From Olsenella porci (GTDB lineage Bacteria; Actinomycetota; Coriobacteriia; Coriobacteriales; Atopobiaceae): a stretch of DNA of 64,000 nucleotides. Shown here piece after piece: positions 1 to 64,000 of the stretch (position 1 is its first letter; each line of letters starts with the position of its first letter). The stretch is taken from NCBI RefSeq assembly GCF_009695875.1, contig NZ_VUNC01000001.1:372001-436000 (forward strand), given 5' to 3'. Under the pieces are notes generated by a model. That model saw only the letters and a program-made list of their open reading frames with translations. It was not told the origin of the DNA and did not search any database. The position numbers and the translations under genes are program-made.

Positions 1-133
1 AGCTGGATAATATGCGCGATGCCTCGGCTCCATCCATGTCGCGCTCCTCGGCGCTCTCGTCCTCCGACGAGGCGTCGATCCGCTCCCTGAGCTGCCTGCT
101 GATCGTCTGCTCGTAGAGTCCTGGCTCAAGCAT
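1..133 (-). CDS. DUF3427-type DEAD/DEAH helicase, N-terminal fragment
   Basis: The minus strand reads MLEPGLYEQTISRQLRERID and then an acidic stretch ending EASRILSS, running off the window edge after 44 residues. The LEPGLYEQ...EASRILS pattern is typical of the extreme N-terminus of large superfamily II helicases that carry a PLD-like and a DUF3427 domain; those run to about 1,000 residues, so nearly all of the gene lies outside. The ATG at 133 is preceded by an AAGGTGG ribosome-binding site at good spacing, which supports the start. Function beyond nucleic-acid helicase cannot be judged from this piece. The call rests on recognising a short N-terminal motif only. Confidence 0.55.
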   Translation of the reverse strand, partial: MLEPGLYEQTISRQLRERIDASSEDESAEERDMDGAEASRILSS

Positions 134-287
134 GCCATCCACCTTGCACCGCGCTCTCATCCAATGCGTCCAGGATCGAGGAACGATGCCTCTCGCACAA
201 GGGGGACTCCGTCGCCGGTATATGCGCTCGGCAAGCCCAGAACAAGCGTTCCGCTACAATCGACGCCGAAGGTGCAGGAGGAGATGC

Positions 288-527
288 ATGTACGGGAGCG
301 GGTACGAGCGGCAGCGTCCGCGGTTTCAGGTGGGGGAGAGGGTCGAGGTCTCGTCTCGCGCGGGGCTCGTGCCATGGGTCACCTCGGGCGTCATTGCCGA
401 GGTGGGCTGGGTCTACGGCAAGCCCATCTACCGCGTGGACAAGGTGGACGTCAGCGGTTGCGACACCACCTTCAAGAACGTGAAGGAGTGGATGCTCCGA
501 CCTGTGTCGCCCGCCACGGGGGAGTAG
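288..527 (+). CDS. small hypothetical protein, SH3-like
   Basis: A 79-residue protein starting MYGSGYERQRPRFQVGERVE. The ATG at 288 is chosen over upstream starts because an AGGAGG site lies directly before it and the upstream in-frame translation is Arg-rich and unlike a protein. The order FQVGERVEVSS, a hydrophobic strand, GVIAEVGWVYGKPIYRVD and a C-terminal KEWMLRPV looks like a small all-beta, SH3-like fold in which a polar loop separates strands. There is no signal peptide or membrane segment. It stands alone, divergent from the helicase fragment. No function can be assigned. Confidence 0.6.
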   Translation: MYGSGYERQRPRFQVGERVEVSSRAGLVPWVTSGVIAEVGWVYGKPIYRVDKVDVSGCDTTFKNVKEWMLRPVSPATGE

Positions 528-602
528 GCACTGCTTTTGTCGCGCCATTGACCCCTCCGCCTTCGGCGCTATGATGCGGCTCCAGGCGAGACAAGCCCCA
601 GC

Positions 603-740
603 CTAGGCGGTAAGCGCCCGTATCGGTATCGCGTAGATGCCGTCCTCCACGCGGTGCGCGTACTCGGACACCCCCGTGATGACTGCCATGAACTCTGGTG
701 GCCTCATGCGCGCGGCGGGATTCAATGTCGTTTTTCCGAC
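603..740 (-). pseudogene. decayed C-terminal tail of an AAA/DUF4143-type ATPase
   Basis: The minus-strand frame ending at 603 gives PEFMAVITGVSEYAHRVEDG followed by IYAIPIRALTA and a stop. This closely resembles the C-terminal end of AAA+ATPases with a DUF4143 domain, which usually finish with a PQFMAVLTG...AYxRxDGVxVIPI-like stretch. Upstream the frame loses family character within about 45 residues, and no start or Walker motifs follow, so only a remnant survives. The rest of 528-943 holds no convincing gene; around 763-786 lies a short AT-rich patch with TTCGATATCGAA-like self-complementary sequence. Confidence 0.4.
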
Positions 741-943
741 CAAACCGATATAGATTTTCCACCCTATTCGATATCGAAAATCCACCCTGAGCGGCATCGA
801 TCTTCCGTCTTGCGAGGCGGCTGCCGCAGCCCATGCCGCGCGCCGTTCCGAGCGCAGCCGCGGCTCGTGCGGGTCATGGCGCTATCCTCTGAGAAGAGGG
901 GTTCCATCACCCAAAGCTATGCCCCAGGGACGGGAGGTTGACC

Positions 944-1873
944 ATGACCCTGCAACAGCTCAGGTATGCCATCGAGGTCGCAGCCAGCGGCTCGATCACA
1001 GCGGCGGCATCGCGCCTCTACATCGCGCAGCCCAGCCTTTCCAAGGCCCTCTCTGAGCTCGAGGGCGAGATGGGCATCACCATCTTCGAGCGCTCCAGCC
1101 GCGGCGTGGTCCCAACCGAGGACGGCACCAGGTTCCTCTCGTATGCCCGCCAGGTGGTGGAGCAGGCCGACCTCCTGGAGGCCCAGTACAAGAGCGGCAA
1201 CCCGCCCCGCAGGGTCTTCGCGGTCTCGTCCCAGCACTACGCCTTTGTGGTCAACGCGTTTGTGGAGCTGGTTCGCGAGTATGGCGAGAACCGCTACGAG
1301 TTCTCCCTGCGCGAGGGCACCACCTTTGGCATCATCGAAGACGTACGCCTGCAGCGTAGCGAACTCGGAGTGCTCTATCGCAACTCGTTCAACCGCGAGG
1401 TCCTCACAAGTTCGATCCGACAGGCGGAGCTCCGCTTTGAGCCGCTGTTCGAGGCCCGTGAGCACGTGTTCGTGAGCAGGAGGAACCCCCTCGCCTCCAG
1501 GCGGTCGGTCACGCTCGCTGACCTGGCGCCCTACCCGCGGCTCTCGTATGACCAGGGCTCGCGCAACTCCTTCTACTTCGCCGAGGAGCCCCACATCACC
1601 CAGGAGGTCGACAAGGCAATCGTGGTCACGGACAGGGCGACCCTGTTCAACCTGCTCATCGGTCTCGACGGGTACACCATCTCGTCAGGAATCCTGAGCT
1701 CCGACCTCAACGGCAACGACATCGTCTCGGTTCCGCTGGAGGGTGATGGGACCATGGAGATTGGCTACGTGTACCAGCCGCGCCGTCCCCTCTCGCCCCT
1801 GGCAGAGAGCTACTTGGGCCACTTGAGGGAGTACGTCTCGGCGTATATAGCCAAAGGCTATGACGGGCAATAG
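944..1873 (+). CDS. LysR-family transcriptional regulator
   Basis: A 309-residue LysR-type regulator. Residues 1-60 form the winged helix-turn-helix (MTLQQLRYAIEVAASGSITA, then AQPSLSKALSELEGEMGITI and FERSSRGV), followed by a linker helix and a periplasmic-binding-protein-like effector domain to the end. The ATG at 944 is preferred to a TTG at 938 because the GGGAGG site at 931-937 is well spaced only for the ATG. It lies 74 nt upstream of two methionine synthase paralogues on the same strand with no terminator visible between, so it probably controls them. The ligand is unknown; homocysteine or another sulfur metabolite is an inference from MetR-like logic. Confidence 0.9.
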   Translation: MTLQQLRYAIEVAASGSITAAASRLYIAQPSLSKALSELEGEMGITIFERSSRGVVPTEDGTRFLSYARQVVEQADLLEAQYKSGNPPRRVFAVSSQHYAFVVNAFVELVREYGENRYEFSLREGTTFGIIEDVRLQRSELGVLYRNSFNREVLTSSIRQAELRFEPLFEAREHVFVSRRNPLASRRSVTLADLAPYPRLSYDQGSRNSFYFAEEPHITQEVDKAIVVTDRATLFNLLIGLDGYTISSGILSSDLNGNDIVSVPLEGDGTMEIGYVYQPRRPLSPLAESYLGHLREYVSAYIAKGYDGQ

Positions 1874-1947
1874 GGGATAGGTACTTCCTCATGACTCCTG
1901 GCTTTGTCACCATGGTCGGCAACAACGACGAACAGAAGGAGTTCCCC

Positions 1948-3075
1948 ATGAGCATTCCCTACGACAGGAAGACGCCGCATCGCTTTGACGTGGTCGGGAG
2001 TTTCCTGCGCCCCGAGCGCCTGAAGCGTGCCCGCGAGGACTGGAAGGCGGGCAGGATCAGCCGAGACGAGCTTACCGAAGTCGAGGACGAGTGCATCCGC
2101 GACCTGGTGGAGAAGGAGAAGGCCGCCGGTCTGGGCGTCATCACCGACGGAGAGTTCCGCCGCGAGACCTGGCACCTGGACTTCATGTGGGCATTTGAGG
2201 GCGTTGGCCACGAGTCCGCCGCCTTTGGCATCCCCTTCCACGACGAGGTCGCCAAGATTGACGACACCTACCTGACCGGCCCGCTCTCGCTCAAGGGCGA
2301 GCACCCATTTGTGAGCCACTTTCGCTTTGTCCAGGCGTTGGAGGACGAGCGTTGCGTTGCCAAGCTCACCATCCCGGCGCCCGCCCAGTTCCTGGAGCAG
2401 ATGATCTTTCCCGCAAACCAGGAGAGCACGCGGGCGGTCTATCCCACCGACGAGGAGCTGTCCGCCGCGGTCGCGTCCGTCTACGGCGACTTCATCGCTC
2501 AGGTCTATGACGCCGGTTGCCGCAACCTGCAGTTTGACGACTGCTCGTGGGGCGTCTTGGTTGACCCGCACGCCAAGGATGTCCTGGGTGTCGACGACGA
2601 GGGGTTGGAGCGCGTTAAGGGTCAGCTGCTTGCGGTGAACAACGCCGTCCTTGACGCAAGGCCCGCGGACCTCACCATCAACACGCACGTGTGTCGAGGA
2701 AACTTTCACTCCACCTGGGCGTGCGAGGGAGGTTACGACGGGGTTGCCGACACGCTGCTGGCAAACGAGCATGTGGACGCATTCTTCCTGGAGTACGACG
2801 ACAAGCGCTCCGGCAGCTTTGAGCCCCTGGCAAAGGTCCCCGAGGGTAAGAAGGTCGTCCTTGGCCTGATCACGAGCAAGAGCCCCCGCCTGGAGGAGCC
2901 GGACGCCGTGATCGCCCGCATCAACGAGGCGGCGCGTTACGTGCCCCTGGATAGGCTGTGCCTCTCGCCGCAGTGCGGCTTTGCCTCGTGCGAATGTGGC
3001 AACAAGCTCACCGAGGACGAGCAGTGGGCCAAGGTCGCGCTGGTGCGCAAGGTCGCCGAGCAGGTTTGGGGCTAG
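1948..3075 (+). CDS. cobalamin-independent methionine synthase, YxjG/MetE-C type (copy 1)
   Basis: A 375-residue protein equivalent to the catalytic C-terminal barrel of MetE, the size of Bacillus YxjG/YxjH. It should transfer a methyl group to homocysteine at a zinc centre. The family landmarks are visible: FDVVGSFLRPERLKRA at the start, LQFDDCSWG in the middle, a His-x-Cys zinc pair in NTHVCRGNF near residue 247, an acidic EYDD, and a third thiolate in SPQCGF near residue 343. The start at 1948 has AAGGAG upstream; an upstream in-frame ATG at 1891 lacks this. It is followed after 81 nt by a paralogue of the same length. The methyl donor in this short family (folate or another donor) is not settled. 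Confidence 0.88.
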   Translation: MSIPYDRKTPHRFDVVGSFLRPERLKRAREDWKAGRISRDELTEVEDECIRDLVEKEKAAGLGVITDGEFRRETWHLDFMWAFEGVGHESAAFGIPFHDEVAKIDDTYLTGPLSLKGEHPFVSHFRFVQALEDERCVAKLTIPAPAQFLEQMIFPANQESTRAVYPTDEELSAAVASVYGDFIAQVYDAGCRNLQFDDCSWGVLVDPHAKDVLGVDDEGLERVKGQLLAVNNAVLDARPADLTINTHVCRGNFHSTWACEGGYDGVADTLLANEHVDAFFLEYDDKRSGSFEPLAKVPEGKKVVLGLITSKSPRLEEPDAVIARINEAARYVPLDRLCLSPQCGFASCECGNKLTEDEQWAKVALVRKVAEQVWG

Positions 3076-3156
3076 GTAGGCGAGAACCCGACCGCGAGAG
3101 GGCGGGGCGAGACGGACGAGACGAACGGGCGCGACGCGCCCGAAGGGGAGACCAAC

Positions 3157-4278
3157 ATGAGCGAGCCAACCAAGCAGCCGCCGTACATCTACGACATCGT
3201 GGGGAGCTTCCTGCGCCCCGAGCGCCTGAAGCAGGCGCGCGCCGACTTCGCGGCGGGCAGGATCGGCCGGGACCAGCTGACCGCGGTGGAGGACGAGTGC
3301 ATTGCCGAACTGGTCCAGAAGGAGAAGGAAAGCGGGATCAGGGCGGTAACCGACGGCGAGTTCCGCCGAGCCATGTGGCACCTCGACTTCCTCTCGGCGC
3401 TTGAGGGCGTGGAGGAGGTAGATGCCAAGACCTGGTCCGTTGAGTTCAAGGGGCCCAAGCCCAAGGGTGCCCAGCTGCGCTTTACCGGCAAGGTCGACTT
3501 TGGTGATCACCCGTTCCTGGAGCACTATCGCCGCCTGCGCCGGATCGCGGGGGACTACCCCACCAAGCTGACCATTCCCTCTCCCTCGATGCTGCACCTC
3601 ATTCCCTGCGTGCGCGGCAACCAGACCTACAGGCCAATCGAGCGCTACCGCGACGAGTCCGCGCTTTTCCACGACATTGCGATTGCCTACCAGCACGCCA
3701 TCAGGGCGTTCTACGACGAGGGGTGCCGCTACCTGCAGTTTGACGACACCAGCTGGGGGGAGTTCTGCGACCAGGACAAGCGCGCCGCCTACGAGGCTCA
3801 GGGCATCGACCTGGACAAGGTGGCCCAGGACTACGTCGACATGATCAACCTCGCGCTCGAGGCCAAGCCTGCCGACATGACCATCACCACCCACATCTGC
3901 CGCGGCAACTTCCGATCCACGTGGTTCTCGTCCGGCGGGTATGGCCCCATCGCCAAGACGCTCTTCTCGCAGGCAAACTACGACGGGTTCTTCCTTGAGT
4001 ACGACTCCGACCGTGCGGGTGACTTTGAGCCGCTGCGCCATATTCGCGATCAGGTCGTGGTCCTGGGCTTGGTGACGTCCAAGTTCCCCGAGCTCGAGGA
4101 CGAGGACGCGGTCATCGCCCGCATCCACGAGGCCGAGAGGTACGTTCCCCTCGACCAGCTGCGCCTCTCCACGCAGTGCGGCTTCTCGTCCACCGAGGAG
4201 GGCAACGTCCTCACCGAGGACGACCAGTGGGCCAAGATCGCGCTGGTGCGCCGCATCGCGGAGCGCGTCTGGGGCTAG
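3157..4278 (+). CDS. cobalamin-independent methionine synthase, YxjG/MetE-C type (copy 2)
   Basis: A 373-residue paralogue of the preceding gene, collinear with it throughout: YDIVGSFLRPERLKQA, YLQFDDTSWGEF, TTHICRGNFRSTW with the His-x-Cys zinc ligands, EYDSDRAGDFEPL, and STQCGFSSTEEGN. It differs mainly in the segment after the first 70 residues, where the substrate pocket may sit, so the pair may have diverged in methyl donor or acceptor rather than being simply redundant. A GGGGAG site precedes the ATG. It ends the LysR-linked transcription unit and is followed by a strong hairpin. Confidence 0.88.
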   Translation: MSEPTKQPPYIYDIVGSFLRPERLKQARADFAAGRIGRDQLTAVEDECIAELVQKEKESGIRAVTDGEFRRAMWHLDFLSALEGVEEVDAKTWSVEFKGPKPKGAQLRFTGKVDFGDHPFLEHYRRLRRIAGDYPTKLTIPSPSMLHLIPCVRGNQTYRPIERYRDESALFHDIAIAYQHAIRAFYDEGCRYLQFDDTSWGEFCDQDKRAAYEAQGIDLDKVAQDYVDMINLALEAKPADMTITTHICRGNFRSTWFSSGGYGPIAKTLFSQANYDGFFLEYDSDRAGDFEPLRHIRDQVVVLGLVTSKFPELEDEDAVIARIHEAERYVPLDQLRLSTQCGFSSTEEGNVLTEDDQWAKIALVRRIAERVWG

Positions 4279-4321
4279 CGGCGCCTGTGTAGTGACGGGT
4301 TTCGCCCCATTGTGCTGAGCT

Positions 4322-4363
4322 CACGCGGGAGGGGGACGAGCGACTCCGTTCCCCTCCCGCGTG
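4322..4363 (+). terminator. terminator-like hairpin after the methionine synthase pair
   Basis: A perfect 13-bp stem, CACGCGGGAGGGG pairing with CCCCTCCCGCGTG, around a 16-nt loop, 43 nt after the stop codon. It is followed by a pyrimidine-rich CTACCCTTCTCGTT tail rather than a clean T-run. Confidence 0.65.
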
Positions 4364-4406
4364 CTACCCTTCTCGTTCGTTGGCCACGGAGAGGGGAGAC
4401 CGGTTC

Positions 4407-5630
4407 ATGGGCGGTTCGAGCGAGGCGCAGGTGCGGGAGACGAGTGGGGAGGCGACCCCGACCCGGGCCCGGCTGTGCGTGGCGCTGCTCGTGCTCCTGG
4501 GGTTCTCGCTCGGGTGCTCCGAGTTCGTGGTCATCGGCATCCAGACGGACCTCGCTCGTGACCTGGGGGTGTCCCTCTCGTCTGCGGGCCAGCTCATCAG
4601 CCTGTTTGCGCTGCCGTATGCGGTGATGACACCGATGCTGGCGCTGTCGACCGGGCGGTTTCGCCGCTACTCCGTGATGCTCGTCTACCTCGCCCTGTTC
4701 TGCCTGGGCAACGTGGTGTCTGCCTTTGCGACGGGCTTTGGCGTGCTGCTGGCGGCACGCATGCTGCTGGGGTCAATCTCTGGCGCGCTGCTTGCCGTGG
4801 GCGTCACGTTCATACCCGAGCTCGTGGGCACCAAGAGGTCGTCCCTGGCGCTCACCCTGGTGTACTCCAGCTACTCCGTCGCCATGATCGTCTCCACCAG
4901 CGTGGGCAAGATCCTTGCCAGCACGGTGGGCTGGCATGTGGCGATGTACGGGACGCTTGCCTTTGCCGTGGTGACGAGTGCGCTCCTTGCCGTGTTTATG
5001 CCCAGGAGGGGCCAGACTGACGAGCCCGCCACGTTTGCGGATCAGGCGCGCCTCCTGCTTGAGCCCAGCATCGTCACGGGCATCCTCGTCTTTGTGTTTG
5101 GCATTGGGTCGGTGTACGCGTTCTACGGGTACGTGACCCCCTACCTAGAGCAGGTACTGGGCATGGCTACGGTCCAGGTCAGCGCGGTGCTGATTGCCTA
5201 CGGAGCGATAACCTTCCTGTCGAACCTCCTCAGCGGTTGGCTTGACGCGCGGTTTGGCCTCCGATCGCTTGCGGTCACCTTCCTCGCCCAGGCCCTTGTG
5301 CTCGCAGGCCTGTTCGCCGCCGGGCCGTCCGTGCCTACCGCCCTGGCGTTTACCTTTGCGGTTGCGTTGCTGATGTATCTCGCCTCAATACCCAGCGTTT
5401 CAAACTTTATGGGGGTCGCGCGCAGGCACCACCCCAAGGCCCTCACCCTGGCGAGCTCGCTCGAGCCCCTTTCGTTCAACATCGGCATCGCGTTTGGCAC
5501 GCTGGTGGGCGGTGCTGTGGTGTCCGGCCCCGGAATCCGGTTCGTTGGGGTGGTCGGGGCTCTCCTCGCCCTCGTCGCTGCGAACATGGTCATCCTCACA
5601 GTTAGGCTTGGGCGTTTCCGCGAGGCGTAG
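4407..5630 (+). CDS. MFS transporter, DHA1-like drug or metabolite exporter
   Basis: A 407-residue, 12-helix major facilitator protein of the AraJ/YdhP/PbuE-like exporter class. The first helix reads LVLLGFSLGCSEFVVIGI and the motif-A-like loop after helix 2 is STGRFRRY. A large cytoplasmic loop (PRRGQTDEPATFADQARLL) separates the two six-helix halves. The start at 4407 has a GAGGGGAG site upstream; a TTG 27 nt earlier is less likely. It lies downstream of a terminator, so it is probably transcribed on its own. The substrate is unknown: this class moves purines, arabinose polymers or drugs. Confidence 0.82.
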   Translation: MGGSSEAQVRETSGEATPTRARLCVALLVLLGFSLGCSEFVVIGIQTDLARDLGVSLSSAGQLISLFALPYAVMTPMLALSTGRFRRYSVMLVYLALFCLGNVVSAFATGFGVLLAARMLLGSISGALLAVGVTFIPELVGTKRSSLALTLVYSSYSVAMIVSTSVGKILASTVGWHVAMYGTLAFAVVTSALLAVFMPRRGQTDEPATFADQARLLLEPSIVTGILVFVFGIGSVYAFYGYVTPYLEQVLGMATVQVSAVLIAYGAITFLSNLLSGWLDARFGLRSLAVTFLAQALVLAGLFAAGPSVPTALAFTFAVALLMYLASIPSVSNFMGVARRHHPKALTLASSLEPLSFNIGIAFGTLVGGAVVSGPGIRFVGVVGALLALVAANMVILTVRLGRFREA

Positions 5631-5828
5631 GGCGCCCCCGGTGCCATCCTCTTGGGTACCAACAAAGTGCCCACACAGCCCGCCTAATTGTTGTGGAGCG
5701 CCAGAACGTACAGACAAGAGCAATCCCGAGGGCACCTCTCTGTGGTACCTGCCCGTGGCTTCATGGCAGTCGATGCGCGGTGGCATGGGGCACGGGGCGC
5801 CCCGCCGGTCGAAGCGGCAGTGCTCGCC

Positions 5829-6509
5829 CTACCTCGCCCCCAACAGCTCGAAGTGGCTGCGGTTGGTGCGAATCACGTTCTCCCTTTGCAGGCGAGAGAT
5901 GACGGACGAGAGGGCGCTGCGGTCCACACCCAGGTAGTCGGCCAGCTGCTGGCGGTTGAAGGGTATGTCGAACTCGCGCGACCCAGCGAGCTTGGCCTGG
6001 GTGGAGAGGTACGCCATCAGCTTGCCCCGCAGCGACTTTGGCGCGGCGTCGCGGATCCTGCGGCCGAGGGCAACGTTCTTCCTGGCCACCGATGCCAGCA
6101 GGTTTGCACTCACTGTTGCGTGGTAGGAGCACGCCCGCGGACAGCGGCCCACGATGTGCACCACGTCCAGGAACAGGATGCGCGTTGGGGTCGAGGCTGC
6201 CACCACGCGGTCCAAAAGCGGAGTGTCGCCCAACGCCGCGTAGGCGTCCGCAAAGGTCTGGCCGCGCGAGAACTGGCCCATCACGCTGGTGTTGCCCCAC
6301 ACGTCGCTGCTCTCCACTCGCACGGCGCCCTCAAGAACGAGCCCGACTGATCGGGTGACGCTTCCCTCCGCGAGCACGGTGTCGCCCTTGCGGTAGCTCC
6401 TCGACCGCGTTCCCAGGCATCCCAACATCATGCGTATCTCGTCCGGCGAGGTTCCGGAGAACAGCTCGGTTCCCGACAGGAAGTCCGCGTCCACGTTCGG
6501 TTGTGCCAC
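5829..6509 (-). CDS. Crp/Fnr-family regulator, probably HcpR-like
   Basis: A 226-residue Crp/Fnr protein: a cyclic-nucleotide-binding-type beta barrel (residues about 15-130), a dimer helix with SANLLASVARKNVALGRR, and a C-terminal winged helix reading FNRQQLADYLGVDRSALSSV. The GTG start at 6509 is chosen because AAGGAG lies just upstream; earlier in-frame starts would run into the shared operator. The Cys residues are not in the Fnr N-terminal cluster pattern, so oxygen sensing by a 4Fe-4S centre is not indicated. It is divergent from hcp, and Crp/Fnr proteins of the HcpR group commonly control hcp in response to nitric oxide or nitrite. The assignment to HcpR rests on context. Confidence 0.82.
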   Translation of the reverse strand: MAQPNVDADFLSGTELFSGTSPDEIRMMLGCLGTRSRSYRKGDTVLAEGSVTRSVGLVLEGAVRVESSDVWGNTSVMGQFSRGQTFADAYAALGDTPLLDRVVAASTPTRILFLDVVHIVGRCPRACSYHATVSANLLASVARKNVALGRRIRDAAPKSLRGKLMAYLSTQAKLAGSREFDIPFNRQQLADYLGVDRSALSSVISRLQRENVIRTNRSHFELLGAR

Positions 6510-6530
6510 GCCCGTCTCCTTTCGTCTCTT

Positions 6531-6546
6531 TGTTGTGATGACAACA
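6531..6546. promoter_or_regulatory. palindromic Crp/Fnr-type operator in the divergent hcp promoter region
   Basis: TGTTGTGATGACAACA: six-base arms TGTTGT/ACAACA around a 4-nt centre, the arm and spacer geometry of Crp/Fnr sites. It sits 22 nt from the regulator start and 81 nt from the hcp start, so one site could serve both. Confidence 0.65.
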
Positions 6547-6627
6547 TACACCAACCTCTCGTCCCGGCATCATCTTCAGACGAAGAGAAGGCGACGGCGG
6601 CGGTGGCCGCCAGAGGAGGGGGACAGC

Positions 6628-8220
6628 ATGGCAGACGAGAAGATGTTCTGCTTCCAGTGCGAGCAGACCGCGGGTTGCAAGGCGTGCACTGGAAACGCGG
6701 GCGTGTGCGGGAAGCCGTTTGACGTAGCACTGGCGCAGGACGAGCTGACCGGTGCGCTGGTTGGCCTTGCACGCACCTGCCGCGTGGCCGGGACGCGCAG
6801 CGAGGCGGCTGACGAGCTCACCGTTGACGGGCTCTTCACCTGCGTCACCAACGTGGACTTTGACATCGAGGCCGTGAACGCGATTACCGAGCGGGTTCGC
6901 GCCGAGAGGGACCGCCTTGCCGCCGAACGCGGGGTCCGTCCCGCCGTCGACCTCCAGATGGGTGGCCTGTGGTCCGCCGACGAGGACGTCCGCTCCCTCA
7001 AGTCGCTGGTCCTCTTTGGCATCCGCGGCATGGCGGCCTATGCGTATCACGCCCGTGTCCTGGGGCGCAGGAGCGAGCGCGTGGATGCGTTCTTCTCCAA
7101 GGCCCTCGCCCTGCTGGGCGACGAGCTGACCGTTCCCGAGCTGCTGCCGCTCGCGCTCGAGGTTGGCGAGGTCAACCTGGAGTGCATGGGCATGCTGGAC
7201 GAGGCCAACACCTCCACCTACGGCACCCCCACGCCCACCGAGGTGCCGCTTGCGGTCGAACCCGGCCCCTTCATCGTGGTGAGCGGCCATGACCTGCGCG
7301 ACCTCGACCTCATCCTCCAGCAGACCGATGGCACGGGCGTCTCGGTGTACACCCACGGCGAGATGCTCCCCGCGCACGCGTATCCCCGCCTTAAGGCACA
7401 CCCCCAGCTCAAGGGCAACTTTGGTACCGCATGGCAGAACCAGCGCACCGAGTTCGACGCAATCCCCGCGCCTGTCGTCTTCACCACCAACTGCCTGATG
7501 CCGCCCAAGGCGTCCTACTCCGACAGGGTCTTCACCACCGAGATGGTGGCCTACCCCGGCCTGCGCCACATCGACGGCGACGCCAACGAGAAGGACTTCA
7601 CCCCGGTCATCGAGCGCGCCAAGGAGTTGGGCGGCTACGCCACGAGGCAGGAGCGTCACGGCATCAACGGCGGCACCACGGTGACCACGGGCTTCTCGCA
7701 TGGTGCGGTGCTCTCGGTTGCCGACAAGGTCGTGGACGCCGTCAAGTCCGGCCAGCTCAACCACATCTTCCTGGTCGGTGGCTGCGATGGTGCCCGTCCC
7801 GGCAGGAACTACTACACCGAGTTCGTGCGTCAGACCCCCAAGGACTCCGCGGTCCTCACGCTCGCGTGCGGCAAGTACCGCTTCAACGACCTTGACCTGG
7901 GGACCGTCGCTGGCCTGCCCCGCCTCATGGACGTGGGCCAGTGCAACGACGCCTACGGTGCGATCCAGATCGCCGTTGCCCTCGCCAAGGCGTTTGACTG
8001 CGGCGTTAACGACCTGCCCCTCTCGTTTGTGCTCTCGTGGTACGAGCAGAAGGCCGTCTGCATCCTGCTCACGCTCCTTCACCTGGGGATCAAGGGCATC
8101 AAGCTTGGACCCACGCTTCCTGCGTTCGTGAGCCCCAACGTGCTCAAGGTGCTGGTGGACCAGTATGGCATCGCGCCCACCACCACGCCCGAGGCGGACC
8201 TGGCCGAGCTCCTGGCATAG
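6628..8220 (+). CDS. hcp: hydroxylamine reductase / hybrid-cluster protein
   Basis: A 530-residue hybrid-cluster protein. The N-terminal cysteines (residues 8, 11, 20 and 27 within FCFQCEQTAGCKACTGNAG and VCGK) match the iron-sulfur motif of the family, and the hybrid-cluster ligands appear in HINGGTTVTTGFSHGA-like, VGGCDGARPGRNYY, ACGKYRFNDLDLG and LSWYEQKAV segments. Hcp acts as a nitric-oxide reductase or protein S-nitrosylase under anaerobic conditions and also reduces hydroxylamine. The ATG has a GAGGAGGGGG site. Length is normal for the short class lacking an insert. No Hcr reductase gene follows, so the electron donor is encoded elsewhere. Confidence 0.95.
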   Translation: MADEKMFCFQCEQTAGCKACTGNAGVCGKPFDVALAQDELTGALVGLARTCRVAGTRSEAADELTVDGLFTCVTNVDFDIEAVNAITERVRAERDRLAAERGVRPAVDLQMGGLWSADEDVRSLKSLVLFGIRGMAAYAYHARVLGRRSERVDAFFSKALALLGDELTVPELLPLALEVGEVNLECMGMLDEANTSTYGTPTPTEVPLAVEPGPFIVVSGHDLRDLDLILQQTDGTGVSVYTHGEMLPAHAYPRLKAHPQLKGNFGTAWQNQRTEFDAIPAPVVFTTNCLMPPKASYSDRVFTTEMVAYPGLRHIDGDANEKDFTPVIERAKELGGYATRQERHGINGGTTVTTGFSHGAVLSVADKVVDAVKSGQLNHIFLVGGCDGARPGRNYYTEFVRQTPKDSAVLTLACGKYRFNDLDLGTVAGLPRLMDVGQCNDAYGAIQIAVALAKAFDCGVNDLPLSFVLSWYEQKAVCILLTLLHLGIKGIKLGPTLPAFVSPNVLKVLVDQYGIAPTTTPEADLAELLA

Positions 8221-8257
8221 CTCCTCTCGCCTGGCGGGAAAACGACAGCGGAATATA

Positions 8258-8296
8258 GGGGACGGGAGGCCGGCACGTCTGGCCGCCCGTCCCCTT
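8258..8296 (+). terminator. hcp terminator hairpin
   Basis: GGGGACGGG pairs with CCCGTCCCC, with an inner GGCC/GGCC stem, 37 nt after the hcp stop; a short TTGTGCTTT stretch follows. Confidence 0.7.
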
Positions 8297-8362
8297 GTGC
8301 TTTGCGAGAGACCGGTTGAGCCTTGGCCCTCCTCCTTCGCTTGGCCAAACGATGGGGTGTGA

Positions 8363-8380
8363 TTGCTAACGACGTTAGGC
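8363..8380. promoter_or_regulatory. MarR operator 1
   Basis: TTGCTAACGACGTTAGGC, the first of three copies. Its core CTAACG-A-CGTTAG is a perfect six-base palindrome centred at 8372. Confidence 0.7.
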
Positions 8381-8409
8381 AGTGGAGGAACTGTGGACGT
8401 CCGTCATAT

Positions 8410-8428
8410 TTGCTAACGACGTTAGCAA
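8410..8428. promoter_or_regulatory. MarR operator 2
   Basis: TTGCTAACGACGTTAGCAA, a perfect palindrome with nine-base arms around a single A at 8419. It covers the candidate -35 box of the MarR-exporter operon. Confidence 0.8.
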
Positions 8429-8450
8429 GCTTCTCTTCCCGGGGTAGTAT
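8422..8450 (+). promoter_or_regulatory. candidate promoter of the MarR-ABC exporter operon
   Basis: TTAGCA at 8422-8427 and TAGTAT at 8445-8450 are separated by 17 nt. The -35 half lies inside operator 2 and operator 3 begins 11 nt after the -10, an arrangement expected for autorepression. Confidence 0.5.
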
Positions 8451-8460
8451 GCAACGGCTA

Positions 8461-8477
8461 GTTAACGACGTTAGCAA
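8461..8477. promoter_or_regulatory. MarR operator 3
   Basis: GTTAACGACGTTAGCAA, the third copy, centred at 8468, with one mismatch in the outer core pair. The three centres are 47 and 49 bp apart. Confidence 0.7.
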
Positions 8478-8497
8478 AATGACGAGAGGAGCGTGTC

Positions 8498-9019
8498 ATG
8501 GACTGCGACGAGGCAACGCGCACCAATGGCAGCCCGCGCGAGGTCGACTGGAAGGGTCTTGCCCGGGAGCTGATCGTCTCCGGCCGTGGAATGAGAAGGG
8601 GTCGTGGGATGCGGCCAAAGGACATGGAGATGCGGGGAGAGGCCAACGCCCTCCACGTGCTGCACCACTACCCCAAGGGGGTCACGCCAACCGCGCTTGC
8701 GCGCGACTGCCAGGTGTCGAGTGCGCGCATCGCAAAGACGATCAACCAGCTTGAGGGCCGCGGCCTGGTGAGGCGCGAGGCAAGTCCGTCCGATCGCCGC
8801 AGTGTGATTGTCCACCTGACCGACGAGGGCGAGCGGGAGGTCCAGCGTAGGTTCGAGGAGATCAACTCCTACGCGGCGGGGGTCCTTCGCGAGCTCGGCG
8901 AGGACGATGCGCGCGAGCTCGTGCGCTTGGTGGGACGACTCGCACGGATCATGGAGGGGCGCGCAGAGTGCGGCAGCCCTGCGAGTGGGGAGAGGGATGG
9001 TGCCGATGAGGCTCGTTAA
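8498..9019 (+). CDS. MarR-family transcriptional regulator
   Basis: A 173-residue MarR protein. A basic N-terminal helix (GMRRGRGMRPKDMEM) precedes the winged helix: LHVLHHYPKGVTPTALARDC, QVSSARIAKTINQLEGRGLV and the wing RREASPSDRRSVIVHLTDEG, then a long C-terminal dimer helix. AGAGGAG precedes the ATG. Its stop overlaps the start of the first exporter gene, so the three genes form one unit. The three identical palindromes upstream are almost certainly its operators, making it a repressor released by an exporter substrate; the inducing compound is unknown. Confidence 0.92.
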   Translation: MDCDEATRTNGSPREVDWKGLARELIVSGRGMRRGRGMRPKDMEMRGEANALHVLHHYPKGVTPTALARDCQVSSARIAKTINQLEGRGLVRREASPSDRRSVIVHLTDEGEREVQRRFEEINSYAAGVLRELGEDDARELVRLVGRLARIMEGRAECGSPASGERDGADEAR

Positions 9020-10760
9020 GCTTCTGCGCGGGCATGTTGGCGAGGTCATCGCGGTGTTCGCGTTGCTCCTGGTGCAGGCGCTGTGCGAGCTGTCGCTTCC
9101 GCGCTACATGTCCGACATCGTGAACGTCGGCGTGGTGGGCTCCCAGGCGGGCAACTCCGCATACCTGGGTCACATGGCGCTCGTGATGTTCGCCTTCTGC
9201 CTGGGCTCGCTTGCCGCGGCGACGCTCTCGGGGCTCACCGCCTCTCGCGTTGCGGCGGCGGTGTCGCGCGACTTGCGTCGAGAGGTCTTTGCCAAGGTGA
9301 TGTCCCCCTCGCCCGCCGAGGTCAACGAGTTCTCGCAGTCGTCCCTCATCACGCGCTGCACCAATGACGTGCAGCAGATCCAGAACATGATCGTGATCAT
9401 GCTGCGCATGGTCATGTTTGCCCCGGTGATGGGAATCGTCGCCGTTGTGCAGGTCATGACCATGGGGGGAGGGCTCGCCTGGATTGTGGGGGCGGCGCTT
9501 CTCGCCGTGCTGGGAATCGTGAGTGTGCTGTTCACGCTCACCATGCCGCGCTTCAAGGTCATGCAGTCTCTGGTCGACCGCGTCAACCTCGTTGCGCGAG
9601 AGATGCTCGACGGCATCATGACCATCCGTGCCTTCGGGCGCCAGGACCACGAGCTCAAGCGCTTTGGCGCGGCGTCTGGCGACCTCATGGGCGCCCAGCT
9701 GTTCGTGAACCGCGCCATGACTCTCATGATGCCGCTCATGATGCTCGTGATGAACCTGTCTACCGTCGCGATCGTGTGGTTTGGCTCGCACGGGGTGGCG
9801 GCTGGCGCCATGCAGGCGGGCGACATGATGGCGTTCATCACCTACGCGATGATGATCGTGATGAGCTTTCTGGTCGTCTCGATGGTCGCCGTGATCCTGC
9901 CCCGCGCCGAGGTCTCGGTGGGCCGTGTGCAGGAGGTGCTCGACGTGGAGCCCGCCGTGCGCGACCCCAAGGATCCCGTGACGCCCGCGGCGGATGTGCC
10001 CAGGGGGCACCTGGAGTTCGACCACGTGAGCTTCCACTACCCCGACGCCGAGGGCGACGTGATCACGGACGTCAGTCTCACCGCGGCCCCCGGCAGGGTT
10101 ACCGCGATCGTGGGCTCAACTGGCTCAGGCAAGTCGACCCTTGTGCAGCTCGTGCCGCGCCTGTATGACGCCACGGAGGGCACCATCCGGCTCGACGGTG
10201 TCGATATCAGGAAGATGTCGCTTGCCGACCTCCGCTCGCGTGTGGGGTATGTGCCCCAGCAGGGCTTTCTGTTCTCGGGCACCATCGCCAGCAACGTGGC
10301 CTTTGGGACGGACGAGGCGGGCGAGACGGACCTCCTCCATGCCATCGACGTGGCTCAGGCGTCTGAGCTCGTCTCGCAGAAGGCCGAGGGGCTCGAGGCA
10401 CCTATCACGCAGGGTGGCACCAACGTGTCGGGCGGCCAGCGCCAGCGCCTTGCCATTGCTCGCGCCCTTGCGACCCACCCCGAGGTCCTGGTGCTCGACG
10501 ACTCGTTCTCGGCCTTGGACTACGCAACCGACGCGCGGCTCCGCCAGGCACTCGCAAAAGAGGAGTCGGACACCGCCGTGCTGGTTGTCGCCCAGCGCAT
10601 CGCGACCGTGATGGGGGCGGACCAGATCGTGGTCCTCGACGAGGGGCGCGTGGTCGGCAGGGGGACCCACGAGGAGCTCCTGCGCACCTGCCCCGAGTAC
10701 CTGGAGATAGCAAAGAGCCAGCTGAGCGAAGAGGAGCTTGGCCTGAAGGAGGGTGAGTAG
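9006..10760 (+). CDS. ABC exporter half-transporter, degenerate-site subunit (EfrA/BmrC-like)
   Basis: A 584-residue type IV half-transporter: six membrane helices (residues about 10-310) then a nucleotide-binding domain. Walker A is GSTGSGKST near residue 370, the Q-loop VPQQGFLF, the signature VSGGQRQRL, and Walker B VLVLDDSFSALD. The catalytic glutamate after Walker B is Asp here, the mark of the non-catalytic site in heterodimeric exporters such as BmrCD, EfrCD and TM287/288. ATG 9006 is chosen (MRLVKLLRGHVGEV) because it fits the GGGGAGAGGG site; ATG 8997 is possible. It overlaps the MarR gene by 14 nt and the partner subunit follows after 2 nt. Confidence 0.9.
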   Translation: MRLVKLLRGHVGEVIAVFALLLVQALCELSLPRYMSDIVNVGVVGSQAGNSAYLGHMALVMFAFCLGSLAAATLSGLTASRVAAAVSRDLRREVFAKVMSPSPAEVNEFSQSSLITRCTNDVQQIQNMIVIMLRMVMFAPVMGIVAVVQVMTMGGGLAWIVGAALLAVLGIVSVLFTLTMPRFKVMQSLVDRVNLVAREMLDGIMTIRAFGRQDHELKRFGAASGDLMGAQLFVNRAMTLMMPLMMLVMNLSTVAIVWFGSHGVAAGAMQAGDMMAFITYAMMIVMSFLVVSMVAVILPRAEVSVGRVQEVLDVEPAVRDPKDPVTPAADVPRGHLEFDHVSFHYPDAEGDVITDVSLTAAPGRVTAIVGSTGSGKSTLVQLVPRLYDATEGTIRLDGVDIRKMSLADLRSRVGYVPQQGFLFSGTIASNVAFGTDEAGETDLLHAIDVAQASELVSQKAEGLEAPITQGGTNVSGGQRQRLAIARALATHPEVLVLDDSFSALDYATDARLRQALAKEESDTAVLVVAQRIATVMGADQIVVLDEGRVVGRGTHEELLRTCPEYLEIAKSQLSEEELGLKEGE

Positions 10761-10762
10761 GC

Positions 10763-12634
10763 ATGGCAGAGAGGGTCGAGCAGCCCCGTCAGACGCCGCG
10801 CCCCCATGGCCCGGGGTCGCGCATGGCGCCGGGCGAGAAGGCAAAGGACTTTGGCGGGACCATCCGCAAGCTGCTGCGCTACATGGGGCCGTACCGCGTA
10901 GGGCTGGTGAGCGCCATCATCCTCGCCATGGCGTCGGTGGTGTTCTCGGTCGTGGGGCCTAAGATCCTTGGTAACGCAACCACCGAGGTCATCCGCGGCG
11001 TGCAGGCGTCCGCCGCGGGCAAGGGCGGCATCGACTTCGCCCTCATCGGGCGGATCCTGGTGACGCTCCTGTGCATCTACCTGGCGAGCGCGGCGGCATC
11101 CGGCATCCAGAGCTGGATCATGACCGGCATCACGCAGAGGGTCGTGTATCGCATGCGCGGCGAGATCGCTGACAAGATCTCGAAGGTGCCCCTTTCGTAC
11201 TTCGACGGCAAGGCCATCTCAAAGGGTGACGTGCTCTCGCGCATGACCAACGACGTTGACACGCTCAGCCAGTCCCTCAACCAGGGGCTTATTCAGCTCG
11301 TGACCTCCATCACGCAGGTCGTGGGCGTGGCGGTCATGATGATCTCCATCTCGCTGCCGCTGGCGGGGGTCACCTTCGTGACCCTGCCCGTCTCGGCTGC
11401 CATCCTCGCCGTCCTCATCAAGCGCTCCCAGCGCTACTTCGCGCTGCAGCAACAGCAGCTCGGCGCCGTCAACGGGCGCGTGGAGGAGGACTTCTCGGGC
11501 CAGGTGGTTATCCAGGCGTTCGACCGCACCGAGCAGGCGGTCCAGAGGTTTGAGGAGGAGAACGACCGCCTGTACGAGAGCGCGTGGAAGAGCCAGTTCC
11601 TCTCCGGCCTCATGCAGCCCCTCATGAACCTGGTGGGCAACATGGGCTACGTGGGCGTCGTGGTCGTGGGTGCCGGGCTTGCGGTTACTGGGGCGATCCA
11701 GCCCGGCGACATCCAGTCGTTCATCCAGTACGTCAAGAACTTCACCCAGCCCATCACGCAGCTTGCGACCGTCTCCAACGTGCTGCAGCAGATGGCCGCG
11801 TGTGCCGAGCGCGTGTTCGAGTTCCTGGAGGCGCCGGAGGAGGAAGAGACCGCACGCCCGGATTCCGCCACGGGAGAGGTGCCCGCCATCGGCCGTGCTG
11901 CCGGTCGCGTTGACTTCGACGACGTCTCGTTTGGGTATCTCCCCGGCAAGACGATCATCCACGACTTCTCGGCCAACGTGGAGCCCGGCAAGACCGTCGC
12001 CATCGTCGGCCCCACCGGTGCCGGCAAGACCACCCTCATGAAGCTGCTGCTGCGCTTCTACGACGTGGATTCCGGTAGCCTGTCCGTCGACGGCCACGAC
12101 GTGCGCGACGTGACTCGCGCCGACCTGCGCCAGAACTTCTCGATGGTGTTGCAGGACGCCTGGCTGTTCAAGGGGACCATACGCGAGAACATCCGCTTTG
12201 GTCGTCTGGACGCCACCGACGAGGAGGTTGAGGCGGCAGCCCGCTATGCGCACTGCGAGCACTTCATCAAGACGCTTCCCGGCGGGTACGACTTCGAGCT
12301 GGACGAGGGGGCGACCAACATCAGCCAGGGGCAGCGCCAGCTGCTCACCATCGCCCGTGCGGTTCTCGCCGACCGACCCATCCTCATCCTGGACGAGGCA
12401 ACGTCAAACGTGGACACGCGCACCGAATGGCGCATCCAGCGCGCCATGGACAAGCTCATGGCCGGTCGTACCAGCTTCGTGATTGCGCACCGGCTTTCGA
12501 CCATCCGCAACGCCGATACCATCCTGGTGTTGCGCGACGGCGACATCGTGGAGAAGGGCACGCACGAGGAACTGCTGGCAGCGGGTGGCTTCTATGCCCA
12601 GCTGTACCAGTCGCAGTTCGACGAGGTCGCATAG
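10763..12634 (+). CDS. ABC exporter half-transporter, catalytic-site subunit (EfrB/BmrD-like)
   Basis: A 623-residue half-transporter that pairs with the preceding gene. A Pro-rich N-terminal tail of about 30 residues precedes the six-helix membrane domain; the nucleotide-binding domain has Walker A GPTGAGKTT near residue 415, Q-loop LQDAWLF, signature ISQGQRQLL and Walker B ILILDEATSNVD with the catalytic Glu intact. The GQ instead of GG in the signature and the complete Walker B are the complementary half of an asymmetric exporter. AAGGAGG lies within the end of the upstream gene. The pair should expel amphiphilic drugs or a peptide; the substrate cannot be read from sequence. Confidence 0.9.
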   Translation: MAERVEQPRQTPRPHGPGSRMAPGEKAKDFGGTIRKLLRYMGPYRVGLVSAIILAMASVVFSVVGPKILGNATTEVIRGVQASAAGKGGIDFALIGRILVTLLCIYLASAAASGIQSWIMTGITQRVVYRMRGEIADKISKVPLSYFDGKAISKGDVLSRMTNDVDTLSQSLNQGLIQLVTSITQVVGVAVMMISISLPLAGVTFVTLPVSAAILAVLIKRSQRYFALQQQQLGAVNGRVEEDFSGQVVIQAFDRTEQAVQRFEEENDRLYESAWKSQFLSGLMQPLMNLVGNMGYVGVVVVGAGLAVTGAIQPGDIQSFIQYVKNFTQPITQLATVSNVLQQMAACAERVFEFLEAPEEEETARPDSATGEVPAIGRAAGRVDFDDVSFGYLPGKTIIHDFSANVEPGKTVAIVGPTGAGKTTLMKLLLRFYDVDSGSLSVDGHDVRDVTRADLRQNFSMVLQDAWLFKGTIRENIRFGRLDATDEEVEAAARYAHCEHFIKTLPGGYDFELDEGATNISQGQRQLLTIARAVLADRPILILDEATSNVDTRTEWRIQRAMDKLMAGRTSFVIAHRLSTIRNADTILVLRDGDIVEKGTHEELLAAGGFYAQLYQSQFDEVA

Positions 12635-12662
12635 GGAGCAGGGGAGAAGTGCGTTACCCCTG

Positions 12663-12700
12663 GGGTGGGGCGTCGATCCGTCGGCGTCCCACCCTTCTTT
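12663..12700 (+). terminator. terminator of the ABC exporter operon
   Basis: GGGTGGGGCG pairs with CGTCCCACCC (one G.T pair) around a 12-nt loop, 28 nt after the stop, followed by TTCTTTCTT. Confidence 0.8.
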
Positions 12701-12961
12701 CTTGCAGGACCCCGCTTGCCTGGAGGACTGCGCCGTGGTCTCGCGGATTCCGGATGTGGCCGCATCGGGACTCTCTTGCTGATGGCCGGGTGGGATGCTC
12801 GAAGCGTTGACCCTGGCAGTTGCCCGCTCGAGGTCAAAGAAGGGGAGGAGGGCAATACGTCGTTGTTGACGGTCCTCCTCATGCGTCCCGCCTTCGATTG
12901 GCTGTAGCGGGGGATCGGCTCCCAGGGCCCGTCGCGGGGCCGGCAATCAGCATTCGGGCTA

Positions 12962-13300
12962 CGGCGGCGGACTCCCGAAGTGAGTGCCCGCGTCGAGCCC
13001 CCTCCGCCGGGACTGCCGGACGCGCGGGGCATAACCCCAGTTGGGCGCCAGCCAAGCCCTGGGCCGTGGCGGCAAGCCCCCGGAGTGAGCGCTCACATCT
13101 GGAGCCCCCTGCCATCAGGGCCCCCATTCCCTCCCGGATGGCGGCAACTGCCCGACGTGAGCGCTCACGTCGGGAGCCTGCCGCCGCCCGTCGATGCCCG
13201 GGGGCTACATCTGGCCCTCCCACCTGCGTAAACGCAAGGGTGGGGCTGACCGCGGGACGGGGGTCGCCTGGAGAAACCGCTCGCATCGGGCCTCCGCCGC
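12962..13300. repeat. type A palindromes of copy 1
   Basis: Three palindromes with a hexanucleotide centre of the form AGYGCY flanked by RTG/CAY and CCG/CGG arms, centred at 12985.5, 13090.5 and 13162.5, and a fourth half-degenerate one near 13278.5. The third is the best: CCGACGTG-AGCGCT-CACGTCGG inside an outer GGCGGCA/TGCCGCC stem. Centre spacings are 105, 72 and 116 bp. Confidence 0.8.
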
Positions 13301-13445
13301 CACGAGCTGAATCTCGTCGCGGCCCGTCCCCCTCGAAGGGCTCGGGGAGGGGGGTGCCGCTGGGCGCGGCGCGCGTCTCCGACCGGCTCTCCGGACCCGC
13401 GGGTCCGCATCCCTCTGCTTGCGGGCCGCGGCGGCCGTGCCCACG

Positions 13446-13668
13446 TCGGAAATCGCGTGCCGTGTGTACACGCGGGAGTGGCTTTCCGACATCCGCCCGT
13501 CCCTCAGGGGCGGCTCTGCCTGGAACCCCGTCCCGCGTGTACACGCGGGACGCACCTTCTGACCCGGGCGCGGCCCCGGCACCCCTCCGGCAGGCGAAAC
13601 GGCCCGGTGGGGTGGGCCCCATGCTGGAAACCGCGTGCCGCGTGTACACGCGGGACGCGGTTTCTGAC
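13446..13668. repeat. type B palindromes of copy 1
   Basis: Three palindromes centred on GTGTACAC, at 13464-13471, 13537-13544 and 13642-13649. Inner arms are CCGC/GCGG-rich and outer arms pair GGAAAC-type with GTTTCTGAC-type sequence, giving hairpins of about 42 nt. Spacings between cores are 73 and 105 bp. Confidence 0.85.
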
Positions 13669-13872
13669 GGCGCGCGAGACATCAAGCGAAAGCTCCCGGT
13701 ATTCCATTCTTTGGCCTGGTCACCCGGCCGTGTCCGGGAGCCTGCGGACCTTCGCTTCTCCCCGCCGACCGGGAGGGGCGTATCTCTTCCTACGCCCCAA
13801 ACGACCTTTAGGGATTCTTTAGACCTTGCTCCCATCCTCGTAGGTGTCAGAAACCAAGCGAAGGGGGGAGAG

Positions 13873-14649
13873 ATGCCTAGCCATCTTGTGGGGGGCGCCA
13901 CGCCAGGGGAGCCAGTAGACAACCGACCGTCGCCCATAGCACCCAAGCCCGTCCTCCAGACCAAGGGGCTCACCAAGTCCTTTGGCCGGGGGAGAAACGC
14001 TCGGACCGCAGTTGAGGACGTGTGTCTCACCGTGGGAGAGGGCCAGGTGTACGGCCTGCTCGGCCCCAATGGGGCGGGAAAGTCAACCACGCTCAAGATG
14101 GTCTGCGGAATGCTACGTCCCACCAGTGGTCAGATGCTCTTTTGCGGACACCCCTGGGAACGCCGCGACCTGTACCAGATCGGCTCCCTCATCGAGCAGC
14201 CGCCGCTGTACCCCAACCTCACCGCGCGCGAGAACCTACGCGTTCGCACCACGCTCCTGGGAATCCCCGAAAGCCGAATCCCTGAGGTCCTGCGCCAGGT
14301 TGGCCTGGAGGATACGGGCCGCAAGCGCGCCGGACAGTTCTCGCTCGGCATGTGCCAGCGGCTGGGCATCGCTCTCGCGCTTCTCGGCCAACCCCGGCTT
14401 CTCGTGCTGGACGAGCCGACCAACGGCCTCGACCCCATGGGGATAGAGGAGCTCCGCCGGCTCATCCTGTCCCTCCCGGAGCAGGGGGTCACCGTCATCG
14501 TCTCGAGCCACATTCTTGCCGAGGTCTCGCACGTTGCCGACCACGTGGGCATCATCACCAATGGTCGTCTTGCCTATCAGGGGGCGCTCGACCGCTCCGT
14601 GGATCTTGAGGACCTGTTCATGGACGTGTGCGGGAGGGGGGCAAGATGA
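13873..14649 (+). CDS. lantibiotic-immunity-type ABC transporter ATPase (LanF/CprA-like)
   Basis: A 258-residue ATPase of the BcrA/LanF group. After a 30-residue leader the domain starts VLQTKGLTKSFGRG; Walker A is GPNGAGKST near residue 64, the signature region is FSLGMCQRLG (the SLGM form usual in this group), Walker B is LLVLDEPTNGLDP, and the H-loop is SSHILAEV. GAAGGGGGGAG precedes the ATG. It overlaps the first permease at ATGA. With two small permeases and a two-component system downstream it forms a five-gene unit like nukFEG or clostridial cprABC-cprKR, which remove lantibiotics or cationic peptides from the membrane. No lantibiotic precursor or modification gene is nearby. Confidence 0.88.
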   Translation: MPSHLVGGATPGEPVDNRPSPIAPKPVLQTKGLTKSFGRGRNARTAVEDVCLTVGEGQVYGLLGPNGAGKSTTLKMVCGMLRPTSGQMLFCGHPWERRDLYQIGSLIEQPPLYPNLTARENLRVRTTLLGIPESRIPEVLRQVGLEDTGRKRAGQFSLGMCQRLGIALALLGQPRLLVLDEPTNGLDPMGIEELRRLILSLPEQGVTVIVSSHILAEVSHVADHVGIITNGRLAYQGALDRSVDLEDLFMDVCGRGAR

Positions 14650-15458
14650 GAGACGCAACAAATGTGTTCCCCGCAATCTCGGCTTCCGTCAGCAGGTGGG
14701 AGGAGCTGCGTCGCGCGGCTGCGGCGGAAATCCAGAAGACGCGTCATGGCAGCGCCCGCGGGGTCGCGGTACTTCTCCCGCTCCCCCTCGTTGCGCTCGG
14801 GCTTGCCATTGGGGTCGCTTCGGGCAAGTCTGGCCCAATCGGCTATTCCACCTGTGGCTGGAACTACTGGTACTCCCTCATGCTTCCCGTGTCCGTCTCG
14901 CTCCAGTGCGTCTCGGTCGCGGGGTTGGACGCCCGTCACTCCCTCAGGTCTGTGCTGGGGCTCCCGCTCGACCCATCGCTCTCGTGGTGGGGAAAGGTCA
15001 CGACGTGCCTCCTGCTCCTCTTAACGTCCAATGCAGTGGTGCTTGCCGGTTCCGTCGTCGTGTGGGCCTTGGGCGGTAGCGCGCCTACTCCGCCCGCGGG
15101 AATCGAGGCCGCGCTCATCCTGACCATTGGGTTTGCGTGGATGGTTCCCGCGTCGCTCCTGCTCTCCCTGCGGATAGGTACTCTCGCCGGCGTCGCCATT
15201 CCCTCGCTTGTGCAGATTGGCGGTGGTATCGCACTGTGGGGGAGTGACGCCTGGTGGGCGTTCGTGCCCTCCGCCGCGCTTCGCCTGCCCTCCGCCCCTC
15301 TGGGTGTGGACCCGTCGGGCATTCCCGTCGCGCCCCAGTCGTACGCAACCTACGCCATCAACGGGACCTGGTGGGCCGCACTTGCCCTCTGCACGGTCGC
15401 GTTCGTCCTGCTGTCACTGGTCGGGGCGCGCCTCGCGCGTGGAGGTGGGGCGTCGTGA
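14646..15458 (+). CDS. lantibiotic-immunity ABC permease, MutE/EpiE-like
   Basis: A 270-residue membrane protein with six predicted helices, starting MRDATNVFPAISASVSRWEE. An N-terminal amphipathic segment EELRRAAAAEIQKTRHGSAR leads into helix 1, the usual opening of LanE/MutE permeases (short cytosolic stretch, KxxRS-like segment). The ATG overlaps the ATPase stop and GGGAGGGGGG lies upstream. It should form the channel with the following gene. The specific peptide is unknown. Confidence 0.82.
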   Translation: MRDATNVFPAISASVSRWEELRRAAAAEIQKTRHGSARGVAVLLPLPLVALGLAIGVASGKSGPIGYSTCGWNYWYSLMLPVSVSLQCVSVAGLDARHSLRSVLGLPLDPSLSWWGKVTTCLLLLLTSNAVVLAGSVVVWALGGSAPTPPAGIEAALILTIGFAWMVPASLLLSLRIGTLAGVAIPSLVQIGGGIALWGSDAWWAFVPSAALRLPSAPLGVDPSGIPVAPQSYATYAINGTWWAALALCTVAFVLLSLVGARLARGGGAS

Positions 15459-16282
15459 CAACACGCATGACCCTCCTCGGGGCACTTCGCTCCGAGCTCA
15501 TCCGCTTGCGCAGGTCTTCCCTGGTTCCGCTGCACCTCGTGCTGGCCCTGGGGCTCGGCATCCTTGCGGGCTGGTACTTTGCCGCGACGCGCACCTGGGA
15601 CTCGCTGCTGGGAACAGACGCCTTCGTTCAGCTGCTCGGCGCCGGGGCTCCGCTGCTCGCGGGCATCTCCTGCGGGCTCTCGGTCGATGCGGATCGGGAG
15701 GCAGGTAGCTGTATCAACCTGCTTGGGGTCCCCTCGCGACGACTGGCGATAGGGGCTCGTCTCATCTCGCTCCTCCTGCTCGGCATCGTCTCGGCGGCCG
15801 TCGCGACTGAGACCTTCGCCATTCTCCTTACGAGCGCCGGCAGGCAGCTGCCCCCTCTGCGAGCGATGGCCCAGTCCGTTCTGGGCATGGGTGTTGGAAG
15901 CGTCTCCCTGTACCTGGTTTTCATCCTCGCGGCGCTGCGCTGGGGGAGAGACGCCTCCATCGGGCTAGGCGCCATCGGCGCTGGCATCTCAGTCGTCTCG
16001 CTTGGCGGCCTTGCCAACGGGCTCGTTACGGGTACGCTCTCGGGGCTCCTCGGTGCTAGCGTCGCGGCGTTCGTGCCCTTTGCCTGGCCCGCTCGCCTTG
16101 CTTCGCTCGAGGTCGAGCTCGCCGTCGCCCACATGGGTGAGCGGTACGCGGCGGCGTTGCCCGGTCTCGTCTCCGCGAAGTCGGTCGTTCTGGGCGCGTG
16201 CCTCGCCGTAACGCTCGCATTCGTGGCTCTGACGCTGGTTCTGGCGGACCGCATCGAGCTTGGGGGACGGCACGACGGCTGA
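15455..16282 (+). CDS. lantibiotic-immunity ABC permease, MutG/EpiG-like
   Basis: A 275-residue, six-helix permease. The GTG start at 15455 overlaps the preceding stop (GTGA) and has GGAGGTGGGG just upstream. The protein opens VTTRMTLLGALRSELIRLRR and then a first helix LHLVLALGLGILAGWYF; GISCGLSVDADREAGSCINL matches the conserved loop of MutG/LanG proteins where a DxExG-like segment follows helix 2. It completes the ABC transporter. A hairpin (GTCCCCGG/CCGGGGAC, 16290-16329) follows before the response regulator, which may lower but not stop read-through. Confidence 0.82.
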   Translation: MTTRMTLLGALRSELIRLRRSSLVPLHLVLALGLGILAGWYFAATRTWDSLLGTDAFVQLLGAGAPLLAGISCGLSVDADREAGSCINLLGVPSRRLAIGARLISLLLLGIVSAAVATETFAILLTSAGRQLPPLRAMAQSVLGMGVGSVSLYLVFILAALRWGRDASIGLGAIGAGISVVSLGGLANGLVTGTLSGLLGASVAAFVPFAWPARLASLEVELAVAHMGERYAAALPGLVSAKSVVLGACLAVTLAFVALTLVLADRIELGGRHDG

Positions 16283-16408
16283 GATACATGTCCCCGGCCG
16301 AGCCAGGGGGTGGAGTATCGACCGGGGACCCGGGGCACTCTCGCCCCGTTATCCCTCGGATATCATGGCGGGCGAGGCATCGGTGCGACGACGGAAGGAT
16401 TGGGGGTT

Positions 16409-17074
16409 ATGGTGGCACGCATACTCGTGGTGGATGACGAGCGACCCATCTGCGACCTGCTCGTGCGCGGCCTCTCGCGCGATGGGCACCAGGTGGTCGC
16501 AGAGACTGACCCAACCAAGGTCCTCGGAATGAACCTGACATGCTTTGACCTCCTGCTTTGTGACGTGATGATGCCCGGCGTGGACGGCTTTGAGCTCGTC
16601 CGCCAGATTCGTGCTCGCGTGGACGCGCCCATCGTCTTCCTCACGGCGCGCGTGGGCGAGGACGATGCGGTGACGGGATTGGGCCTTGGTGCGGATGACT
16701 ACCTGCGCAAGCCGTTCGGCATGGCCGAGCTTCGCGCCAAGGTCAACGCCCACCTGCGCCGCGAGGGGCGCGAGCGTCACAGCTCCCTCTCGTTCGGGCG
16801 CATCAGGCTCGACCTCTCCGCGCGGCAGCTGCTCGTGGACGACGACCCCGTACCTCTCACCCCCACCGAGTACGCCATCTGCGAGCTTCTCGCCAGGAGC
16901 CCCGGCCAGGTCTTTGGTCGCGAGCAGATTCGCGAGCGCGTCATGGGCTGGGGCAGCGGGGCGGGGTCGGACGACGTCTCGGTCCACGTCAGCAACGCGC
17001 GCGCCAAGCTCCGTCGCGTGGGCGTGGAACCCATCGGCACCGTATGGGGGATGGGGTACCGATGGCAGGGGTAG
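16409..17074 (+). CDS. OmpR-family response regulator of the immunity cassette
   Basis: A 221-residue regulator: receiver domain with the acidic pair D9/D10, phospho-acceptor D52 in LLCDVMMPG, T in FLTARVGEDD and Lys in YLRKPFG, then a winged-helix DNA-binding domain (LTPTEYAICELLARSPGQVF ... GYRWQG). The ATG at 16409 follows GGAAGG; upstream in-frame sequence is not protein-like. Its end overlaps the sensor kinase start. By analogy with NsrR, SpaR and CprR it probably activates the upstream transporter genes when a peptide is sensed. Confidence 0.92.
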   Translation: MVARILVVDDERPICDLLVRGLSRDGHQVVAETDPTKVLGMNLTCFDLLLCDVMMPGVDGFELVRQIRARVDAPIVFLTARVGEDDAVTGLGLGADDYLRKPFGMAELRAKVNAHLRREGRERHSSLSFGRIRLDLSARQLLVDDDPVPLTPTEYAICELLARSPGQVFGREQIRERVMGWGSGAGSDDVSVHVSNARAKLRRVGVEPIGTVWGMGYRWQG

Positions 17075-18573
17075 GGGAGAGGCCCGTTCCCCCAGCGGAG
17101 GACGCCCCAACGGCGGTGCGGGTCAAGTCGCCGGGGAGGCATCGCGTCGGGCGGCGCATTCCCCTCTCGCTCCTGGTCGCACGATACTTCCTGTACGTCC
17201 TGGTGGGCGTGCTCCTTGTTGCCGGCTTTCCCCTCCTCGCCTTCGAGCACGCACTCTCCAGCGGTACGGTCTTCCCGGCAAACTACGGCGAGACAAACGT
17301 GGGCTCGCTCTCCAAGTCCCTCGCGGCGCAGGGGTCGTTCGATGCGGGCGAGATACCCTCGGCGTTCTGGTACGTGCACCTCTCCGCCGGCGGGGAGGTT
17401 CTGCAGACCGATATGGATGCCAGCCTCCTTGCGACCGCCCGTCAGGTTGCTTCGAGCGGGGCGTCAGGTGCCGAGCCGTCGGGCGCAACGCTTGTCCGCG
17501 TCCGTCTCTCCGACGGCAGTACGTGCGTCCTCGCATACCGCATCATGCCCCAGTGGTCCGACCGCGTCCGTCGTGACGTGTTGCCCAATCCTCAGAACCT
17601 CCTTGTAGCTGCAGTGGTAGGGGGGACCGTGGCGGTCGTCTTGCTCGTCGCGCTCAGGGCGGGCCGGGTGCTCACGCGAGAGATGCGCCCGCTCGTCGAC
17701 GCGGCGGATGCCGTTGCGCGTCAGGATCTCGACTTCCAAGTGGGTCGCAGCCGGGTCGCGCAGGTGAACGAGGTCCTGCTCTCGATGGACCGCATGCGAT
17801 CCTCGCTGCGGGAGTCGCTCCAGGTGCAGTGGGAGACGGAGCGGCGTTCCCGCGAGCAGGTTGCCGCCCTCGCGCACGACCTCAAGACGCCGCTCACCGT
17901 CGTCCGCGGCAACGCTGACCTCCTCCTAGAAGGTGATCTCGACGACGAGGAGAGGGAGTGCGTGCTCGCCATTCGCGATGCCGCAGAGTCGCAGGACGTC
18001 TTCATTCGGCGGATCATCCTCGCGTCGCGCGGCGAGGGGGTGGCGGCTGAGAGGCAAGACGTCGACCTCGGGCTCCTGTTCGAGAGCATAGCTAACGATG
18101 CGGCGCGGATTGCCCATGCGAGCGGCATCGAGCTTCGCGTGGGGAAGGACGCAGGGGAGACGGGCAAGTCCTCCCCTCTGGAGGGAAGGGTCGGACGCTT
18201 GGACGCGGACCTAGTCTCGCGCGCCGTCCTCAACCTGGTGGGCAACGCCTGCGACCATGCACGTTCGTGGGCGAGACTCTGCGTTGCGGTGACGGATGGG
18301 GGAGACGGGCGCCCTGCCATCGAGGTGATGGTGGAGGATGACGGCGCGGGCTTCTCTCCGCGGGCGATTAAACACGGGGCGGAGCGCTTCTATCGCGGCG
18401 ATGCCTCGCGCGGTGGCGTGGCCGACGGAGCCATGGGGTCGCACTATGGTCTCGGCCTCTCCGTTGCCCAGCAGGCAGCGCAGGCGCATGGGGGCGAGCT
18501 CGTTCTGGGCAACCGGACGGACGCCGATGGCGTGGTGCTTGGCGCACGCGTGACGCTCAGTCTGCGCGTGTGA
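17062..18573 (+). CDS. sensor histidine kinase of the immunity cassette
   Basis: A 503-residue kinase. Helix 1 (YFLYVLVGVLLVAGFPLLAF) and a second helix (LLVAAVVGGTVAVVLLVAL) flank an extracytoplasmic domain of about 120 residues, followed by HAMP-like sequence, the H-box ALAHDLKTPLTVVRGNADLL near residue 269, N-box NLVGNACDHA, G1 VEDDGAGF and G2 YGLGLSVAQQ. The sizeable sensor domain differs from the tiny sensor loop of BceS-type kinases and resembles NisK/SpaK/CprK kinases, which detect the peptide directly. ATG 17062 overlaps the regulator gene by 13 nt. Composite element copy 2 begins 147 nt after its stop. Confidence 0.9.
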   Translation: MAGVGERPVPPAEDAPTAVRVKSPGRHRVGRRIPLSLLVARYFLYVLVGVLLVAGFPLLAFEHALSSGTVFPANYGETNVGSLSKSLAAQGSFDAGEIPSAFWYVHLSAGGEVLQTDMDASLLATARQVASSGASGAEPSGATLVRVRLSDGSTCVLAYRIMPQWSDRVRRDVLPNPQNLLVAAVVGGTVAVVLLVALRAGRVLTREMRPLVDAADAVARQDLDFQVGRSRVAQVNEVLLSMDRMRSSLRESLQVQWETERRSREQVAALAHDLKTPLTVVRGNADLLLEGDLDDEERECVLAIRDAAESQDVFIRRIILASRGEGVAAERQDVDLGLLFESIANDAARIAHASGIELRVGKDAGETGKSSPLEGRVGRLDADLVSRAVLNLVGNACDHARSWARLCVAVTDGGDGRPAIEVMVEDDGAGFSPRAIKHGAERFYRGDASRGGVADGAMGSHYGLGLSVAQQAAQAHGGELVLGNRTDADGVVLGARVTLSLRV

Positions 18574-18843
18574 TGCGCCAGGGCTAAGGGAGAAGGGCCA
18601 TGCCCCGGGCCACGCACCATTATCGCTGGCCGCCTGTCCCCATTTGCCCCAACGGCCATCTCGCGGCTGCGCCATGGGTGAGGGGTTGAAGTGAGGATCC
18701 GGGCGGATGTCCCCTCAAAGTCAAAGAAGGGGAGGAGGGCAATACGTCGTTGTTGACGGTCCTCCTCATGCGTCCCGCCTTCGATTGGCTGTAGCGGGGG
18801 TCGGCCCTGGCCCGTCGCGGGGCCGGCAATCAGCATTCAAACC

Positions 18844-19186
18844 ATGGCGGCGGGAGCCCGATATGAGTGCCCATATCGGGCCCCCGCTGCCGGGACTGCC
18901 GGACGCGCGGGGCATAACCCCAGTTGGGCGTAAATCAAACCCTGGATCATGGCGGCAAGCCCCCGAGGTGAGCACTCACATCTGGGGTCTCCTGCCATTT
19001 GGCCCTCCGCTCCCTCCCGAATGGCGGCAACTGCCCGACGTGAGCGCTCACGTCGGGAGCCTGCCGCCGCCCGTCGATGCCCGGGGGCTACATCTGGCCC
19101 TCCCACCTGCGTAAAAGCAAGAGTGGGGCTGACTGCGGGATGGGGGTCGCCTGGAGAAACCGCTCACATCGGGCCTCCGCCGCCAT
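18844..19186. repeat. type A palindromes of copy 2
   Basis: Centres at 18868.5 (CCCGATATG-AGTGCC-CATATCGGG), 18973.5 (AGCACT) and 19045.5 (CCGACGTG-AGCGCT-CACGTCGG), plus a half-degenerate one near 19161.5. Spacings of 105, 72 and 116 bp are exactly those of copy 1, although the first hairpin's arms differ from copy 1 by changes that restore pairing. Confidence 0.82.
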
Positions 19187-19332
19187 GAGTTGAATCTCGT
19201 CGCGAACCGTCCTCCCTCGAAGGACTCAAAGAGAGGGGATGCTGCAGAGTGGGACGCGCGGCGCGCGACCCCGTCCGGCCCCGGCCCTCGGCCCCGTATC
19301 CCCGCCGGCTCGCCGCGATGGTCGGGCCCATG

Positions 19333-19658
19333 CTAGAAACCGCGCCCCATGCGTACACGCGGGACGAGCTTTCCGGCGACGCCGAGGCCCCGGCGCCCCG
19401 CTAACTGGGGAAGCGCCGTGTCGCGGCGGGCCCATGTCAGCAATCCCGCGGTGTGTGTACACGCGGGATTGGCTTTCCGACATCCGCCCGTCCCTTGGGG
19501 ACGGTTCTGCCAGGAACCGCGAGCCGCGTGTACACGCGGCTCGCGCTCTCTGACCTGGACGCGGCCCCAGCTCCCCTCCAGCAGGCAAGACGCGCCGGTG
19601 GGATGGCCCCCATGTCGGAAATCCCGTGGCGCGTGTACACGCGGGACGCGCTTTCTAG
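19333..19658. repeat. type B palindromes of copy 2
   Basis: Four cores: GCGTACAC at 19351, then GTGTACAC at 19455, 19528 and 19633. Spacings are 104, 73 and 105 bp. The third is a perfect 28-bp palindrome spanning 19518-19545, with 14-base arms CGCGAGCCGCGTGT/ACACGCGGCTCGCG. Confidence 0.87.
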
Positions 19659-19988
19659 CGTAGTGCGACCGTCGGCGGGTGGCGCGGGCCGAGCAGACGG
19701 GCCCCGGGGCGAGCCCGCCCCGATGTCGGGCCCGCTCAACCTGGCCCCGACTCCTCACCTCACTGACTTCCGATGGCCTTTCCGCCCGTGATAGACCCGG
19801 CCTCTTCGGCACGCCTTCGCGATCGGCGGCGTGCGAAACGGCAAGTTCCCAACATTTGCGGCAGATGGCCGGCCGCGACATCCTCCCTGGCAATGGACGT
19901 CATCCGTGAGGATTTGCCTGCCCGTGAGGGGGAGGTTCTACCGCCCTATTCTCCAACCCGCTCCCCTTCGTAAGGGGTGGGGGAGAAG

Positions 19989-20393
19989 TTACGCCTCCTG
20001 CTCCCCCAACCCCTTCTCCTGGCATTTGGGGCAGATGCCCGAGAACACGGTGTAGTGCGAGACTCCGGCGTAACCCGTGGCATCCGCGGTCCGGGCGTCG
20101 GCATCAGATGCATTGGGATCCGGCACGTCGCACACTTCACCGCACGACCGGCACACGAGGTGCGCGTGGTCGTCCACGCGATGGTCAAAGCGGTCGCCGC
20201 CCGGCACTTTCACGTCCAGGATCCTGCCCTCCTCCGCGAGGAGGTTGAGGTTGCGGTACACCGTGCCGCGGCTCACGTGCTCGTCCTGCTGGCGCACGGT
20301 GATGTAGATCTCGTCTGCGGTTGGATGGTCGTCCAGCTGCATGACTGCGTCGAGGACGAGCTGCCTCTGCCTTGTGTTCCTGCGCTGGACCAT
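19989..20393 (-). CDS. PerR-like Fur-family regulator
   Basis: A 134-residue Fur-family protein. The DNA-binding half has SRGTVYRNLNLLAEEG; the metal region reads RFDHRVDDHAHLVCRSCGEV, with a C-terminal GICPKC giving the two CxxC pairs of the structural zinc site. The HxxxDDHAHL order and Asp residues fit a PerR-type regulatory site oxidised by peroxide with iron bound, but Fur, Zur or PerR cannot be separated firmly by sequence. It is divergent from ahpC with box-like palindromes between, which makes a peroxide sensor the best reading. The ATG is followed by a basic QRRNTRQRQ tail. Confidence 0.85.
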   Translation of the reverse strand: MVQRRNTRQRQLVLDAVMQLDDHPTADEIYITVRQQDEHVSRGTVYRNLNLLAEEGRILDVKVPGGDRFDHRVDDHAHLVCRSCGEVCDVPDPNASDADARTADATGYAGVSHYTVFSGICPKCQEKGLGEQEA

Positions 20394-20473
20394 GATCTCC
20401 TCCCATGGGACGTCTGTGTTCTCGACATTCTCTCACAGCCCAGAGGATACCCTTTGCTCCGTCAATATTAAGA

Positions 20474-20488
20474 ACAATTCCTAATTGT
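20474..20488. promoter_or_regulatory. Fur/PerR-type palindrome
   Basis: ACAATTCCTAATTGT: perfect six-base arms around a 3-nt centre, in the AT-rich gap between the regulator and ahpC and close to the regulator side, so probably its autoregulatory box. Confidence 0.55.
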
Positions 20489-20527
20489 GAAGAAACTGAG
20501 GCGATGAGTGCCCGCCCGATGGGGCGA

Positions 20528-20557
20528 TTGACATCTCGCTCCCTTTATCAATAATAA
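20528..20557 (+). promoter_or_regulatory. ahpC sigma-A promoter with overlapping PerR-like box
   Basis: A consensus TTGACA at 20528-20533, a 17-nt spacer and ATAATA at 20551-20556. TTATCAATAATAA at 20545-20557 (TTAT-N5-ATAA) overlaps the -10, where a bound PerR protein would block polymerase. Confidence 0.75.
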
Positions 20558-20592
20558 GACTCGTTCCCAGTAAAGCGACGAAAGGAAGCAAG

Positions 20593-21156
20593 ATGTCCCT
20601 CATCAACAAGCAGATTGGCGAATTCAGCGTCCAGGCCTACCAGAACGGCGACTTCAAGACCGTCACCAGGGACGACGTCCTGGGCAAGTGGGCCCTGTTC
20701 TTCTTCTATCCCGCCGACTTCACCTTTGTGTGCCCCACCGAGCTCGAGGAGCTTGCGGAGAACTACGACGCCTTCAAGGCCGAGGGCTGCGAGGTCTACT
20801 CCGTCTCGTGCGACACCCACTTCGTGCACAAGGCATGGCACGACGAGTCCGAGCGCATCTCCAAGGTCACCTATCCCATGCTCGCTGACCCCGCTCACGT
20901 CCTCGCCAACGACTTTGAGGTCCTGATCGAGTCTGACGGCGTCGCCGAGCGCGGTGCCTTCATCGTTGACCCCGACGGCCGCATCCAGGTCTACGAGGTC
21001 ACCGCGGGCGGCATCGGCCGCAACGCAAAGGAGCTCCTGCGCCTGGTGCAGGCCGCCAAGTTCGTGCGTGAGCATGGCGACCAGGTGTGCCCCGCCAAGT
21101 GGCAGCCGGGTGCCGAGACCCTCAAGCCCTCCCTCGACCTCGTGGGACAGCTGTAG
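20593..21156 (+). CDS. ahpC: alkyl hydroperoxide reductase peroxiredoxin AhpC
   Basis: A 187-residue typical 2-Cys peroxiredoxin. Peroxidatic Cys47 lies in DFTFVCPTE and resolving Cys166 in GDQVCPAKW, matching Cys46/Cys165 of the enterobacterial enzyme. It reduces hydrogen peroxide and organic peroxides in the cytosol. GAAAGGAAG precedes the ATG, and a consensus promoter lies 40 nt upstream. The next gene, starting 1 nt after the stop, encodes its presumed flavoprotein reductase. Very regular codon use suggests high expression. Confidence 0.96.
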   Translation: MSLINKQIGEFSVQAYQNGDFKTVTRDDVLGKWALFFFYPADFTFVCPTELEELAENYDAFKAEGCEVYSVSCDTHFVHKAWHDESERISKVTYPMLADPAHVLANDFEVLIESDGVAERGAFIVDPDGRIQVYEVTAGGIGRNAKELLRLVQAAKFVREHGDQVCPAKWQPGAETLKPSLDLVGQL

Positions 21157-21157
21157 G

Positions 21158-22819
21158 ATGCCGGCCGAGGGCAACCTCTACGACGCCGTCGTGGTCGGCG
21201 GTGGGCCAGCCGGGCTCACCGCCGCCCTCTATCTGGCCCGCGCCCGCTACCGGGTCATCGTCGTGGAGGGGGACCGCTTTGGCGGTCAGATCACCATCAC
21301 GAGCGAGGTCGTCAACTATCCCGGCGTCCTCAGCGCCTCGGGTTCGGAACTCACGGACACCATGCGCAGGCAGGCGGAGGCCTTTGGCGCCGAGTTCCGC
21401 CTTGCCCAGGTGACGAGCCTCGAGGTGGGCGGCGACGTTAAGGTCGTCCACACCAGCAAGGGGGATCTGCGCTGCCTCGCGGTGCTCATGGCAACCGGTG
21501 CCTCGCCGCGTCAGGTTGGCTTTGAGGGCGAGGCGGAGTTCCGCGGGCGCGGGGTCGCCTACTGTGCCACCTGCGACGGTGAGTTCTTCACGGGCAAGCG
21601 CGTGTTCGTGGTGGGCGGCGGGTTTGCGGCCGCGGAGGAGGGTGCGTTTCTCACCCGATACGCAAGCCATGTGACCATCCTCGTGCGCGAGAGCGACTTC
21701 ACCTGCGCTCCCGCGACCGCCGAGGTGGCCAAGTCCAATCCCAGCATCGACGTGCTGTACAACACGGAGGTCGTGCGCGTCTCGGGCGGCGACGCGGTGG
21801 ACTCCATCACCTACCGCAGCCGCGTCACGGGAGAGGAGACGACCTTCTCGGCTGGGGAAGGCGAGAGGATCGGCGTGTTCGTGTTCGCGGGCTACGCGCC
21901 GGCAAGCCAGCTGCTCCAAGGCGTCTGCGAGCTGGACCCTCGCGGGTACGTCCCCACCGACGCCAACCACATGACCAGCGCGGACGGCGTGTTTGCGGCG
22001 GGGGACCTGTGCGTGAAGGAGCTTCGCCAGGTGGCCACGGCGGTGGGCGAGGCGGCAGCGACCTCCACCTCAATGGAGCGCTATCTCAAGGCGGCCCACG
22101 ACCGCACCGGACTCGTTCCCACGGCCCCGGAGGCCCGTCGGCCCCAGGCGGCAACCACGACGGAAGAGAAGCCAGGCGAGACGGGCGCGGGCACCTCCCC
22201 GTCGGCCCTCATCGACGCCGCCATGCGCCAGCAGCTCCAGCCGGTGTTCGAACGCATGGAGCGCCCCCTCGAGCTCAGGCTCCACCTTGCGGACGACGAC
22301 GTCTCTGCCGAGCTCCGCGCGTACATGGACGAGCTCGCCGCGCTCACGCCCAAGCTCACGGTCTCCGTTACCGCCAGCGACGAAGGCAGGGGAGAGGGGC
22401 TTCCCTTCGTCGAGGTGTGTCGTGACGGCAGTCCCACCGGCCTCGCGTTTCACGGCGTCCCGGGCGGGCATGAGTTCACCTCGTTCGTCCTGGGGCTGTA
22501 CAACGCCGCGGGCCCCGGGCAGCCGCTTGACCAGGCGGACCTCTCCGCCATCGAGCACATTGGTACCGATACCAGCCTCACGGTTATCGTGGGCCTCTCG
22601 TGCACCATGTGCCCCGAGGTCGTGACCGCCGCCCAGCACATCGCCGCACTCAACCCGCGCGTGTCTGCCCACGTGTACGACGTCAACCGGTTCCCCGCGC
22701 TGCGCGACCGCTACAACGTCATGAGCGTCCCGTGCCTGGTCGTCTCCCAGGAGGGGACGGACGAGCGCGTGAGCTTTGGCCGCAAGGGGCTCTCGCAGGT
22801 CCTCGAACTCATCGGGTGA
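21158..22819 (+). CDS. AhpF-like reductase with permuted domains (TrxR module then AhpF N-terminal domain)
   Basis: A 553-residue flavoprotein. Residues 1-310 are a thioredoxin-reductase module: FAD site VVGGGPAGLTAALYLARA, redox pair in VAYCATCDGEF near residues 136-139, NAD(P) site VVGGGFAAAEEGAF, and ADGVFAAGDLC. A Thr/Ala/Pro-rich linker (about 315-345) leads to a C-terminal double-thioredoxin-fold domain with a second redox pair in VGLSCTMCPEVV near 481-484, like the N-terminal domain of AhpF. In enterobacterial AhpF the order is reversed. It should pass electrons from NAD(P)H through FAD and two disulfides to AhpC. It starts 1 nt after ahpC, so the two are coupled. Confidence 0.9.
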   Translation: MPAEGNLYDAVVVGGGPAGLTAALYLARARYRVIVVEGDRFGGQITITSEVVNYPGVLSASGSELTDTMRRQAEAFGAEFRLAQVTSLEVGGDVKVVHTSKGDLRCLAVLMATGASPRQVGFEGEAEFRGRGVAYCATCDGEFFTGKRVFVVGGGFAAAEEGAFLTRYASHVTILVRESDFTCAPATAEVAKSNPSIDVLYNTEVVRVSGGDAVDSITYRSRVTGEETTFSAGEGERIGVFVFAGYAPASQLLQGVCELDPRGYVPTDANHMTSADGVFAAGDLCVKELRQVATAVGEAAATSTSMERYLKAAHDRTGLVPTAPEARRPQAATTTEEKPGETGAGTSPSALIDAAMRQQLQPVFERMERPLELRLHLADDDVSAELRAYMDELAALTPKLTVSVTASDEGRGEGLPFVEVCRDGSPTGLAFHGVPGGHEFTSFVLGLYNAAGPGQPLDQADLSAIEHIGTDTSLTVIVGLSCTMCPEVVTAAQHIAALNPRVSAHVYDVNRFPALRDRYNVMSVPCLVVSQEGTDERVSFGRKGLSQVLELIG

Positions 22820-22910
22820 TCCCGAGTCACGGCGCGCCAGCACCGACACCACCCGCCCCGTCCCTCTCCCCCGGAGGGGCGGGGCACAATTGTCCCTGTC
22901 CCCGCAGGCG

Positions 22911-22959
22911 AGAAAAGGCGGCGACCCGCCCGGGAATATCTCCCAGACGGGTCGCTGCC
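22911..22959 (-). terminator. terminator of glmU-prs
   Basis: GGCGGCGACCCG pairs with CGGGTCGCTGCC (one mismatch). Read on the minus strand the stem is followed by TTTTCTCG, a proper T-tract, 27 nt beyond the prs stop; it can also stop the convergent reductase transcript. Confidence 0.8.
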
Positions 22960-22985
22960 ATGCGTGCGACGATGTGCGCCCTGCG

Positions 22986-23981
<996 letters not shown>

Positions 23982-23984
23982 GCC

Positions 23985-25376
23985 CTAGTCCTCTTCCCTT
24001 AGCCGCGCCCAATACTCGTCTGCCCAGCCCTCTTTCACGAACATCTTGGAGCGCTCCAGCGCGAGGGCGCCAGCCGGAACGTCTCGGGTGATGCATGAGC
24101 TCGCCCCGACCAGGGCGTTGTCCCCAATGGTGACGGGGGCGACCATCATGGTGTCCGAGCCCACGAACACGTGGTCGCCAATCTCGGTGTGGCTCTTGTG
24201 CTTACCGTCATAGTTGCACGTGATGGAGCCGCCGCCAATGTTGACGTCGCGGCCCAGGCGGGCGTCGCCAATGTAGGAGAGGTGCGGGACCTTGGAGCCC
24301 TCGCCAACCTCGGAGCCCTTGATCTCAACGTGCGTGCCGGCCTTGGAGCCCTTGTGGAAGTGGGCGCCGCCGCGCAGGTAGGCGCGCGGGCCGCACTTGA
24401 CGTCGTCGTCGATGGCGGAGTCCACGATGATGGTCTCGTCCACCAGGCAGTTGTTGCCCACCGTGGCGTTGGTCAGGCGGCTGTTGGGTCCGATCACGCA
24501 GTCGGTTCCCACGGTCGTCTGTCCCATGAGGAAGGTCTGGGGGAGAAGCTCGGTGTCCTGCCCCACCGTGACGTCGGGCCCGACCCACACCTGGGTGGGG
24601 TCCATCATGGTGACGCCCTCGGCCATCAGGCGGCGGTTGATGCGCCCCTGCATGGCGCGCGTCGCCTCGGCGAGCTGGATGCGCGAGTTCACGCCCAGCA
24701 TCTCGGCGTAGTCGTCCACATGCTGGGCCACGACGCCCAGGCCGTGCGACTTCAGGATCGCGGGCATGTCCGTGAGGTAGTACTCGCCCTGCACGTTGTC
24801 GTTGCCGACTTCGCCGATGTGGGTCGCGAGAGCCGCTCCGTCAAAGGCGTACACGCCCGAGTTGCACTCCAGCAGGGTCGCGCGCTGCTCGGGCGTGCAG
24901 TCCTTGTCCTCGATGATCCGCTCCACCTGGCCCTCGGCGTCGGTGACCACGCGGCCGTAGCCGCTCACGTCGGGTGGGGTCATGGTGAGCAGGCACGCGG
25001 ACTGGTCGCCCCGCTCCACGCGCTCCACCAGCGCGCGGATGGTCTCGGGGCGCACGAGAGGCGTGTCGCCGTAAGTCACGACGACGGTCCCGTCGCTCAC
25101 GCCGGCAGCCTCGAGCGCCACCCTGGTGGCGTGGCCCGTCCCCAGGCGCTCGGTCTGCTCTACGGTCTCGACCCCCGGGATGGTCCCAAGGTATGAGCGA
25201 ACTTCGTCCGCCCCGTTGCCCACGACCACCACAACGCGGTCGGCGCCCGCGTCCTTTACGGAGCGGACGGCCCATCCCACCAGGGGACGGTCGAGCATCT
25301 TGTGCATTACCTTGGGATGGCGGGACTTCATTCGCGTTCCCTCGCCGGCGGCGAGGACAATCGCGGTAACGGGCAT
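23985..25376 (-). CDS. glmU: bifunctional GlmU: UDP-GlcNAc pyrophosphorylase / GlcN-1-P acetyltransferase
   Basis: A 463-residue bifunctional enzyme making UDP-N-acetylglucosamine for peptidoglycan. The N-terminal uridylyltransferase has AIVLAAGEGTRMKSRHPKVM, GDTPLVRPETI and the EDKDCTPEQR segment; the C-terminal half is a left-handed beta helix of hexapeptide repeats (IGPNSRLTNATVGNNCLVDE, KSHTEIGDHVFVGSDTMMVA). The start at 25376 is preceded by GGAGG; in-frame upstream sequence is not GlmU-like. Start of an operon with prs; TATCAT at 25440-25445 on the minus strand is a possible -10 box. Confidence 0.96.
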   Translation of the reverse strand: MPVTAIVLAAGEGTRMKSRHPKVMHKMLDRPLVGWAVRSVKDAGADRVVVVVGNGADEVRSYLGTIPGVETVEQTERLGTGHATRVALEAAGVSDGTVVVTYGDTPLVRPETIRALVERVERGDQSACLLTMTPPDVSGYGRVVTDAEGQVERIIEDKDCTPEQRATLLECNSGVYAFDGAALATHIGEVGNDNVQGEYYLTDMPAILKSHGLGVVAQHVDDYAEMLGVNSRIQLAEATRAMQGRINRRLMAEGVTMMDPTQVWVGPDVTVGQDTELLPQTFLMGQTTVGTDCVIGPNSRLTNATVGNNCLVDETIIVDSAIDDDVKCGPRAYLRGGAHFHKGSKAGTHVEIKGSEVGEGSKVPHLSYIGDARLGRDVNIGGGSITCNYDGKHKSHTEIGDHVFVGSDTMMVAPVTIGDNALVGASSCITRDVPAGALALERSKMFVKEGWADEYWARLREED

Positions 25377-25647
25377 AAAGTGGCCTCCATGTGTAGGTAT
25401 CCCTGACCATGAGTCCTGGGCAGCGCCAGGAACGCCCCCATGATAACGCACGTCTCGCGCATCCATCCCCCTGTTGGTTGCGGTCAGAGCATGTCCACAG
25501 GGTCGTACGCCGCGTGAGGGTTTTGGTGGGGGCGTGCCCGGAAGCGTGCGGCGTCGCGTCGCCCCAGTGTGCCTGGAGGTAATGGGTAATGCGATGCGTC
25601 ATAAAAGAGCGCCGAGGCAACGTCGCCCCGGCACCCCCTCGCAGACG

Positions 25648-25722
25648 TGGCTGGGGCAGAGGGATTCGAACCCCCATTGACGGCACCAAAAACCGCTGTC
25701 CTAGCCGTTGGACGATGCCCCA
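25648..25722 (-). tRNA. tRNA-Gln (anticodon TTG)
   Basis: The minus strand folds as a cloverleaf: acceptor TGGGGCA/TGCCCCA, D stem GTCC/GGAC, anticodon loop TTTTGGT with anticodon TTG, T arm GGGGG-TTCGAAT-CCCTC, and an encoded CCA end. A TACAAT -10-like box lies 40 nt upstream (25762-25767, minus). The rest of the 522-nt gap between glmU and the PTS gene shows no other gene. Confidence 0.95.
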
Positions 25723-25898
25723 GTCTATAGACCCGCGCGGCATGGCCGCCGCGGCGACGCCATTGTAGCAGAGGAGGGCGAGACGCCCGATGGCGCGCGG
25801 CAGCCACCGCCATTCGTCGGGTGGGGCTTGCTACGGCTCTGGGTCACTCATACTCTGGGGAGCATCGTGGGCGGATGGTGTGCGGAAGGGGGTTGTCC

Positions 25899-27494
25899 GT
25901 GCTGCAGAGGTTCCAACGTCTGGGAGGGGCCCTCTTCACCCCCGTCCTTCTGTTCTCGTTCGCCGGCCTCATCGTGGGGCTGGGCACGCTCTTCACCACG
26001 CCGCAGGTCATGGGGCCAATAGCTGTGGAAGACACGCTCTGGGTCAAGGTGTGGCGCGTCCTTCTCGCGGGCGGTTGGACGGCGTTCAACCAGCTGCCCC
26101 TGCTCTTCTCCCTTGCCCTTCCCATGGGGCTGGCAAAGACGCAGCGGGGCAGGTGCTGCTTGGAGTCACTTGCGGCCTACCTCACCTTCGACTACCTGGT
26201 CGGTGCCATCGTCACCGTCTTCCTGGGCTCTGACGTGCCGGCGGGCATGGTCTCGATTGCCGGCGTCAGGACGCTCGACACGGGCATCATCGGTACGCTC
26301 GCGGTGTCGGGCGTCACCGTGGCGCTGCACAACCGCTTCTTCGACGTGAGGCTTCCGCAGTGGCTCGGGGTGTTCTCGGGCACCGCCTTCGTGTACCTGC
26401 TCTCCTTTGCCGCCGCAGTTGGCATGTCCATCGTCACGGTGCTCGCCTGGCCCTTCTGGAGGGAGTTCCTCGAAGCGCTCCGCTCCTGCATCCTCTCCTC
26501 CGGCTCGTGGGGGGTTGCCGCCTTCGTTGCCATCGATCGAGCCCTCACGCCCCTGGGGCTGCACCACCTCTTCTACGCCCCCGTCTACTACGACAACGTG
26601 GTGGTGGACAGTGGGATCTACGTTACCTGGGCACACCAGCTTCCCCAGCTCGCAAGTAGTGGCCGCTCCCTCGCACAGAGCGCGCCCTGGGCGGCCCTCA
26701 GCGCCACGGGGTGGTCCAAGGTGTTCGGGGCGCCGGGGATCGCCCTGGCGTTCTATGCTACCTGCCCGCAAAACCGTCGGCGCAAGCTCGCCGCCTTCCT
26801 TGTTCCGGCCACGCTCTCCTCAATGCTGTGCGGCATCACCGAGCCCCTGGAGTTCGCGTTCCTCTTTGCCGGGCCCCAGCTTTTTGCCCTGCATGTGGCG
26901 CTCTCCGCCCTTCTCGCGTTCACCGTCAACCACATGGGGGTGGTGGGGGTCTTCTCGGGCGGGCTCATAGAGATGGCGTCGTTCAACTTCATCCCCCTCG
27001 CCGCGTCCCATGGCATGGAGTACCTGAGGGCCGCCGGAGTCGGTCTGGCGTTCACCGCCATCTACTTCGTCTCGTTCCGCCTGCTCATTACCAGGTTCGA
27101 CCTCAAGACGCCCGGCAGGGGGGACGGGCTCGACTTCAGTCGGCTTCCAGACTGGTACCATTCCGTTCGGAGCGAAGGCGGTCGGGATGCGTCCGACTGG
27201 CATTCAGCCGCGCGGACGCATGCTGGCGAGACACACGTTTCCCCGCTCGCCCAAGGGATCCTCGGCGGGCTTGGCGGGGCTGGCAACGTCGTGGGAATCA
27301 CACCGTGCATGACCAGGCTCAGGGTCACCGTGGCGGATCCCGCTGCGGTCGCGGATGACGCCTCGTTCGCATCCCTTGGGGTCTTGGGCGTGTTCCGGGC
27401 CGGGAGCTCCGTTCAGGTTGTGGTTGGCACGCGTGCCCCCGAGCTCGCGGAGGAGATCTCCTCCGCGCTCGGTGGAGACGCGCGGGACCTCTAG
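25899..27494 (+). CDS. PTS transporter EIICB, glucose/alpha-glucoside superfamily
   Basis: A 531-residue sugar phosphotransferase permease. Residues 1-415 are the EIIC channel, opening VLQRFQRLGGALFTPVLLFS and carrying the superfamily motif CGITEPLEFAFLFAGP; a His-rich segment with LGLHHLFYAPVYY fits the alpha-glucoside/maltose group. A loop of about 50 residues joins it to an EIIB domain with phospho-accepting Cys in VVGITPCMTRLRVTV near residue 469. There is no fused EIIA. The GTG start follows GGAAGGGGG. A Cof-type phosphatase is 20 nt downstream, so the pair may import and dephosphorylate a sugar; the sugar is not certain. Confidence 0.87.
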   Translation: MLQRFQRLGGALFTPVLLFSFAGLIVGLGTLFTTPQVMGPIAVEDTLWVKVWRVLLAGGWTAFNQLPLLFSLALPMGLAKTQRGRCCLESLAAYLTFDYLVGAIVTVFLGSDVPAGMVSIAGVRTLDTGIIGTLAVSGVTVALHNRFFDVRLPQWLGVFSGTAFVYLLSFAAAVGMSIVTVLAWPFWREFLEALRSCILSSGSWGVAAFVAIDRALTPLGLHHLFYAPVYYDNVVVDSGIYVTWAHQLPQLASSGRSLAQSAPWAALSATGWSKVFGAPGIALAFYATCPQNRRRKLAAFLVPATLSSMLCGITEPLEFAFLFAGPQLFALHVALSALLAFTVNHMGVVGVFSGGLIEMASFNFIPLAASHGMEYLRAAGVGLAFTAIYFVSFRLLITRFDLKTPGRGDGLDFSRLPDWYHSVRSEGGRDASDWHSAARTHAGETHVSPLAQGILGGLGGAGNVVGITPCMTRLRVTVADPAAVADDASFASLGVLGVFRAGSSVQVVVGTRAPELAEEISSALGGDARDL

Positions 27495-27514
27495 CGGGTT
27501 GGGGGAGTGGCTCC

Positions 27515-28330
27515 ATGGGCAGGCCGGTGGTGTTCTTCGACGTTGACGGGACGCTGGGGTGGGACGACCCCATCGCCCGCGAGGGACGTCCCGAGGAGGA
27601 GCGCAGCATGTCTCCCCGGCCAAGCGACGTGGTGTGCGACGCCATACGGGGCCTCGTGGACAACGGGGCCGCTGCCTTCGTATGCACTGGGCGCTCCCCG
27701 GCGACCCTGCATCCCGTCATCCTGGAGCTCCCCTTTGACGGCGTTGTCGGCCTGGGCGGCGCCTATGTCCGTGTGGGCCAGGCGGTGCTGAGGGACAGGC
27801 CGTTTCCTGGCGCGGTGCTCGAGGCCCTGGAGGGGCTTCTCCTCAGGGTTGGCTCTGGAGCACAGATCGAGTCCGCAACGGGCGTGGTGGAGCTGCGTGG
27901 CGGTGCCCAGGGGCTTCATCAGGGGCCGGACGTCCCGCAGACCATGCGGGAGGCCCTGGCAAGGCTGGAGGACCACCGCGCGCACAAGCTCATCGTTCCG
28001 ACGATCGTGGCGCGGGGGCTCATGTCGAACCCCGGGGCGAGCGAGATTCTCAGCACGAGCGAGCTCGAGATGGGCAACAGCGAGGTCACGCTCGCCCAGA
28101 ACACCAAGCAAGATGGCGTCAGGGCCGTTGTCGATTACCTGGGCCAGGATGTCGGGAAGACCTACGGGTTCGGTGACTCCCAGAACGACCTGCCGCTCTT
28201 CGACGAGGTGGACGTTGCGGTTGCAATGGGAAACGCCTCCGACGAGGTCAAGGCAAGGGCAAATCTGGTAACCGGAGGGGTTGGGGAGGATGGTGTGGCC
28301 ACGGGGCTCAAAGCGCTGGGCCTCATCTGA
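27515..28330 (+). CDS. HAD superfamily Cof-type phosphatase
   Basis: A 271-residue HAD hydrolase of the Cof/YidA class. Motif I is VVFFDVDGTLGWDD (nucleophile and acid aspartates), motif II VCTGRSPATL, motif III Lys in NTKQDGV and motif IV YGFGDSQNDLPLF; a cap domain occupies residues about 85-185. Such enzymes release phosphate from sugar phosphates or FMN. It is coupled to the PTS permease gene, which suggests a sugar phosphate substrate. GGGGGAG precedes the ATG, and a strong hairpin follows the gene. Confidence 0.88.
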   Translation: MGRPVVFFDVDGTLGWDDPIAREGRPEEERSMSPRPSDVVCDAIRGLVDNGAAAFVCTGRSPATLHPVILELPFDGVVGLGGAYVRVGQAVLRDRPFPGAVLEALEGLLLRVGSGAQIESATGVVELRGGAQGLHQGPDVPQTMREALARLEDHRAHKLIVPTIVARGLMSNPGASEILSTSELEMGNSEVTLAQNTKQDGVRAVVDYLGQDVGKTYGFGDSQNDLPLFDEVDVAVAMGNASDEVKARANLVTGGVGEDGVATGLKALGLI

Positions 28331-28337
28331 GACGAAC

Positions 28338-28370
28338 GCGCCCGCCTCCGAGGGAATTGGAGGCGGGCGC
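28338..28370 (+). terminator. terminator hairpin after the PTS-phosphatase pair
   Basis: A perfect 12-bp stem, GCGCCCGCCTCC/GGAGGCGGGCGC, with a 9-nt loop, 7 nt after the stop. No T-run follows; lying between convergent genes it may serve both. Confidence 0.7.
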
Positions 28371-28435
28371 CTGCATCCTGGCGACTTGTGGCTCGTTAAC
28401 CCGGGTCAAACGTTCGAACAACTCGAGACGATTTG

Positions 28436-29155
28436 CTAACGCCTCGAGACCAGGTTGTAAGAGAAGGAGTCCGGATGATAGCGGACCTGCGTGTACTCGA
28501 ACATCACGCCCTCAGAGTTGAACGACTGGTTCTCCATGACCGCCACGCAGTTGTAGGGGTCAAGGTCCATGTAGCTGCAGTCTTCGTCGGTCGCAAGCTG
28601 CACGGTGATGCGCCGCTTGCTGGTAAGGATGCGCATGTGGCGCTCGCTCTCTAGGAAGTGGTACACCGAGCCCTCGGCAATCTCTGGGGTAAGGCCCGCC
28701 ACGGCTGATGCCAGGAAGTAGTCGTGGTCAACCTGGCGTGCCTCGCCGTCGAGCGACCTCACTCGCACGATGCGCAGCAGCTCCACGCCCTCCGCAAAGC
28801 CGGTCCTACGCGAGAGTCCCGACCCGCAGGTCACCTGCTCAAACGACTTCACCGAGGTGGAGGGGGTGAGGCCATTGCGTCGGGCGAACTCAACAAACGA
28901 CTCAACGCCGGAGAGCGACCCCTGGGCGCTGTGACCCTCGCGCTGCCAGATTACGCGCACGCCCCTGCCGTGCATGGGCTGAACGTATGCGTCATCGGCA
29001 AGCATCGAGACTGCCCTGCGCAGGGTGTTGCGCGAGCAGCCGTACTGTGCCGTAAGCTCGCTCTCGGTGGGGAGAAAGTCCTCGTAGGTGTAGGTGCCCT
29101 CTTGGATCTTGCCCTTGAGGTCACGGTAGATCCCCTCATAAATGGCCCTGGGCAT
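28436..29155 (-). CDS. GntR/UTRA-family regulator, TreR/maltodextrin type
   Basis: A 239-residue GntR protein of the HutC/UTRA subfamily. The winged helix reads AIYEGIYRDLKGKIQEGTYT, LPTESELTAQYGCSRNTLRR and the UTRA ligand domain follows a linker with SAQGSLSGVESFVEFARRNG. The family resembles the trehalose repressor TreR. Here it is divergent from a maltodextrin transporter and convergent with a PTS gene, so maltodextrin or trehalose phosphate control is inferred from context. AGGGAGGTGACC lies upstream of the ATG. Confidence 0.87.
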   Translation of the reverse strand: MPRAIYEGIYRDLKGKIQEGTYTYEDFLPTESELTAQYGCSRNTLRRAVSMLADDAYVQPMHGRGVRVIWQREGHSAQGSLSGVESFVEFARRNGLTPSTSVKSFEQVTCGSGLSRRTGFAEGVELLRIVRVRSLDGEARQVDHDYFLASAVAGLTPEIAEGSVYHFLESERHMRILTSKRRITVQLATDEDCSYMDLDPYNCVAVMENQSFNSEGVMFEYTQVRYHPDSFSYNLVSRR

Positions 29156-29375
29156 CGGTCACCTCCCTATCTCCCGCACTCATGCGGGGCTGCTCGCAAC
29201 GGGCGGGCGTGGGGGGTCGTTCCTTTGGTTCCCACAAGTTGGGATGTCCATGTCCTATGGGCGGAGAGACCCCCCGCACCCAAAACACCAGCTCCAACAT
29301 AGTAGCCTTCCAAGAGGTCTAAACGTGCGAAGTACCGCTTAAGCAAAAAATCGACCGTTCGACCTAAAGTCATTT

Positions 29376-29389
29376 GAACAAGTTTGTCC
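29376..29389. promoter_or_regulatory. candidate operator of the maltodextrin operon
   Basis: GAACAAGTTTGTCC, an imperfect palindrome (GAACAA against GGACAA) in the 345-nt gap between the GntR gene and the binding-protein gene. A related GTTCGAAC lies at 28411-28418 beyond the GntR gene, and TTCGACC at 29358-29364. The rest of the gap is AT-richer than its neighbours and contains no gene; the promoter could not be placed. Confidence 0.35.
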
Positions 29390-29500
29390 GCTCCCATATC
29401 CTTCGAGATGAAGTCAAAGCGGGCCGGGAACGGTCTGCTTGCGGGCGAGAGGGGCCACGCCTACAGACGAGATGGGCCCCAAGCCAAATGGGAGGTTGCA

Positions 29501-30838
29501 ATGAAGGCGAACGGTAACATCAGCAGGCGTCAGTTCGTTTCCATGAGCGCGGTTGCGGGCCTCGGCCTTGCACTGGCCGGCTGCGGCAGCACTGGCGGAT
29601 CGAGCAGCACGAGTGATTCCGGCTCCGGCTCATCTGCGTCGGGCAAGGTCTACTACCTCAACTTCAAGCCTGAGGTCGACTCCCAGTGGCAGGCGCTTGC
29701 CAAGGAGTACACCAAGGAGACGGGCGTCAAGGTCTCCGTCGTCACCGCCGCCTCCGACACCTACGAGGAGAAGCTCCAGTCCGAGATGTCCAAGAGCTCC
29801 GCTCCCACCCTGTTCCAGGTCAACGGCCCCATCGGCCTCAAGAGCTGGAAGGACTACTGCGCTGACCTCACCGGCACCGACATCCTGGGCGAGCTCACCA
29901 ACGACAACCTGGCGCTCAAGGATGGCGACAAGGTCCTGGGCATCGACTACGTCGAGGAGGACTACGGCATCATCTACAACAAGGACCTGCTGACCAAGGC
30001 CGGCTACAAGGAGTCCGACATCACCAGCTTCGACACCCTGAAGAAGGTTGCAGACGACATCCAGGCCCGCAAGGACGAGCTCGGCGTCAAGGGCGCCTTC
30101 ACCTCCGCCGGCATGGACTCCAGCTCCAACTGGCGCTACACCACGCACCTGGCCAACATGCCCATCTACTACGAGTTCGTGAAGGACGATGAGGAGGAGA
30201 CCGGCACCGACGCCATCAAGGGCACCTACCTCGACAACTACAAGCAGATCTTCGACCTCTACATCACCGACAGCACCACCGACGGCTCGCAGCTCGCCAG
30301 CAAGACCGGCGACGACGCCAACAACGAGTTCGTGAACGGCGAGGCGGTCTTCTATCAGAACGGCTCCTGGGCCTGGTCTGACATCTCCAAGAAGCTCGGC
30401 GAGGACAAGGTCGGCATGCTGCCCATCTACATCGGTGTGGACGGCGAGGAGAAGCAGGGCCTCTGCTCCGGCGGCGAGAACTACTGGTGCGTCAACAGCC
30501 AGGCCTCCGAGGAGGACCAGAAGGCGACGCTCGACTTCCTGAAGTGGGTCGTCACCTCCGACACCGGCACCAAGACCCTTTCTACCGACATGGGCTTCAA
30601 CTGCCCGTTCAAGAGCGCCAAGGAACCGGACAACCCGTTCTCCAAGATCGCCAAGCAGATGGTCTCCGACGGCAAGACGTCTGTGAACTGGGACTTCGTC
30701 TGGATTCCGTCCGAGCAGTGGAAGTCTGACCTCTCCAACGCCCTCACCAAGTACGCTGCCGGCACCGACAAGTGGGATGCGGTCAAGACAGCGTTCGTGG
30801 ACGGCTGGAAGACCGAGTCCGAGGCCAACGCGGAGTAG
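29501..30838 (+). CDS. maltodextrin-type ABC transporter substrate-binding lipoprotein
   Basis: A 445-residue solute-binding protein of the MalE/extracellular family 1. The N-terminus MKANGNISRRQFVSMSAVAG is followed by LGLALAGC, so Cys28 is the lipidated residue. ISRRQFV is a twin-arginine motif, pointing to Tat export of a lipoprotein. A Ser/Gly-rich tether (GGSSSTSDSGSGSSASG) leads to the bilobal domain. GGGAGG precedes ATG 29501. Permeases, ATPase, malQ and phosphorylase downstream identify maltodextrins as the likely ligand. A hairpin between it and the first permease should keep binding protein in excess. Confidence 0.92.
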   Translation: MKANGNISRRQFVSMSAVAGLGLALAGCGSTGGSSSTSDSGSGSSASGKVYYLNFKPEVDSQWQALAKEYTKETGVKVSVVTAASDTYEEKLQSEMSKSSAPTLFQVNGPIGLKSWKDYCADLTGTDILGELTNDNLALKDGDKVLGIDYVEEDYGIIYNKDLLTKAGYKESDITSFDTLKKVADDIQARKDELGVKGAFTSAGMDSSSNWRYTTHLANMPIYYEFVKDDEEETGTDAIKGTYLDNYKQIFDLYITDSTTDGSQLASKTGDDANNEFVNGEAVFYQNGSWAWSDISKKLGEDKVGMLPIYIGVDGEEKQGLCSGGENYWCVNSQASEEDQKATLDFLKWVVTSDTGTKTLSTDMGFNCPFKSAKEPDNPFSKIAKQMVSDGKTSVNWDFVWIPSEQWKSDLSNALTKYAAGTDKWDAVKTAFVDGWKTESEANAE

Positions 30839-30867
30839 TGTTCGCGCCTCGGCCCAAAGGGCCTCCC

Positions 30868-30901
30868 GCGGGGTGGGCGGACGTCTGTCCACCCACCCCG
30901 C
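30868..30901 (+). terminator. intercistronic attenuating hairpin
   Basis: GCGGGGTGGG/CCCACCCCGC with an inner GGAC/GTCC stem, 30 nt after the binding-protein stop and before the permease ribosome site. No T-run follows, so partial termination or 3'-end protection of the upstream message is more likely than full arrest. Confidence 0.7.
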
Positions 30902-30924
30902 TCCTATGCGAAGGGAGTTAACGC

Positions 30925-31779
30925 ATGGTTAAATCACTCAGGAAATGGTGGCCGCTGTTCCTGCTTCCCACGGCCCTCTCGTTTGCCTTCGGGTTCGTGA
31001 TTCCGTTTGCCGAGGGCCTCTACCTGTCGTTCTGCCGGTTCATCAGCATCTCAAACCCCAAATTCGTGGGCGTCAGCAACTACGTTGCCGCGCTGTCCGA
31101 CCCGCAGTTCTCGCACGCCTTCTGGCTCACTGCCCTGTTCACCGTCGTGATCACCGTCCTGATCAACGTGATTGCCCTCGCCATCGCGCTCTGCTTCACC
31201 CGCAAGGGGCTCAGGGGCAGCAACAGCTTCCGCACCGTGTTCTTCATGCCCAACCTCATCGGCGGCATCGTGCTGGGCTACATCTGGCAGATTCTCATCA
31301 ACGGCGTCCTCACCAATGTGGGGCAGCAGCTCCTTGCACTCAACACGGCCGCTGGCTTCTGGGGCCTCGTGATCCTGATGCTTTGGCAGCAGATCGGCTA
31401 CATGATGATCATCTACATCGCCGGCCTGCAGTCCATCCCCAGCGACTACCTCGAGGCGGCCAAGGTCGATGGTGCCACCGCATGGCAGACGCTCTGGAAG
31501 GTTAAGATTCCCAACCTCATGCCCACCATCACCATCTGCCTCTTCCTCACCATCACCAACGGCTTCAAGCTCTTCGACCAGAACCTCGCCCTCACCGGCG
31601 GCGCGCCCGACCACTCCACCGAGCTCCTTGCGCTCAACATCTACAACACGTTCTATGCGCGCGCGGGTGCCAAGTGGATGGGCATCGGCCAGGCCAAGGC
31701 GGTCATCTTCTGCATCCTGGTCATCTGCATCTCGATGATCCAGCTCAAGGCGACCCAGTCCAAGGAGGTGCAGCAGTAA
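30925..31779 (+). CDS. maltodextrin-type ABC permease (MalF-like)
   Basis: A 284-residue permease with six helices (KWWPLFLLPTALSFAFGFVI at the start) and the EAA loop DYLEAAKVDGATAWQTLWKV that contacts the ATPase. Shorter than E. coli MalF, like Gram-positive MsmF/CymF-type proteins. AAGGGAG precedes the ATG. Its stop overlaps the next permease start (TAATG), so the two are made together. Confidence 0.93.
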   Translation: MVKSLRKWWPLFLLPTALSFAFGFVIPFAEGLYLSFCRFISISNPKFVGVSNYVAALSDPQFSHAFWLTALFTVVITVLINVIALAIALCFTRKGLRGSNSFRTVFFMPNLIGGIVLGYIWQILINGVLTNVGQQLLALNTAAGFWGLVILMLWQQIGYMMIIYIAGLQSIPSDYLEAAKVDGATAWQTLWKVKIPNLMPTITICLFLTITNGFKLFDQNLALTGGAPDHSTELLALNIYNTFYARAGAKWMGIGQAKAVIFCILVICISMIQLKATQSKEVQQ

Positions 31780-32618
31780 TGCAGCGTGAGAAGATTACCA
31801 ACAGGATTCTCACGGTGTTCTTCACCGTGTTGAGCCTGGCATGGATCTATCCCATGGTCATGATCCTCATGAACTCGTTCAAGCAGGGCACGGCCATCAC
31901 CACGGCATCCGCTTTCGACCCGGTCACGGCTGCGACGTCGGCAGGATTTGCCAACTACATCAGCGCCCTCACCAAGCAGGGCTTCGCCGCCGCATTTGGC
32001 TACACGCTGGTCATCACGCTCACGTCGGTGGCGCTCATCCTGGTGTGCTGCTCCATGTGCGCCTGGTACGTGGTCCGAGTCAACAACAAGTTCTGCAAGG
32101 CGCTCTACTACCTGTTCGTGTTCTCCATGGTCGTCCCGTTCCAGATGCTCATGTTCACGCTCTCGAGCCTGGCTGACTCCATGGGCCTCAACACGCCCTA
32201 CAACATCTGCTTCATCTACCTCGGCTTCGGCGCCGGCCTCGCGGTCTTCATGTTCGCCGGCTTCGTGAAGACGATTCCGCTCGAGATCGAGGAGGCCGCC
32301 ACCATTGACGGCTGCAACCCGGTCCAGACCTTCTTCCACGTGGTGCTGCCCATCATGAAGCCCACGTACATCTCGGTCGGCATCCTCGAGACAATGTGGG
32401 TCTGGAACGACTACCTCCTGCCCTACCTCGTGCTCGACAGCACCAAGTACAAGACGATCCCCATCCTGATCCAGTACTTCCGCGGCGGGTACGGCCACGT
32501 GGAGCTGGGCCCGATGATGGCGTGCATCATGATGACCATCCTCCCCATCGTCATCGTCTACCTGCTCTGCCAGCGCTTCATCATCAGCGGCGTCGTCTCC
32601 GGCGCGGTCAAGGGCTAG
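31779..32618 (+). CDS. maltodextrin-type ABC permease (MalG-like)
   Basis: A 279-residue six-helix permease, starting MQREKITNRILTVFFTVLSL, with the coupling loop IPLEIEEAATIDGCNPVQTF, a close fit to the MalG/MsmG EAA motif. CAAGGAGG lies within the end of the upstream gene. Forms the channel with the preceding permease. It is followed by 75 nt with no terminator before the ATPase gene. Confidence 0.93.
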   Translation: MQREKITNRILTVFFTVLSLAWIYPMVMILMNSFKQGTAITTASAFDPVTAATSAGFANYISALTKQGFAAAFGYTLVITLTSVALILVCCSMCAWYVVRVNNKFCKALYYLFVFSMVVPFQMLMFTLSSLADSMGLNTPYNICFIYLGFGAGLAVFMFAGFVKTIPLEIEEAATIDGCNPVQTFFHVVLPIMKPTYISVGILETMWVWNDYLLPYLVLDSTKYKTIPILIQYFRGGYGHVELGPMMACIMMTILPIVIVYLLCQRFIISGVVSGAVKG

Positions 32619-32693
32619 CGGTTCGTCACAGCAAGAGGCCCGTGCAAGGACTGTTCGCGACCCCGGTGTGGGTCCCATGAGAAAGGCAGACAG

Positions 32694-33902
32694 ATGGCCG
32701 AGATCGTCCTCAAGAACATCAAGAAGATCTATCCCAACGAGAAGACCAAGAAGCACCGGTTTGGCAAGAAGGCAAAGGAGCCGGAGAAGAAGAGCAACCT
32801 CCAGGTGACCGACGAGGGCGTCGTTGCCGTCCAGGACTTCAACCTCACCGTGCACGACCGCGAGTTCGTGGTTCTGGTCGGCCCCTCCGGCTGCGGCAAG
32901 TCCACCACGCTCCGCATGATCGCCGGCCTGGAGGACATCTCCTCGGGCGACCTGCTCATCGACGGCAAGCGCGTGAACGACGTGGCGCCCAAGGACCGCG
33001 ACATCGCCATGGTGTTCCAGAGCTACGCCCTGTACCCCAACATGACCGTGTACGAGAACATGGCCTTCACGCTCAAGCTCAAGAAGGTCGACCCCAAGGT
33101 CATCGACGAGAAGGTCCGTGCCGCGGCCGAGACGCTGGGCATCACCCAGTACCTGGACCGCAAGCCCAAGGCCCTCTCTGGCGGCCAGCGCCAGCGCGTC
33201 GCCATCGGTCGTGCCATCGTTCGTGACCCCAAGGTATTCCTGATGGACGAGCCCCTCTCCAACCTGGACGCCAAGCTGCGCAACCAGATGCGCGCCGAGC
33301 TCATCAAGCTGCGCCACAAGGTCAACGGCACCTTCATCTACGTCACGCACGACCAGACCGAGGCAATGACCCTGGGCGACCGCATCGTGGTCATGAGGGA
33401 CGGCTTCGTGCAGCAGATCGGCACCCCGCAGGAGGTCTTCAACCACCCCGCCAACCTGTTCGTCGCAGGCTTCATCGGCATGCCGCAGATGAACTTCTTC
33501 CCCGCGACGCTGGTTCGCGATGGCGCCTCCTACCAGCTCAAGACCCCCAAGTTCACCGTGGACATCGCGCCGGACACCTGCAAGAAGCTCGCTGCCTCCG
33601 GGGTGGATGCGGCCAAGACCGACGTCACGGCTGGCGCACGACCCGAGCAGATTGAGCTGGTCGCCCCGGGCGAGAAGGGCGCCATCTGCGGCAAGATCGT
33701 GGTCTCCGAGCTCATGGGCGCCACCGTGCACGTGCACGCGGATGTCAATGGCTCCGAGTTCGTCCTGGTCATCAACACCGTGGACTTCGACAAGAGCAAG
33801 GGCTCCTCGTTTGGCATTGGTGACGACATCTGGTTCAAGTTCGAGCCCGACGCGGTTCACCTGTTTGACAAGGAGACCGAGAAGAACCTCATCCAGGCAT
33901 AG
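32694..33902 (+). CDS. sugar ABC transporter ATPase (MsmX/UgpC/MalK family)
   Basis: A 402-residue ATPase: Walker A GPSGCGKST, Q-loop VFQSYALYPNMTVYENM, signature LSGGQRQRV, Walker B VFLMDEPLSNLDAKLR, H-loop THDQTEAM, then an OB-fold regulatory domain with ARPEQIELV. It should energise the permease pair and, as with MsmX, perhaps others. Odd: about 28 extra residues rich in Lys (KTKKHRFGKKAKEPEKKSNL) are inserted between the first strand and VVAVQDFNL, where most family members have only a few residues. The insert is in frame and unlikely to be an error, since the flanking domain is intact. Confidence 0.95.
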   Translation: MAEIVLKNIKKIYPNEKTKKHRFGKKAKEPEKKSNLQVTDEGVVAVQDFNLTVHDREFVVLVGPSGCGKSTTLRMIAGLEDISSGDLLIDGKRVNDVAPKDRDIAMVFQSYALYPNMTVYENMAFTLKLKKVDPKVIDEKVRAAAETLGITQYLDRKPKALSGGQRQRVAIGRAIVRDPKVFLMDEPLSNLDAKLRNQMRAELIKLRHKVNGTFIYVTHDQTEAMTLGDRIVVMRDGFVQQIGTPQEVFNHPANLFVAGFIGMPQMNFFPATLVRDGASYQLKTPKFTVDIAPDTCKKLAASGVDAAKTDVTAGARPEQIELVAPGEKGAICGKIVVSELMGATVHVHADVNGSEFVLVINTVDFDKSKGSSFGIGDDIWFKFEPDAVHLFDKETEKNLIQA

Positions 33903-34004
33903 GACTGGGAGAGGTGGTCGCCGCCCAACTCCGGCAACACAGCGACTGTGGCGGTGTGTCGGGTTGGGCGGCCCTTTTGTGACTGGAACCAGTAAGGAGC
34001 GAAG

Positions 34005-35513
34005 ATGCCAAGGACAAGTGGAGTGCTCATGCCCGTCTCGGCGCTGCCGGGGGCGTATGGGATTGGTTCCTTCGGGGCCAAGGCGTACCAGTTCGTGGAC
34101 TTCCTCACGCGTTGTCACCAGGGCTACTGGCAGATTCTCCCGCTCACCACAACGAGCTACGGGGACTCGCCCTACCAGTCCTTCTCCGCATTTGCGGGCA
34201 ACCCCAACTTCATCGACTTCGACGAGCTCCTCCAAGAGGGCTATCTCGAGCCTTCGGACCTCGACGGGGTGCCGTTTGGCTGCGACCCCGGCCGAATCGA
34301 CTACGGCCAGATCTTCGTGAGCCGCAGGAAGGTTCTCGAGTGCGCGGTGGACCGCTTCTTCTCCAAGCCCCCCAAGGACCTGGGAGAGTTCCTCGACGAG
34401 AATGACTGGTGGCTCGCGCCATACTGCGAGTTCATGACCGTAAAGGAAGAGTTTGGGCTCAGGGCCTACTACGAGTGGCCTGAGGAGTGCCGCAGGCGCG
34501 GGGAGGCCACTGCGGCGATATGCGCGCGCAGCCCCGAGCGCATGCGCTACCACCAGATGACCCAGTACCTCTTCTACCATCAGTGGCATGCCCTCAAGGA
34601 GTATGCAAACAAGCACGGCGTGCGGGTGATAGGTGACATCCCCATCTACGTCTCGCGCGACTCGGTGGAGATGTGGGAGAGCCCGCAGCTCTTCAAGACC
34701 GACGAGGCCGGCAACCCCCTGAGCGTCGCGGGAACCCCGCCCGACCAGTTCTCGTCCACGGGCCAGTACTGGGGCAACCCCATCTACGACTGGGAGTCCA
34801 TGGCAAGGAACCACTATGCGTGGTGGGTCGCGCGCATGCGCGCCAGCCTGGCCCTCTACGACGTGGTTCGCATCGACCACTTCCGTGGGTTCGAGGCGTA
34901 CTGGGAGGTGCCGTTCGGCTCGCCGTCGTCCAAGTATGGCGACTGGACCAAGGGTCCGGGCATCGCGTTCTTCCGCGAGCTTGAGGACCAGCTCGGCAGG
35001 CTGCCAATCATCGCGGAGGACCTGGGCTTCCTCACGCCGGAGGTCATCCAGATGCGGGAGGACACCGGCTTTCCCGGGATGAAGATCCTGCAGTTTGCCT
35101 TCGATGGCGACAGCGACTCGTATTACCTGCCCCACCACTACGAGCCCAATACCATTGCCTACGTGGGCACGCACGACAACGAGACCGCTCGCGGGTGGTA
35201 CGAGGACACCGCCACCCCGCGGCAGCGCGAGCAGGCGGACACCTACCTGCACCGCGCGGAGGGGGAGCCCGTCTCCGCCGCCCTCAACCGGGCAATCGCC
35301 GCGTCGGTGAGCGACACCTGCATCTATACCATGCAGGACCTCCTCGACCTCGGCAACGAGGCCCGCATGAACACGCCCGCGACGGTGGGCGGCAACTGGA
35401 GCTGGAGGATGCGGGAGGGCGCAATCACGCGCTCGCTCGAGGAGCGCCTGTCATCCCTGACCCAGACATACTTCCGCATGCCAGGAGCGAGTGGCCCGGA
35501 CCTTCCCCAGTAG
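34005..35513 (+). CDS. malQ: 4-alpha-glucanotransferase (GH77 amylomaltase)
   Basis: A 502-residue GH77 enzyme of the compact, plant/Thermus type without the N-terminal extension of E. coli MalQ. The three catalytic carboxylates appear in VVRIDHFRGFEAYW (nucleophile, near residue 290), IIAEDLGFLT (acid/base, near 340) and YVGTHDNETARGWY (near 392). It starts GVLMPVSALPGAYGIGSFG and shows SPYQSFSAFAGNP. It transfers glucan chains between maltodextrins in the cytosol, making substrates long enough for the phosphorylase encoded next. AAGGAG precedes the ATG. Confidence 0.95.
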   Translation: MPRTSGVLMPVSALPGAYGIGSFGAKAYQFVDFLTRCHQGYWQILPLTTTSYGDSPYQSFSAFAGNPNFIDFDELLQEGYLEPSDLDGVPFGCDPGRIDYGQIFVSRRKVLECAVDRFFSKPPKDLGEFLDENDWWLAPYCEFMTVKEEFGLRAYYEWPEECRRRGEATAAICARSPERMRYHQMTQYLFYHQWHALKEYANKHGVRVIGDIPIYVSRDSVEMWESPQLFKTDEAGNPLSVAGTPPDQFSSTGQYWGNPIYDWESMARNHYAWWVARMRASLALYDVVRIDHFRGFEAYWEVPFGSPSSKYGDWTKGPGIAFFRELEDQLGRLPIIAEDLGFLTPEVIQMREDTGFPGMKILQFAFDGDSDSYYLPHHYEPNTIAYVGTHDNETARGWYEDTATPRQREQADTYLHRAEGEPVSAALNRAIAASVSDTCIYTMQDLLDLGNEARMNTPATVGGNWSWRMREGAITRSLEERLSSLTQTYFRMPGASGPDLPQ

Positions 35514-35568
35514 GGGAGTGCTGAAGCCCGATTTGACCATGTCCGTCATCACCCTATCAGGAGGACGA

Positions 35569-37836
35569 ATGATCAACCTTGAAGAACGATCGCAGGTCGC
35601 CTTTGGCAAGCCGCTCGCACAGATTGGTGACGCCCAGGTGTGCCGGCTGCTGCAGGATCTCGTGCGCGAGCACTGCCAGACACTGCCCATAATGGAGGGC
35701 AAGAGGCGTCTGTACTACGTGAGCGCCGAGTTCCTCATCGGACGCCTGCTGATCAACGACCTCATCAACCTGGGGCTGTACGACGAGGTGAGGGAGCAGC
35801 TTGCCCAGGCTGGCCACGACCTCGCCGCCGTGGACGACCAGGAGGTGGAGCCCTCCCTGGGTAATGGCGGCTTGGGGCGTCTCGCCGCGTGCTTCATGGA
35901 CTCCGTGGCGACCCTTGGGCTGCCTGGTGACGGAGTGGGTCTCAACTACCACTACGGCCTGTTCCACCAGCGGTTCGTCGACAACCAGCAGACCGCGCTC
36001 CCCGATGAGTGGCTGGGCGAGCAGGACTGCCTGGAGGACGAGGGCAAGAGCTTCGAGGTGCAGTTTGGCGACTTCTCCGTCGTCTCCCACCTGTACTCCA
36101 TCGACGTCCCCGGCTACCACAACGGCAAGCGCAACCGCCTGCGCCTCTTCGACCTCGAGGGCGTGGACGACTCGCTGGTGCCCGACGACTCCATCGACTT
36201 TGACAAGACCAAGGTGGCCAAGAACCTCACCCTGTTCCTGTATCCCGACGACTCCGACGAGGACGGTCGCCTGCTGCGCGTGTACCAGCAGTACTTCATG
36301 GTGAGCAACGCCGCCCAGCTCATCGTGAGCGAGGCGGTTGAGCGCGGCAGCAACCTGCACGACCTTCCCGACTACGCGGTGGTGCAGATCAACGACACGC
36401 ATCCGACCATGATCATCCCCGAGCTCATCCGCATCCTCACGCAGGAGCATGGGATCGACTTCGAGGAGGCCGTGGGCATCGTCCGCCACATGGTCGCCTA
36501 CACCAACCACACCATCCTGGCGGAGGCGCTGGAGAAATGGCCCCTGGAGTACCTCGCCAAGGTCGCTCCCAAGATTGCCAAGATCATCGAGCTTCTCGAC
36601 CAGATGCAGCGCGAGGAGCACGACGACCCCGCCGTGGCAATCATCAAGGACGGCACCGTGCACATGGCGCACCTGGCCATTCACTACGGCTTCAGCGTCA
36701 ATGGCGTGGCAGCCTTGCACACCAAGATCCTGGAGGAGACCGAGCTCCATCCCTTCTACGAGCTGTATCCCGAGAAGTTCAGCAACAAGACCAACGGCAT
36801 CACCTTCCGCCGCTGGCTCATGGGCTGCAACCCCGACCTCACCTCCCTCGTGGACAAGACCATCGGCACCGACTGGCACCGCACGGCGGACCTCACGCCG
36901 CTCATGGCGCACGTGGATGACGATGAGGTGCTCGATGGCCTGGTAGAGGCCAAGGGCAAGGCAAAGGCGCGCATGCGCGAGTTCCTGCTTACCCACCAGG
37001 GCGTCACGGTACCCGAGGACGCCATCATCGACGTCCAGGTCAAACGCATTCACGAGTACAAGCGCCAGCAGATGCTCGCCCTGTACCTCATCTGGAAGTA
37101 CCTGGACATCAAGAATGGCAACAAGCCGGCACGCCCCATCACGGTGGTGTTTGGCGGCAAGGCAGCACCTGCGTACACCATCGCGCAGGACATCATCCAC
37201 CTGATCCTGACCCTCTCGTCCTGGATTGCCAACGATCCCGACGTGGCGCCCTACCTTCAGGTGATCATGATCGAGAACTACAACGTCAGCGCCGCCGAGC
37301 GCGTGATTCCCGCAGCGGACATCTCGGAGCAGATCTCGCTCGCCAGCAAAGAGGCTAGCGGCACCTCCAACATGAAGTTCATGCTCAACGGCGCGGTCAC
37401 CCTCTGCACACTCGACGGGGCAAACGTCGAGATCGCGGACCTGGTGGGCGAGGACAACATCTACACCTTTGGTACGTCCAGCAGGGAGGTCGAGCGCCTG
37501 TACGCCGAGGGCGCATACGACCCGCAGGCCTACTACCACAAGCCCGGTATCAAGCTGCTGGTTGACTTCATCACCAACCCTGCGTTCATGGCGACGGGCA
37601 ACGAGGAGCGGCTGAGGCGCCTGCACGACGACATGGCGCACAAGGACTGGTTCATGGCCCTCCTCGACCTGGAGGAGTACATTCAGGTCAAGGAGCGCGT
37701 GTACGCCGACTACGAGGACCGTGGGGCGTGGGTGCGCAAGGCGCTGGTGAACGTGGCCCAGGCGGGCACCTTCTCGTCCGACCGAACCATCGCGCAGTAC
37801 AACGAGGACATCTGGCACCTCGTTCCCCAAAAGTAG
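35569..37836 (+). CDS. glycogen/maltodextrin phosphorylase (GT35)
   Basis: A 755-residue alpha-glucan phosphorylase releasing glucose 1-phosphate from maltodextrins or glycogen. RLYYVSAEFLIGRLL, PSLGNGGLGRLAACFMDS, NGITFRRWLMGCNP and the pyridoxal-phosphate motif EASGTSNMKFMLNGAVTLCT (Lys near residue 603) are all intact. AGGAGGACGA precedes ATG 35569. With malQ and the ABC operon it completes maltodextrin uptake and breakdown. Sequence does not distinguish a maltodextrin from a glycogen preference; the operon favours maltodextrin. Confidence 0.95.
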   Translation: MINLEERSQVAFGKPLAQIGDAQVCRLLQDLVREHCQTLPIMEGKRRLYYVSAEFLIGRLLINDLINLGLYDEVREQLAQAGHDLAAVDDQEVEPSLGNGGLGRLAACFMDSVATLGLPGDGVGLNYHYGLFHQRFVDNQQTALPDEWLGEQDCLEDEGKSFEVQFGDFSVVSHLYSIDVPGYHNGKRNRLRLFDLEGVDDSLVPDDSIDFDKTKVAKNLTLFLYPDDSDEDGRLLRVYQQYFMVSNAAQLIVSEAVERGSNLHDLPDYAVVQINDTHPTMIIPELIRILTQEHGIDFEEAVGIVRHMVAYTNHTILAEALEKWPLEYLAKVAPKIAKIIELLDQMQREEHDDPAVAIIKDGTVHMAHLAIHYGFSVNGVAALHTKILEETELHPFYELYPEKFSNKTNGITFRRWLMGCNPDLTSLVDKTIGTDWHRTADLTPLMAHVDDDEVLDGLVEAKGKAKARMREFLLTHQGVTVPEDAIIDVQVKRIHEYKRQQMLALYLIWKYLDIKNGNKPARPITVVFGGKAAPAYTIAQDIIHLILTLSSWIANDPDVAPYLQVIMIENYNVSAAERVIPAADISEQISLASKEASGTSNMKFMLNGAVTLCTLDGANVEIADLVGEDNIYTFGTSSREVERLYAEGAYDPQAYYHKPGIKLLVDFITNPAFMATGNEERLRRLHDDMAHKDWFMALLDLEEYIQVKERVYADYEDRGAWVRKALVNVAQAGTFSSDRTIAQYNEDIWHLVPQK

Positions 37837-37869
37837 GGGAGAGGGGCGGGAGGCATCGCTCGTCTCCCC
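37836..37869 (+). terminator. terminator-like hairpin at the end of the maltodextrin operon
   Basis: GGGGAGA pairs with TCTCCCC across 20 nt beginning at the last base of the stop codon; only a short TT follows. Confidence 0.5.
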
Positions 37870-37901
37870 TTGCCTCGGGTGATTTCGCGCCGAGGCCGCT
37901 T

Positions 37902-38012
37902 CGTAAGGGTTGGCGCGTTTAGCGAGGGGCTAAGCGCGCCGATTCTTATGCGATTCCGTGTCTCGTAAGATTTCGTGCGCTTAGGGTGGTGCCAAGCGCG
38001 TCAATCCTTATG
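37902..38012. repeat. tandem pair of long hairpins with CGTAAG/CTTATG ends
   Basis: Hairpin 1 (37902-37950) pairs along 22 positions from CGTAAG to CTTATG around a GAGGG loop, using several G.T pairs. Hairpin 2 (37964-38012) begins and ends with the same boxes, contains GTGCGCTT/AAGCGCG and has a few mismatches. The two are offset by 62 bp. They lie in the 415-nt gap between a plus-strand operon and a minus-strand gene. G.T pairs in one strand become A.C mismatches in the other, so the structure favours a plus-strand RNA. 38013-38172 shows nothing further. Confidence 0.7.
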
Positions 38013-38172
38013 GAACTCGGATCCGATGAGCCGACCGCGCCTCGGTGCTTCCTCCGCGGCAGCTCCCATCCTCCTCGGGGCCGTTTACGGCGAGCGCTGC
38101 CGGGGCCGCTCCGCCCGTCCGAGGGACGCGTCGTCGCGTCCATACCGTCCCCCCCCCCTCATGAAGGTGCGA

Positions 38173-38210
38173 AAGGGACCCCATCTGCCCTGAGGCGGGT
38201 GGGGTCCCTT
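38173..38210 (-). terminator. terminator of the galE-prenyl synthase-PG-binding cluster
   Basis: AAGGGACCCCA pairs with TGGGGTCCCTT. Read on the minus strand the stem ends in CCCTTTCG about 40 nt beyond the last stop codon. Confidence 0.75.
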
Positions 38211-38251
38211 GTGCGTTCTGGCTCGGTTGGGGGAGAGATGCGGCGCGCCAG

Positions 38252-39166
38252 CTAGTCGTTGAACGCCGTGCAGATGGCGTCGAGCAGCATGACCGCGAAG
38301 GTCTGCGCGTCCGCCGTGGTGAAGGTGCCGTTGTAGTGGTTGCCCAGCGGCAGCTCCAGTCTGATGACGGGAGGCTTGGCCTTGCGCGCGCCCTCGCAGG
38401 TGGTGCGGATGCGCTGGGGAAGCGTGTCCAGGTCGTCGCACACCAGGTTCATGACCTTGCTGTCGTCCGCCAGGGGCGTGGACGCCAGGACGAGCACGCA
38501 GGTGGTGCCCTCCGAGGCGTCGGAGGCGTGCTCGATCAGCTCGAGCCCGCTCTTCTCCGTGGTGGCGCATGCGAGGTTCCAGATGCGGCCGGCGACGTTG
38601 CGGCTGATGGGGTCCTCCGCCGTGATGGAGAGCGGGGTCACCTCCAGCACGCCCGCCGCGCGTGCGAAGCCCATGCCGCCCGTGGGGTGCGGGCCCGCAG
38701 CGGGCTTGCCCGCCCACACGTGGCGAAGGCGCTCGATCGCGTCGAAGGTGTCGTCAAACGCCATGCCGTCCGCGAGCATGCCCTGGCTCTCTTGGAACTG
38801 GGCAACGGCGGCCTCGGTGTAGGCGCCAAAGTAGCCGTCCGCCTCGCCACACGAGAAGCCCAGGATGTTGAGGCATTCCTGCAGCTGCCTCACATCGGCG
38901 CCATGGTAGTTGGGAAGGCGCAGGTACAGGGTCCTGTCGCCCATGTGGTAGGTCTCGTCCACAAGCTCGGACCAGGTCGCCGAGTCGACCTCGGTTCCCA
39001 GCGGCAGGCGGTGGTCCAGGCGGAACTTTGCCACGGCGCTCGCCGTCGTTGAGCCAAAGTCCTGCGAGGCGATCTCCTTCTCGTCGATCTCGTAGTCCAG
39101 CGAGGCAAGGCGCCCCTGGATGTCCTCGACTGCGGCGCCCTGCGCGCCAACGGTGATTGGTTCCAT
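38252..39166 (-). CDS. double peptidoglycan-binding-domain protein
   Basis: A 304-residue protein. Two PG_binding_1 repeats occupy residues about 1-72 (VGAQGAAVEDIQGRLASLDY ... FGSTTASAVAKFR) and 78-150 (GADVRQLQECLNILGFSCGE ... FGAYTEAAVAQFQ). The last 150 residues resemble the fold of N-acetylmuramoyl-L-alanine amidases in length and beta-alpha order (VLVLASTPLADD, IRLELPLGNHYNGTFTTADA), but no clear zinc-ligand set (His-Glu-His) is visible, so a catalytically silent relative such as CwlM/CwlB-like regulators is possible. There is no signal peptide, so it is cytosolic as read. ATG 39166 follows AGGAG; the TTG just upstream is less likely. Confidence 0.72.
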   Translation of the reverse strand: MEPITVGAQGAAVEDIQGRLASLDYEIDEKEIASQDFGSTTASAVAKFRLDHRLPLGTEVDSATWSELVDETYHMGDRTLYLRLPNYHGADVRQLQECLNILGFSCGEADGYFGAYTEAAVAQFQESQGMLADGMAFDDTFDAIERLRHVWAGKPAAGPHPTGGMGFARAAGVLEVTPLSITAEDPISRNVAGRIWNLACATTEKSGLELIEHASDASEGTTCVLVLASTPLADDSKVMNLVCDDLDTLPQRIRTTCEGARKAKPPVIRLELPLGNHYNGTFTTADAQTFAVMLLDAICTAFND

Positions 39167-39190
39167 AAGCAACTCCTACTCAAGCGGCGC

Positions 39191-40249
39191 CTAGTCCAGG
39201 CGCTCCACAAAAAAGTCTGCCATAGAGAGGAGCGTCGCGCGCGCCTCGTCCAAGACGTCCACGTTCGACAGATGCGACTTTGCGGTGCGAACGAGCGTGC
39301 GTGCGTACTCGCGGGCGTGCGCCACCCCGCCGGCGCGCTCCATCAGCTCGACGGCACGTGCGAGCTTGGCGGGGTCGGTCGTCTCGCCCGAGAGGAGGGA
39401 GAGGAGCTCGTCGTGCTCCGACCCCTTTAGGTAGGCCAGGGACCAGACTGCCACGAGGGTGCGCTTGCCTTCCGTGATGTCGGTGCGGAAGTCCTTGCCC
39501 TGCGCCTTGGCGTCACCCACCAGGTTGAGGAGGTCGTCCTGAATCTGGAAGGCCAGGCCGCAGTCCATGCCAAACGAGCGTAGGCCCTCCACCTGGGCGT
39601 CGGTGCCGCCTCCGCAGATGGCCCCCATGACCAGGGGAACGGCGCCGGAGTAGTACGCCGTCTTGTGGGACGCCATGTACAGGTAGTCGTCCACACCCAC
39701 GTCCCAGCGGTTGTCGCGGGCCCATCCCAGGTCCAGCGCCTGCCCCTCAACGGTGCGCAGCTCCATGTTCGCGAGCTCGCGGGCAAGGCGGAGCCTGACC
39801 CGGTCGGACAGGTCGGGGGCGTCCAGGAGGAGGCGGAACGTGTTCACGATCCCCAGGTCGCCCACGTTGATGGCAACGCCCACGCCCTCCGTGCGATAGG
39901 TGCATGGCTTGCCGCGGCGCAGCTCGCCCTCGTCGGCGATGTCGTCGTGGATCAGCGCGGCGCTCTGGAACGTCTCGATTGCCGCGGCGGCGGGCAGCGC
40001 GTCACGCGCGTTGCCGCCCACGGCCTCGGCCCCCAGCAAGCAGAGCGCCGGGCGGGTGCGCTTGCCCCCGCCCCGCGTGAAGTCCCATAGCGGACCGTAC
40101 AGGTAGCGCTCGAGGTTGTCTGCACCCGAGGCAGATGTGGCGTGCGGGGCAATCTCGCGCAGGTAACCCTCGACCAGGGGCCTGACACGCGTCAGGTATG
40201 CCACGAAGGCGCCCTGCGACTGGGATGCCACGCTACTCTCCGTAGCCAT
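39191..40249 (-). CDS. polyprenyl synthetase (trans-isoprenyl diphosphate synthase)
   Basis: A 352-residue all-helical prenyltransferase. Substrate sites: GGGKRTRPALCLL, first Asp-rich motif IHDDIADEGELRRGKP (D102, D103, D106), and the second motif FQIQDDLLNLVGD, where the last Asp of DDxxD is Asn (DDLLN), a variation seen in some long-chain synthases. Product chain length cannot be fixed from sequence; geranylgeranyl or longer products are plausible. Its start overlaps galE by 17 nt and it is followed after 24 nt by the peptidoglycan-binding gene, suggesting one envelope-related operon. Confidence 0.9.
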   Translation of the reverse strand: MATESSVASQSQGAFVAYLTRVRPLVEGYLREIAPHATSASGADNLERYLYGPLWDFTRGGGKRTRPALCLLGAEAVGGNARDALPAAAAIETFQSAALIHDDIADEGELRRGKPCTYRTEGVGVAINVGDLGIVNTFRLLLDAPDLSDRVRLRLARELANMELRTVEGQALDLGWARDNRWDVGVDDYLYMASHKTAYYSGAVPLVMGAICGGGTDAQVEGLRSFGMDCGLAFQIQDDLLNLVGDAKAQGKDFRTDITEGKRTLVAVWSLAYLKGSEHDELLSLLSGETTDPAKLARAVELMERAGGVAHAREYARTLVRTAKSHLSNVDVLDEARATLLSMADFFVERLD

Positions 40250-41288
40250 CGGGGTTCTTTGACTGCCAGTTCCACGAGTCGCGGCACATGTCGTCGATCG
40301 TGTACTTGGCCTCCCATCCCATCTCGCGCTTGGCCTTGGAGCAGTCGGCGTAGTTGGCGTCCACGTCGCCTGGGCGGCGCGGGTCGATCTGGTAGGGGAG
40401 TTCCTTGCCGCAGGCCTTGGAGAAGGCCTTGATGATCTGCAGGACCGAGGTCCCCTTGCCGGTGCCCAGGTTGAAGATCTCGACGCCGGTGCGGCCGTTC
40501 ATCCAGTTGAGTGCCGCGACGTGACCGGTGCCCAGGTCGCAAACGTGGATGTAGTCGCGCACGCCGGTCCCGTCGGGCGTGTCGTAGTCGTTGCCAAACA
40601 CGTGGACGCACTCGCGCTTGCCCACGGCCACCTGTGCCACGTAGGGAAGCAGGTTGTTGGGGATGCCCTTGGGGTCCTCGCCCATGAGTCCCGAGGGGTG
40701 GGCGCCGATGGGGTTGAAGTAGCGCAGCAGCACGACGTTCCACTCGGGGTCGGCGGTGTGGAGGTCGGTCAGGATCTGCTCGATCATCCACTTGGTCCAG
40801 CCGTAGGGGTTGGTCGCGGGCTTCTTGGGGCTCTCCTCCGTGAGGGGCAGGCTGTCGGGGTTGCCGTACACGGTGGCGGAGCTGCTGAAGATGATGTCCT
40901 TGCACCCGTGGTTGCGCATCACGTCCACCAGGGTCAGGGTGTTGCCCAGGTTGTTGCTGTAGTACTCGATGGGCTTGTGGACGCTCTCGCCAACCGCCTT
41001 GAAGCCTGCGAAGTGGATCACGCGGTCGATGGGGTTCTCGTCGAAGATGGCGTTGAGGGCGGTGCGGTCGTTCACGTCGACCTTGTAGAAGGAGAGGTTC
41101 TTGGCCGCCTCGTCGCCCACGATCGTCTTGATGCGGTCGATGACCTTCTCGCTCGCGTTGCTCAGGTCGTCCGCGATGACCGCCTTGTAGCCGTTCTGGA
41201 GCAGCTCGACCACCGTGTGGCTGCCGATGAAGCCGGCGCCGCCGGTTACCAGGACGCAGGTGTCCTTGGGATCCTTGGCTTCGCTCAT
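40233..41288 (-). CDS. galE: UDP-glucose 4-epimerase
   Basis: A 351-residue short-chain epimerase interconverting UDP-glucose and UDP-galactose. NAD site VTGGAGFIGSHTVVELLQNG, catalytic Ser/Thr in FSSSATVYGNP, the Tyr-x-x-x-Lys pair in NPYGWTKWMIE, and substrate contacts LLRYFNPIGAHPSG. ATG 41288 is preceded by GAGGAG. No other gal gene is adjacent, so it may supply UDP-galactose for surface glycans rather than galactose catabolism. First gene of a three-gene minus-strand operon. Confidence 0.95.
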   Translation of the reverse strand: MSEAKDPKDTCVLVTGGAGFIGSHTVVELLQNGYKAVIADDLSNASEKVIDRIKTIVGDEAAKNLSFYKVDVNDRTALNAIFDENPIDRVIHFAGFKAVGESVHKPIEYYSNNLGNTLTLVDVMRNHGCKDIIFSSSATVYGNPDSLPLTEESPKKPATNPYGWTKWMIEQILTDLHTADPEWNVVLLRYFNPIGAHPSGLMGEDPKGIPNNLLPYVAQVAVGKRECVHVFGNDYDTPDGTGVRDYIHVCDLGTGHVAALNWMNGRTGVEIFNLGTGKGTSVLQIIKAFSKACGKELPYQIDPRRPGDVDANYADCSKAKREMGWEAKYTIDDMCRDSWNWQSKNPDGYGE

Positions 41289-41550
41289 GGGTCTCCTCTC
41301 GTGAGGGGTGTGGGGCTTGCGTGGTGCGCGGCCCTCCTGTGTCTCTTTGGTCGCCGACGCATGTCGCGAGGGTTGCTGCGACACGTGCGGCGCAACCACA
41401 AAAGTATACGTTCAGCGTGTGTGGCGGGCGTGTGTGGTGTTCTGCCATGAGGGGGATGTTGTGGGAGAGGCCGCCGCTCCTCTCGCTCGATGGATGCGGA
41501 ACTGGCGCTTGACCGACGGTGGCGGTTGTCGGGGCGTCCGCCCGCCGAAA

Positions 41551-41576
41551 CTGCTATATAACATGTAACAATATTC
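41551..41576. promoter_or_regulatory. AT-rich promoter/operator patch between galE and the divergent dehydrogenase
   Basis: CTGCTATATAACATGTAACA and the following ATATTC form the only AT-rich stretch in the 386-nt divergent gap. TATATAA and AACAATATT resemble -10 boxes on the two strands and ACATGT is palindromic, but no matching -35 was found. The remainder of 41289-41674 shows no gene. Confidence 0.35.
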
Positions 41577-41674
41577 TCTCCGATGGGTAGACGCCAGACA
41601 ACATAGGATGCCGTGGCCCCGTGGGGTGAGCGGCGAGCCCGCCTTTGGGTGGGAAATCGAGAAGGGAGTCGCCC

Positions 41675-42625
41675 ATGGACATCAAGGACGTCAAGAGGGT
41701 GACGGTTGCCGGCGGAGGGGTCTTGGGGAGCCAGATTGCGTTCCAGACCGCCTACCGCGGATACGACGTGACGATCTGGTTGCGCTCCCAGGGGTCCATC
41801 GAGCGCTGCCAGCCCAAGATCGACCGCCTTCGCAAGATCTACCTGGACACCCTCGAGGCCATGAAGACCGATCCCTCGGCCTACGCCTATGGGCTGTGCG
41901 CGCCCGAGGAGGTCACGCCGGAGCGGTGCGAGGAGCTCAAGGCGGACGTGGAGAGGGCCTATGGCAGCCTGCGCCTCACGACCGACTGGGACGAGGCGTT
42001 TGGCGACGCCGACCTGGTGATTGAGGCGGTTGCGGAGGACCCGGCGCAGAAGACCGCGTTCTACACCGAGCTGGCAAAGCACCTGCCCGAGCGCACCGTC
42101 GTCGCCACCAACAGCTCGACGCTGCTGCCCAGCCAGTTTGCCGAGGCAACCGGAAGGCCTGACAGGTACCTGGCCCTCCACTTTGCGAACGAGATCTGGA
42201 AGAACCCGTCCGGGGAGGTCATGGGGCACGAGGGTACCTCGAAGGAGAGCTTTGACCTGGTGGTTGCCTTTACCTCCTCGATCAGGATGGTCCCGCTCAA
42301 GGTACTTCGCGAGCAGCCGGGTTACCTTCTCAACAGCATGCTGGTGCCGTTCCTCTCCGCCGCCGAGGGGCTGTGGGCCGGCGGCGTGGGCAGCCCGGAG
42401 GACATCGACCTTGCCTGGAAGCTGGGCACCGGTGCGCCGGCGGGACCGTTCCGGATCCTGGACATCGTTGGTCTCACCACCGCCTACAACATCGGGATCA
42501 TGGATCCTCGCGCAAAGCAGGAGGGCACGGTTCAGAACAGGATCACGACGCTGCTCAAGGAGAAGATCGACAAGGGCGAGACGGGCGTGAACGCCGGCAA
42601 GGGCTTCTACGACTACTCCAAGTGA
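41675..42625 (+). CDS. 3-hydroxyacyl-CoA dehydrogenase family protein
   Basis: A 316-residue protein with an N-terminal Rossmann NAD site VTVAGGGVLGSQIAFQTAYR and a C-terminal helical domain beginning VPLKVLREQPGYLLNSMLVP. The catalytic region reads LALHFANEIWKNPSGEVMGH: the His is kept but the usual HFFNP becomes HFANE, a variant found in a Firmicutes/Actinobacteria subgroup whose substrate is not settled. No thiolase, crotonase or acyl-CoA dehydrogenase genes adjoin, so a fatty-acid or butyrate role is not supported by context. AAGGGAG precedes ATG 41675. Confidence 0.82.
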   Translation: MDIKDVKRVTVAGGGVLGSQIAFQTAYRGYDVTIWLRSQGSIERCQPKIDRLRKIYLDTLEAMKTDPSAYAYGLCAPEEVTPERCEELKADVERAYGSLRLTTDWDEAFGDADLVIEAVAEDPAQKTAFYTELAKHLPERTVVATNSSTLLPSQFAEATGRPDRYLALHFANEIWKNPSGEVMGHEGTSKESFDLVVAFTSSIRMVPLKVLREQPGYLLNSMLVPFLSAAEGLWAGGVGSPEDIDLAWKLGTGAPAGPFRILDIVGLTTAYNIGIMDPRAKQEGTVQNRITTLLKEKIDKGETGVNAGKGFYDYSK

Positions 42626-43314
42626 CGTGACGGGGAGTTGGTGATGGCCCCATCCGCTGGCTGCTGACCTGTGGGTTACATCGGATGGCGTCCCTGCGTC
42701 AGGCGGAAGCGCTGACAGTGGAGACGACCGAGGCATCGAGGGCGAGGGCCCCATCCCGAATTGGCTCGGGGTGGGGCCGCTCGCTGTGACGGTGGGGCGC
42801 GGCTGACGCTGCGTACCATAGCGGCGGGGGGGTCGGAGCGCCCATCGTTGAGGAGCCGGGCGAGAATGCCATGGCGAGGATTATCGAGTGACGTGACGAG
42901 GGTGTGGCATCCAACCGCCAGAACGCGGGCTTCCCTGAAGGTTCTTCTGTGCCGTTATCCACCCCGACCTGTCAAGAGCTTCTCTGCCGCTCTTTTCGAC
43001 GAAGCTGCCCTGCGGGTGACGTTACCCCGTGGGCAACGGGAGCATGGGGCACCATTTCCTTCAAGACGAGAGACCCCATCAAGCCGCTCCCTTCTCTGTC
43101 GCCCTTCTCGGTGAAGGTCGTCGCGTGAATGGCGTTATCCGACGGGCGAGGGGAGCGTTGAACCAACTCGAATCGCTGGTCCTAGCGAGTGTCCAGGCAC
43201 CTCTCGCTTGCATCTCCCGCCTGCGCCTCCGCCCACGACATTGGGTACAGAGGAGGGTAGCGGCCGACGGGCGTGCCATGGTGGTGGGTCCGCCGCTCCA
43301 GGATTGGGGGAACC
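42626..43314. other. 689-nt gap with hairpins, no gene found
   Basis: No frame here has a plausible ribosome site with protein-like composition. A strong stem lies at 42747-42778 (GGCCCCATCCCGA with TCGGGGTGGGGCC) and a weaker CCATCCG/CGGATGG at 42650-42686 may end the dehydrogenase transcript. The 43000-43260 stretch has lower G bias but no recognised motif. Confidence 0.5.
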
Positions 43315-44208
43315 ATGGCGATTGACCTCTGCGACTGCAGGTTTGACGGCGACGGGCGCTTTGACATCTTGAAGACACCCACCAGCCCCGACGTGAAGAA
43401 GGGCGAGCGCTTTGACTACGAGGAGCGCACGGCCGACAACGCGGTGCTCATGGCTCAGCTCCAGGACCGCCTCTATGCCGAGGGCAGGGAGGGCCTGGTG
43501 GTTCTGCTCCAGGCGATGGACGCCGCCGGCAAGGACTCCACGATCAAGCACGTGATGAGCGGGATCAACCCGCAGGGGGTCTCGGTCCACAGCTTTAAGC
43601 AGCCCAGCGCGGAGGAGCTCTCGCACGACTACCTGTGGCGCGCCGTCACGCACCTCCCACGCAGGGGCGAGATCGCCCTGTTCAACCGCTCGTACTACGA
43701 GGACGTGCTGGTGGTGCGTGTGCACGGGCTGTGGAGGGGCTACAAGATGCCGGAGCGCTGTACCAACGACTCGGAGCAGCAGTTCTTTGGCAAGCGCTAC
43801 CGCCAAATCCGCGACTTCGAGGAGTACCTGTACGAGAACGGCTACCGGGTGCTCAAGATCTTCCTCAACGTGAGTCCTGAGCAGCAGCGACAGCGCTTTC
43901 TCGAGCGCATAGACGATCAATCCAAGAATTGGAAGTTCTCCGGCAGCGACATTGCGGAGCGCAAGTTGTGGCCCAGCTACATGCGAGCCTACGAGGACGC
44001 CATCAACGGCACGGCGACCAAGCACGCCCCGTGGTTCGTGATTCCCGCCGACAAGAAGTGGTTCGCTCGCTGGCTCGTGAGCGAGGCGATCGTGGACGTC
44101 CTACGCCAGATTGACCCGCGCTATCCCGAGCTGCCGCAGGACCAGCGCGACAAGCTGGCCGAGTACAAGGCGCAGCTCCTCTCCGAGGGCGGTGCCAAGG
44201 GAGAGTAG
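43315..44208 (+). CDS. polyphosphate kinase 2 family protein
   Basis: A 297-residue PPK2-family nucleotide kinase. Walker A is VLLQAMDAAGKDSTIKHVMS, Walker B-like IALFNRSYYEDVLVVRVHG, and the lid SEQQFFGKRYRQIRDFEEYL; DQSKNWKFSGSDIAERKLWP and WFVIPADKKWFARW complete the pattern. Single-domain PPK2 enzymes phosphorylate AMP, ADP or GDP with polyphosphate, or run the reverse; the subclass (I or III) is not certain from eye reading. ATG 43315 has AGGATTGGGGG upstream. It stands alone. Confidence 0.93.
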   Translation: MAIDLCDCRFDGDGRFDILKTPTSPDVKKGERFDYEERTADNAVLMAQLQDRLYAEGREGLVVLLQAMDAAGKDSTIKHVMSGINPQGVSVHSFKQPSAEELSHDYLWRAVTHLPRRGEIALFNRSYYEDVLVVRVHGLWRGYKMPERCTNDSEQQFFGKRYRQIRDFEEYLYENGYRVLKIFLNVSPEQQRQRFLERIDDQSKNWKFSGSDIAERKLWPSYMRAYEDAINGTATKHAPWFVIPADKKWFARWLVSEAIVDVLRQIDPRYPELPQDQRDKLAEYKAQLLSEGGAKGE

Positions 44209-44276
44209 CCTACGGCCAGCGGGATGGGCCGGGGGAGAGGGGCCGCGTTCCTCTCCTCCAACCGATCCCGTTGGCC

Positions 44277-44537
44277 CTACCCCCGGTCACCTCCGGACCG
44301 GTCCACGTCGTGGCCCCCGCCCAGCGTGTAGCGGGTGGCGGCGTGGAGCATGTTGACCTCGCTCAGCTCGAGCTTGCCGTCGATGTAGGGTCGGTACATC
44401 GCCTCGACGGAGCCCACCCCCATGCTGCAGCCGCTGCAGTTCTCGCAGCTTGAGTCGTCGCAGAACGAGAGTCCCTTGTTCACTATCTGCATGCGCTCCT
44501 CGCGCGTGGTGTCCTTGATCAGCACGCTTCTGGGCAT
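44277..44537 (-). CDS. small four-cysteine protein of unknown function
   Basis: An 86-residue protein starting MPRSVLIKDTTREERMQIVN. The cysteines C26, C31, C34 and C37 in SFCDDSSCENCSGCSMG form a compact cluster able to bind zinc or an iron-sulfur centre; the rest is a helical, hydrophilic tail (MYRPYIDGKLELSEVNMLHA). No signal peptide. It is divergent from the ferredoxin-fused aldo/keto reductase. Similar short proteins with this cluster occur in anaerobic Gram-positive bacteria, but I cannot name the family. The start at 44537 has GAGAGGGGGAA upstream. Confidence 0.65.
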   Translation of the reverse strand: MPRSVLIKDTTREERMQIVNKGLSFCDDSSCENCSGCSMGVGSVEAMYRPYIDGKLELSEVNMLHAATRYTLGGGHDVDRSGGDRG

Positions 44538-44712
44538 CGTTCCCCCTCTCCCCACATTCTCGTAGTTGTACCCCAGACGGCGTGGTGGAATCGTTGCGTG
44601 CCCGCTGCGACTGCGTTGCTACACTTGGGTGCCATGCGCAGGGGAGAGGTGCGCTGCGTCCGCCCGTGGCCTCTCCCGATGCGTGTGACCGACGCGCGAG
44701 AGGGGAGTCACC

Positions 44713-45897
44713 ATGGGCATGGGCCATCGTCCCGACCGAAGCGGGAACCCCATCTCGCTCCTGGGCTTTGGGTGCATGCGGTTTGCGAGGTCGGGCAGCG
44801 GAATAGACGTGCCCCGTGCCGAGGAGCAGCTCATGCGCGCCATCGAGCTGGGCGTGAACTACCTGGACACCGCGTACGTGTACCCCGGGAGCGAGGCGTG
44901 CCTGGGGCAGGTGCTCGACCGCAACGGCTGCCGCGACTCGGTCAACATCGCCACCAAGCTCCCGCAGTACCTGGTGAGGAGCACGTCCGCGGCGGACCGA
45001 TACCTGGATGAGGAGCTGTCGCGCCTGCGCACCGACCACATCGACTACTACCTCATGCACATGCTCACCGACGTCGCCTCGTGGGAGCGCCTGTGTCAGC
45101 TGGGGATCGAGGGCTGGATCGATCGTCGTCGCGCCGCCGGGCAGATCCGCAACGTGGGCTTCTCGTTCCATGGGAGCAGCGACATGTTCCTGCGCGTGCT
45201 GGACGCCTACGACTGGGACTTTTGCCAGATTCAGTACAACTACGTGGACGAGCACACCCAGGCGGGCCGGGAGGGTCTGATGGCCGCCGCCGAGCGGGGC
45301 ATCCCCGTCATCATCATGGAGCCCCTGAGGGGCGGCAACCTGGTGGACGGGCTCCCGCGCGCGGCCAAGCGGCTTATCGACGAGGACCCGCACGGATGGG
45401 GCCCGGCGGAGCTGGCGCTGCGGTGGCTGTGGGACCAGCCCCAGGTCACCTGCGTCCTCAGCGGCATGAACTCGCTGCAGATGGTGGAGGAGAACTGTCG
45501 CGTCGCGAGCTCGGTTCGTGCGGGGGAGTTCGGCGAGCCGGAGCGCGAGCTCGTGGCGCGCGTGAGGGAGCTCATCGCCGCGTCCACCAAGGTGGGGTGC
45601 ACCGGGTGCCGCTACTGCCAGCCGTGCCCGGCAGGGATCGACATCCCGGCGCTCTTCTCGGCGTGGAACAGCATGTACCTGGAGGGGAAGTCGCGCGGGC
45701 GCCACCAGTACTACCAGACGGTGGAACTGCGCGACCACCCCGCGTTCGCCAGCGCGTGCCTGGGGTGCGGCCGGTGCGAGCGCCTGTGCCCGCAGCACAT
45801 CCCCGTGAGGGAGGCGATCGTGGAGGCGGACCGCGACCTCAGGCCCCCGCTCCATCGGCTTGCCGGCACCGTCGCGCGGAGGTTCGTGAACTCGTAG
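44713..45897 (+). CDS. aldo/keto reductase with C-terminal 4Fe-4S ferredoxin domain
   Basis: A 394-residue protein. Residues 1-280 are an AKR barrel: LGFGCMRFARSG, catalytic Asp-Tyr in NYLDTAYVYPGSEACLG, Lys in IATKLPQYL, His in YYLMHMLTD and GFSFHGSS. Residues about 295-375 carry CTGCRYCQPCPAGIDIPALF and ASACLGCGRCERLCPQHIPV, which can hold two 4Fe-4S clusters. This fused class is common in anaerobes and is thought to use ferredoxin or NADPH electrons; substrates are mostly unknown. GAGGGGAG precedes the ATG. Confidence 0.92.
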   Translation: MGMGHRPDRSGNPISLLGFGCMRFARSGSGIDVPRAEEQLMRAIELGVNYLDTAYVYPGSEACLGQVLDRNGCRDSVNIATKLPQYLVRSTSAADRYLDEELSRLRTDHIDYYLMHMLTDVASWERLCQLGIEGWIDRRRAAGQIRNVGFSFHGSSDMFLRVLDAYDWDFCQIQYNYVDEHTQAGREGLMAAAERGIPVIIMEPLRGGNLVDGLPRAAKRLIDEDPHGWGPAELALRWLWDQPQVTCVLSGMNSLQMVEENCRVASSVRAGEFGEPERELVARVRELIAASTKVGCTGCRYCQPCPAGIDIPALFSAWNSMYLEGKSRGRHQYYQTVELRDHPAFASACLGCGRCERLCPQHIPVREAIVEADRDLRPPLHRLAGTVARRFVNS

Positions 45898-45978
45898 GTA
45901 CACCGCGGGGCGCGACATGGGGCGACGGCCGCTCGGGGGCGCTGCTTGTGGTGGCTGGCGAGTGGGCCCGTGCATGGG

Positions 45979-46142
45979 GTGCTGAGAAAAGTCGAGTCAT
46001 GGCAATCTGAAAGCCGATACCGCGGAGAAAATGGGGGTATTTGCAGTTGTGGGAGGCCCCGGAAGGGTCGCTCCCTGCCACTACTCGACTTTTCTCAGCG
46101 GAAATCGGTGGCGAATTGCCACAACTCGACTTTCCTCAGCAC
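45979..46142. repeat. inverted repeat pair built on GAAAAGTCGAGT
   Basis: The left arm (45979-46018) starts GTGCTGAGAAAAGTCGAGTC and goes on ATGGCAATCTG...CCGAT; the right arm (46101-46142) is its reverse complement with about ten differences. A shorter third copy in the right-arm orientation sits between them (46076-46100). The arms lie in a 622-nt gap with no credible gene; from about 46200 the base composition becomes markedly AT-richer. No transposase is present. It could be a miniature mobile element or a structured intergenic repeat. Confidence 0.7.
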
Positions 46143-46519
46143 CCTCCCCGCGAGGGGTTGCCGAGACCACGGCCGGTCATCGTCTCCCTAGGGGAGAAGC
46201 CGAGGGCAATGATGCAAGCTAATCGTTTACCGATTCCTGAATACCAGCAAAAGCACTAGTTAGATTATGGGTAAGTAGCGTATTTCTGCATAATTATTCT
46301 GAACGAGCCGCTCCTAATGAAGAAGGGCATGTGCGCTATCCCAGAAGACTTTCGAGCTAGGAAGTGTGCCTTGGAAACATCGAAATCGCTAATTCTAACT
46401 AGGAGATCGGCTCTTGCTTTCACGACCGGTGGTCTGCTTTTAAATTACCGTGGGCGCTCTACTCCAATGTATTACTCCCATACATTTAGGACAATCCGAG
46501 TGAGGTAGGTTGATCCTCG

Positions 46520-47026
46520 ATGCGATGGTTGAAGCTTCATGGTAAGGACATTCTCGTCACGACGCTCGCCATTGCATGCGTCATCCTCGGGGTGCTCTTG
46601 TCAAGAACGCAGGACAAAGCCAGGTCTTTTACTGACGGAAGCAGGGTTGGGTTCAAACTTGAGGGGACGTACCAGCAAGATGAACCTGACTATGCGTCTC
46701 TTGCTATTTTTCCTGGGGCTGGCGACGAAGTCGATTGGCAGTTAGCTCTTAGCGACAACACAATTAGCGGAACAATGGAAAAGACCTCAGATCCGAATAT
46801 CTACGAAATGGCTGACGATTCCGGTAGCGAGTGTGGAATTGCGCACATTGCCTATTCCTACGCATCGTTCGGAGATGTTGAGGGGGTTGCTTTTCTTCAC
46901 CTGGCTAGTGGAGATGATTATGTCCTCGAGAAGGAAAGCGACACTCCGGCAACGTTCGATACGAGACAGTGGGCGAACTGGAAAATCAAAGCAGACTGCG
47001 GTCCTGATTTATCGAAGATGTGTTGA
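46520..47026 (+). CDS. orphan membrane-anchored hypothetical protein
   Basis: A 168-residue protein: a short basic N-terminus, one membrane helix (ILVTTLAIACVILGVLLS, residues about 11-28) and an extracytoplasmic beta-rich, acidic domain (VGFKLEGTYQQDEPDYASLA ... WQLALSDNTISGTMEKTSDP) with two late cysteines. Codon use is AT-richer than all neighbours (for example gcatcgttcgga, gattatgt), suggesting recent acquisition. The ribosome site is weak (AGGTAGG, 12 nt away). I recognise no family. It lies between the inverted repeat pair and the Shango operon. Confidence 0.6.
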   Translation: MRWLKLHGKDILVTTLAIACVILGVLLSRTQDKARSFTDGSRVGFKLEGTYQQDEPDYASLAIFPGAGDEVDWQLALSDNTISGTMEKTSDPNIYEMADDSGSECGIAHIAYSYASFGDVEGVAFLHLASGDDYVLEKESDTPATFDTRQWANWKIKADCGPDLSKMC

Positions 47027-47070
47027 GGGATTTTGATTGTTAGCTCCCCTGGTTTACCTGTGTGTTTCTG

Positions 47071-47116
47071 AGGGCAATGCCAAAGTGGGTACTATTTGTC
47101 CCACCTTGGCATTGCC

Positions 47117-47118
<2 letters not shown>
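47071..47118. terminator. bidirectional terminator between the orphan gene and the helicase
   Basis: AGGGCAATGCCAA pairs perfectly with TTGGCATTGCCCT, continuing after one mismatch with GTGGG/CCCAC. It contains the first two bases of the helicase stop triplet (47117-47119) and ends the plus-strand orphan transcript too. Confidence 0.75.
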
Positions 47119-49564
<2,446 letters not shown>

Positions 49565-49573
49565 GCCCGCCGC

Positions 49574-50956
49574 CTAGATCTGGAACTCGCTGAACTCGTC
49601 GTCCTTCCCTGCCGAGCCGTCGCCCTCCTGGGCGCGTGTGGTCACGGGAGACGAGAGGAGCTCGCCCTGCAGCAGGCCGCCCACCTTGAGGGAGGGGTTC
49701 TGGCACAGGATGTCGAGCATCTCCACAAAATCCCTGATGACCTCGCGCGGCGTTAGGTGGGAGTCCGCGCCCACGCGACCGAACTCCGCCTGGAGAAAGC
49801 CCAGCAGCTCGTCCTGCGTGATGGTGCGCTCGTAGCCAAAGAGCCCGGCGTGGATGTCCGCGAGCTTCTCCACCAGCACCAGCAGCTCCTCGTGCGTGAG
49901 GGGCTGCAGGTGGATGACCGGCGCCAGAAGGTCCACCAGCCCGTCCTGGGCAAAGCGCCCCTGCGTCAGGCGGCTGCGCAGTGCCTCGTACGAGTACAGG
50001 CCGCGCCTGCGGTCCTCGATGGACTGCGGCGTGCCTCCCATCACGATGCCCAGGTGGTGTGCCTTGCCCTGGAGCGTGTCGTTGTACATGGTCAGGATCT
50101 TCTCGTAGTTGTACTGGCGGCTCACCGCGTTGGGAATCTTGTACAGGTTGACCAGCTCGTCCACCAGCACCAGCAGGCCCTTGTAGCCGGCACCCATCAG
50201 GAAGGTGGCAAAGAGCTTGAGGTAGTCGTACCAGTCGTCGTCGCCAATCACGATGTTCACGCCCAGCTCCTGGCGCGCCTCGGTCTTGTTGCGGTACTCG
50301 CCGCGAAACCACTTGGTGACCTTGGCCTTGGTGTCGTCGTCGCCCTCAACGTGCGCGTGCCAATACATGGTGAGGAGACGGGCAAAGTCGTAGCCGTGCA
50401 CCAGCTCCTGCAGAGAGCGCATGGTCTGGACTATGGCGGCGTCCATGGCATCGGAGAAGCCCGGGTCCTGTGGCTGAAGGCCCCTCTCCAGGGTCACCTG
50501 GGCCTGCATGTTCGACACCCAGCGGTCAAGCACCAGGTTGAGGGCGCCTCCCTCGGGACGGGTCCGCGTGCTCATGTTGCGCACGAGCTCTCGGTAGGTT
50601 GCCAGGCCCTGGCCGTTGCCACCCTGAAGGCGCCTCTCGGGGCTCAGGTCGGCGTCGCACACCACAAAGCCGCTGCCCATGGCGTGGTTGCGGATGGTCT
50701 GCAGCAAAAAGCTCTTGCCGCTGCCGTAGCGCCCCACCAAGAAGCGAAAGCTCGCCCCGCCGTCGGCCACCAGGTCGAGGTCGTGGAGAAGCGCCTGGAT
50801 CTCGCGCTCGCGCCCCACCGTGATGTATGGGAGGCCTACGCGCGGCACGACGCCGCCCTTCAGGGAGTTGATGATGACCGCGGCGATGCGCTTGGGGACG
50901 CGTGGGGGCTGCCCCGCCTGTCCGCCGGCCGCCGATGCGTTTGCTTGCTGCGTCAT
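49574..50956 (-). CDS. sngB: Shango SngB-like / BrxD-like (DUF2791) P-loop ATPase
   Basis: A 460-residue ATPase. After a Gln/Ala-rich tail and IAAVIINSLKGGVVPRVGLP, Walker A is FLVGRYGSGKSFLLQTIRNH (about 73-86) and Walker B LLVLVDELVNLYKI near 265; a sensor-like GIVMGGTPQSIED follows. ISLKGG...GxxYITVGRE and the VDELVNLYKIP motif are characteristic of the BrxD/DUF2791 family, which accompanies Lhr-type helicases in BREX type 2 and in Shango. Its start overlaps sngA by 4 nt (ATGA). Intact motifs suggest an active protein. Confidence 0.85.
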   Translation of the reverse strand: MTQQANASAAGGQAGQPPRVPKRIAAVIINSLKGGVVPRVGLPYITVGREREIQALLHDLDLVADGGASFRFLVGRYGSGKSFLLQTIRNHAMGSGFVVCDADLSPERRLQGGNGQGLATYRELVRNMSTRTRPEGGALNLVLDRWVSNMQAQVTLERGLQPQDPGFSDAMDAAIVQTMRSLQELVHGYDFARLLTMYWHAHVEGDDDTKAKVTKWFRGEYRNKTEARQELGVNIVIGDDDWYDYLKLFATFLMGAGYKGLLVLVDELVNLYKIPNAVSRQYNYEKILTMYNDTLQGKAHHLGIVMGGTPQSIEDRRRGLYSYEALRSRLTQGRFAQDGLVDLLAPVIHLQPLTHEELLVLVEKLADIHAGLFGYERTITQDELLGFLQAEFGRVGADSHLTPREVIRDFVEMLDILCQNPSLKVGGLLQGELLSSPVTTRAQEGDGSAGKDDEFSEFQI

Positions 50957-53007
50957 TGCTCCAGGGTTCCTCTCAGGTCTTCCTCGTAGTCCTCGATCAC
51001 GTGGGGGCCGTCGTCGCCAAACTCCAGGACGGTGTCGCCCTCCAGGTCAAACAGCTTCTCGTTGGCGGAGTCAACCAGCATCTCCACGCTGGGGGAGCCG
51101 GGCGGCGTCGGCGGTGCCGGCTCGTGTGCCAGGAGGGCGCGCACCAGCGCGAGCTCCAGGGGGTCGAGCCCGTACGGTGCCGTCTCCCCGGCAGCGCCCG
51201 CGGCTTCCGCGCCGGTGGTGGGTTGCGGGGACACGGGGGCTGGCTGCCCTGGTGAGACGGTTGCCACCACGGGGGGCGCGTCCCTCTCGCCTGCCTGCGC
51301 CTCCGCCTGTGACGGGGTGGGGTCGCCTCCCGTCGCGGACGCAGTCGAGACGGGCTGCGTCCAGTCCTCGGTGGCCTCCGCCCCGGGGACGTAACCCTCG
51401 CGCTCCTCGTCCACCAGCAGTGCCTCTCGCGTCGTTGCTGCGGCACTGCGGATGCCCCCCAGCTTCGAGAGGTCCACGGTGAAGCGGTGACGTTCCTCCT
51501 CCTGCTCGCGCTCGTGCTCCGACCGGACCTCCCTGTCAATCATCTTCTGGAGGTAGCCGGGAACGGGCCGGGGCTTGAGGGGTCTCCCAAACTCCCACTC
51601 CTCGCGCATGGCGCAGTCGATGGCGTGGATGATCCTGCCAAGGTCGCGGCTCTTTCCCTGGCGCTCGTAGGCGCGCCGTATGCACCAGCGGCCAAAGCGA
51701 AAGGTGACGAGGTCGGCGTCGGTCAGGCGGATATCGCCGCTTCCCTCCAGAGTCGGCGGCTGCTCCAGGGGAACGCCCACAAACGGCACGTAGGGGTGCG
51801 TGTTGGAGAACCCCAGGAGCCCGTCGACAAAGCACACCTTGCGACGCCTGCCGCAATGCAGCGACATCTGGGCAAATACGCCCGCGCCCACGTGTGCCGC
51901 CTGCTCCGCGTGGGCGCGCAGGAACGGCGAGCGCTCGGGGCTGTAGCTTGAGAGAGCGCCCATCGCCGCCCACAGGATCTCGTCCGATGGCATGGCGGGG
52001 GCGTCCTCCGGCTTGTGGTCGTGTACCGCGGCCCGGCACAGCACCGAGCCCTCGGCATCGCGCAGCACGCGGACGGCATGGCCAAAGCGGCGCTCCTCCT
52101 CTGTGGTCGCGAGCCGCGGGTCCAGGCGGTGGACCACCACGTAGTCGCGGATCAAGTGGCTCACGTCCAGCGTGACGCTTGGGCCCCTCCCTGCAAGATC
52201 CATCGCGCGGCAGGCCTCGCGCAGGCGTCGGAGCTCGCTGACCACCGGCTCGCCCGGCTCGCATCCCACTCCGTTGATCAGCTCGTAGGACAAAAGCATC
52301 GCAAAGGTCGCCGGTGCATCTGTGGCCTTGCCCTCCCTCCACGAGGCGCGCCAGGTGAAGTAGCCACGAAGCTCGCGGTCGCTCACAACCTGATAGGTGG
52401 GAAGGTAGCGGTAGGGGAGCGTCCCCTGGTAGGGACAGTCGTCCACAAAGTCGCTGGCGAGACGTGCCTGCGCAACAAAGAGAGGGCCGCCACGCAGGGG
52501 CCTTCCGTCCTCCCCGCGCGAGCCCTCGAGCTCGCGGAGGCGCTGCAGCGTGGGTGGCAGCTTGACCTCCGGCACAACCTTTGCCATCAGGCCGGTGCCG
52601 GATCCCAGGGGGCGACCCCACAGGTCGTCGTCGAAGTCTCCGGCGGGTTGGTAGTCACCAAGCCAGTCGTCCGCGAGCGCGTGCCATTTGCTCGTTGCGC
52701 GCGACTTCCGTGCGTCGGTGGAGGTTTGGCCCTGCATCCGAGAGGCGCGGGACGGGCGAGATGAGTGGGCGTGACTGCCGTCGGGCTCTGTCGTCTGGGC
52801 TTTGCCAGCAGAGATGGACTTGCCATCTCGCTCAACGCGTCCATCGGGGTGCTCCCGGTCCCTTGCCCAGTCCGACCCCTTCCTCAGGATCGGCTGGTCG
52901 GAGTAGGTGTGCGAAGACAGGTGAGACGAGCCGCCCGCCTCCTCGAGCTTCCTCATGATCTTGTCGACCAACTCGTCGATGCTGACCTTTCCAAAGTCCT
53001 CCGCCAT
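50953..53007 (-). CDS. sngA: Shango SngA-like TerB_N/TerB_C domain protein
   Basis: A 684-residue protein, first gene of the operon. A disordered N-terminus (residues 30-115, Ser/Arg-rich) leads to a TerB_N domain at about 180-235, with ARLASDFVDDCPYQGTLPYR and then YLPTYQVVSDRELRGYFTWR. The centre includes ILWAAMGALSSYSPERSPFL. A coiled, charged segment (REVRSEHEREQEEERHRF) and a Pro/Thr/Ala linker precede a TerB_C domain with SANEKLFDLEGDTVLEFGDD and EDYEEDLRGTL at the end. TerB_N/TerB_C with a BrxD-like ATPase and a helicase is the Shango gene set. GGGGAGGTGGC precedes the ATG. Confidence 0.85.
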   Translation of the reverse strand: MAEDFGKVSIDELVDKIMRKLEEAGGSSHLSSHTYSDQPILRKGSDWARDREHPDGRVERDGKSISAGKAQTTEPDGSHAHSSRPSRASRMQGQTSTDARKSRATSKWHALADDWLGDYQPAGDFDDDLWGRPLGSGTGLMAKVVPEVKLPPTLQRLRELEGSRGEDGRPLRGGPLFVAQARLASDFVDDCPYQGTLPYRYLPTYQVVSDRELRGYFTWRASWREGKATDAPATFAMLLSYELINGVGCEPGEPVVSELRRLREACRAMDLAGRGPSVTLDVSHLIRDYVVVHRLDPRLATTEEERRFGHAVRVLRDAEGSVLCRAAVHDHKPEDAPAMPSDEILWAAMGALSSYSPERSPFLRAHAEQAAHVGAGVFAQMSLHCGRRRKVCFVDGLLGFSNTHPYVPFVGVPLEQPPTLEGSGDIRLTDADLVTFRFGRWCIRRAYERQGKSRDLGRIIHAIDCAMREEWEFGRPLKPRPVPGYLQKMIDREVRSEHEREQEEERHRFTVDLSKLGGIRSAAATTREALLVDEEREGYVPGAEATEDWTQPVSTASATGGDPTPSQAEAQAGERDAPPVVATVSPGQPAPVSPQPTTGAEAAGAAGETAPYGLDPLELALVRALLAHEPAPPTPPGSPSVEMLVDSANEKLFDLEGDTVLEFGDDGPHVIEDYEEDLRGTLEQ

Positions 53008-53043
53008 GCCACCTCCCCAGGGTCCAACTTTCGCACCACCACG

Positions 53044-53072
53044 ATTCTACCCGCAGGGGAAGACATAGGGAA
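53044..53072 (-). promoter_or_regulatory. possible promoter of the Shango operon
   Basis: On the minus strand TAGAAT (53044-53049) lies 17 nt after a weak TTCCCT box (53067-53072), about 37 nt upstream of the sngA start. Only the -10 is convincing. Confidence 0.3.
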
Positions 53073-53177
53073 CACGTGTACGAGGAATGCGAAGGAGGTC
53101 GCTGGCACGAGGCTGGGGCGACGCGAAGACGCTCGCGCGAGCGAGTTGCTGCCAGTAGCCTCGTCCGCGGTGCCCCG

Positions 53178-53455
53178 ATGGCAACCAACGCCCGGCGTGA
53201 GTGCTTTCTCGAGAGGGGACACGCTTCGAGAATCGTGCCTGTCGGACGTTTTCCCAGCTGGAAGGGAAGCGGGGAGTCCGCCCCTCCGACCCGTGGCAGC
53301 AAACTCCCGATGTGAGCACTCATATCAGGTCTCCGTCGCCATCCGTCATTGCCTGGATTCAAGATTGAATCCCCTACCTGCGGACGTGCCGAGATTGGTC
53401 TTGTCTCCGGATGGAAGCCTATCGGGCAAGCCGCTCATATCGGTCATTCGTTGCC
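53178..53455. repeat. type A palindromes of copy 3
   Basis: Centres at 53202.5 (GGCGTG-AGTGCT), 53317.5 (CCCGATGTG-AGCACT-CATATCAGG) and a half-degenerate one near 53432.5 (GCCGCT-CATATCGG). Spacings are 115 and 115 bp. Arms are less complete than in copies 1 and 2. Confidence 0.65.
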
Positions 53456-53788
53456 ATGGTTCGATTCTTGATACCAATTCCACGCAATTCCGAAGAACTC
53501 AAAGAAGGGGAGCGGCCACGATCCACAGGGGGCTTGTCCGTGAGATCTCTCCCCTTCTCTGACACTGAGGGCCTTCTTCCCTGCGTTGACGCTGGGGCCT
53601 GCAGTTCGCTTGGCCGATGGGCGGCGTCTGTCGGAGAGCCCGTGAAATAGGGATTGGGGCGCGGGGGACGAGGGGCGCTGCGTGAAGGCAAACCGCTTGA
53701 TCGGGGTGTCGGTCCTTCGGCTCCCACAGCGGGTGGCTTACGATTACGCGCGCCCCACTGTCCCGGGTTCCGGAACCGCATGGTCCCC

Positions 53789-54116
53789 TACCGGAAATCT
53801 CGCTCGGTGTGTACACATGGGAGGGACTTTCTGACGGGCTTGGGGGTCCTGATGTCCTGTGCCCAGGGGAAACGTGCCAGCGAGACGGGCCCGTGTCAGA
53901 AACCTCGCCCCATGCGTACACACGGGGCGAACTATCTGGCGTCAAGGGGGTCTGGAGGGGTCTCTGTGTCTACAACCCCACAGCGTGTGTACACACGGGA
54001 GGGACTTTCTGACGGGCTTGGGGTTCCGATGCCTCGCTACCAGGGGGGGCGCGCCAGTGAGGCTGGCCCGCGTCAGAAACCTCGTCCCATGCGTACACAC
54101 GGGGCGCGCTTTCTAG
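53789..54116. repeat. type B palindromes of copy 3
   Basis: Four cores: GTGTACAC at 53809, GCGTACAC at 53914, GTGTACAC at 53987 and GCGTACAC at 54091; spacings 105, 73 and 104 bp. Odd and even units alternate in core and flank, and the second pair with its spacer is a near copy of the first, so a block of about 178 bp has been tandemly duplicated. Confidence 0.85.
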
Positions 54117-54182
54117 CAGCGGTGGGCACCATACTCCGCCGCGCCCCTCACGGGGTCCAGCCTCTGCCCCGCGCCAGCAAAG

Positions 54183-54212
54183 AGGGCCGGCCACCCATCG
54201 GCGACCGGCCCT
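54183..54212 (-). terminator. purL terminator
   Basis: AGGGCCGG pairs with CCGGCCCT across 14 nt; on the minus strand CTTTGC follows, about 25 nt beyond the purL stop. Confidence 0.7.
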
Positions 54213-54234
54213 CCACATCACGATTGCGTTGTCT

Positions 54235-57200
54235 CTACTCCGTGAAGTAGGCCACGCCGCCCTCGAACAGCGGCTGGTACAGGTTGCCGGGCACGTTCTG
54301 GAATGTGCCGGCGGTGTAGCGCTCCGTGTGGCCCATCTTGCCAAAGACGCGGCCATCCGGGCTGGTGATGCCCTCGATGGCAAGTACCGAGCCGTTGGGG
54401 TTCACGTCGAGCCCCATGCCAGGGACGCCGTTTTCGTCCACGTACTGGGTCGCGATCTGGCCCGCTGCCTCCATCTGCGCCAGCACGTCGTCGTTGGCGA
54501 CGAAGCGGCCCTCGCCGTGGCTGATGGCGATGGTGTGCACGTCTCCCACGTTGCACTTGGACAGCCAGGGGGAGAGGTTCGAGGCCACGCGGGTGTGCAC
54601 CAGGCGGCTCTGGTGACGACCGATGGTGTTGAACGTGAGGGTGGGGCACCCGTCGTCCATGGGCCTGATGTCGCCATAGGGGACCAGGCCCAGCTTCACC
54701 AGCGCCTGGAAGCCGTTGCAGATGCCCAGCATGAGGCCATCGCGAGCCTGGAGCAGGTCGCGGACCGCCTCGGTGACCTCGGGCGCGCGGAAGAAGGCCG
54801 TGATGAACTTGGCGGAGCCATCGGGCTCGTCGCCGCCGGAGAAGCCGCCGGGGATCATCACGATCTGGGAGCGCTCGATCTCGCGCACCAGCGCCTGGGT
54901 GCTCTCGGCGACCGCGGACGGCGTGAGGTTGTTGATCACCAGCGTGGTGACGTCGGCGCCTGCGCGCTCGAAGGCGTGGGCGCTGTCGTACTCGCAGTTG
55001 TTGCCGGGGAACACGGGGATGACCACGTGCGGGCGCGCCACGCCGACGGCGGGAGCCTTGCGCGAGACGCCATGCTCGGCGACGTCGAAGCCAAGGGCCT
55101 TGACCGTCTCGCCCGCCTCGCGGTACGGGAACACCGGCTCCATCTTGGCCTCCCAGGCCTCCTGGAGCGGCGCAAGGTCAATCTCCTGGCCCTCGACCCA
55201 CATCTTGTACTCGGGGCTGGTGCCGCCAAGCACGCGCACGGAGAAGCCCTTGGTGTCGCCGGGCACGTAGGTGCTGTCGCTCACCTCGAGCACGAAGCTG
55301 CCGTAGCGGTACGCAAACAGGTCGTCCGCCGTGAAGCCGTCCGCAAGGCCAAAGCCGATCTGGTTGCCCACGGCCATCTTGAAGAGCGTCTCGGCCAGGC
55401 AGCCGTAGCCCGGGGTCGCCACGCTCAGCGCGTCTCCGTAGCCAATTGCCTCCTGCACAAAGTCGTACACGGCAAGGAGCGACTTGGGGTCGGGGGTCAC
55501 GCCGTCCTCGCGGTAGGTGGGCTCCACCAGGACGAGCTTGCCGTTTGTGGTCTTGAACTCGGGGCTCTGGATGCGGTTCACCTTGCCAAGGCCCGTGGCA
55601 AAGCTCACGAGCGTGGGGGGGACGTCCAGGTCCTCGAACGAGCCGGACATGGAGTCCTTGCCGCCGATGGAGCCAATTCCCAGGTCGAGTTGGGCCATGA
55701 GTGCGCCCAGCACCGCCGCGACGGGCTTGCCCCAGCGCTCGGGCTCCTGGCGCAGCTTCTCAAAGTACTCCTGGAAGGTGAGGTAGGCATCCTGGTGCCT
55801 GATGCCGGCGGCGACCAGCTTGGACACCGACTCAACGACGGAGAGGTACGCGCCGGTGTACTGGTTGGCGCTCATCAGGTAGGGGTTGAAGCCCCATGCC
55901 ATGCCCGAGACCGTGGTGGTCTCGCCATCCACGGGGAGCTTGGCGACCATGGCCTCGCTGGGCGTGAGCTGCGTCTTGCCGCCAAAGGGCATGAGCACGG
56001 TAGCCGCGCCGATGGTGGAGTCAAAGCGCTCGGAGAGACCCTTGTTGCTCGCCACGTTCTCGTCGGTGAGCAGGGACTCCATGCGCTCGGCCAGGGTGTC
56101 GCCCTCCCAGCTGGGGGCGTAGCTGCCCTGTGCCTCCACGTGCACGTCCTGGTGCTTGGGCGCGCCGTTGGACGAGAGGAACTCGCGGCTCACGTCCACG
56201 ACCGTCTCGCCGTCCCATACCATCTTGAGGCGGGGCTCCTCGGTCACGCGTGCGACGACGGTGGCCTCGAGGTTCTCCTCGTGGGCGTAGCGCAGGAACT
56301 CGTCCACGTCCTCGGGGGCAAGGGCCACGGCCATGCGCTCCTGCGACTCGCTGATGGCGAGCTCGGTGCCGTCCAGGCCCTCGTACTTCTTGGGGACCTT
56401 GTTGAGGTCGATGAACAGGCCGTCCGCAAGCTCGCCGATGGCGACCGAGACGCCGCCCGCGCCAAAGTCGTTGCAGCGCTTGATCAGGCGGCAGGCGTCC
56501 TCGCGGCGGAACAGCCTCTGGAGCTTGCGCTCCTCGGGGGCGTTGCCCTTCTGGACCTCGGCGCCGTCCTTCTCCAGGGACTCCACGTTATGCGCCTTGG
56601 ACGAGCCCGTGGCACCGCCGATGCCGTCGCGACCGGTACGACCGCCGAGAAGCACAATCTTGTCGCCCGGCGCGGGGGTCTCGCGGCGCACGTGGCTCGC
56701 GGGAGTCGCACCCACAACGGCGCCGATCTCCATGCGCTTGGCCACGTAGCCGGGGTGATAGAGCTCGTTGACCTGGCCGGTGGCAAGGCCAATCTGGTTG
56801 CCATAGCTGGAGTAGCCGTTTGCCGCCGTGGTCACGAGCTTGCGCTGGGGCAGCTTGCCCTTGAGCGTCTTGCTCACAGGGACCAGCGGGTCGCCCGCGC
56901 CGGTCACGCGCATGGCCTGGTACACGTAGGAGCGCCCGGACAGCGGGTCGCGGATTGCGCCGCCAATGCAAGTTGCCGCGCCGCCAAAGGGCTCAATCTC
57001 GGTGGGGTGGTTGTGGGTCTCGTTCTTGAAGAGGAAGAGCCAGTCCTGGTCCTCGCCGTCCACGTCCACCTTGACCTTCACGGTGCAGGCGTTGATCTCC
57101 TCGGACTCGTCCAGGTTCTTGAGGACGCCCTTCGCCTTGAGGTACTTGGCACCGATGGTGCCCATGTCCATGAGGGTGACGGGCTTCTTGCGGTCGAGCT

Positions 57201-57969
57201 CGCGACGGACCTCCAGGTAGCGGTCAAAGGCAGCGCGCACCACGGAGTCGTCGATCTTCACGTTCTCTAGCTGCGTGCCAAAGGTGGTGTGGCGGCAGTG
57301 GTCCGACCAGTAGGTGTCAATCATCTTGATCTCGGTGATCGTGGGGTCGCGCCTCTCGCCCTTGAAGTACGTTTGGCAGAACTCGATGTCGGCCAGGTCC
57401 ATGGCCAGGCCGCGCTCCTCGATGAACTTGCCCAGCTGGGCCTTGGTGTAGGAGCGGAAGCCCTCCAGGGTCTCGACCATGGGCGGCTTGGGGTAGTTGA
57501 CCTTGAGGGTCTTGCGGGTGGCAAGGGACGCCTCGCGCGCCTCGACCGGGTTGATCACGTAGTGCTTGATGGCCTCGACGTCCTCGTCGGTGAGGTTGGC
57601 GCCCTTGAGGTAGTACAGCTTGGCGGACGCGACGGTGGGACGCTCGCCCTGGCTGATGAGCTGGATGCACTCGCTCGCCGAGTTGGCCCTCATGTCAAAC
57701 TGGCCGGGGAGGAACTCGACGGCAAACACCTTGGTGGTCTTGCCGGCGGCGGGGCGGCGCGTGGTCGCCTTGTCGGTCTGGGGCTCGCTGAACACCGTGG
57801 GGATGCACTGCTCAAAGAGGGCCTTCGAGATCCCCTCGACGTCGTAGCGGTTGACCAGGCGCAGTCCGGTGAGGTTCTTGATGCCGAGGATGACCTGGAG
57901 CTCGCGGCACAGCTGCCGCGCCTCGACGTCGAACCCGGGCTTCTTCTCTACGTAAACGCGGGAGACCAT
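54235..57969 (-). CDS. purL: phosphoribosylformylglycinamidine synthase, single-chain (PurL with glutaminase domain)
   Basis: A 1,244-residue fused FGAM synthase, the long form seen in clostridia and coriobacteria, not split into PurS/PurL/PurQ. It catalyses the ATP- and glutamine-dependent fourth step of purine synthesis. Landmarks: TYWSDHCRHTTF and FKNETHNHPTEIEPFGGAAT (ATP and metal site), IGGAIRDPLSGRS, FGAGGVSVAIGEL, GSIGGKDSMSGSF, and a class I glutaminase with nucleophile Cys in LMLGICNGFQALV near residue 1083 and His-Gly-Glu in AISHGEGRF. GGAAGG precedes the ATG. A TATCAT -10-like box lies at 58015-58020. It appears monocistronic. Confidence 0.96.
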   Translation of the reverse strand: MVSRVYVEKKPGFDVEARQLCRELQVILGIKNLTGLRLVNRYDVEGISKALFEQCIPTVFSEPQTDKATTRRPAAGKTTKVFAVEFLPGQFDMRANSASECIQLISQGERPTVASAKLYYLKGANLTDEDVEAIKHYVINPVEAREASLATRKTLKVNYPKPPMVETLEGFRSYTKAQLGKFIEERGLAMDLADIEFCQTYFKGERRDPTITEIKMIDTYWSDHCRHTTFGTQLENVKIDDSVVRAAFDRYLEVRRELDRKKPVTLMDMGTIGAKYLKAKGVLKNLDESEEINACTVKVKVDVDGEDQDWLFLFKNETHNHPTEIEPFGGAATCIGGAIRDPLSGRSYVYQAMRVTGAGDPLVPVSKTLKGKLPQRKLVTTAANGYSSYGNQIGLATGQVNELYHPGYVAKRMEIGAVVGATPASHVRRETPAPGDKIVLLGGRTGRDGIGGATGSSKAHNVESLEKDGAEVQKGNAPEERKLQRLFRREDACRLIKRCNDFGAGGVSVAIGELADGLFIDLNKVPKKYEGLDGTELAISESQERMAVALAPEDVDEFLRYAHEENLEATVVARVTEEPRLKMVWDGETVVDVSREFLSSNGAPKHQDVHVEAQGSYAPSWEGDTLAERMESLLTDENVASNKGLSERFDSTIGAATVLMPFGGKTQLTPSEAMVAKLPVDGETTTVSGMAWGFNPYLMSANQYTGAYLSVVESVSKLVAAGIRHQDAYLTFQEYFEKLRQEPERWGKPVAAVLGALMAQLDLGIGSIGGKDSMSGSFEDLDVPPTLVSFATGLGKVNRIQSPEFKTTNGKLVLVEPTYREDGVTPDPKSLLAVYDFVQEAIGYGDALSVATPGYGCLAETLFKMAVGNQIGFGLADGFTADDLFAYRYGSFVLEVSDSTYVPGDTKGFSVRVLGGTSPEYKMWVEGQEIDLAPLQEAWEAKMEPVFPYREAGETVKALGFDVAEHGVSRKAPAVGVARPHVVIPVFPGNNCEYDSAHAFERAGADVTTLVINNLTPSAVAESTQALVREIERSQIVMIPGGFSGGDEPDGSAKFITAFFRAPEVTEAVRDLLQARDGLMLGICNGFQALVKLGLVPYGDIRPMDDGCPTLTFNTIGRHQSRLVHTRVASNLSPWLSKCNVGDVHTIAISHGEGRFVANDDVLAQMEAAGQIATQYVDENGVPGMGLDVNPNGSVLAIEGITSPDGRVFGKMGHTERYTAGTFQNVPGNLYQPLFEGGVAYFTE

Positions 57970-58177
57970 GGGGCTCTACCTTCCGTCCGAGAGTTTTCCA
58001 CAAATGCACACCCCATGATAGCTGCGCAGGTAGGGACCAGGCCGCCTGGGGCGCAAAAGTTCATGTGGAGGGCGGGAGCGTGCCCGCGTGTCGGGGGAGA
58101 GGGGCGCCGGCCAGCGTTGTTGCGATTCTCGTCGGTCATAGGGAATCGGGGCGGGCGAGAGGGGCGTGTGCGCTGTG

Positions 58178-58215
58178 CCGTGGCGGATCGCATCGGCTTC
58201 GACGACCCGCCACGG
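58178..58215 (-). terminator. terminator-like hairpin after ecfT
   Basis: CCGTGGCGG pairs with CCGCCACGG across 20 nt, 17 nt beyond the ecfT stop on the minus strand; no clear T-run. Confidence 0.5.
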
Positions 58216-58231
58216 GCTACGGGGCGTCGGC

Positions 58232-59023
58232 CTACAGCAGCACCACCCCGGCGACGTAGGCGCAGGTTACAGCCAGTGTCGCCCAGTCGGCGGCGCGCAT
58301 GCGCATGGGGTGCCAGTGGGTGCGTGCGGCCCCACCCTCGTAGCAGCGGGCGTCGAGGGCGCGCGAGAGACCGTTGGCGTGCCTCATCGAGCTTGCCAGG
58401 AGCGCGACCAGCACGGGCACCACCGAGCGGACCCTCCTTGCGACCGAGCCCTCGGCCATGGCGCCGCCACGCGAGGTCTGCGCGTCCACGATGGACTGCG
58501 CCTCGTCCGCCAGCGTGGGGATGAAGCGCAGCATGAGCGAGAAGACCATGGCCAGCTCGTGGCCGGGGAGGCCGATGCGCGAGAGGGGCGCCAGGAACGA
58601 GTCGAAGGCGTCCGTGAGCTGCATGGGGGTGGTGGTGAGCAGCAGGAGCGCGCCCGCAACGACCGCCACCACGAGCCGGAGAGAGTAGAGCACCGCCACG
58701 CGCACGCCGCCAGTCGTGATTGCGATGGGTCCCAGGGCGGCGAGGACGGTCCCCTCGTGGATTACCAGGAGGTCGATCACGGCGATGAGTCCCAGCATCG
58801 CAAGCAGGGGACGTATCGACTCCACCAGCTTGCCTGCCGGGACGCGTGCGAGCGCCGTCACCACCAGGGTAAATGCGAATCCAAGGACGAGCCCCTGGGG
58901 AGAGGTGATGAAGAACACGCTCACCATGGTCGCCAGGGCGGCGATGGTCTTGGCGCGAGGGTCCAGGCGGTGCACGGCCGAGTTGCCGGGGAGGTATTGT
59001 CCCATCGAGATGCGCATGGCCAT
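58232..59023 (-). CDS. ecfT: ECF transporter transmembrane (T) component
   Basis: A 263-residue EcfT protein: MAMRISMGQYLPGNSAVHRL, DPRAKTIAAL and four to five helices, then the coupling helices with the Arg motifs SRGGAMAEGSV and ALDARCYEGGAARTHW that press on the ATPases. The start at 59023 follows the ATPase stop by 1 nt, with GGGAGGTCGAT upstream; a second ATG at 59017 is possible. Together with the fused ATPase and RibU it forms one transporter for riboflavin, though the module could also serve other S components. Confidence 0.88.
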   Translation of the reverse strand: MAMRISMGQYLPGNSAVHRLDPRAKTIAALATMVSVFFITSPQGLVLGFAFTLVVTALARVPAGKLVESIRPLLAMLGLIAVIDLLVIHEGTVLAALGPIAITTGGVRVAVLYSLRLVVAVVAGALLLLTTTPMQLTDAFDSFLAPLSRIGLPGHELAMVFSLMLRFIPTLADEAQSIVDAQTSRGGAMAEGSVARRVRSVVPVLVALLASSMRHANGLSRALDARCYEGGAARTHWHPMRMRAADWATLAVTCAYVAGVVLL

Positions 59024-59024
59024 G

Positions 59025-60839
59025 CTAGATCGACCTCCCGCCGTTGGAGGCCTCGTCGGCATGCCGCGCTATCGCCTGGGCCAGGGCCTCCAGGGAGAGG
59101 GGCTCGCCCAGGCCCGTGACGCCCCTGCGGGCGAGTTCGCGGGCCCACGCGAGCGCCCGGGGGATGCCCAGTCCCGCCGACTCGAGAGCCGCCTCGTTCC
59201 CTGCGGCGAACACCTGGCGCGGGGTTCCCTGGCCAACCACGTGCGAGCGATCCAGGACCACGACGCGCTCGCACAGGGCGGCGTCGTCCATGGAGTGCGT
59301 GACCTCGACCACCGTAACGCCACCCCCGTGCACGCGACGGAGTATGGCGTGAAGCTCCTCTCGACCCAGCGGGTCCAGGCCTGCGGTTGGCTCGTCGAGC
59401 ACGATGGTCCTTGGCCGCATGGCAAGCACGCCGGCGATGGCGCACATGCGCTGTTGTCCCCCGCTCAGCTCAAAGGGGGAGAGGCCCTCCCGGTCGTCCA
59501 GCCCCACTAGGGCCAGCGCCTCGCGTGCGCGCGCCTCCGCCTCCTGGCGCGAGAGGCCCAGGTTGGATGGGCCGTAGGCAACATCCTCTAGTACGGTCTC
59601 GGCAAACAGCTGCCGCTCGGGACGCTGCATCACGTAGCCTACGCGGCCGTGGAGCCTGCGCCTGTCTCGCCTGCGAGAGGTGTCGATGCCGTGCACCACA
59701 ACGCTCCCGGAGTCAGGCGCCTCTAGGGCGCAGAGCAGGCGGAGCAGCGTCGACTTGCCCGACCCCGTCTGGCCTACGATCGCGCACGAGGTCCCCTCGG
59801 GGACGCCCAGCGACACGTCGTCGAGGGCGGGGGAGCTGTCCTCTCGCGCGTCGGTGCTGCGATACGAGTAGCGCACGTGCGATGCCTCGATGGCGAGAGG
59901 GGCGCTGCCGCCGTCCCCTCGGCCCATCCCGTCGGCATCGCCCGCCGCCTTGGCCGCGGACGTCTCTCCTCCGTCGCTGCCCGTCCCCAGAAGGGAGGCG
60001 ACCTGGTCAAGCAGCTCGCTCGAGTCACAGGTCCACGAGACTCCCAGCCCAAGCTGCGACAGCCGCATGGCAAGCCGCGAGCAGAAGGGCTCGCTCAGCT
60101 TGAGTGACGTGAGCAGCTCGCCGCGGGAGAAGACCTCGCGTGGGGTGCCCTCCAGGGCCACGTGGCCGTGCTCCATCACGATGACCCGGTCGGCCTCAAG
60201 GGCCTCGTCCATAAAGTGTGTCACGTGCACGATGGTGGTCCCCGCCTGGGAGAGCCGTCCCATCACGCGCATGATCGAGCGCCTGCCGCGCACGTCGAGG
60301 AGCGCGCCCGGCTCGTCCAGCACAAGGACCTCTGGCTCCATCGCCAGCGCTCCGGCAATCGCGACCCTCTGGCGCTGGCCGCCCGAGAGCCTGGTGGGGT
60401 CCGCCTTCGCATAGCCCTCCAGGGCCACGCGGTGCAGCTCGCGGGTGACGCGCCGGCCTATCTCGTCGGGTGCCACCTGGAGGTTCTCGGGCCCAAAGGC
60501 CACGTCCTCCTCAACAACGGAGGTCACGATCTGGTCGTCGGGGTTCTGGAACACCAGGCCAAGGCTCCTGCGTGCCTTGGCATACGCGGCAAAGTCCACC
60601 CTGCCACCCGCCAGGACGCGCTGCCCAACCAGGGTGACGTCCCCCTCGTCGGGGGCGAGAAGGCCGCAGATCACGCTTGCGAGGGTCGACTTGCCCGAGC
60701 CGTTGGCCCCCACCACGCACACGCGCTCGCCGCGGGCGATGTCCAGGCTCACGTCGTCGAGCGCACGCACGCCGCCCTCGTACTCGAGGGTGACGTGCGA
60801 CAGGCTTGCGACGGGCGTTCCGGCCGAACTAGAAGCCAC
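59025..60839 (-). CDS. ECF transporter ATPase, EcfA1-EcfA2 fusion
   Basis: A 604-residue protein with two ATPase domains. Domain 1 (1-275): Walker A VVGANGSGKSTLAS, Q-loop FQNPDDQIVTSVVEEDVAFG, signature LSGGQRQRV, Walker B VLVLDEPGALLDV. A Gly/Ser/Ala linker follows. Domain 2 (about 325-604): IVGQTGSGKSTLLR, QRPERQLFAETVLEDVAYG, LSGGQQRMC and TIVLDEPTAGLDP. In most ECF systems these are separate genes. The GTG start at 60839 overlaps the ribU stop by 1 nt (TAGTG). In domain 1 the D-loop ALLDV departs from the usual AGLDP, hinting at unequal ATP sites. Confidence 0.92.
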   Translation of the reverse strand: MASSSAGTPVASLSHVTLEYEGGVRALDDVSLDIARGERVCVVGANGSGKSTLASVICGLLAPDEGDVTLVGQRVLAGGRVDFAAYAKARRSLGLVFQNPDDQIVTSVVEEDVAFGPENLQVAPDEIGRRVTRELHRVALEGYAKADPTRLSGGQRQRVAIAGALAMEPEVLVLDEPGALLDVRGRRSIMRVMGRLSQAGTTIVHVTHFMDEALEADRVIVMEHGHVALEGTPREVFSRGELLTSLKLSEPFCSRLAMRLSQLGLGVSWTCDSSELLDQVASLLGTGSDGGETSAAKAAGDADGMGRGDGGSAPLAIEASHVRYSYRSTDAREDSSPALDDVSLGVPEGTSCAIVGQTGSGKSTLLRLLCALEAPDSGSVVVHGIDTSRRRDRRRLHGRVGYVMQRPERQLFAETVLEDVAYGPSNLGLSRQEAEARAREALALVGLDDREGLSPFELSGGQQRMCAIAGVLAMRPRTIVLDEPTAGLDPLGREELHAILRRVHGGGVTVVEVTHSMDDAALCERVVVLDRSHVVGQGTPRQVFAAGNEAALESAGLGIPRALAWARELARRGVTGLGEPLSLEALAQAIARHADEASNGGRSI

Positions 60840-61423
60840 TAGTTGCCCAGCGCCTTGGAGACGGGCTTGTACACCAGATAGGCGAGCACGCAGTTGATGG
60901 CGATCTTGATCAAGTTGAAGGGCAGGAGCGCCGGCACGATGAGCGCCACGACCGCCTGGACCGGCATGCCCGAGTAGAGCGGGGTCACCACCAGGTTGCC
61001 AAGGATGCAGGCAGCCAGGCACACGACCGCGCCCACGACCATGCCCAGCACGGCGCCCCTGCGCGTTGTGTCACGGCGATAGACCAGCGACGCGGGGAGC
61101 ACCAGGCTCAGCGTGGCCAGGACCGCCATGAGCATGCCGTAGACGCCCGACTGCGTCGCAAGGTGCACCAGGTAGGGGAGAACCGACACCGCCGCGCCCG
61201 TGGCCGGCCCAAAGGCAAAGCCTGCCACCAGGGCGATTGCGCCGGAGGGGTCATACTTGAGCCATTCGACGCCGGGGAGGATCGGGAACTCCAGGAACAG
61301 CGTCGCGCACGCCGACACCGCGCAGAAGAGCGCGGTTACCGCGATGCGACGCGTCGACCACCCACTGCCGTTGCCGGTGGTGGAGTGACTGTCCCGATGC
61401 CTAAGTGTGGTGTCCTGTGCCAT
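60839..61423 (-). CDS. ribU: ECF transporter S component, riboflavin-specific RibU
   Basis: A 194-residue, roughly six-helix S component. After a polar tail, RRIAVTALFCAVSACATLFL leads to LEFPILPGVEWLKYDPSGAI, close to the riboflavin-binding loop of RibU proteins, and to AGFAFGPATGAAVSVLPYLV. An FMN riboswitch immediately upstream makes riboflavin the ligand with good confidence. First gene of a riboswitch-ribU-ecfAA-ecfT operon, all overlapping or 1 nt apart. GGGGG lies 8 nt before the ATG. Confidence 0.9.
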   Translation of the reverse strand: MAQDTTLRHRDSHSTTGNGSGWSTRRIAVTALFCAVSACATLFLEFPILPGVEWLKYDPSGAIALVAGFAFGPATGAAVSVLPYLVHLATQSGVYGMLMAVLATLSLVLPASLVYRRDTTRRGAVLGMVVGAVVCLAACILGNLVVTPLYSGMPVQAVVALIVPALLPFNLIKIAINCVLAYLVYKPVSKALGN

Positions 61424-61434
61424 GTGTGGCCCCC

Positions 61435-61573
61435 GTTTCTTTCATCCGGACTGTAACCGTTGGTCCTGGACTCTCACCAGGTCAACCGCTCTTTTCTGCG
61501 CGGTGCGCGGACTCGTCGCATACCCGTTTGGGGCGACCTACCGCCAGTGGGGAATCTCACCCCGCCCTGAAAC
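61435..61573 (-). promoter_or_regulatory. FMN riboswitch (RFN element)
   Basis: On the minus strand all conserved RFN blocks appear in order: CAGGGCGGGGTGAGATTCCC, CACTGGCGGTAGG, GACGAGTCCGCG, a variable hairpin, ACCTGGTGAGAGTCCAGGAC, ACGGTTACAGTCCGGATGAA and AGAAA. The closing stem GTTTC/GAAAC is intact. It ends 12 nt before the ribU start, so FMN probably blocks translation initiation. A TATAGT -10-like box is at 61584-61589. Confidence 0.93.
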
Positions 61574-61638
61574 TGCCAGTGGGACTATAGCACTTCACGC
61601 TCGCCCGGGGGAGAGAAACGGGGGAATGCCACCAGACG

Positions 61639-61670
61639 CCCAGCCCAATGGCTTGGGCCATTGGGCTGGG
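61639..61670 (-). terminator. terminator-like hairpin between the membrane protein gene and the riboswitch
   Basis: A perfect 13-bp stem, CCCAGCCCAATGG/CCATTGGGCTGGG, around CTTGGG, 24 nt beyond the stop of the upstream minus-strand gene. No T-run on the minus strand. Confidence 0.65.
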
Positions 61671-61693
61671 GAGCTGGCGGCGCCGGGCGCTCG

Positions 61694-62647
61694 CTAGGAC
61701 TGCACCCCCAGGCGTGCCGGCCTCGCGTGGCTGGGGCGCACGCCCGGGAAGAGCATGGCGACGGCGACCCACGCCGCGGCACCTGCTGCGACCTCGACCC
61801 CAAAGATGAGGGGCCCGGCGTAGGGGACGAGGAACGAGAGCAGCACGACCGCCCCCGCCGGCGGAAGCCAGGTCGAGAGGCCGTTCCACACCAGCACGAG
61901 CGCCGCAAAGCACACTGCGACCATGAGGGGTAGGGGGAGACCCATCGTCTCGACCGCGGCACGGCCCAGCGACCCGATGAGGCCCGCGCACGCCAGGGCG
62001 GCCCAGGCGCGCCAGGGGCGGGTCCTCAGGGTGAAGTCGGGGCGCGTGAGCTCGGTGAATGCCACAAGAAGCGGCGGCACGGCAAAGAGGGCGTTGCCCG
62101 TGAGGTAGGCGGGGGCGCTCACCAGGGCAAAGGCGAGAAGCCTCCTCCCCCAGCTTGCCAGCGCCACCCGTGGCTTGAAGGCCAGCGGCCGGTAGTCGAT
62201 CCTCTCCCTCAGTCCAGCGCGCTCAAGGAGCACCTGTCCCGCGCACACCAGGGCGACCAGCGTGGCCACCGCAACGGGGTAGGTCCAGGAGTCGGTTCCC
62301 AGCAGCACGGGGAGGATTGCCGCGCTGAGCATTGGTGTCATGTCTGCGGCGGCGAGGTTCATGCAGAGCGCGCAGAACGCGTATCCCAGAATCGCCTTGC
62401 CCCACAGCCCCCAGGGGACCAGGAGGTTCAGCAGCAGCCCAAACACGGAGCCGATGGACATCAGGGCGAGCATGCGCGGACGGTTGATGTTCCAAGCCTG
62501 GTGCGGCTGGATCCATGCGCCGCACAGGATGGCGGCGGTCTCGGGGAACAGTACCTCCTCGCAGGGGATTGCCTGCGACGCGGCGACCATTGCCACGAGG
62601 AAGGCTCCGGAGAGCAGGATGGGCAGCCAGCGCGCGCGAAGGGACAA
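61694..62647 (-). CDS. polytopic membrane protein of unknown function
   Basis: A 317-residue protein with about nine or ten hydrophobic helices, starting SLRARWLPILLSGAFLVAMV. Polar landmarks are IPCEEVLFPETAAILCGAWI, WIQPHQAWNINRPRML and PVLLGTDSWTYPVAVATLVA. The GTDSW/TYP segment and helix layout faintly recall HPP-family proteins, but the HPP motif is absent, so I leave it unnamed. The start is a TTG at 62647 with GGAG 8 nt upstream; no better in-frame start is seen. It is divergent from murB. Confidence 0.7.
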   Translation of the reverse strand: MSLRARWLPILLSGAFLVAMVAASQAIPCEEVLFPETAAILCGAWIQPHQAWNINRPRMLALMSIGSVFGLLLNLLVPWGLWGKAILGYAFCALCMNLAAADMTPMLSAAILPVLLGTDSWTYPVAVATLVALVCAGQVLLERAGLRERIDYRPLAFKPRVALASWGRRLLAFALVSAPAYLTGNALFAVPPLLVAFTELTRPDFTLRTRPWRAWAALACAGLIGSLGRAAVETMGLPLPLMVAVCFAALVLVWNGLSTWLPPAGAVVLLSFLVPYAGPLIFGVEVAAGAAAWVAVAMLFPGVRPSHARPARLGVQS

Positions 62648-62850
62648 GGTGGGACTCCAATTCTTGGGGGGATTCGTGTGGGTTGGGAACGTAAGGGTTC
62701 CCCAAGCCCTTGCGGGGTAGCATGGGTCCCTCGCAAGGGTACCTGTATACTTGTGATACCAGATTGGGCGTCATTTTGGACGAGAGGGGACGGATCCTCT
62801 CGCCCGCAAATCCATGTCACGGCGCCCGGAAAGAGGAGAGTGATAGCGGC

Positions 62851-63774
62851 ATGTCCGACAGTGCCGACCATTTGCGTCCCCTGGCCTGGAAGCTCCGCTC
62901 CATAGTTGGGGAGGACAACGTCCTGGAGGGGGAGCCCATGAGCGGGCACACCACCTTCAAGATCGGCGGCCCGGCCGACCTGTACGTCATCCCGGAGGAC
63001 CCGGAGGAGGTGAGGGACGTGGTGGCCGCCTGCGGGGAGGCGGGGGAGCCGTACTTCGTGCTTGGTCGTGGCTCCGACCTCCTGGTTTCGGACGACGGCT
63101 ATCGCGGCGTCATCATCGCCATCGCAGACGGGCTGGTCAACGTGTCCGTGGACGACGAGGTCATGACCTGCCAGGCGGGCGTGAGCCTGCGCGAGGCTTC
63201 CGAGATGGCATGCGAGCTGGGCCTCACCGGCCTGGAGTTCGCCTGCGGGATACCCGGCTCCGTCGGTGGGGCGTGCTTCATGAACGCGGGTGCCTACGAC
63301 GGTTGCATGGCAGACGTGCTCGCCTCGGTGCGCGCGCTCATGCCCGACGGCAGTATCTGCGACATCGACGCGGACGACCTGCAGATGGGCTACCGCACCA
63401 GCAGGGTGAGGACCGAGGGGCTCGTGGTGTTGTCCGCCTCGTTCAAGCTCCGCGAGGGTGATCCCGAGGCAATCCGCGAGAAGATGGACGACCTCACGCA
63501 GCGTCGAGAGTCCAAGCAGCCGCTTGAGCTCCCCAGCGCCGGCTCCACGTTCAAGCGCCCCGAGGGCCACTTTGCCGGCAAGCTCATCAGCGACGCGGGG
63601 CTGCAGGGATACCGCGTGGGCGGGGCCGAGGTCTCGACCAAGCACGCGGGCTTCGTGGTCAACGTGGACAACGCCACGGCGGCCGACGTCCACGCCGTGA
63701 TCGAGCACGTCCAGGACGAGGTCGAGCGCCAGTTTGGCGTCAGGCTGGAGCCCGAGGTGCGCTTCCTCCCGTAG
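62851..63774 (+). CDS. murB: UDP-N-acetylenolpyruvoylglucosamine reductase
   Basis: A 307-residue MurB, the flavoenzyme making UDP-N-acetylmuramate. FAD-binding PMSGHTTFKIGGPADLYVIP and LGRGSDLLVSDDGYRG; GLEFACGIPGSVGGACFMNA; catalytic Ser in LPSAGSTFKRPEGHFAGKLI near residue 232 and the terminal Glu in RLEPEVRFLP. It is the type II form (YRVGGAEVSTKHAGFVVN). ATG 62851 has GAGGAG 14 nt upstream, rather far, but no other start fits the family. TATACT at 62746-62751 may be its -10 box. Confidence 0.95.
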   Translation: MSDSADHLRPLAWKLRSIVGEDNVLEGEPMSGHTTFKIGGPADLYVIPEDPEEVRDVVAACGEAGEPYFVLGRGSDLLVSDDGYRGVIIAIADGLVNVSVDDEVMTCQAGVSLREASEMACELGLTGLEFACGIPGSVGGACFMNAGAYDGCMADVLASVRALMPDGSICDIDADDLQMGYRTSRVRTEGLVVLSASFKLREGDPEAIREKMDDLTQRRESKQPLELPSAGSTFKRPEGHFAGKLISDAGLQGYRVGGAEVSTKHAGFVVNVDNATAADVHAVIEHVQDEVERQFGVRLEPEVRFLP

Positions 63775-63823
63775 GGGGTCTCTGCGGGGGCCGTGATGCC
63801 CCCTCATCAGGCGAGAGACTCAT

Positions 63824-63862
63824 GGCGGCATCCGCTTGGGACGACTCCCGGCGGGTGCCGCC
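63824..63862 (+). terminator. murB terminator
   Basis: GGCGGCA pairs with TGCCGCC, continuing CCGC/GCGG and GGG/CCC, and is followed by TTCCTTT. A smaller GGGGGC/GCCCCC hairpin (63786-63803) lies between it and the stop. Nothing further is recognised up to 64000. Confidence 0.75.
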
Positions 63863-64000
63863 TTCCTTTGGCGCCGGCTCTCTGTTGGTTGGGCCCGGGC
63901 CGCCCTCCTAAGGACGCCGATGGCCCAGGGCTCGGCCCTTCTCTGAGCCCCTCTCCGATAAAAGCTTAAAGAAGGGTAGGGGGTCGTCCTCCCGGGGTGG

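Follow-up and report, generated by a model that had tools for sequence, protein, structure and literature searches.

The stretch of DNA analysed here (the window, 64 kb of the Olsenella porci genome) contains two neighbouring inverted repeats between two convergent genes, a glycogen (carbohydrate) phosphorylase gene (glgP) with its stop at 37836 and a gene for a peptidoglycan (PG)-binding-domain protein whose frame ends at 38252. The repeats, at 37902-37950 and 37964-38012, are 49 nt each, lie 62 bp apart from start to start and have the ends CGTAAG/CTTATG, and the first of them begins 66 nt past the glgP stop codon. The features of the junction are listed below, where the half-site scores come from a matrix built with these four sites included.

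35491-37836, forward strand: glgP (Pfam PF00343, E 2.3e-251), ending toward the pair
37886-38024, no strand assigned: stretch aligning (78%, 139 bp) with the C12 pair, G000:C12:8513-8651
37896-37923, forward strand: half-site 1, a 28-bp motif of flank, CGTAAG box and CGCG-K-TTA box (score 33.2)
37902-37950, forward strand: palindromic unit 1 (hairpin 1), 22/22 stem positions paired, 5-nt loop
37929-37956, reverse strand: half-site 2 (score 31.4)
37951-37963, no strand assigned: spacer of 13 nt
37958-37985, forward strand: half-site 3 (score 34.5)
37964-38012, forward strand: palindromic unit 2 (hairpin 2), imperfect
37991-38018, reverse strand: half-site 4 (score 32.8)
38252-39172, reverse strand: gene for the PG-binding-domain protein (Pfam PF01471), ending toward the pair

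The stem of hairpin 1 is made of 17 Watson-Crick and 5 G.T pairs, and no other 49-mer in the window has 22 paired positions. Its RNA minimum free energy (MFE) is -35.6 kcal/mol (z -9.0), as good a value being reached by none of 200 shuffles. Hairpin 2 has 14 Watson-Crick pairs, 3 G.T, 2 A.C and 3 other positions in its stem and an MFE of -16.3 kcal/mol (z -2.3) that is equalled by 4 of 200 shuffles. Because its paired count is reached at 33 window positions, itself and hairpin 1 among them, hairpin 2 is unremarkable taken alone, and it is shown to be real by its match to the family model R1 described below, not by its own fold. Units 1 and 2 score 67.6 and 61.5 bits with R1, both being training sequences of that model. 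The pattern CGTAAG-N30-45-CTTATG has no third occurrence in the window (shuffles average 0.01), and the best half-site score elsewhere in the window is 4.6. With 6 flanking bases per side, the pair is predicted to fold as RNA into one long hairpin (-64.4 kcal/mol) rather than two separate ones (-57.1 kcal/mol), whereas with DNA parameters the long hairpin (-27.0) and the two local ones (-26.3) are nearly equal. The coordinates, end boxes and 62-bp spacing given in an earlier note on this DNA were right, as was its description of hairpin 1 as paired along 22 positions with several G.T pairs. Its placement of the pair at the 3' side of an operon agrees with the position just 3' of glgP, and its impression that no known family matches agrees with Rfam 15, which at gathering score has no match at the repeats in the window or across the 11 loci described below. 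Hairpin 2 does have the same end boxes, but it is weaker than the note described.

Neither a sigma-70-like promoter nor a terminator-like site of the T-run type turned up in a scan of 37700-38400. A separate inverted repeat at 38173-38210, with 17-nt arms AAGGGACCCC...GGGGTCCCTT that are 88% complementary, lies ~40 bp away from where the convergent gene ends and is perhaps a candidate terminator for the junction, although it is absent from the T-run scan results. Elsewhere in the window, Rfam recognises an FMN riboswitch at 61430-61578 (reverse strand, 98.8 bits) and a tRNA gene at 25651-25722 (reverse strand), and its single match across the 11 loci is also a tRNA. Another glycogen phosphorylase, a distant one with 43% identity, is encoded in the genome at G000:C1:256357-258705, where G000 denotes the O. 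porci genome and the C numbers its contigs.

A DNA search of the O. porci genome first revealed extra copies of the pair, and the pattern CGTAAG-N20-50-CTTAYG found more, each 48-49 nt long save one 44-nt match on C8, which is unmatched by R1 and was left out of the unit count. R1, a covariance model trained on ten units, recognises 17 units at 11 extragenic places with best-strand E <= 0.002; 10 of the 17 counted units were in the training set, and these E-values are rough. Two further R1 matches (E 0.29-0.33) were not counted as units. As expected of palindromes, 16 of the 17 units match R1 on both strands (E <= 1). They are laid out as six pairs and five singles, and are accompanied by one half unit and one decayed unit:

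C1:409902/409964: pair, the glgP-side pair of the window (R1)
C1:602645/602706: pair (R1)
C9:49720/49779: pair, spacer 10 nt, first unit among the least conserved (R1)
C9:200565/200627: pair (R1)
C9:249242/249304: pair (R1)
C12:8525/8587: pair (R1)
C10:143355: single unit (R1)
C10:216112: single unit (R1)
C11:120471: single unit (R1)
C15:13113: single unit (R1)
C15:19949: single unit (R1)
C1:518420: half unit (half-site pattern search)
near C10:215959: decayed unit

The spacer is 13 nt in every pair except that at C9:49720. Units are 48-50 bp long, and the palindrome runs partly on into the flanks (57 bp or more with flanks). One long hairpin is favoured on both strands for four of the six pairs with RNA parameters and for two of the six with DNA parameters. 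Searching the genome for the half-site pattern with up to two mismatches returned, beyond the known units, just the half unit and two chance-like matches, a yield equal to that of the backward control.

By mechanical gene calls, five of the 11 full places lie between convergent genes, five between codirectional genes and one between divergent genes. The units are mostly at gene 3' ends, and their neighbours are of unrelated function, including ilvC-, uvrC-, type III glutamine synthetase- and anaerobic ribonucleotide reductase-type proteins, a CLC channel and a patatin; a tRNA intervenes between C9:49779 and the protein gene to its right. A Pfam scan of 24 neighbouring proteins, a set that excludes the nearest frame right of C10:143355, found ordinary domains and zero mobile-element proteins. 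The Y1_Tnp domain (PF01797) has no match in the genome, which is 98.95% complete, while 5 of 14 control genomes were positive.

The flanks of the copies were compared for signs of copying. In an ungapped test no pair of flanks went beyond shuffles (best pair 18/34, shuffled best median 18). The likeness of the window pair to that on C12 is not significant past the first 6 flanking bases. In a gapped test only the left flanks of the two C15 units proved homologous, scoring 24.5 where the best among 60 shuffled sets reached 18.5. These units, C15:13113 and C15:19949, are singles 6.8 kb apart that have ~70 nt of left flank in common beyond the unit (L035), and, judged from the sequence, they appear to be the one clear case of copying together with the flank. 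Likenesses seen by eye between the C1 and C12 flanks, between C9:249242 and the half unit and among the C10 flanks were rejected as not significant in the gapped test. Since the flanks are mostly unlike, the copies would be either old or independent.

Outside O. porci we found no member of the family. Among 140 genomes of the taxonomic family, in each of which R1 scored at most 43 candidates, it matched O. porci alone and the other 139 were empty. Across 395 genomes of the order, the 140 included, R1 matched O. porci and gave one weak match (G286, E 0.0067), in a scan with up to 15 candidates per genome; the G286 match was rejected as a family member, its half-site scores being negative. Both of these wide scans used stricter filters and could miss weak members elsewhere. 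A search independent of the model, using the half-site pattern with one mismatch, gave 19 matches in O. porci as against 0-2 per genome elsewhere, the backward control giving 0-3. At ten half-site places and the R1 match in other genomes of the order, the best second half-site scored 4.0, as compared to a minimum of 17.6 within the family. A DNA search over 40 relatives matched O. porci alone, and collections of plasmids, phages and viral contigs gave no match. Repeat-pattern matches in five stretches of unrelated bacteria were taken as chance, because ~7 are expected for a nearly identical pattern (base composition ignored). Thus, among the genomes searched, where a single genome represents the genus, the palindrome family is restricted to this O. 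porci genome. In the open-licence literature, repeat terms paired with presumed group names led to no paper, and a looser search listed none of relevance.

The junction itself was compared in ten relatives with the closer type of phosphorylase (54-78% identity), over ~1.5 kb per side. One of the ten, G005, which belongs to another genus of the same family, was found with the same convergent gene pair (phosphorylase 78%, PG-binding gene 63%), and it also keeps the next frame behind the PG-binding gene (window 39191-40249; 62%). Its intergenic region is shorter than 100 nt, does not contain the O. porci hairpins and holds a different palindrome, near-perfect and 64 bp long (L089:1427-1490), which is a dimer of a 29-bp unit with the consensus GGGCACCAGGGGGTACTCCCCTGGTGCCC, unrelated to the O. 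porci unit. This palindrome is dispersed in G005, with at least 75 matches that were merged by hand to at least 41 places, all G005 copy numbers being lower bounds with 40 of 66 candidates scored. In 39 stretches (L126-L164) we found 62 units with up to 8 mismatches to the consensus; 59 have up to 6, and 56 of these were aligned, three off-register ones being omitted. Neighbouring units form 20 pairs, 14 inverted (+-), three ++ and three --. The outer arms of the 14 inverted dimers co-vary (identity 0.893 vs. 0.786 permuted, p 5e-5), whereas neither the inner arms do so (p 0.71) nor the two arms within one unit (p 0.96), and a per-unit pairing test gave no excess (185/500 shuffles). With wider flanks, 21 G005 places comprise 8 convergent, 7 codirectional and no divergent ones, and 6 inside mechanically called frames. 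Units of the G005 type were not found in the O. porci window or at the 11 O. porci loci. The G005 family, with its inverted doublets and co-varying outer arms, is REPIN-like, and the glgP/PG-binding junction is occupied by a different palindrome family in each of the two genera. Both families are dispersed, occur singly and in pairs and lie at gene ends, but the G005 unit is shorter, its copies are more numerous, and its dimers are inverted with co-varying outer arms.

ERIC-like repeats are extragenic elements of more than 100 bp that are palindromic as a whole; the O. porci element is like them by description only and differs in being a tandem of two palindromes. A closer comparison is with REP sequences and REPINs. 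Like these, the O. porci family consists of dispersed extragenic palindromes often in doublets, six in this case. REP/REPIN units are 20-40 bp and the O. porci unit is 48-50 bp; REPINs have a resident RAYT (Y1_Tnp), which the O. porci genome does not show. According to PMC3116915, REPINs are inverted doublets of REPs with compensatory changes, and they have in common with the O. porci family the extragenic palindromes, the near-constant doublet spacer, the possible single long hairpin and the occurrence of singles, but REPs are short and number in the hundreds, as compared to 49 bp and 17 units here (PMC3116915). No significant compensatory change was found in the six O. porci pairs, whose outer arms have an identity of 0.696 vs. 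0.667 permuted (p 0.086, n=6) and whose inner arms are no more alike than permuted (p 0.71); the inverted order within these pairs is not assignable because the units are nearly symmetric.

GTAG- and CGTC-tagged REPs, as PMC3733652 describes them, are found for the most part where the neighbouring genes are convergent or codirectional, some of their families are species-specific, and CGTC-tagged families exist without a dedicated transposase. In these respects, namely placement, the lack of a detected transposase and lineage limitation, the O. porci family resembles them, whereas their stems are 6-13 bp with an unpaired tag and the O. porci stem has at least 22 positions (PMC3733652). An unpaired GTAG/CGTC tag at the stem end is not seen in the O. 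porci family: none of the 17 units shows a GTAG tag, and CGTC stands one base ahead of CGTAAG in just four of the 17 and in the half unit, with other sequences elsewhere. Of 34 halves, 11 have GTCT as their flank, and the flank partly extends the palindrome. Since size, tag and copy number differ, we did not file the O. porci family as a member of the CGTC-tagged REPs.

Taken together, the pair is probably one dimer in a family of extragenic palindromes that is specific to this lineage, is dispersed and works in the manner of REP/BIME/REPIN sequences. The unit is a near-symmetric ~49-bp palindrome in which a bipartite half-site occurs twice, and two units with their 13-nt spacer, when single-stranded, can fold into one long hairpin. 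The dispersal, the pair architecture, the extragenic placement, the confinement to this genome among those searched and the independent variation of the halves are observed, as is the unrelated REPIN-like family at the G005 junction; for function and mobility we infer the following course. The copies may have spread long ago as non-autonomous elements by means of a hairpin-recognising transposase which would by now be lost, or was never resident, as no Y1/RAYT gene was seen. They would survive mainly where genes end, where they presumably do least harm, and any present effect on glgP or the convergent gene, such as 3' mRNA protection or a transcription block, would be incidental. The C15 flanks and the existence of half and decayed copies speak for copying. 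Against this REP-like reading are the absence of Y1_Tnp from the genome, the long unit, the low copy number, the mostly non-homologous flanks, the outer arms of the pairs, whose similarity is not significant, and the free positions, which carry no significant shared ancestry.

The main rival, possible although on balance unlikely, is that the units are maintained binding sites of a candidate DNA-binding protein, each unit being a dyad of bipartite half-sites whose boxes are under selection. This would fit the 62-bp distance of paired units, about six helical turns, and the 13-nt spacer in 5/6 pairs. It would also fit the uneven conservation along the 34 half-sites, in which the CGTAAG and CGCG-K-TTA boxes are well conserved and other positions free (chi2 192, 27 df, p 8e-27), with a profile alike in both halves (rho 0.87). 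Furthermore, halves are no more alike within a unit (identity 0.666) than between units (0.658, p 0.34), so that the two halves of a unit vary independently. Shared ancestry is not significant at the free positions (identity 0.430 vs. 0.424 shuffled), and most flanks likewise are not homologous; when all positions are counted, pairwise identity has a larger variance than in shuffles (p 0.007). Against maintained sites speak the failure to find a member in any of the 139 other family genomes, the decayed and half copies, the positions mostly at gene 3' ends rather than promoters, and the two C15 copies duplicated along with their flank. The mixture of fixed and free positions, moreover, is also seen in the REPIN-like G005 units. 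Because the flank likenesses proved not significant, our confidence in the REP-like reading was lowered to the level given above, that in binding sites was raised to its present one, and that in an origin from another transposase was raised slightly, to the low level given below. A related idea, which we consider rather doubtful, is that each genus keeps its own palindrome, read by its own candidate protein, to mark or insulate convergent gene ends, so that unrelated palindromes would serve the same purpose at the glgP/PG-binding junction.

In comparison with the REP-like reading, the idea from which the analysis began, an RNA element of the glgP (maltodextrin) operon or a separate small RNA whose hairpins in the forward transcript protect or end mRNA, now looks very unlikely. 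The high stability of hairpin 1 in the forward strand, 66 nt past the glgP stop, speaks for it. Nevertheless, the unit recurs at 10 more places beside unrelated genes, the junction scan returned neither a sigma-70-like promoter nor a T-run site, and the hairpins are missing from G005 although its convergent gene pair is the same; some role of the hairpin once transcribed may still exist. Three tests of stem pairing gave no excess over shuffled partners: 84.1% vs. 83.7% for 10 units (217 of 500 shuffles reach the observed value), 80.1% vs. 79.8% for 17 units with flanks (204/500), and 79.4% vs. 78.9% for 17 re-oriented units (171/500). An RNA element kept by compensatory base-pair change was rejected on these grounds. 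The lack of a pairing excess, along with the independence of the halves, speaks against a selected RNA stem; pairing being no better than shuffled, the stem is palindromic since each half fits the same motif, not through co-evolution of the two strands of an RNA stem. Nor is there a strand rule. The argument of the earlier note, that G.T pairs point to the forward-strand RNA, fails across the family, where the forward strands of 17 units have 36 G.T, 21 A.C and 57 other mismatches, the last inflated by one 50-nt unit out of register. The strand rich in G.T at C1:602645/602706 runs against both adjoining genes, and at C12:8525/8587 A.C exceeds G.T (4 vs. 2) on the strand of the genes. The note had named homologues without conserved pairing as an observation that would refute it, and the G005 junction supplies one.

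That the units are abutting terminal inverted repeats, left from the ends of an insertion sequence or MITE that has been lost and that used a non-Y1/RAYT transposase, is least probable of all, for although palindromic units at fixed spacing, a solitary half unit and the missing Y1 transposase would suit it, the half-site search of the genome with up to two mismatches shows no end pair marking an intact element, and no target duplication was noticed.

In summary, the pair behind glgP is probably a dimer of REP-like dispersed palindromes. The finding adds to the known repeats a palindrome family of long units and few copies, for which no Y1 transposase was detected, and, in another genus, a REPIN-like family. 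It also carries a caution, in that a strong hairpin just downstream of an operon is not necessarily an RNA of that operon. The junction at which two genera have unrelated palindromes may serve as a small natural experiment on whether such elements are landings that are tolerated or are kept for use.
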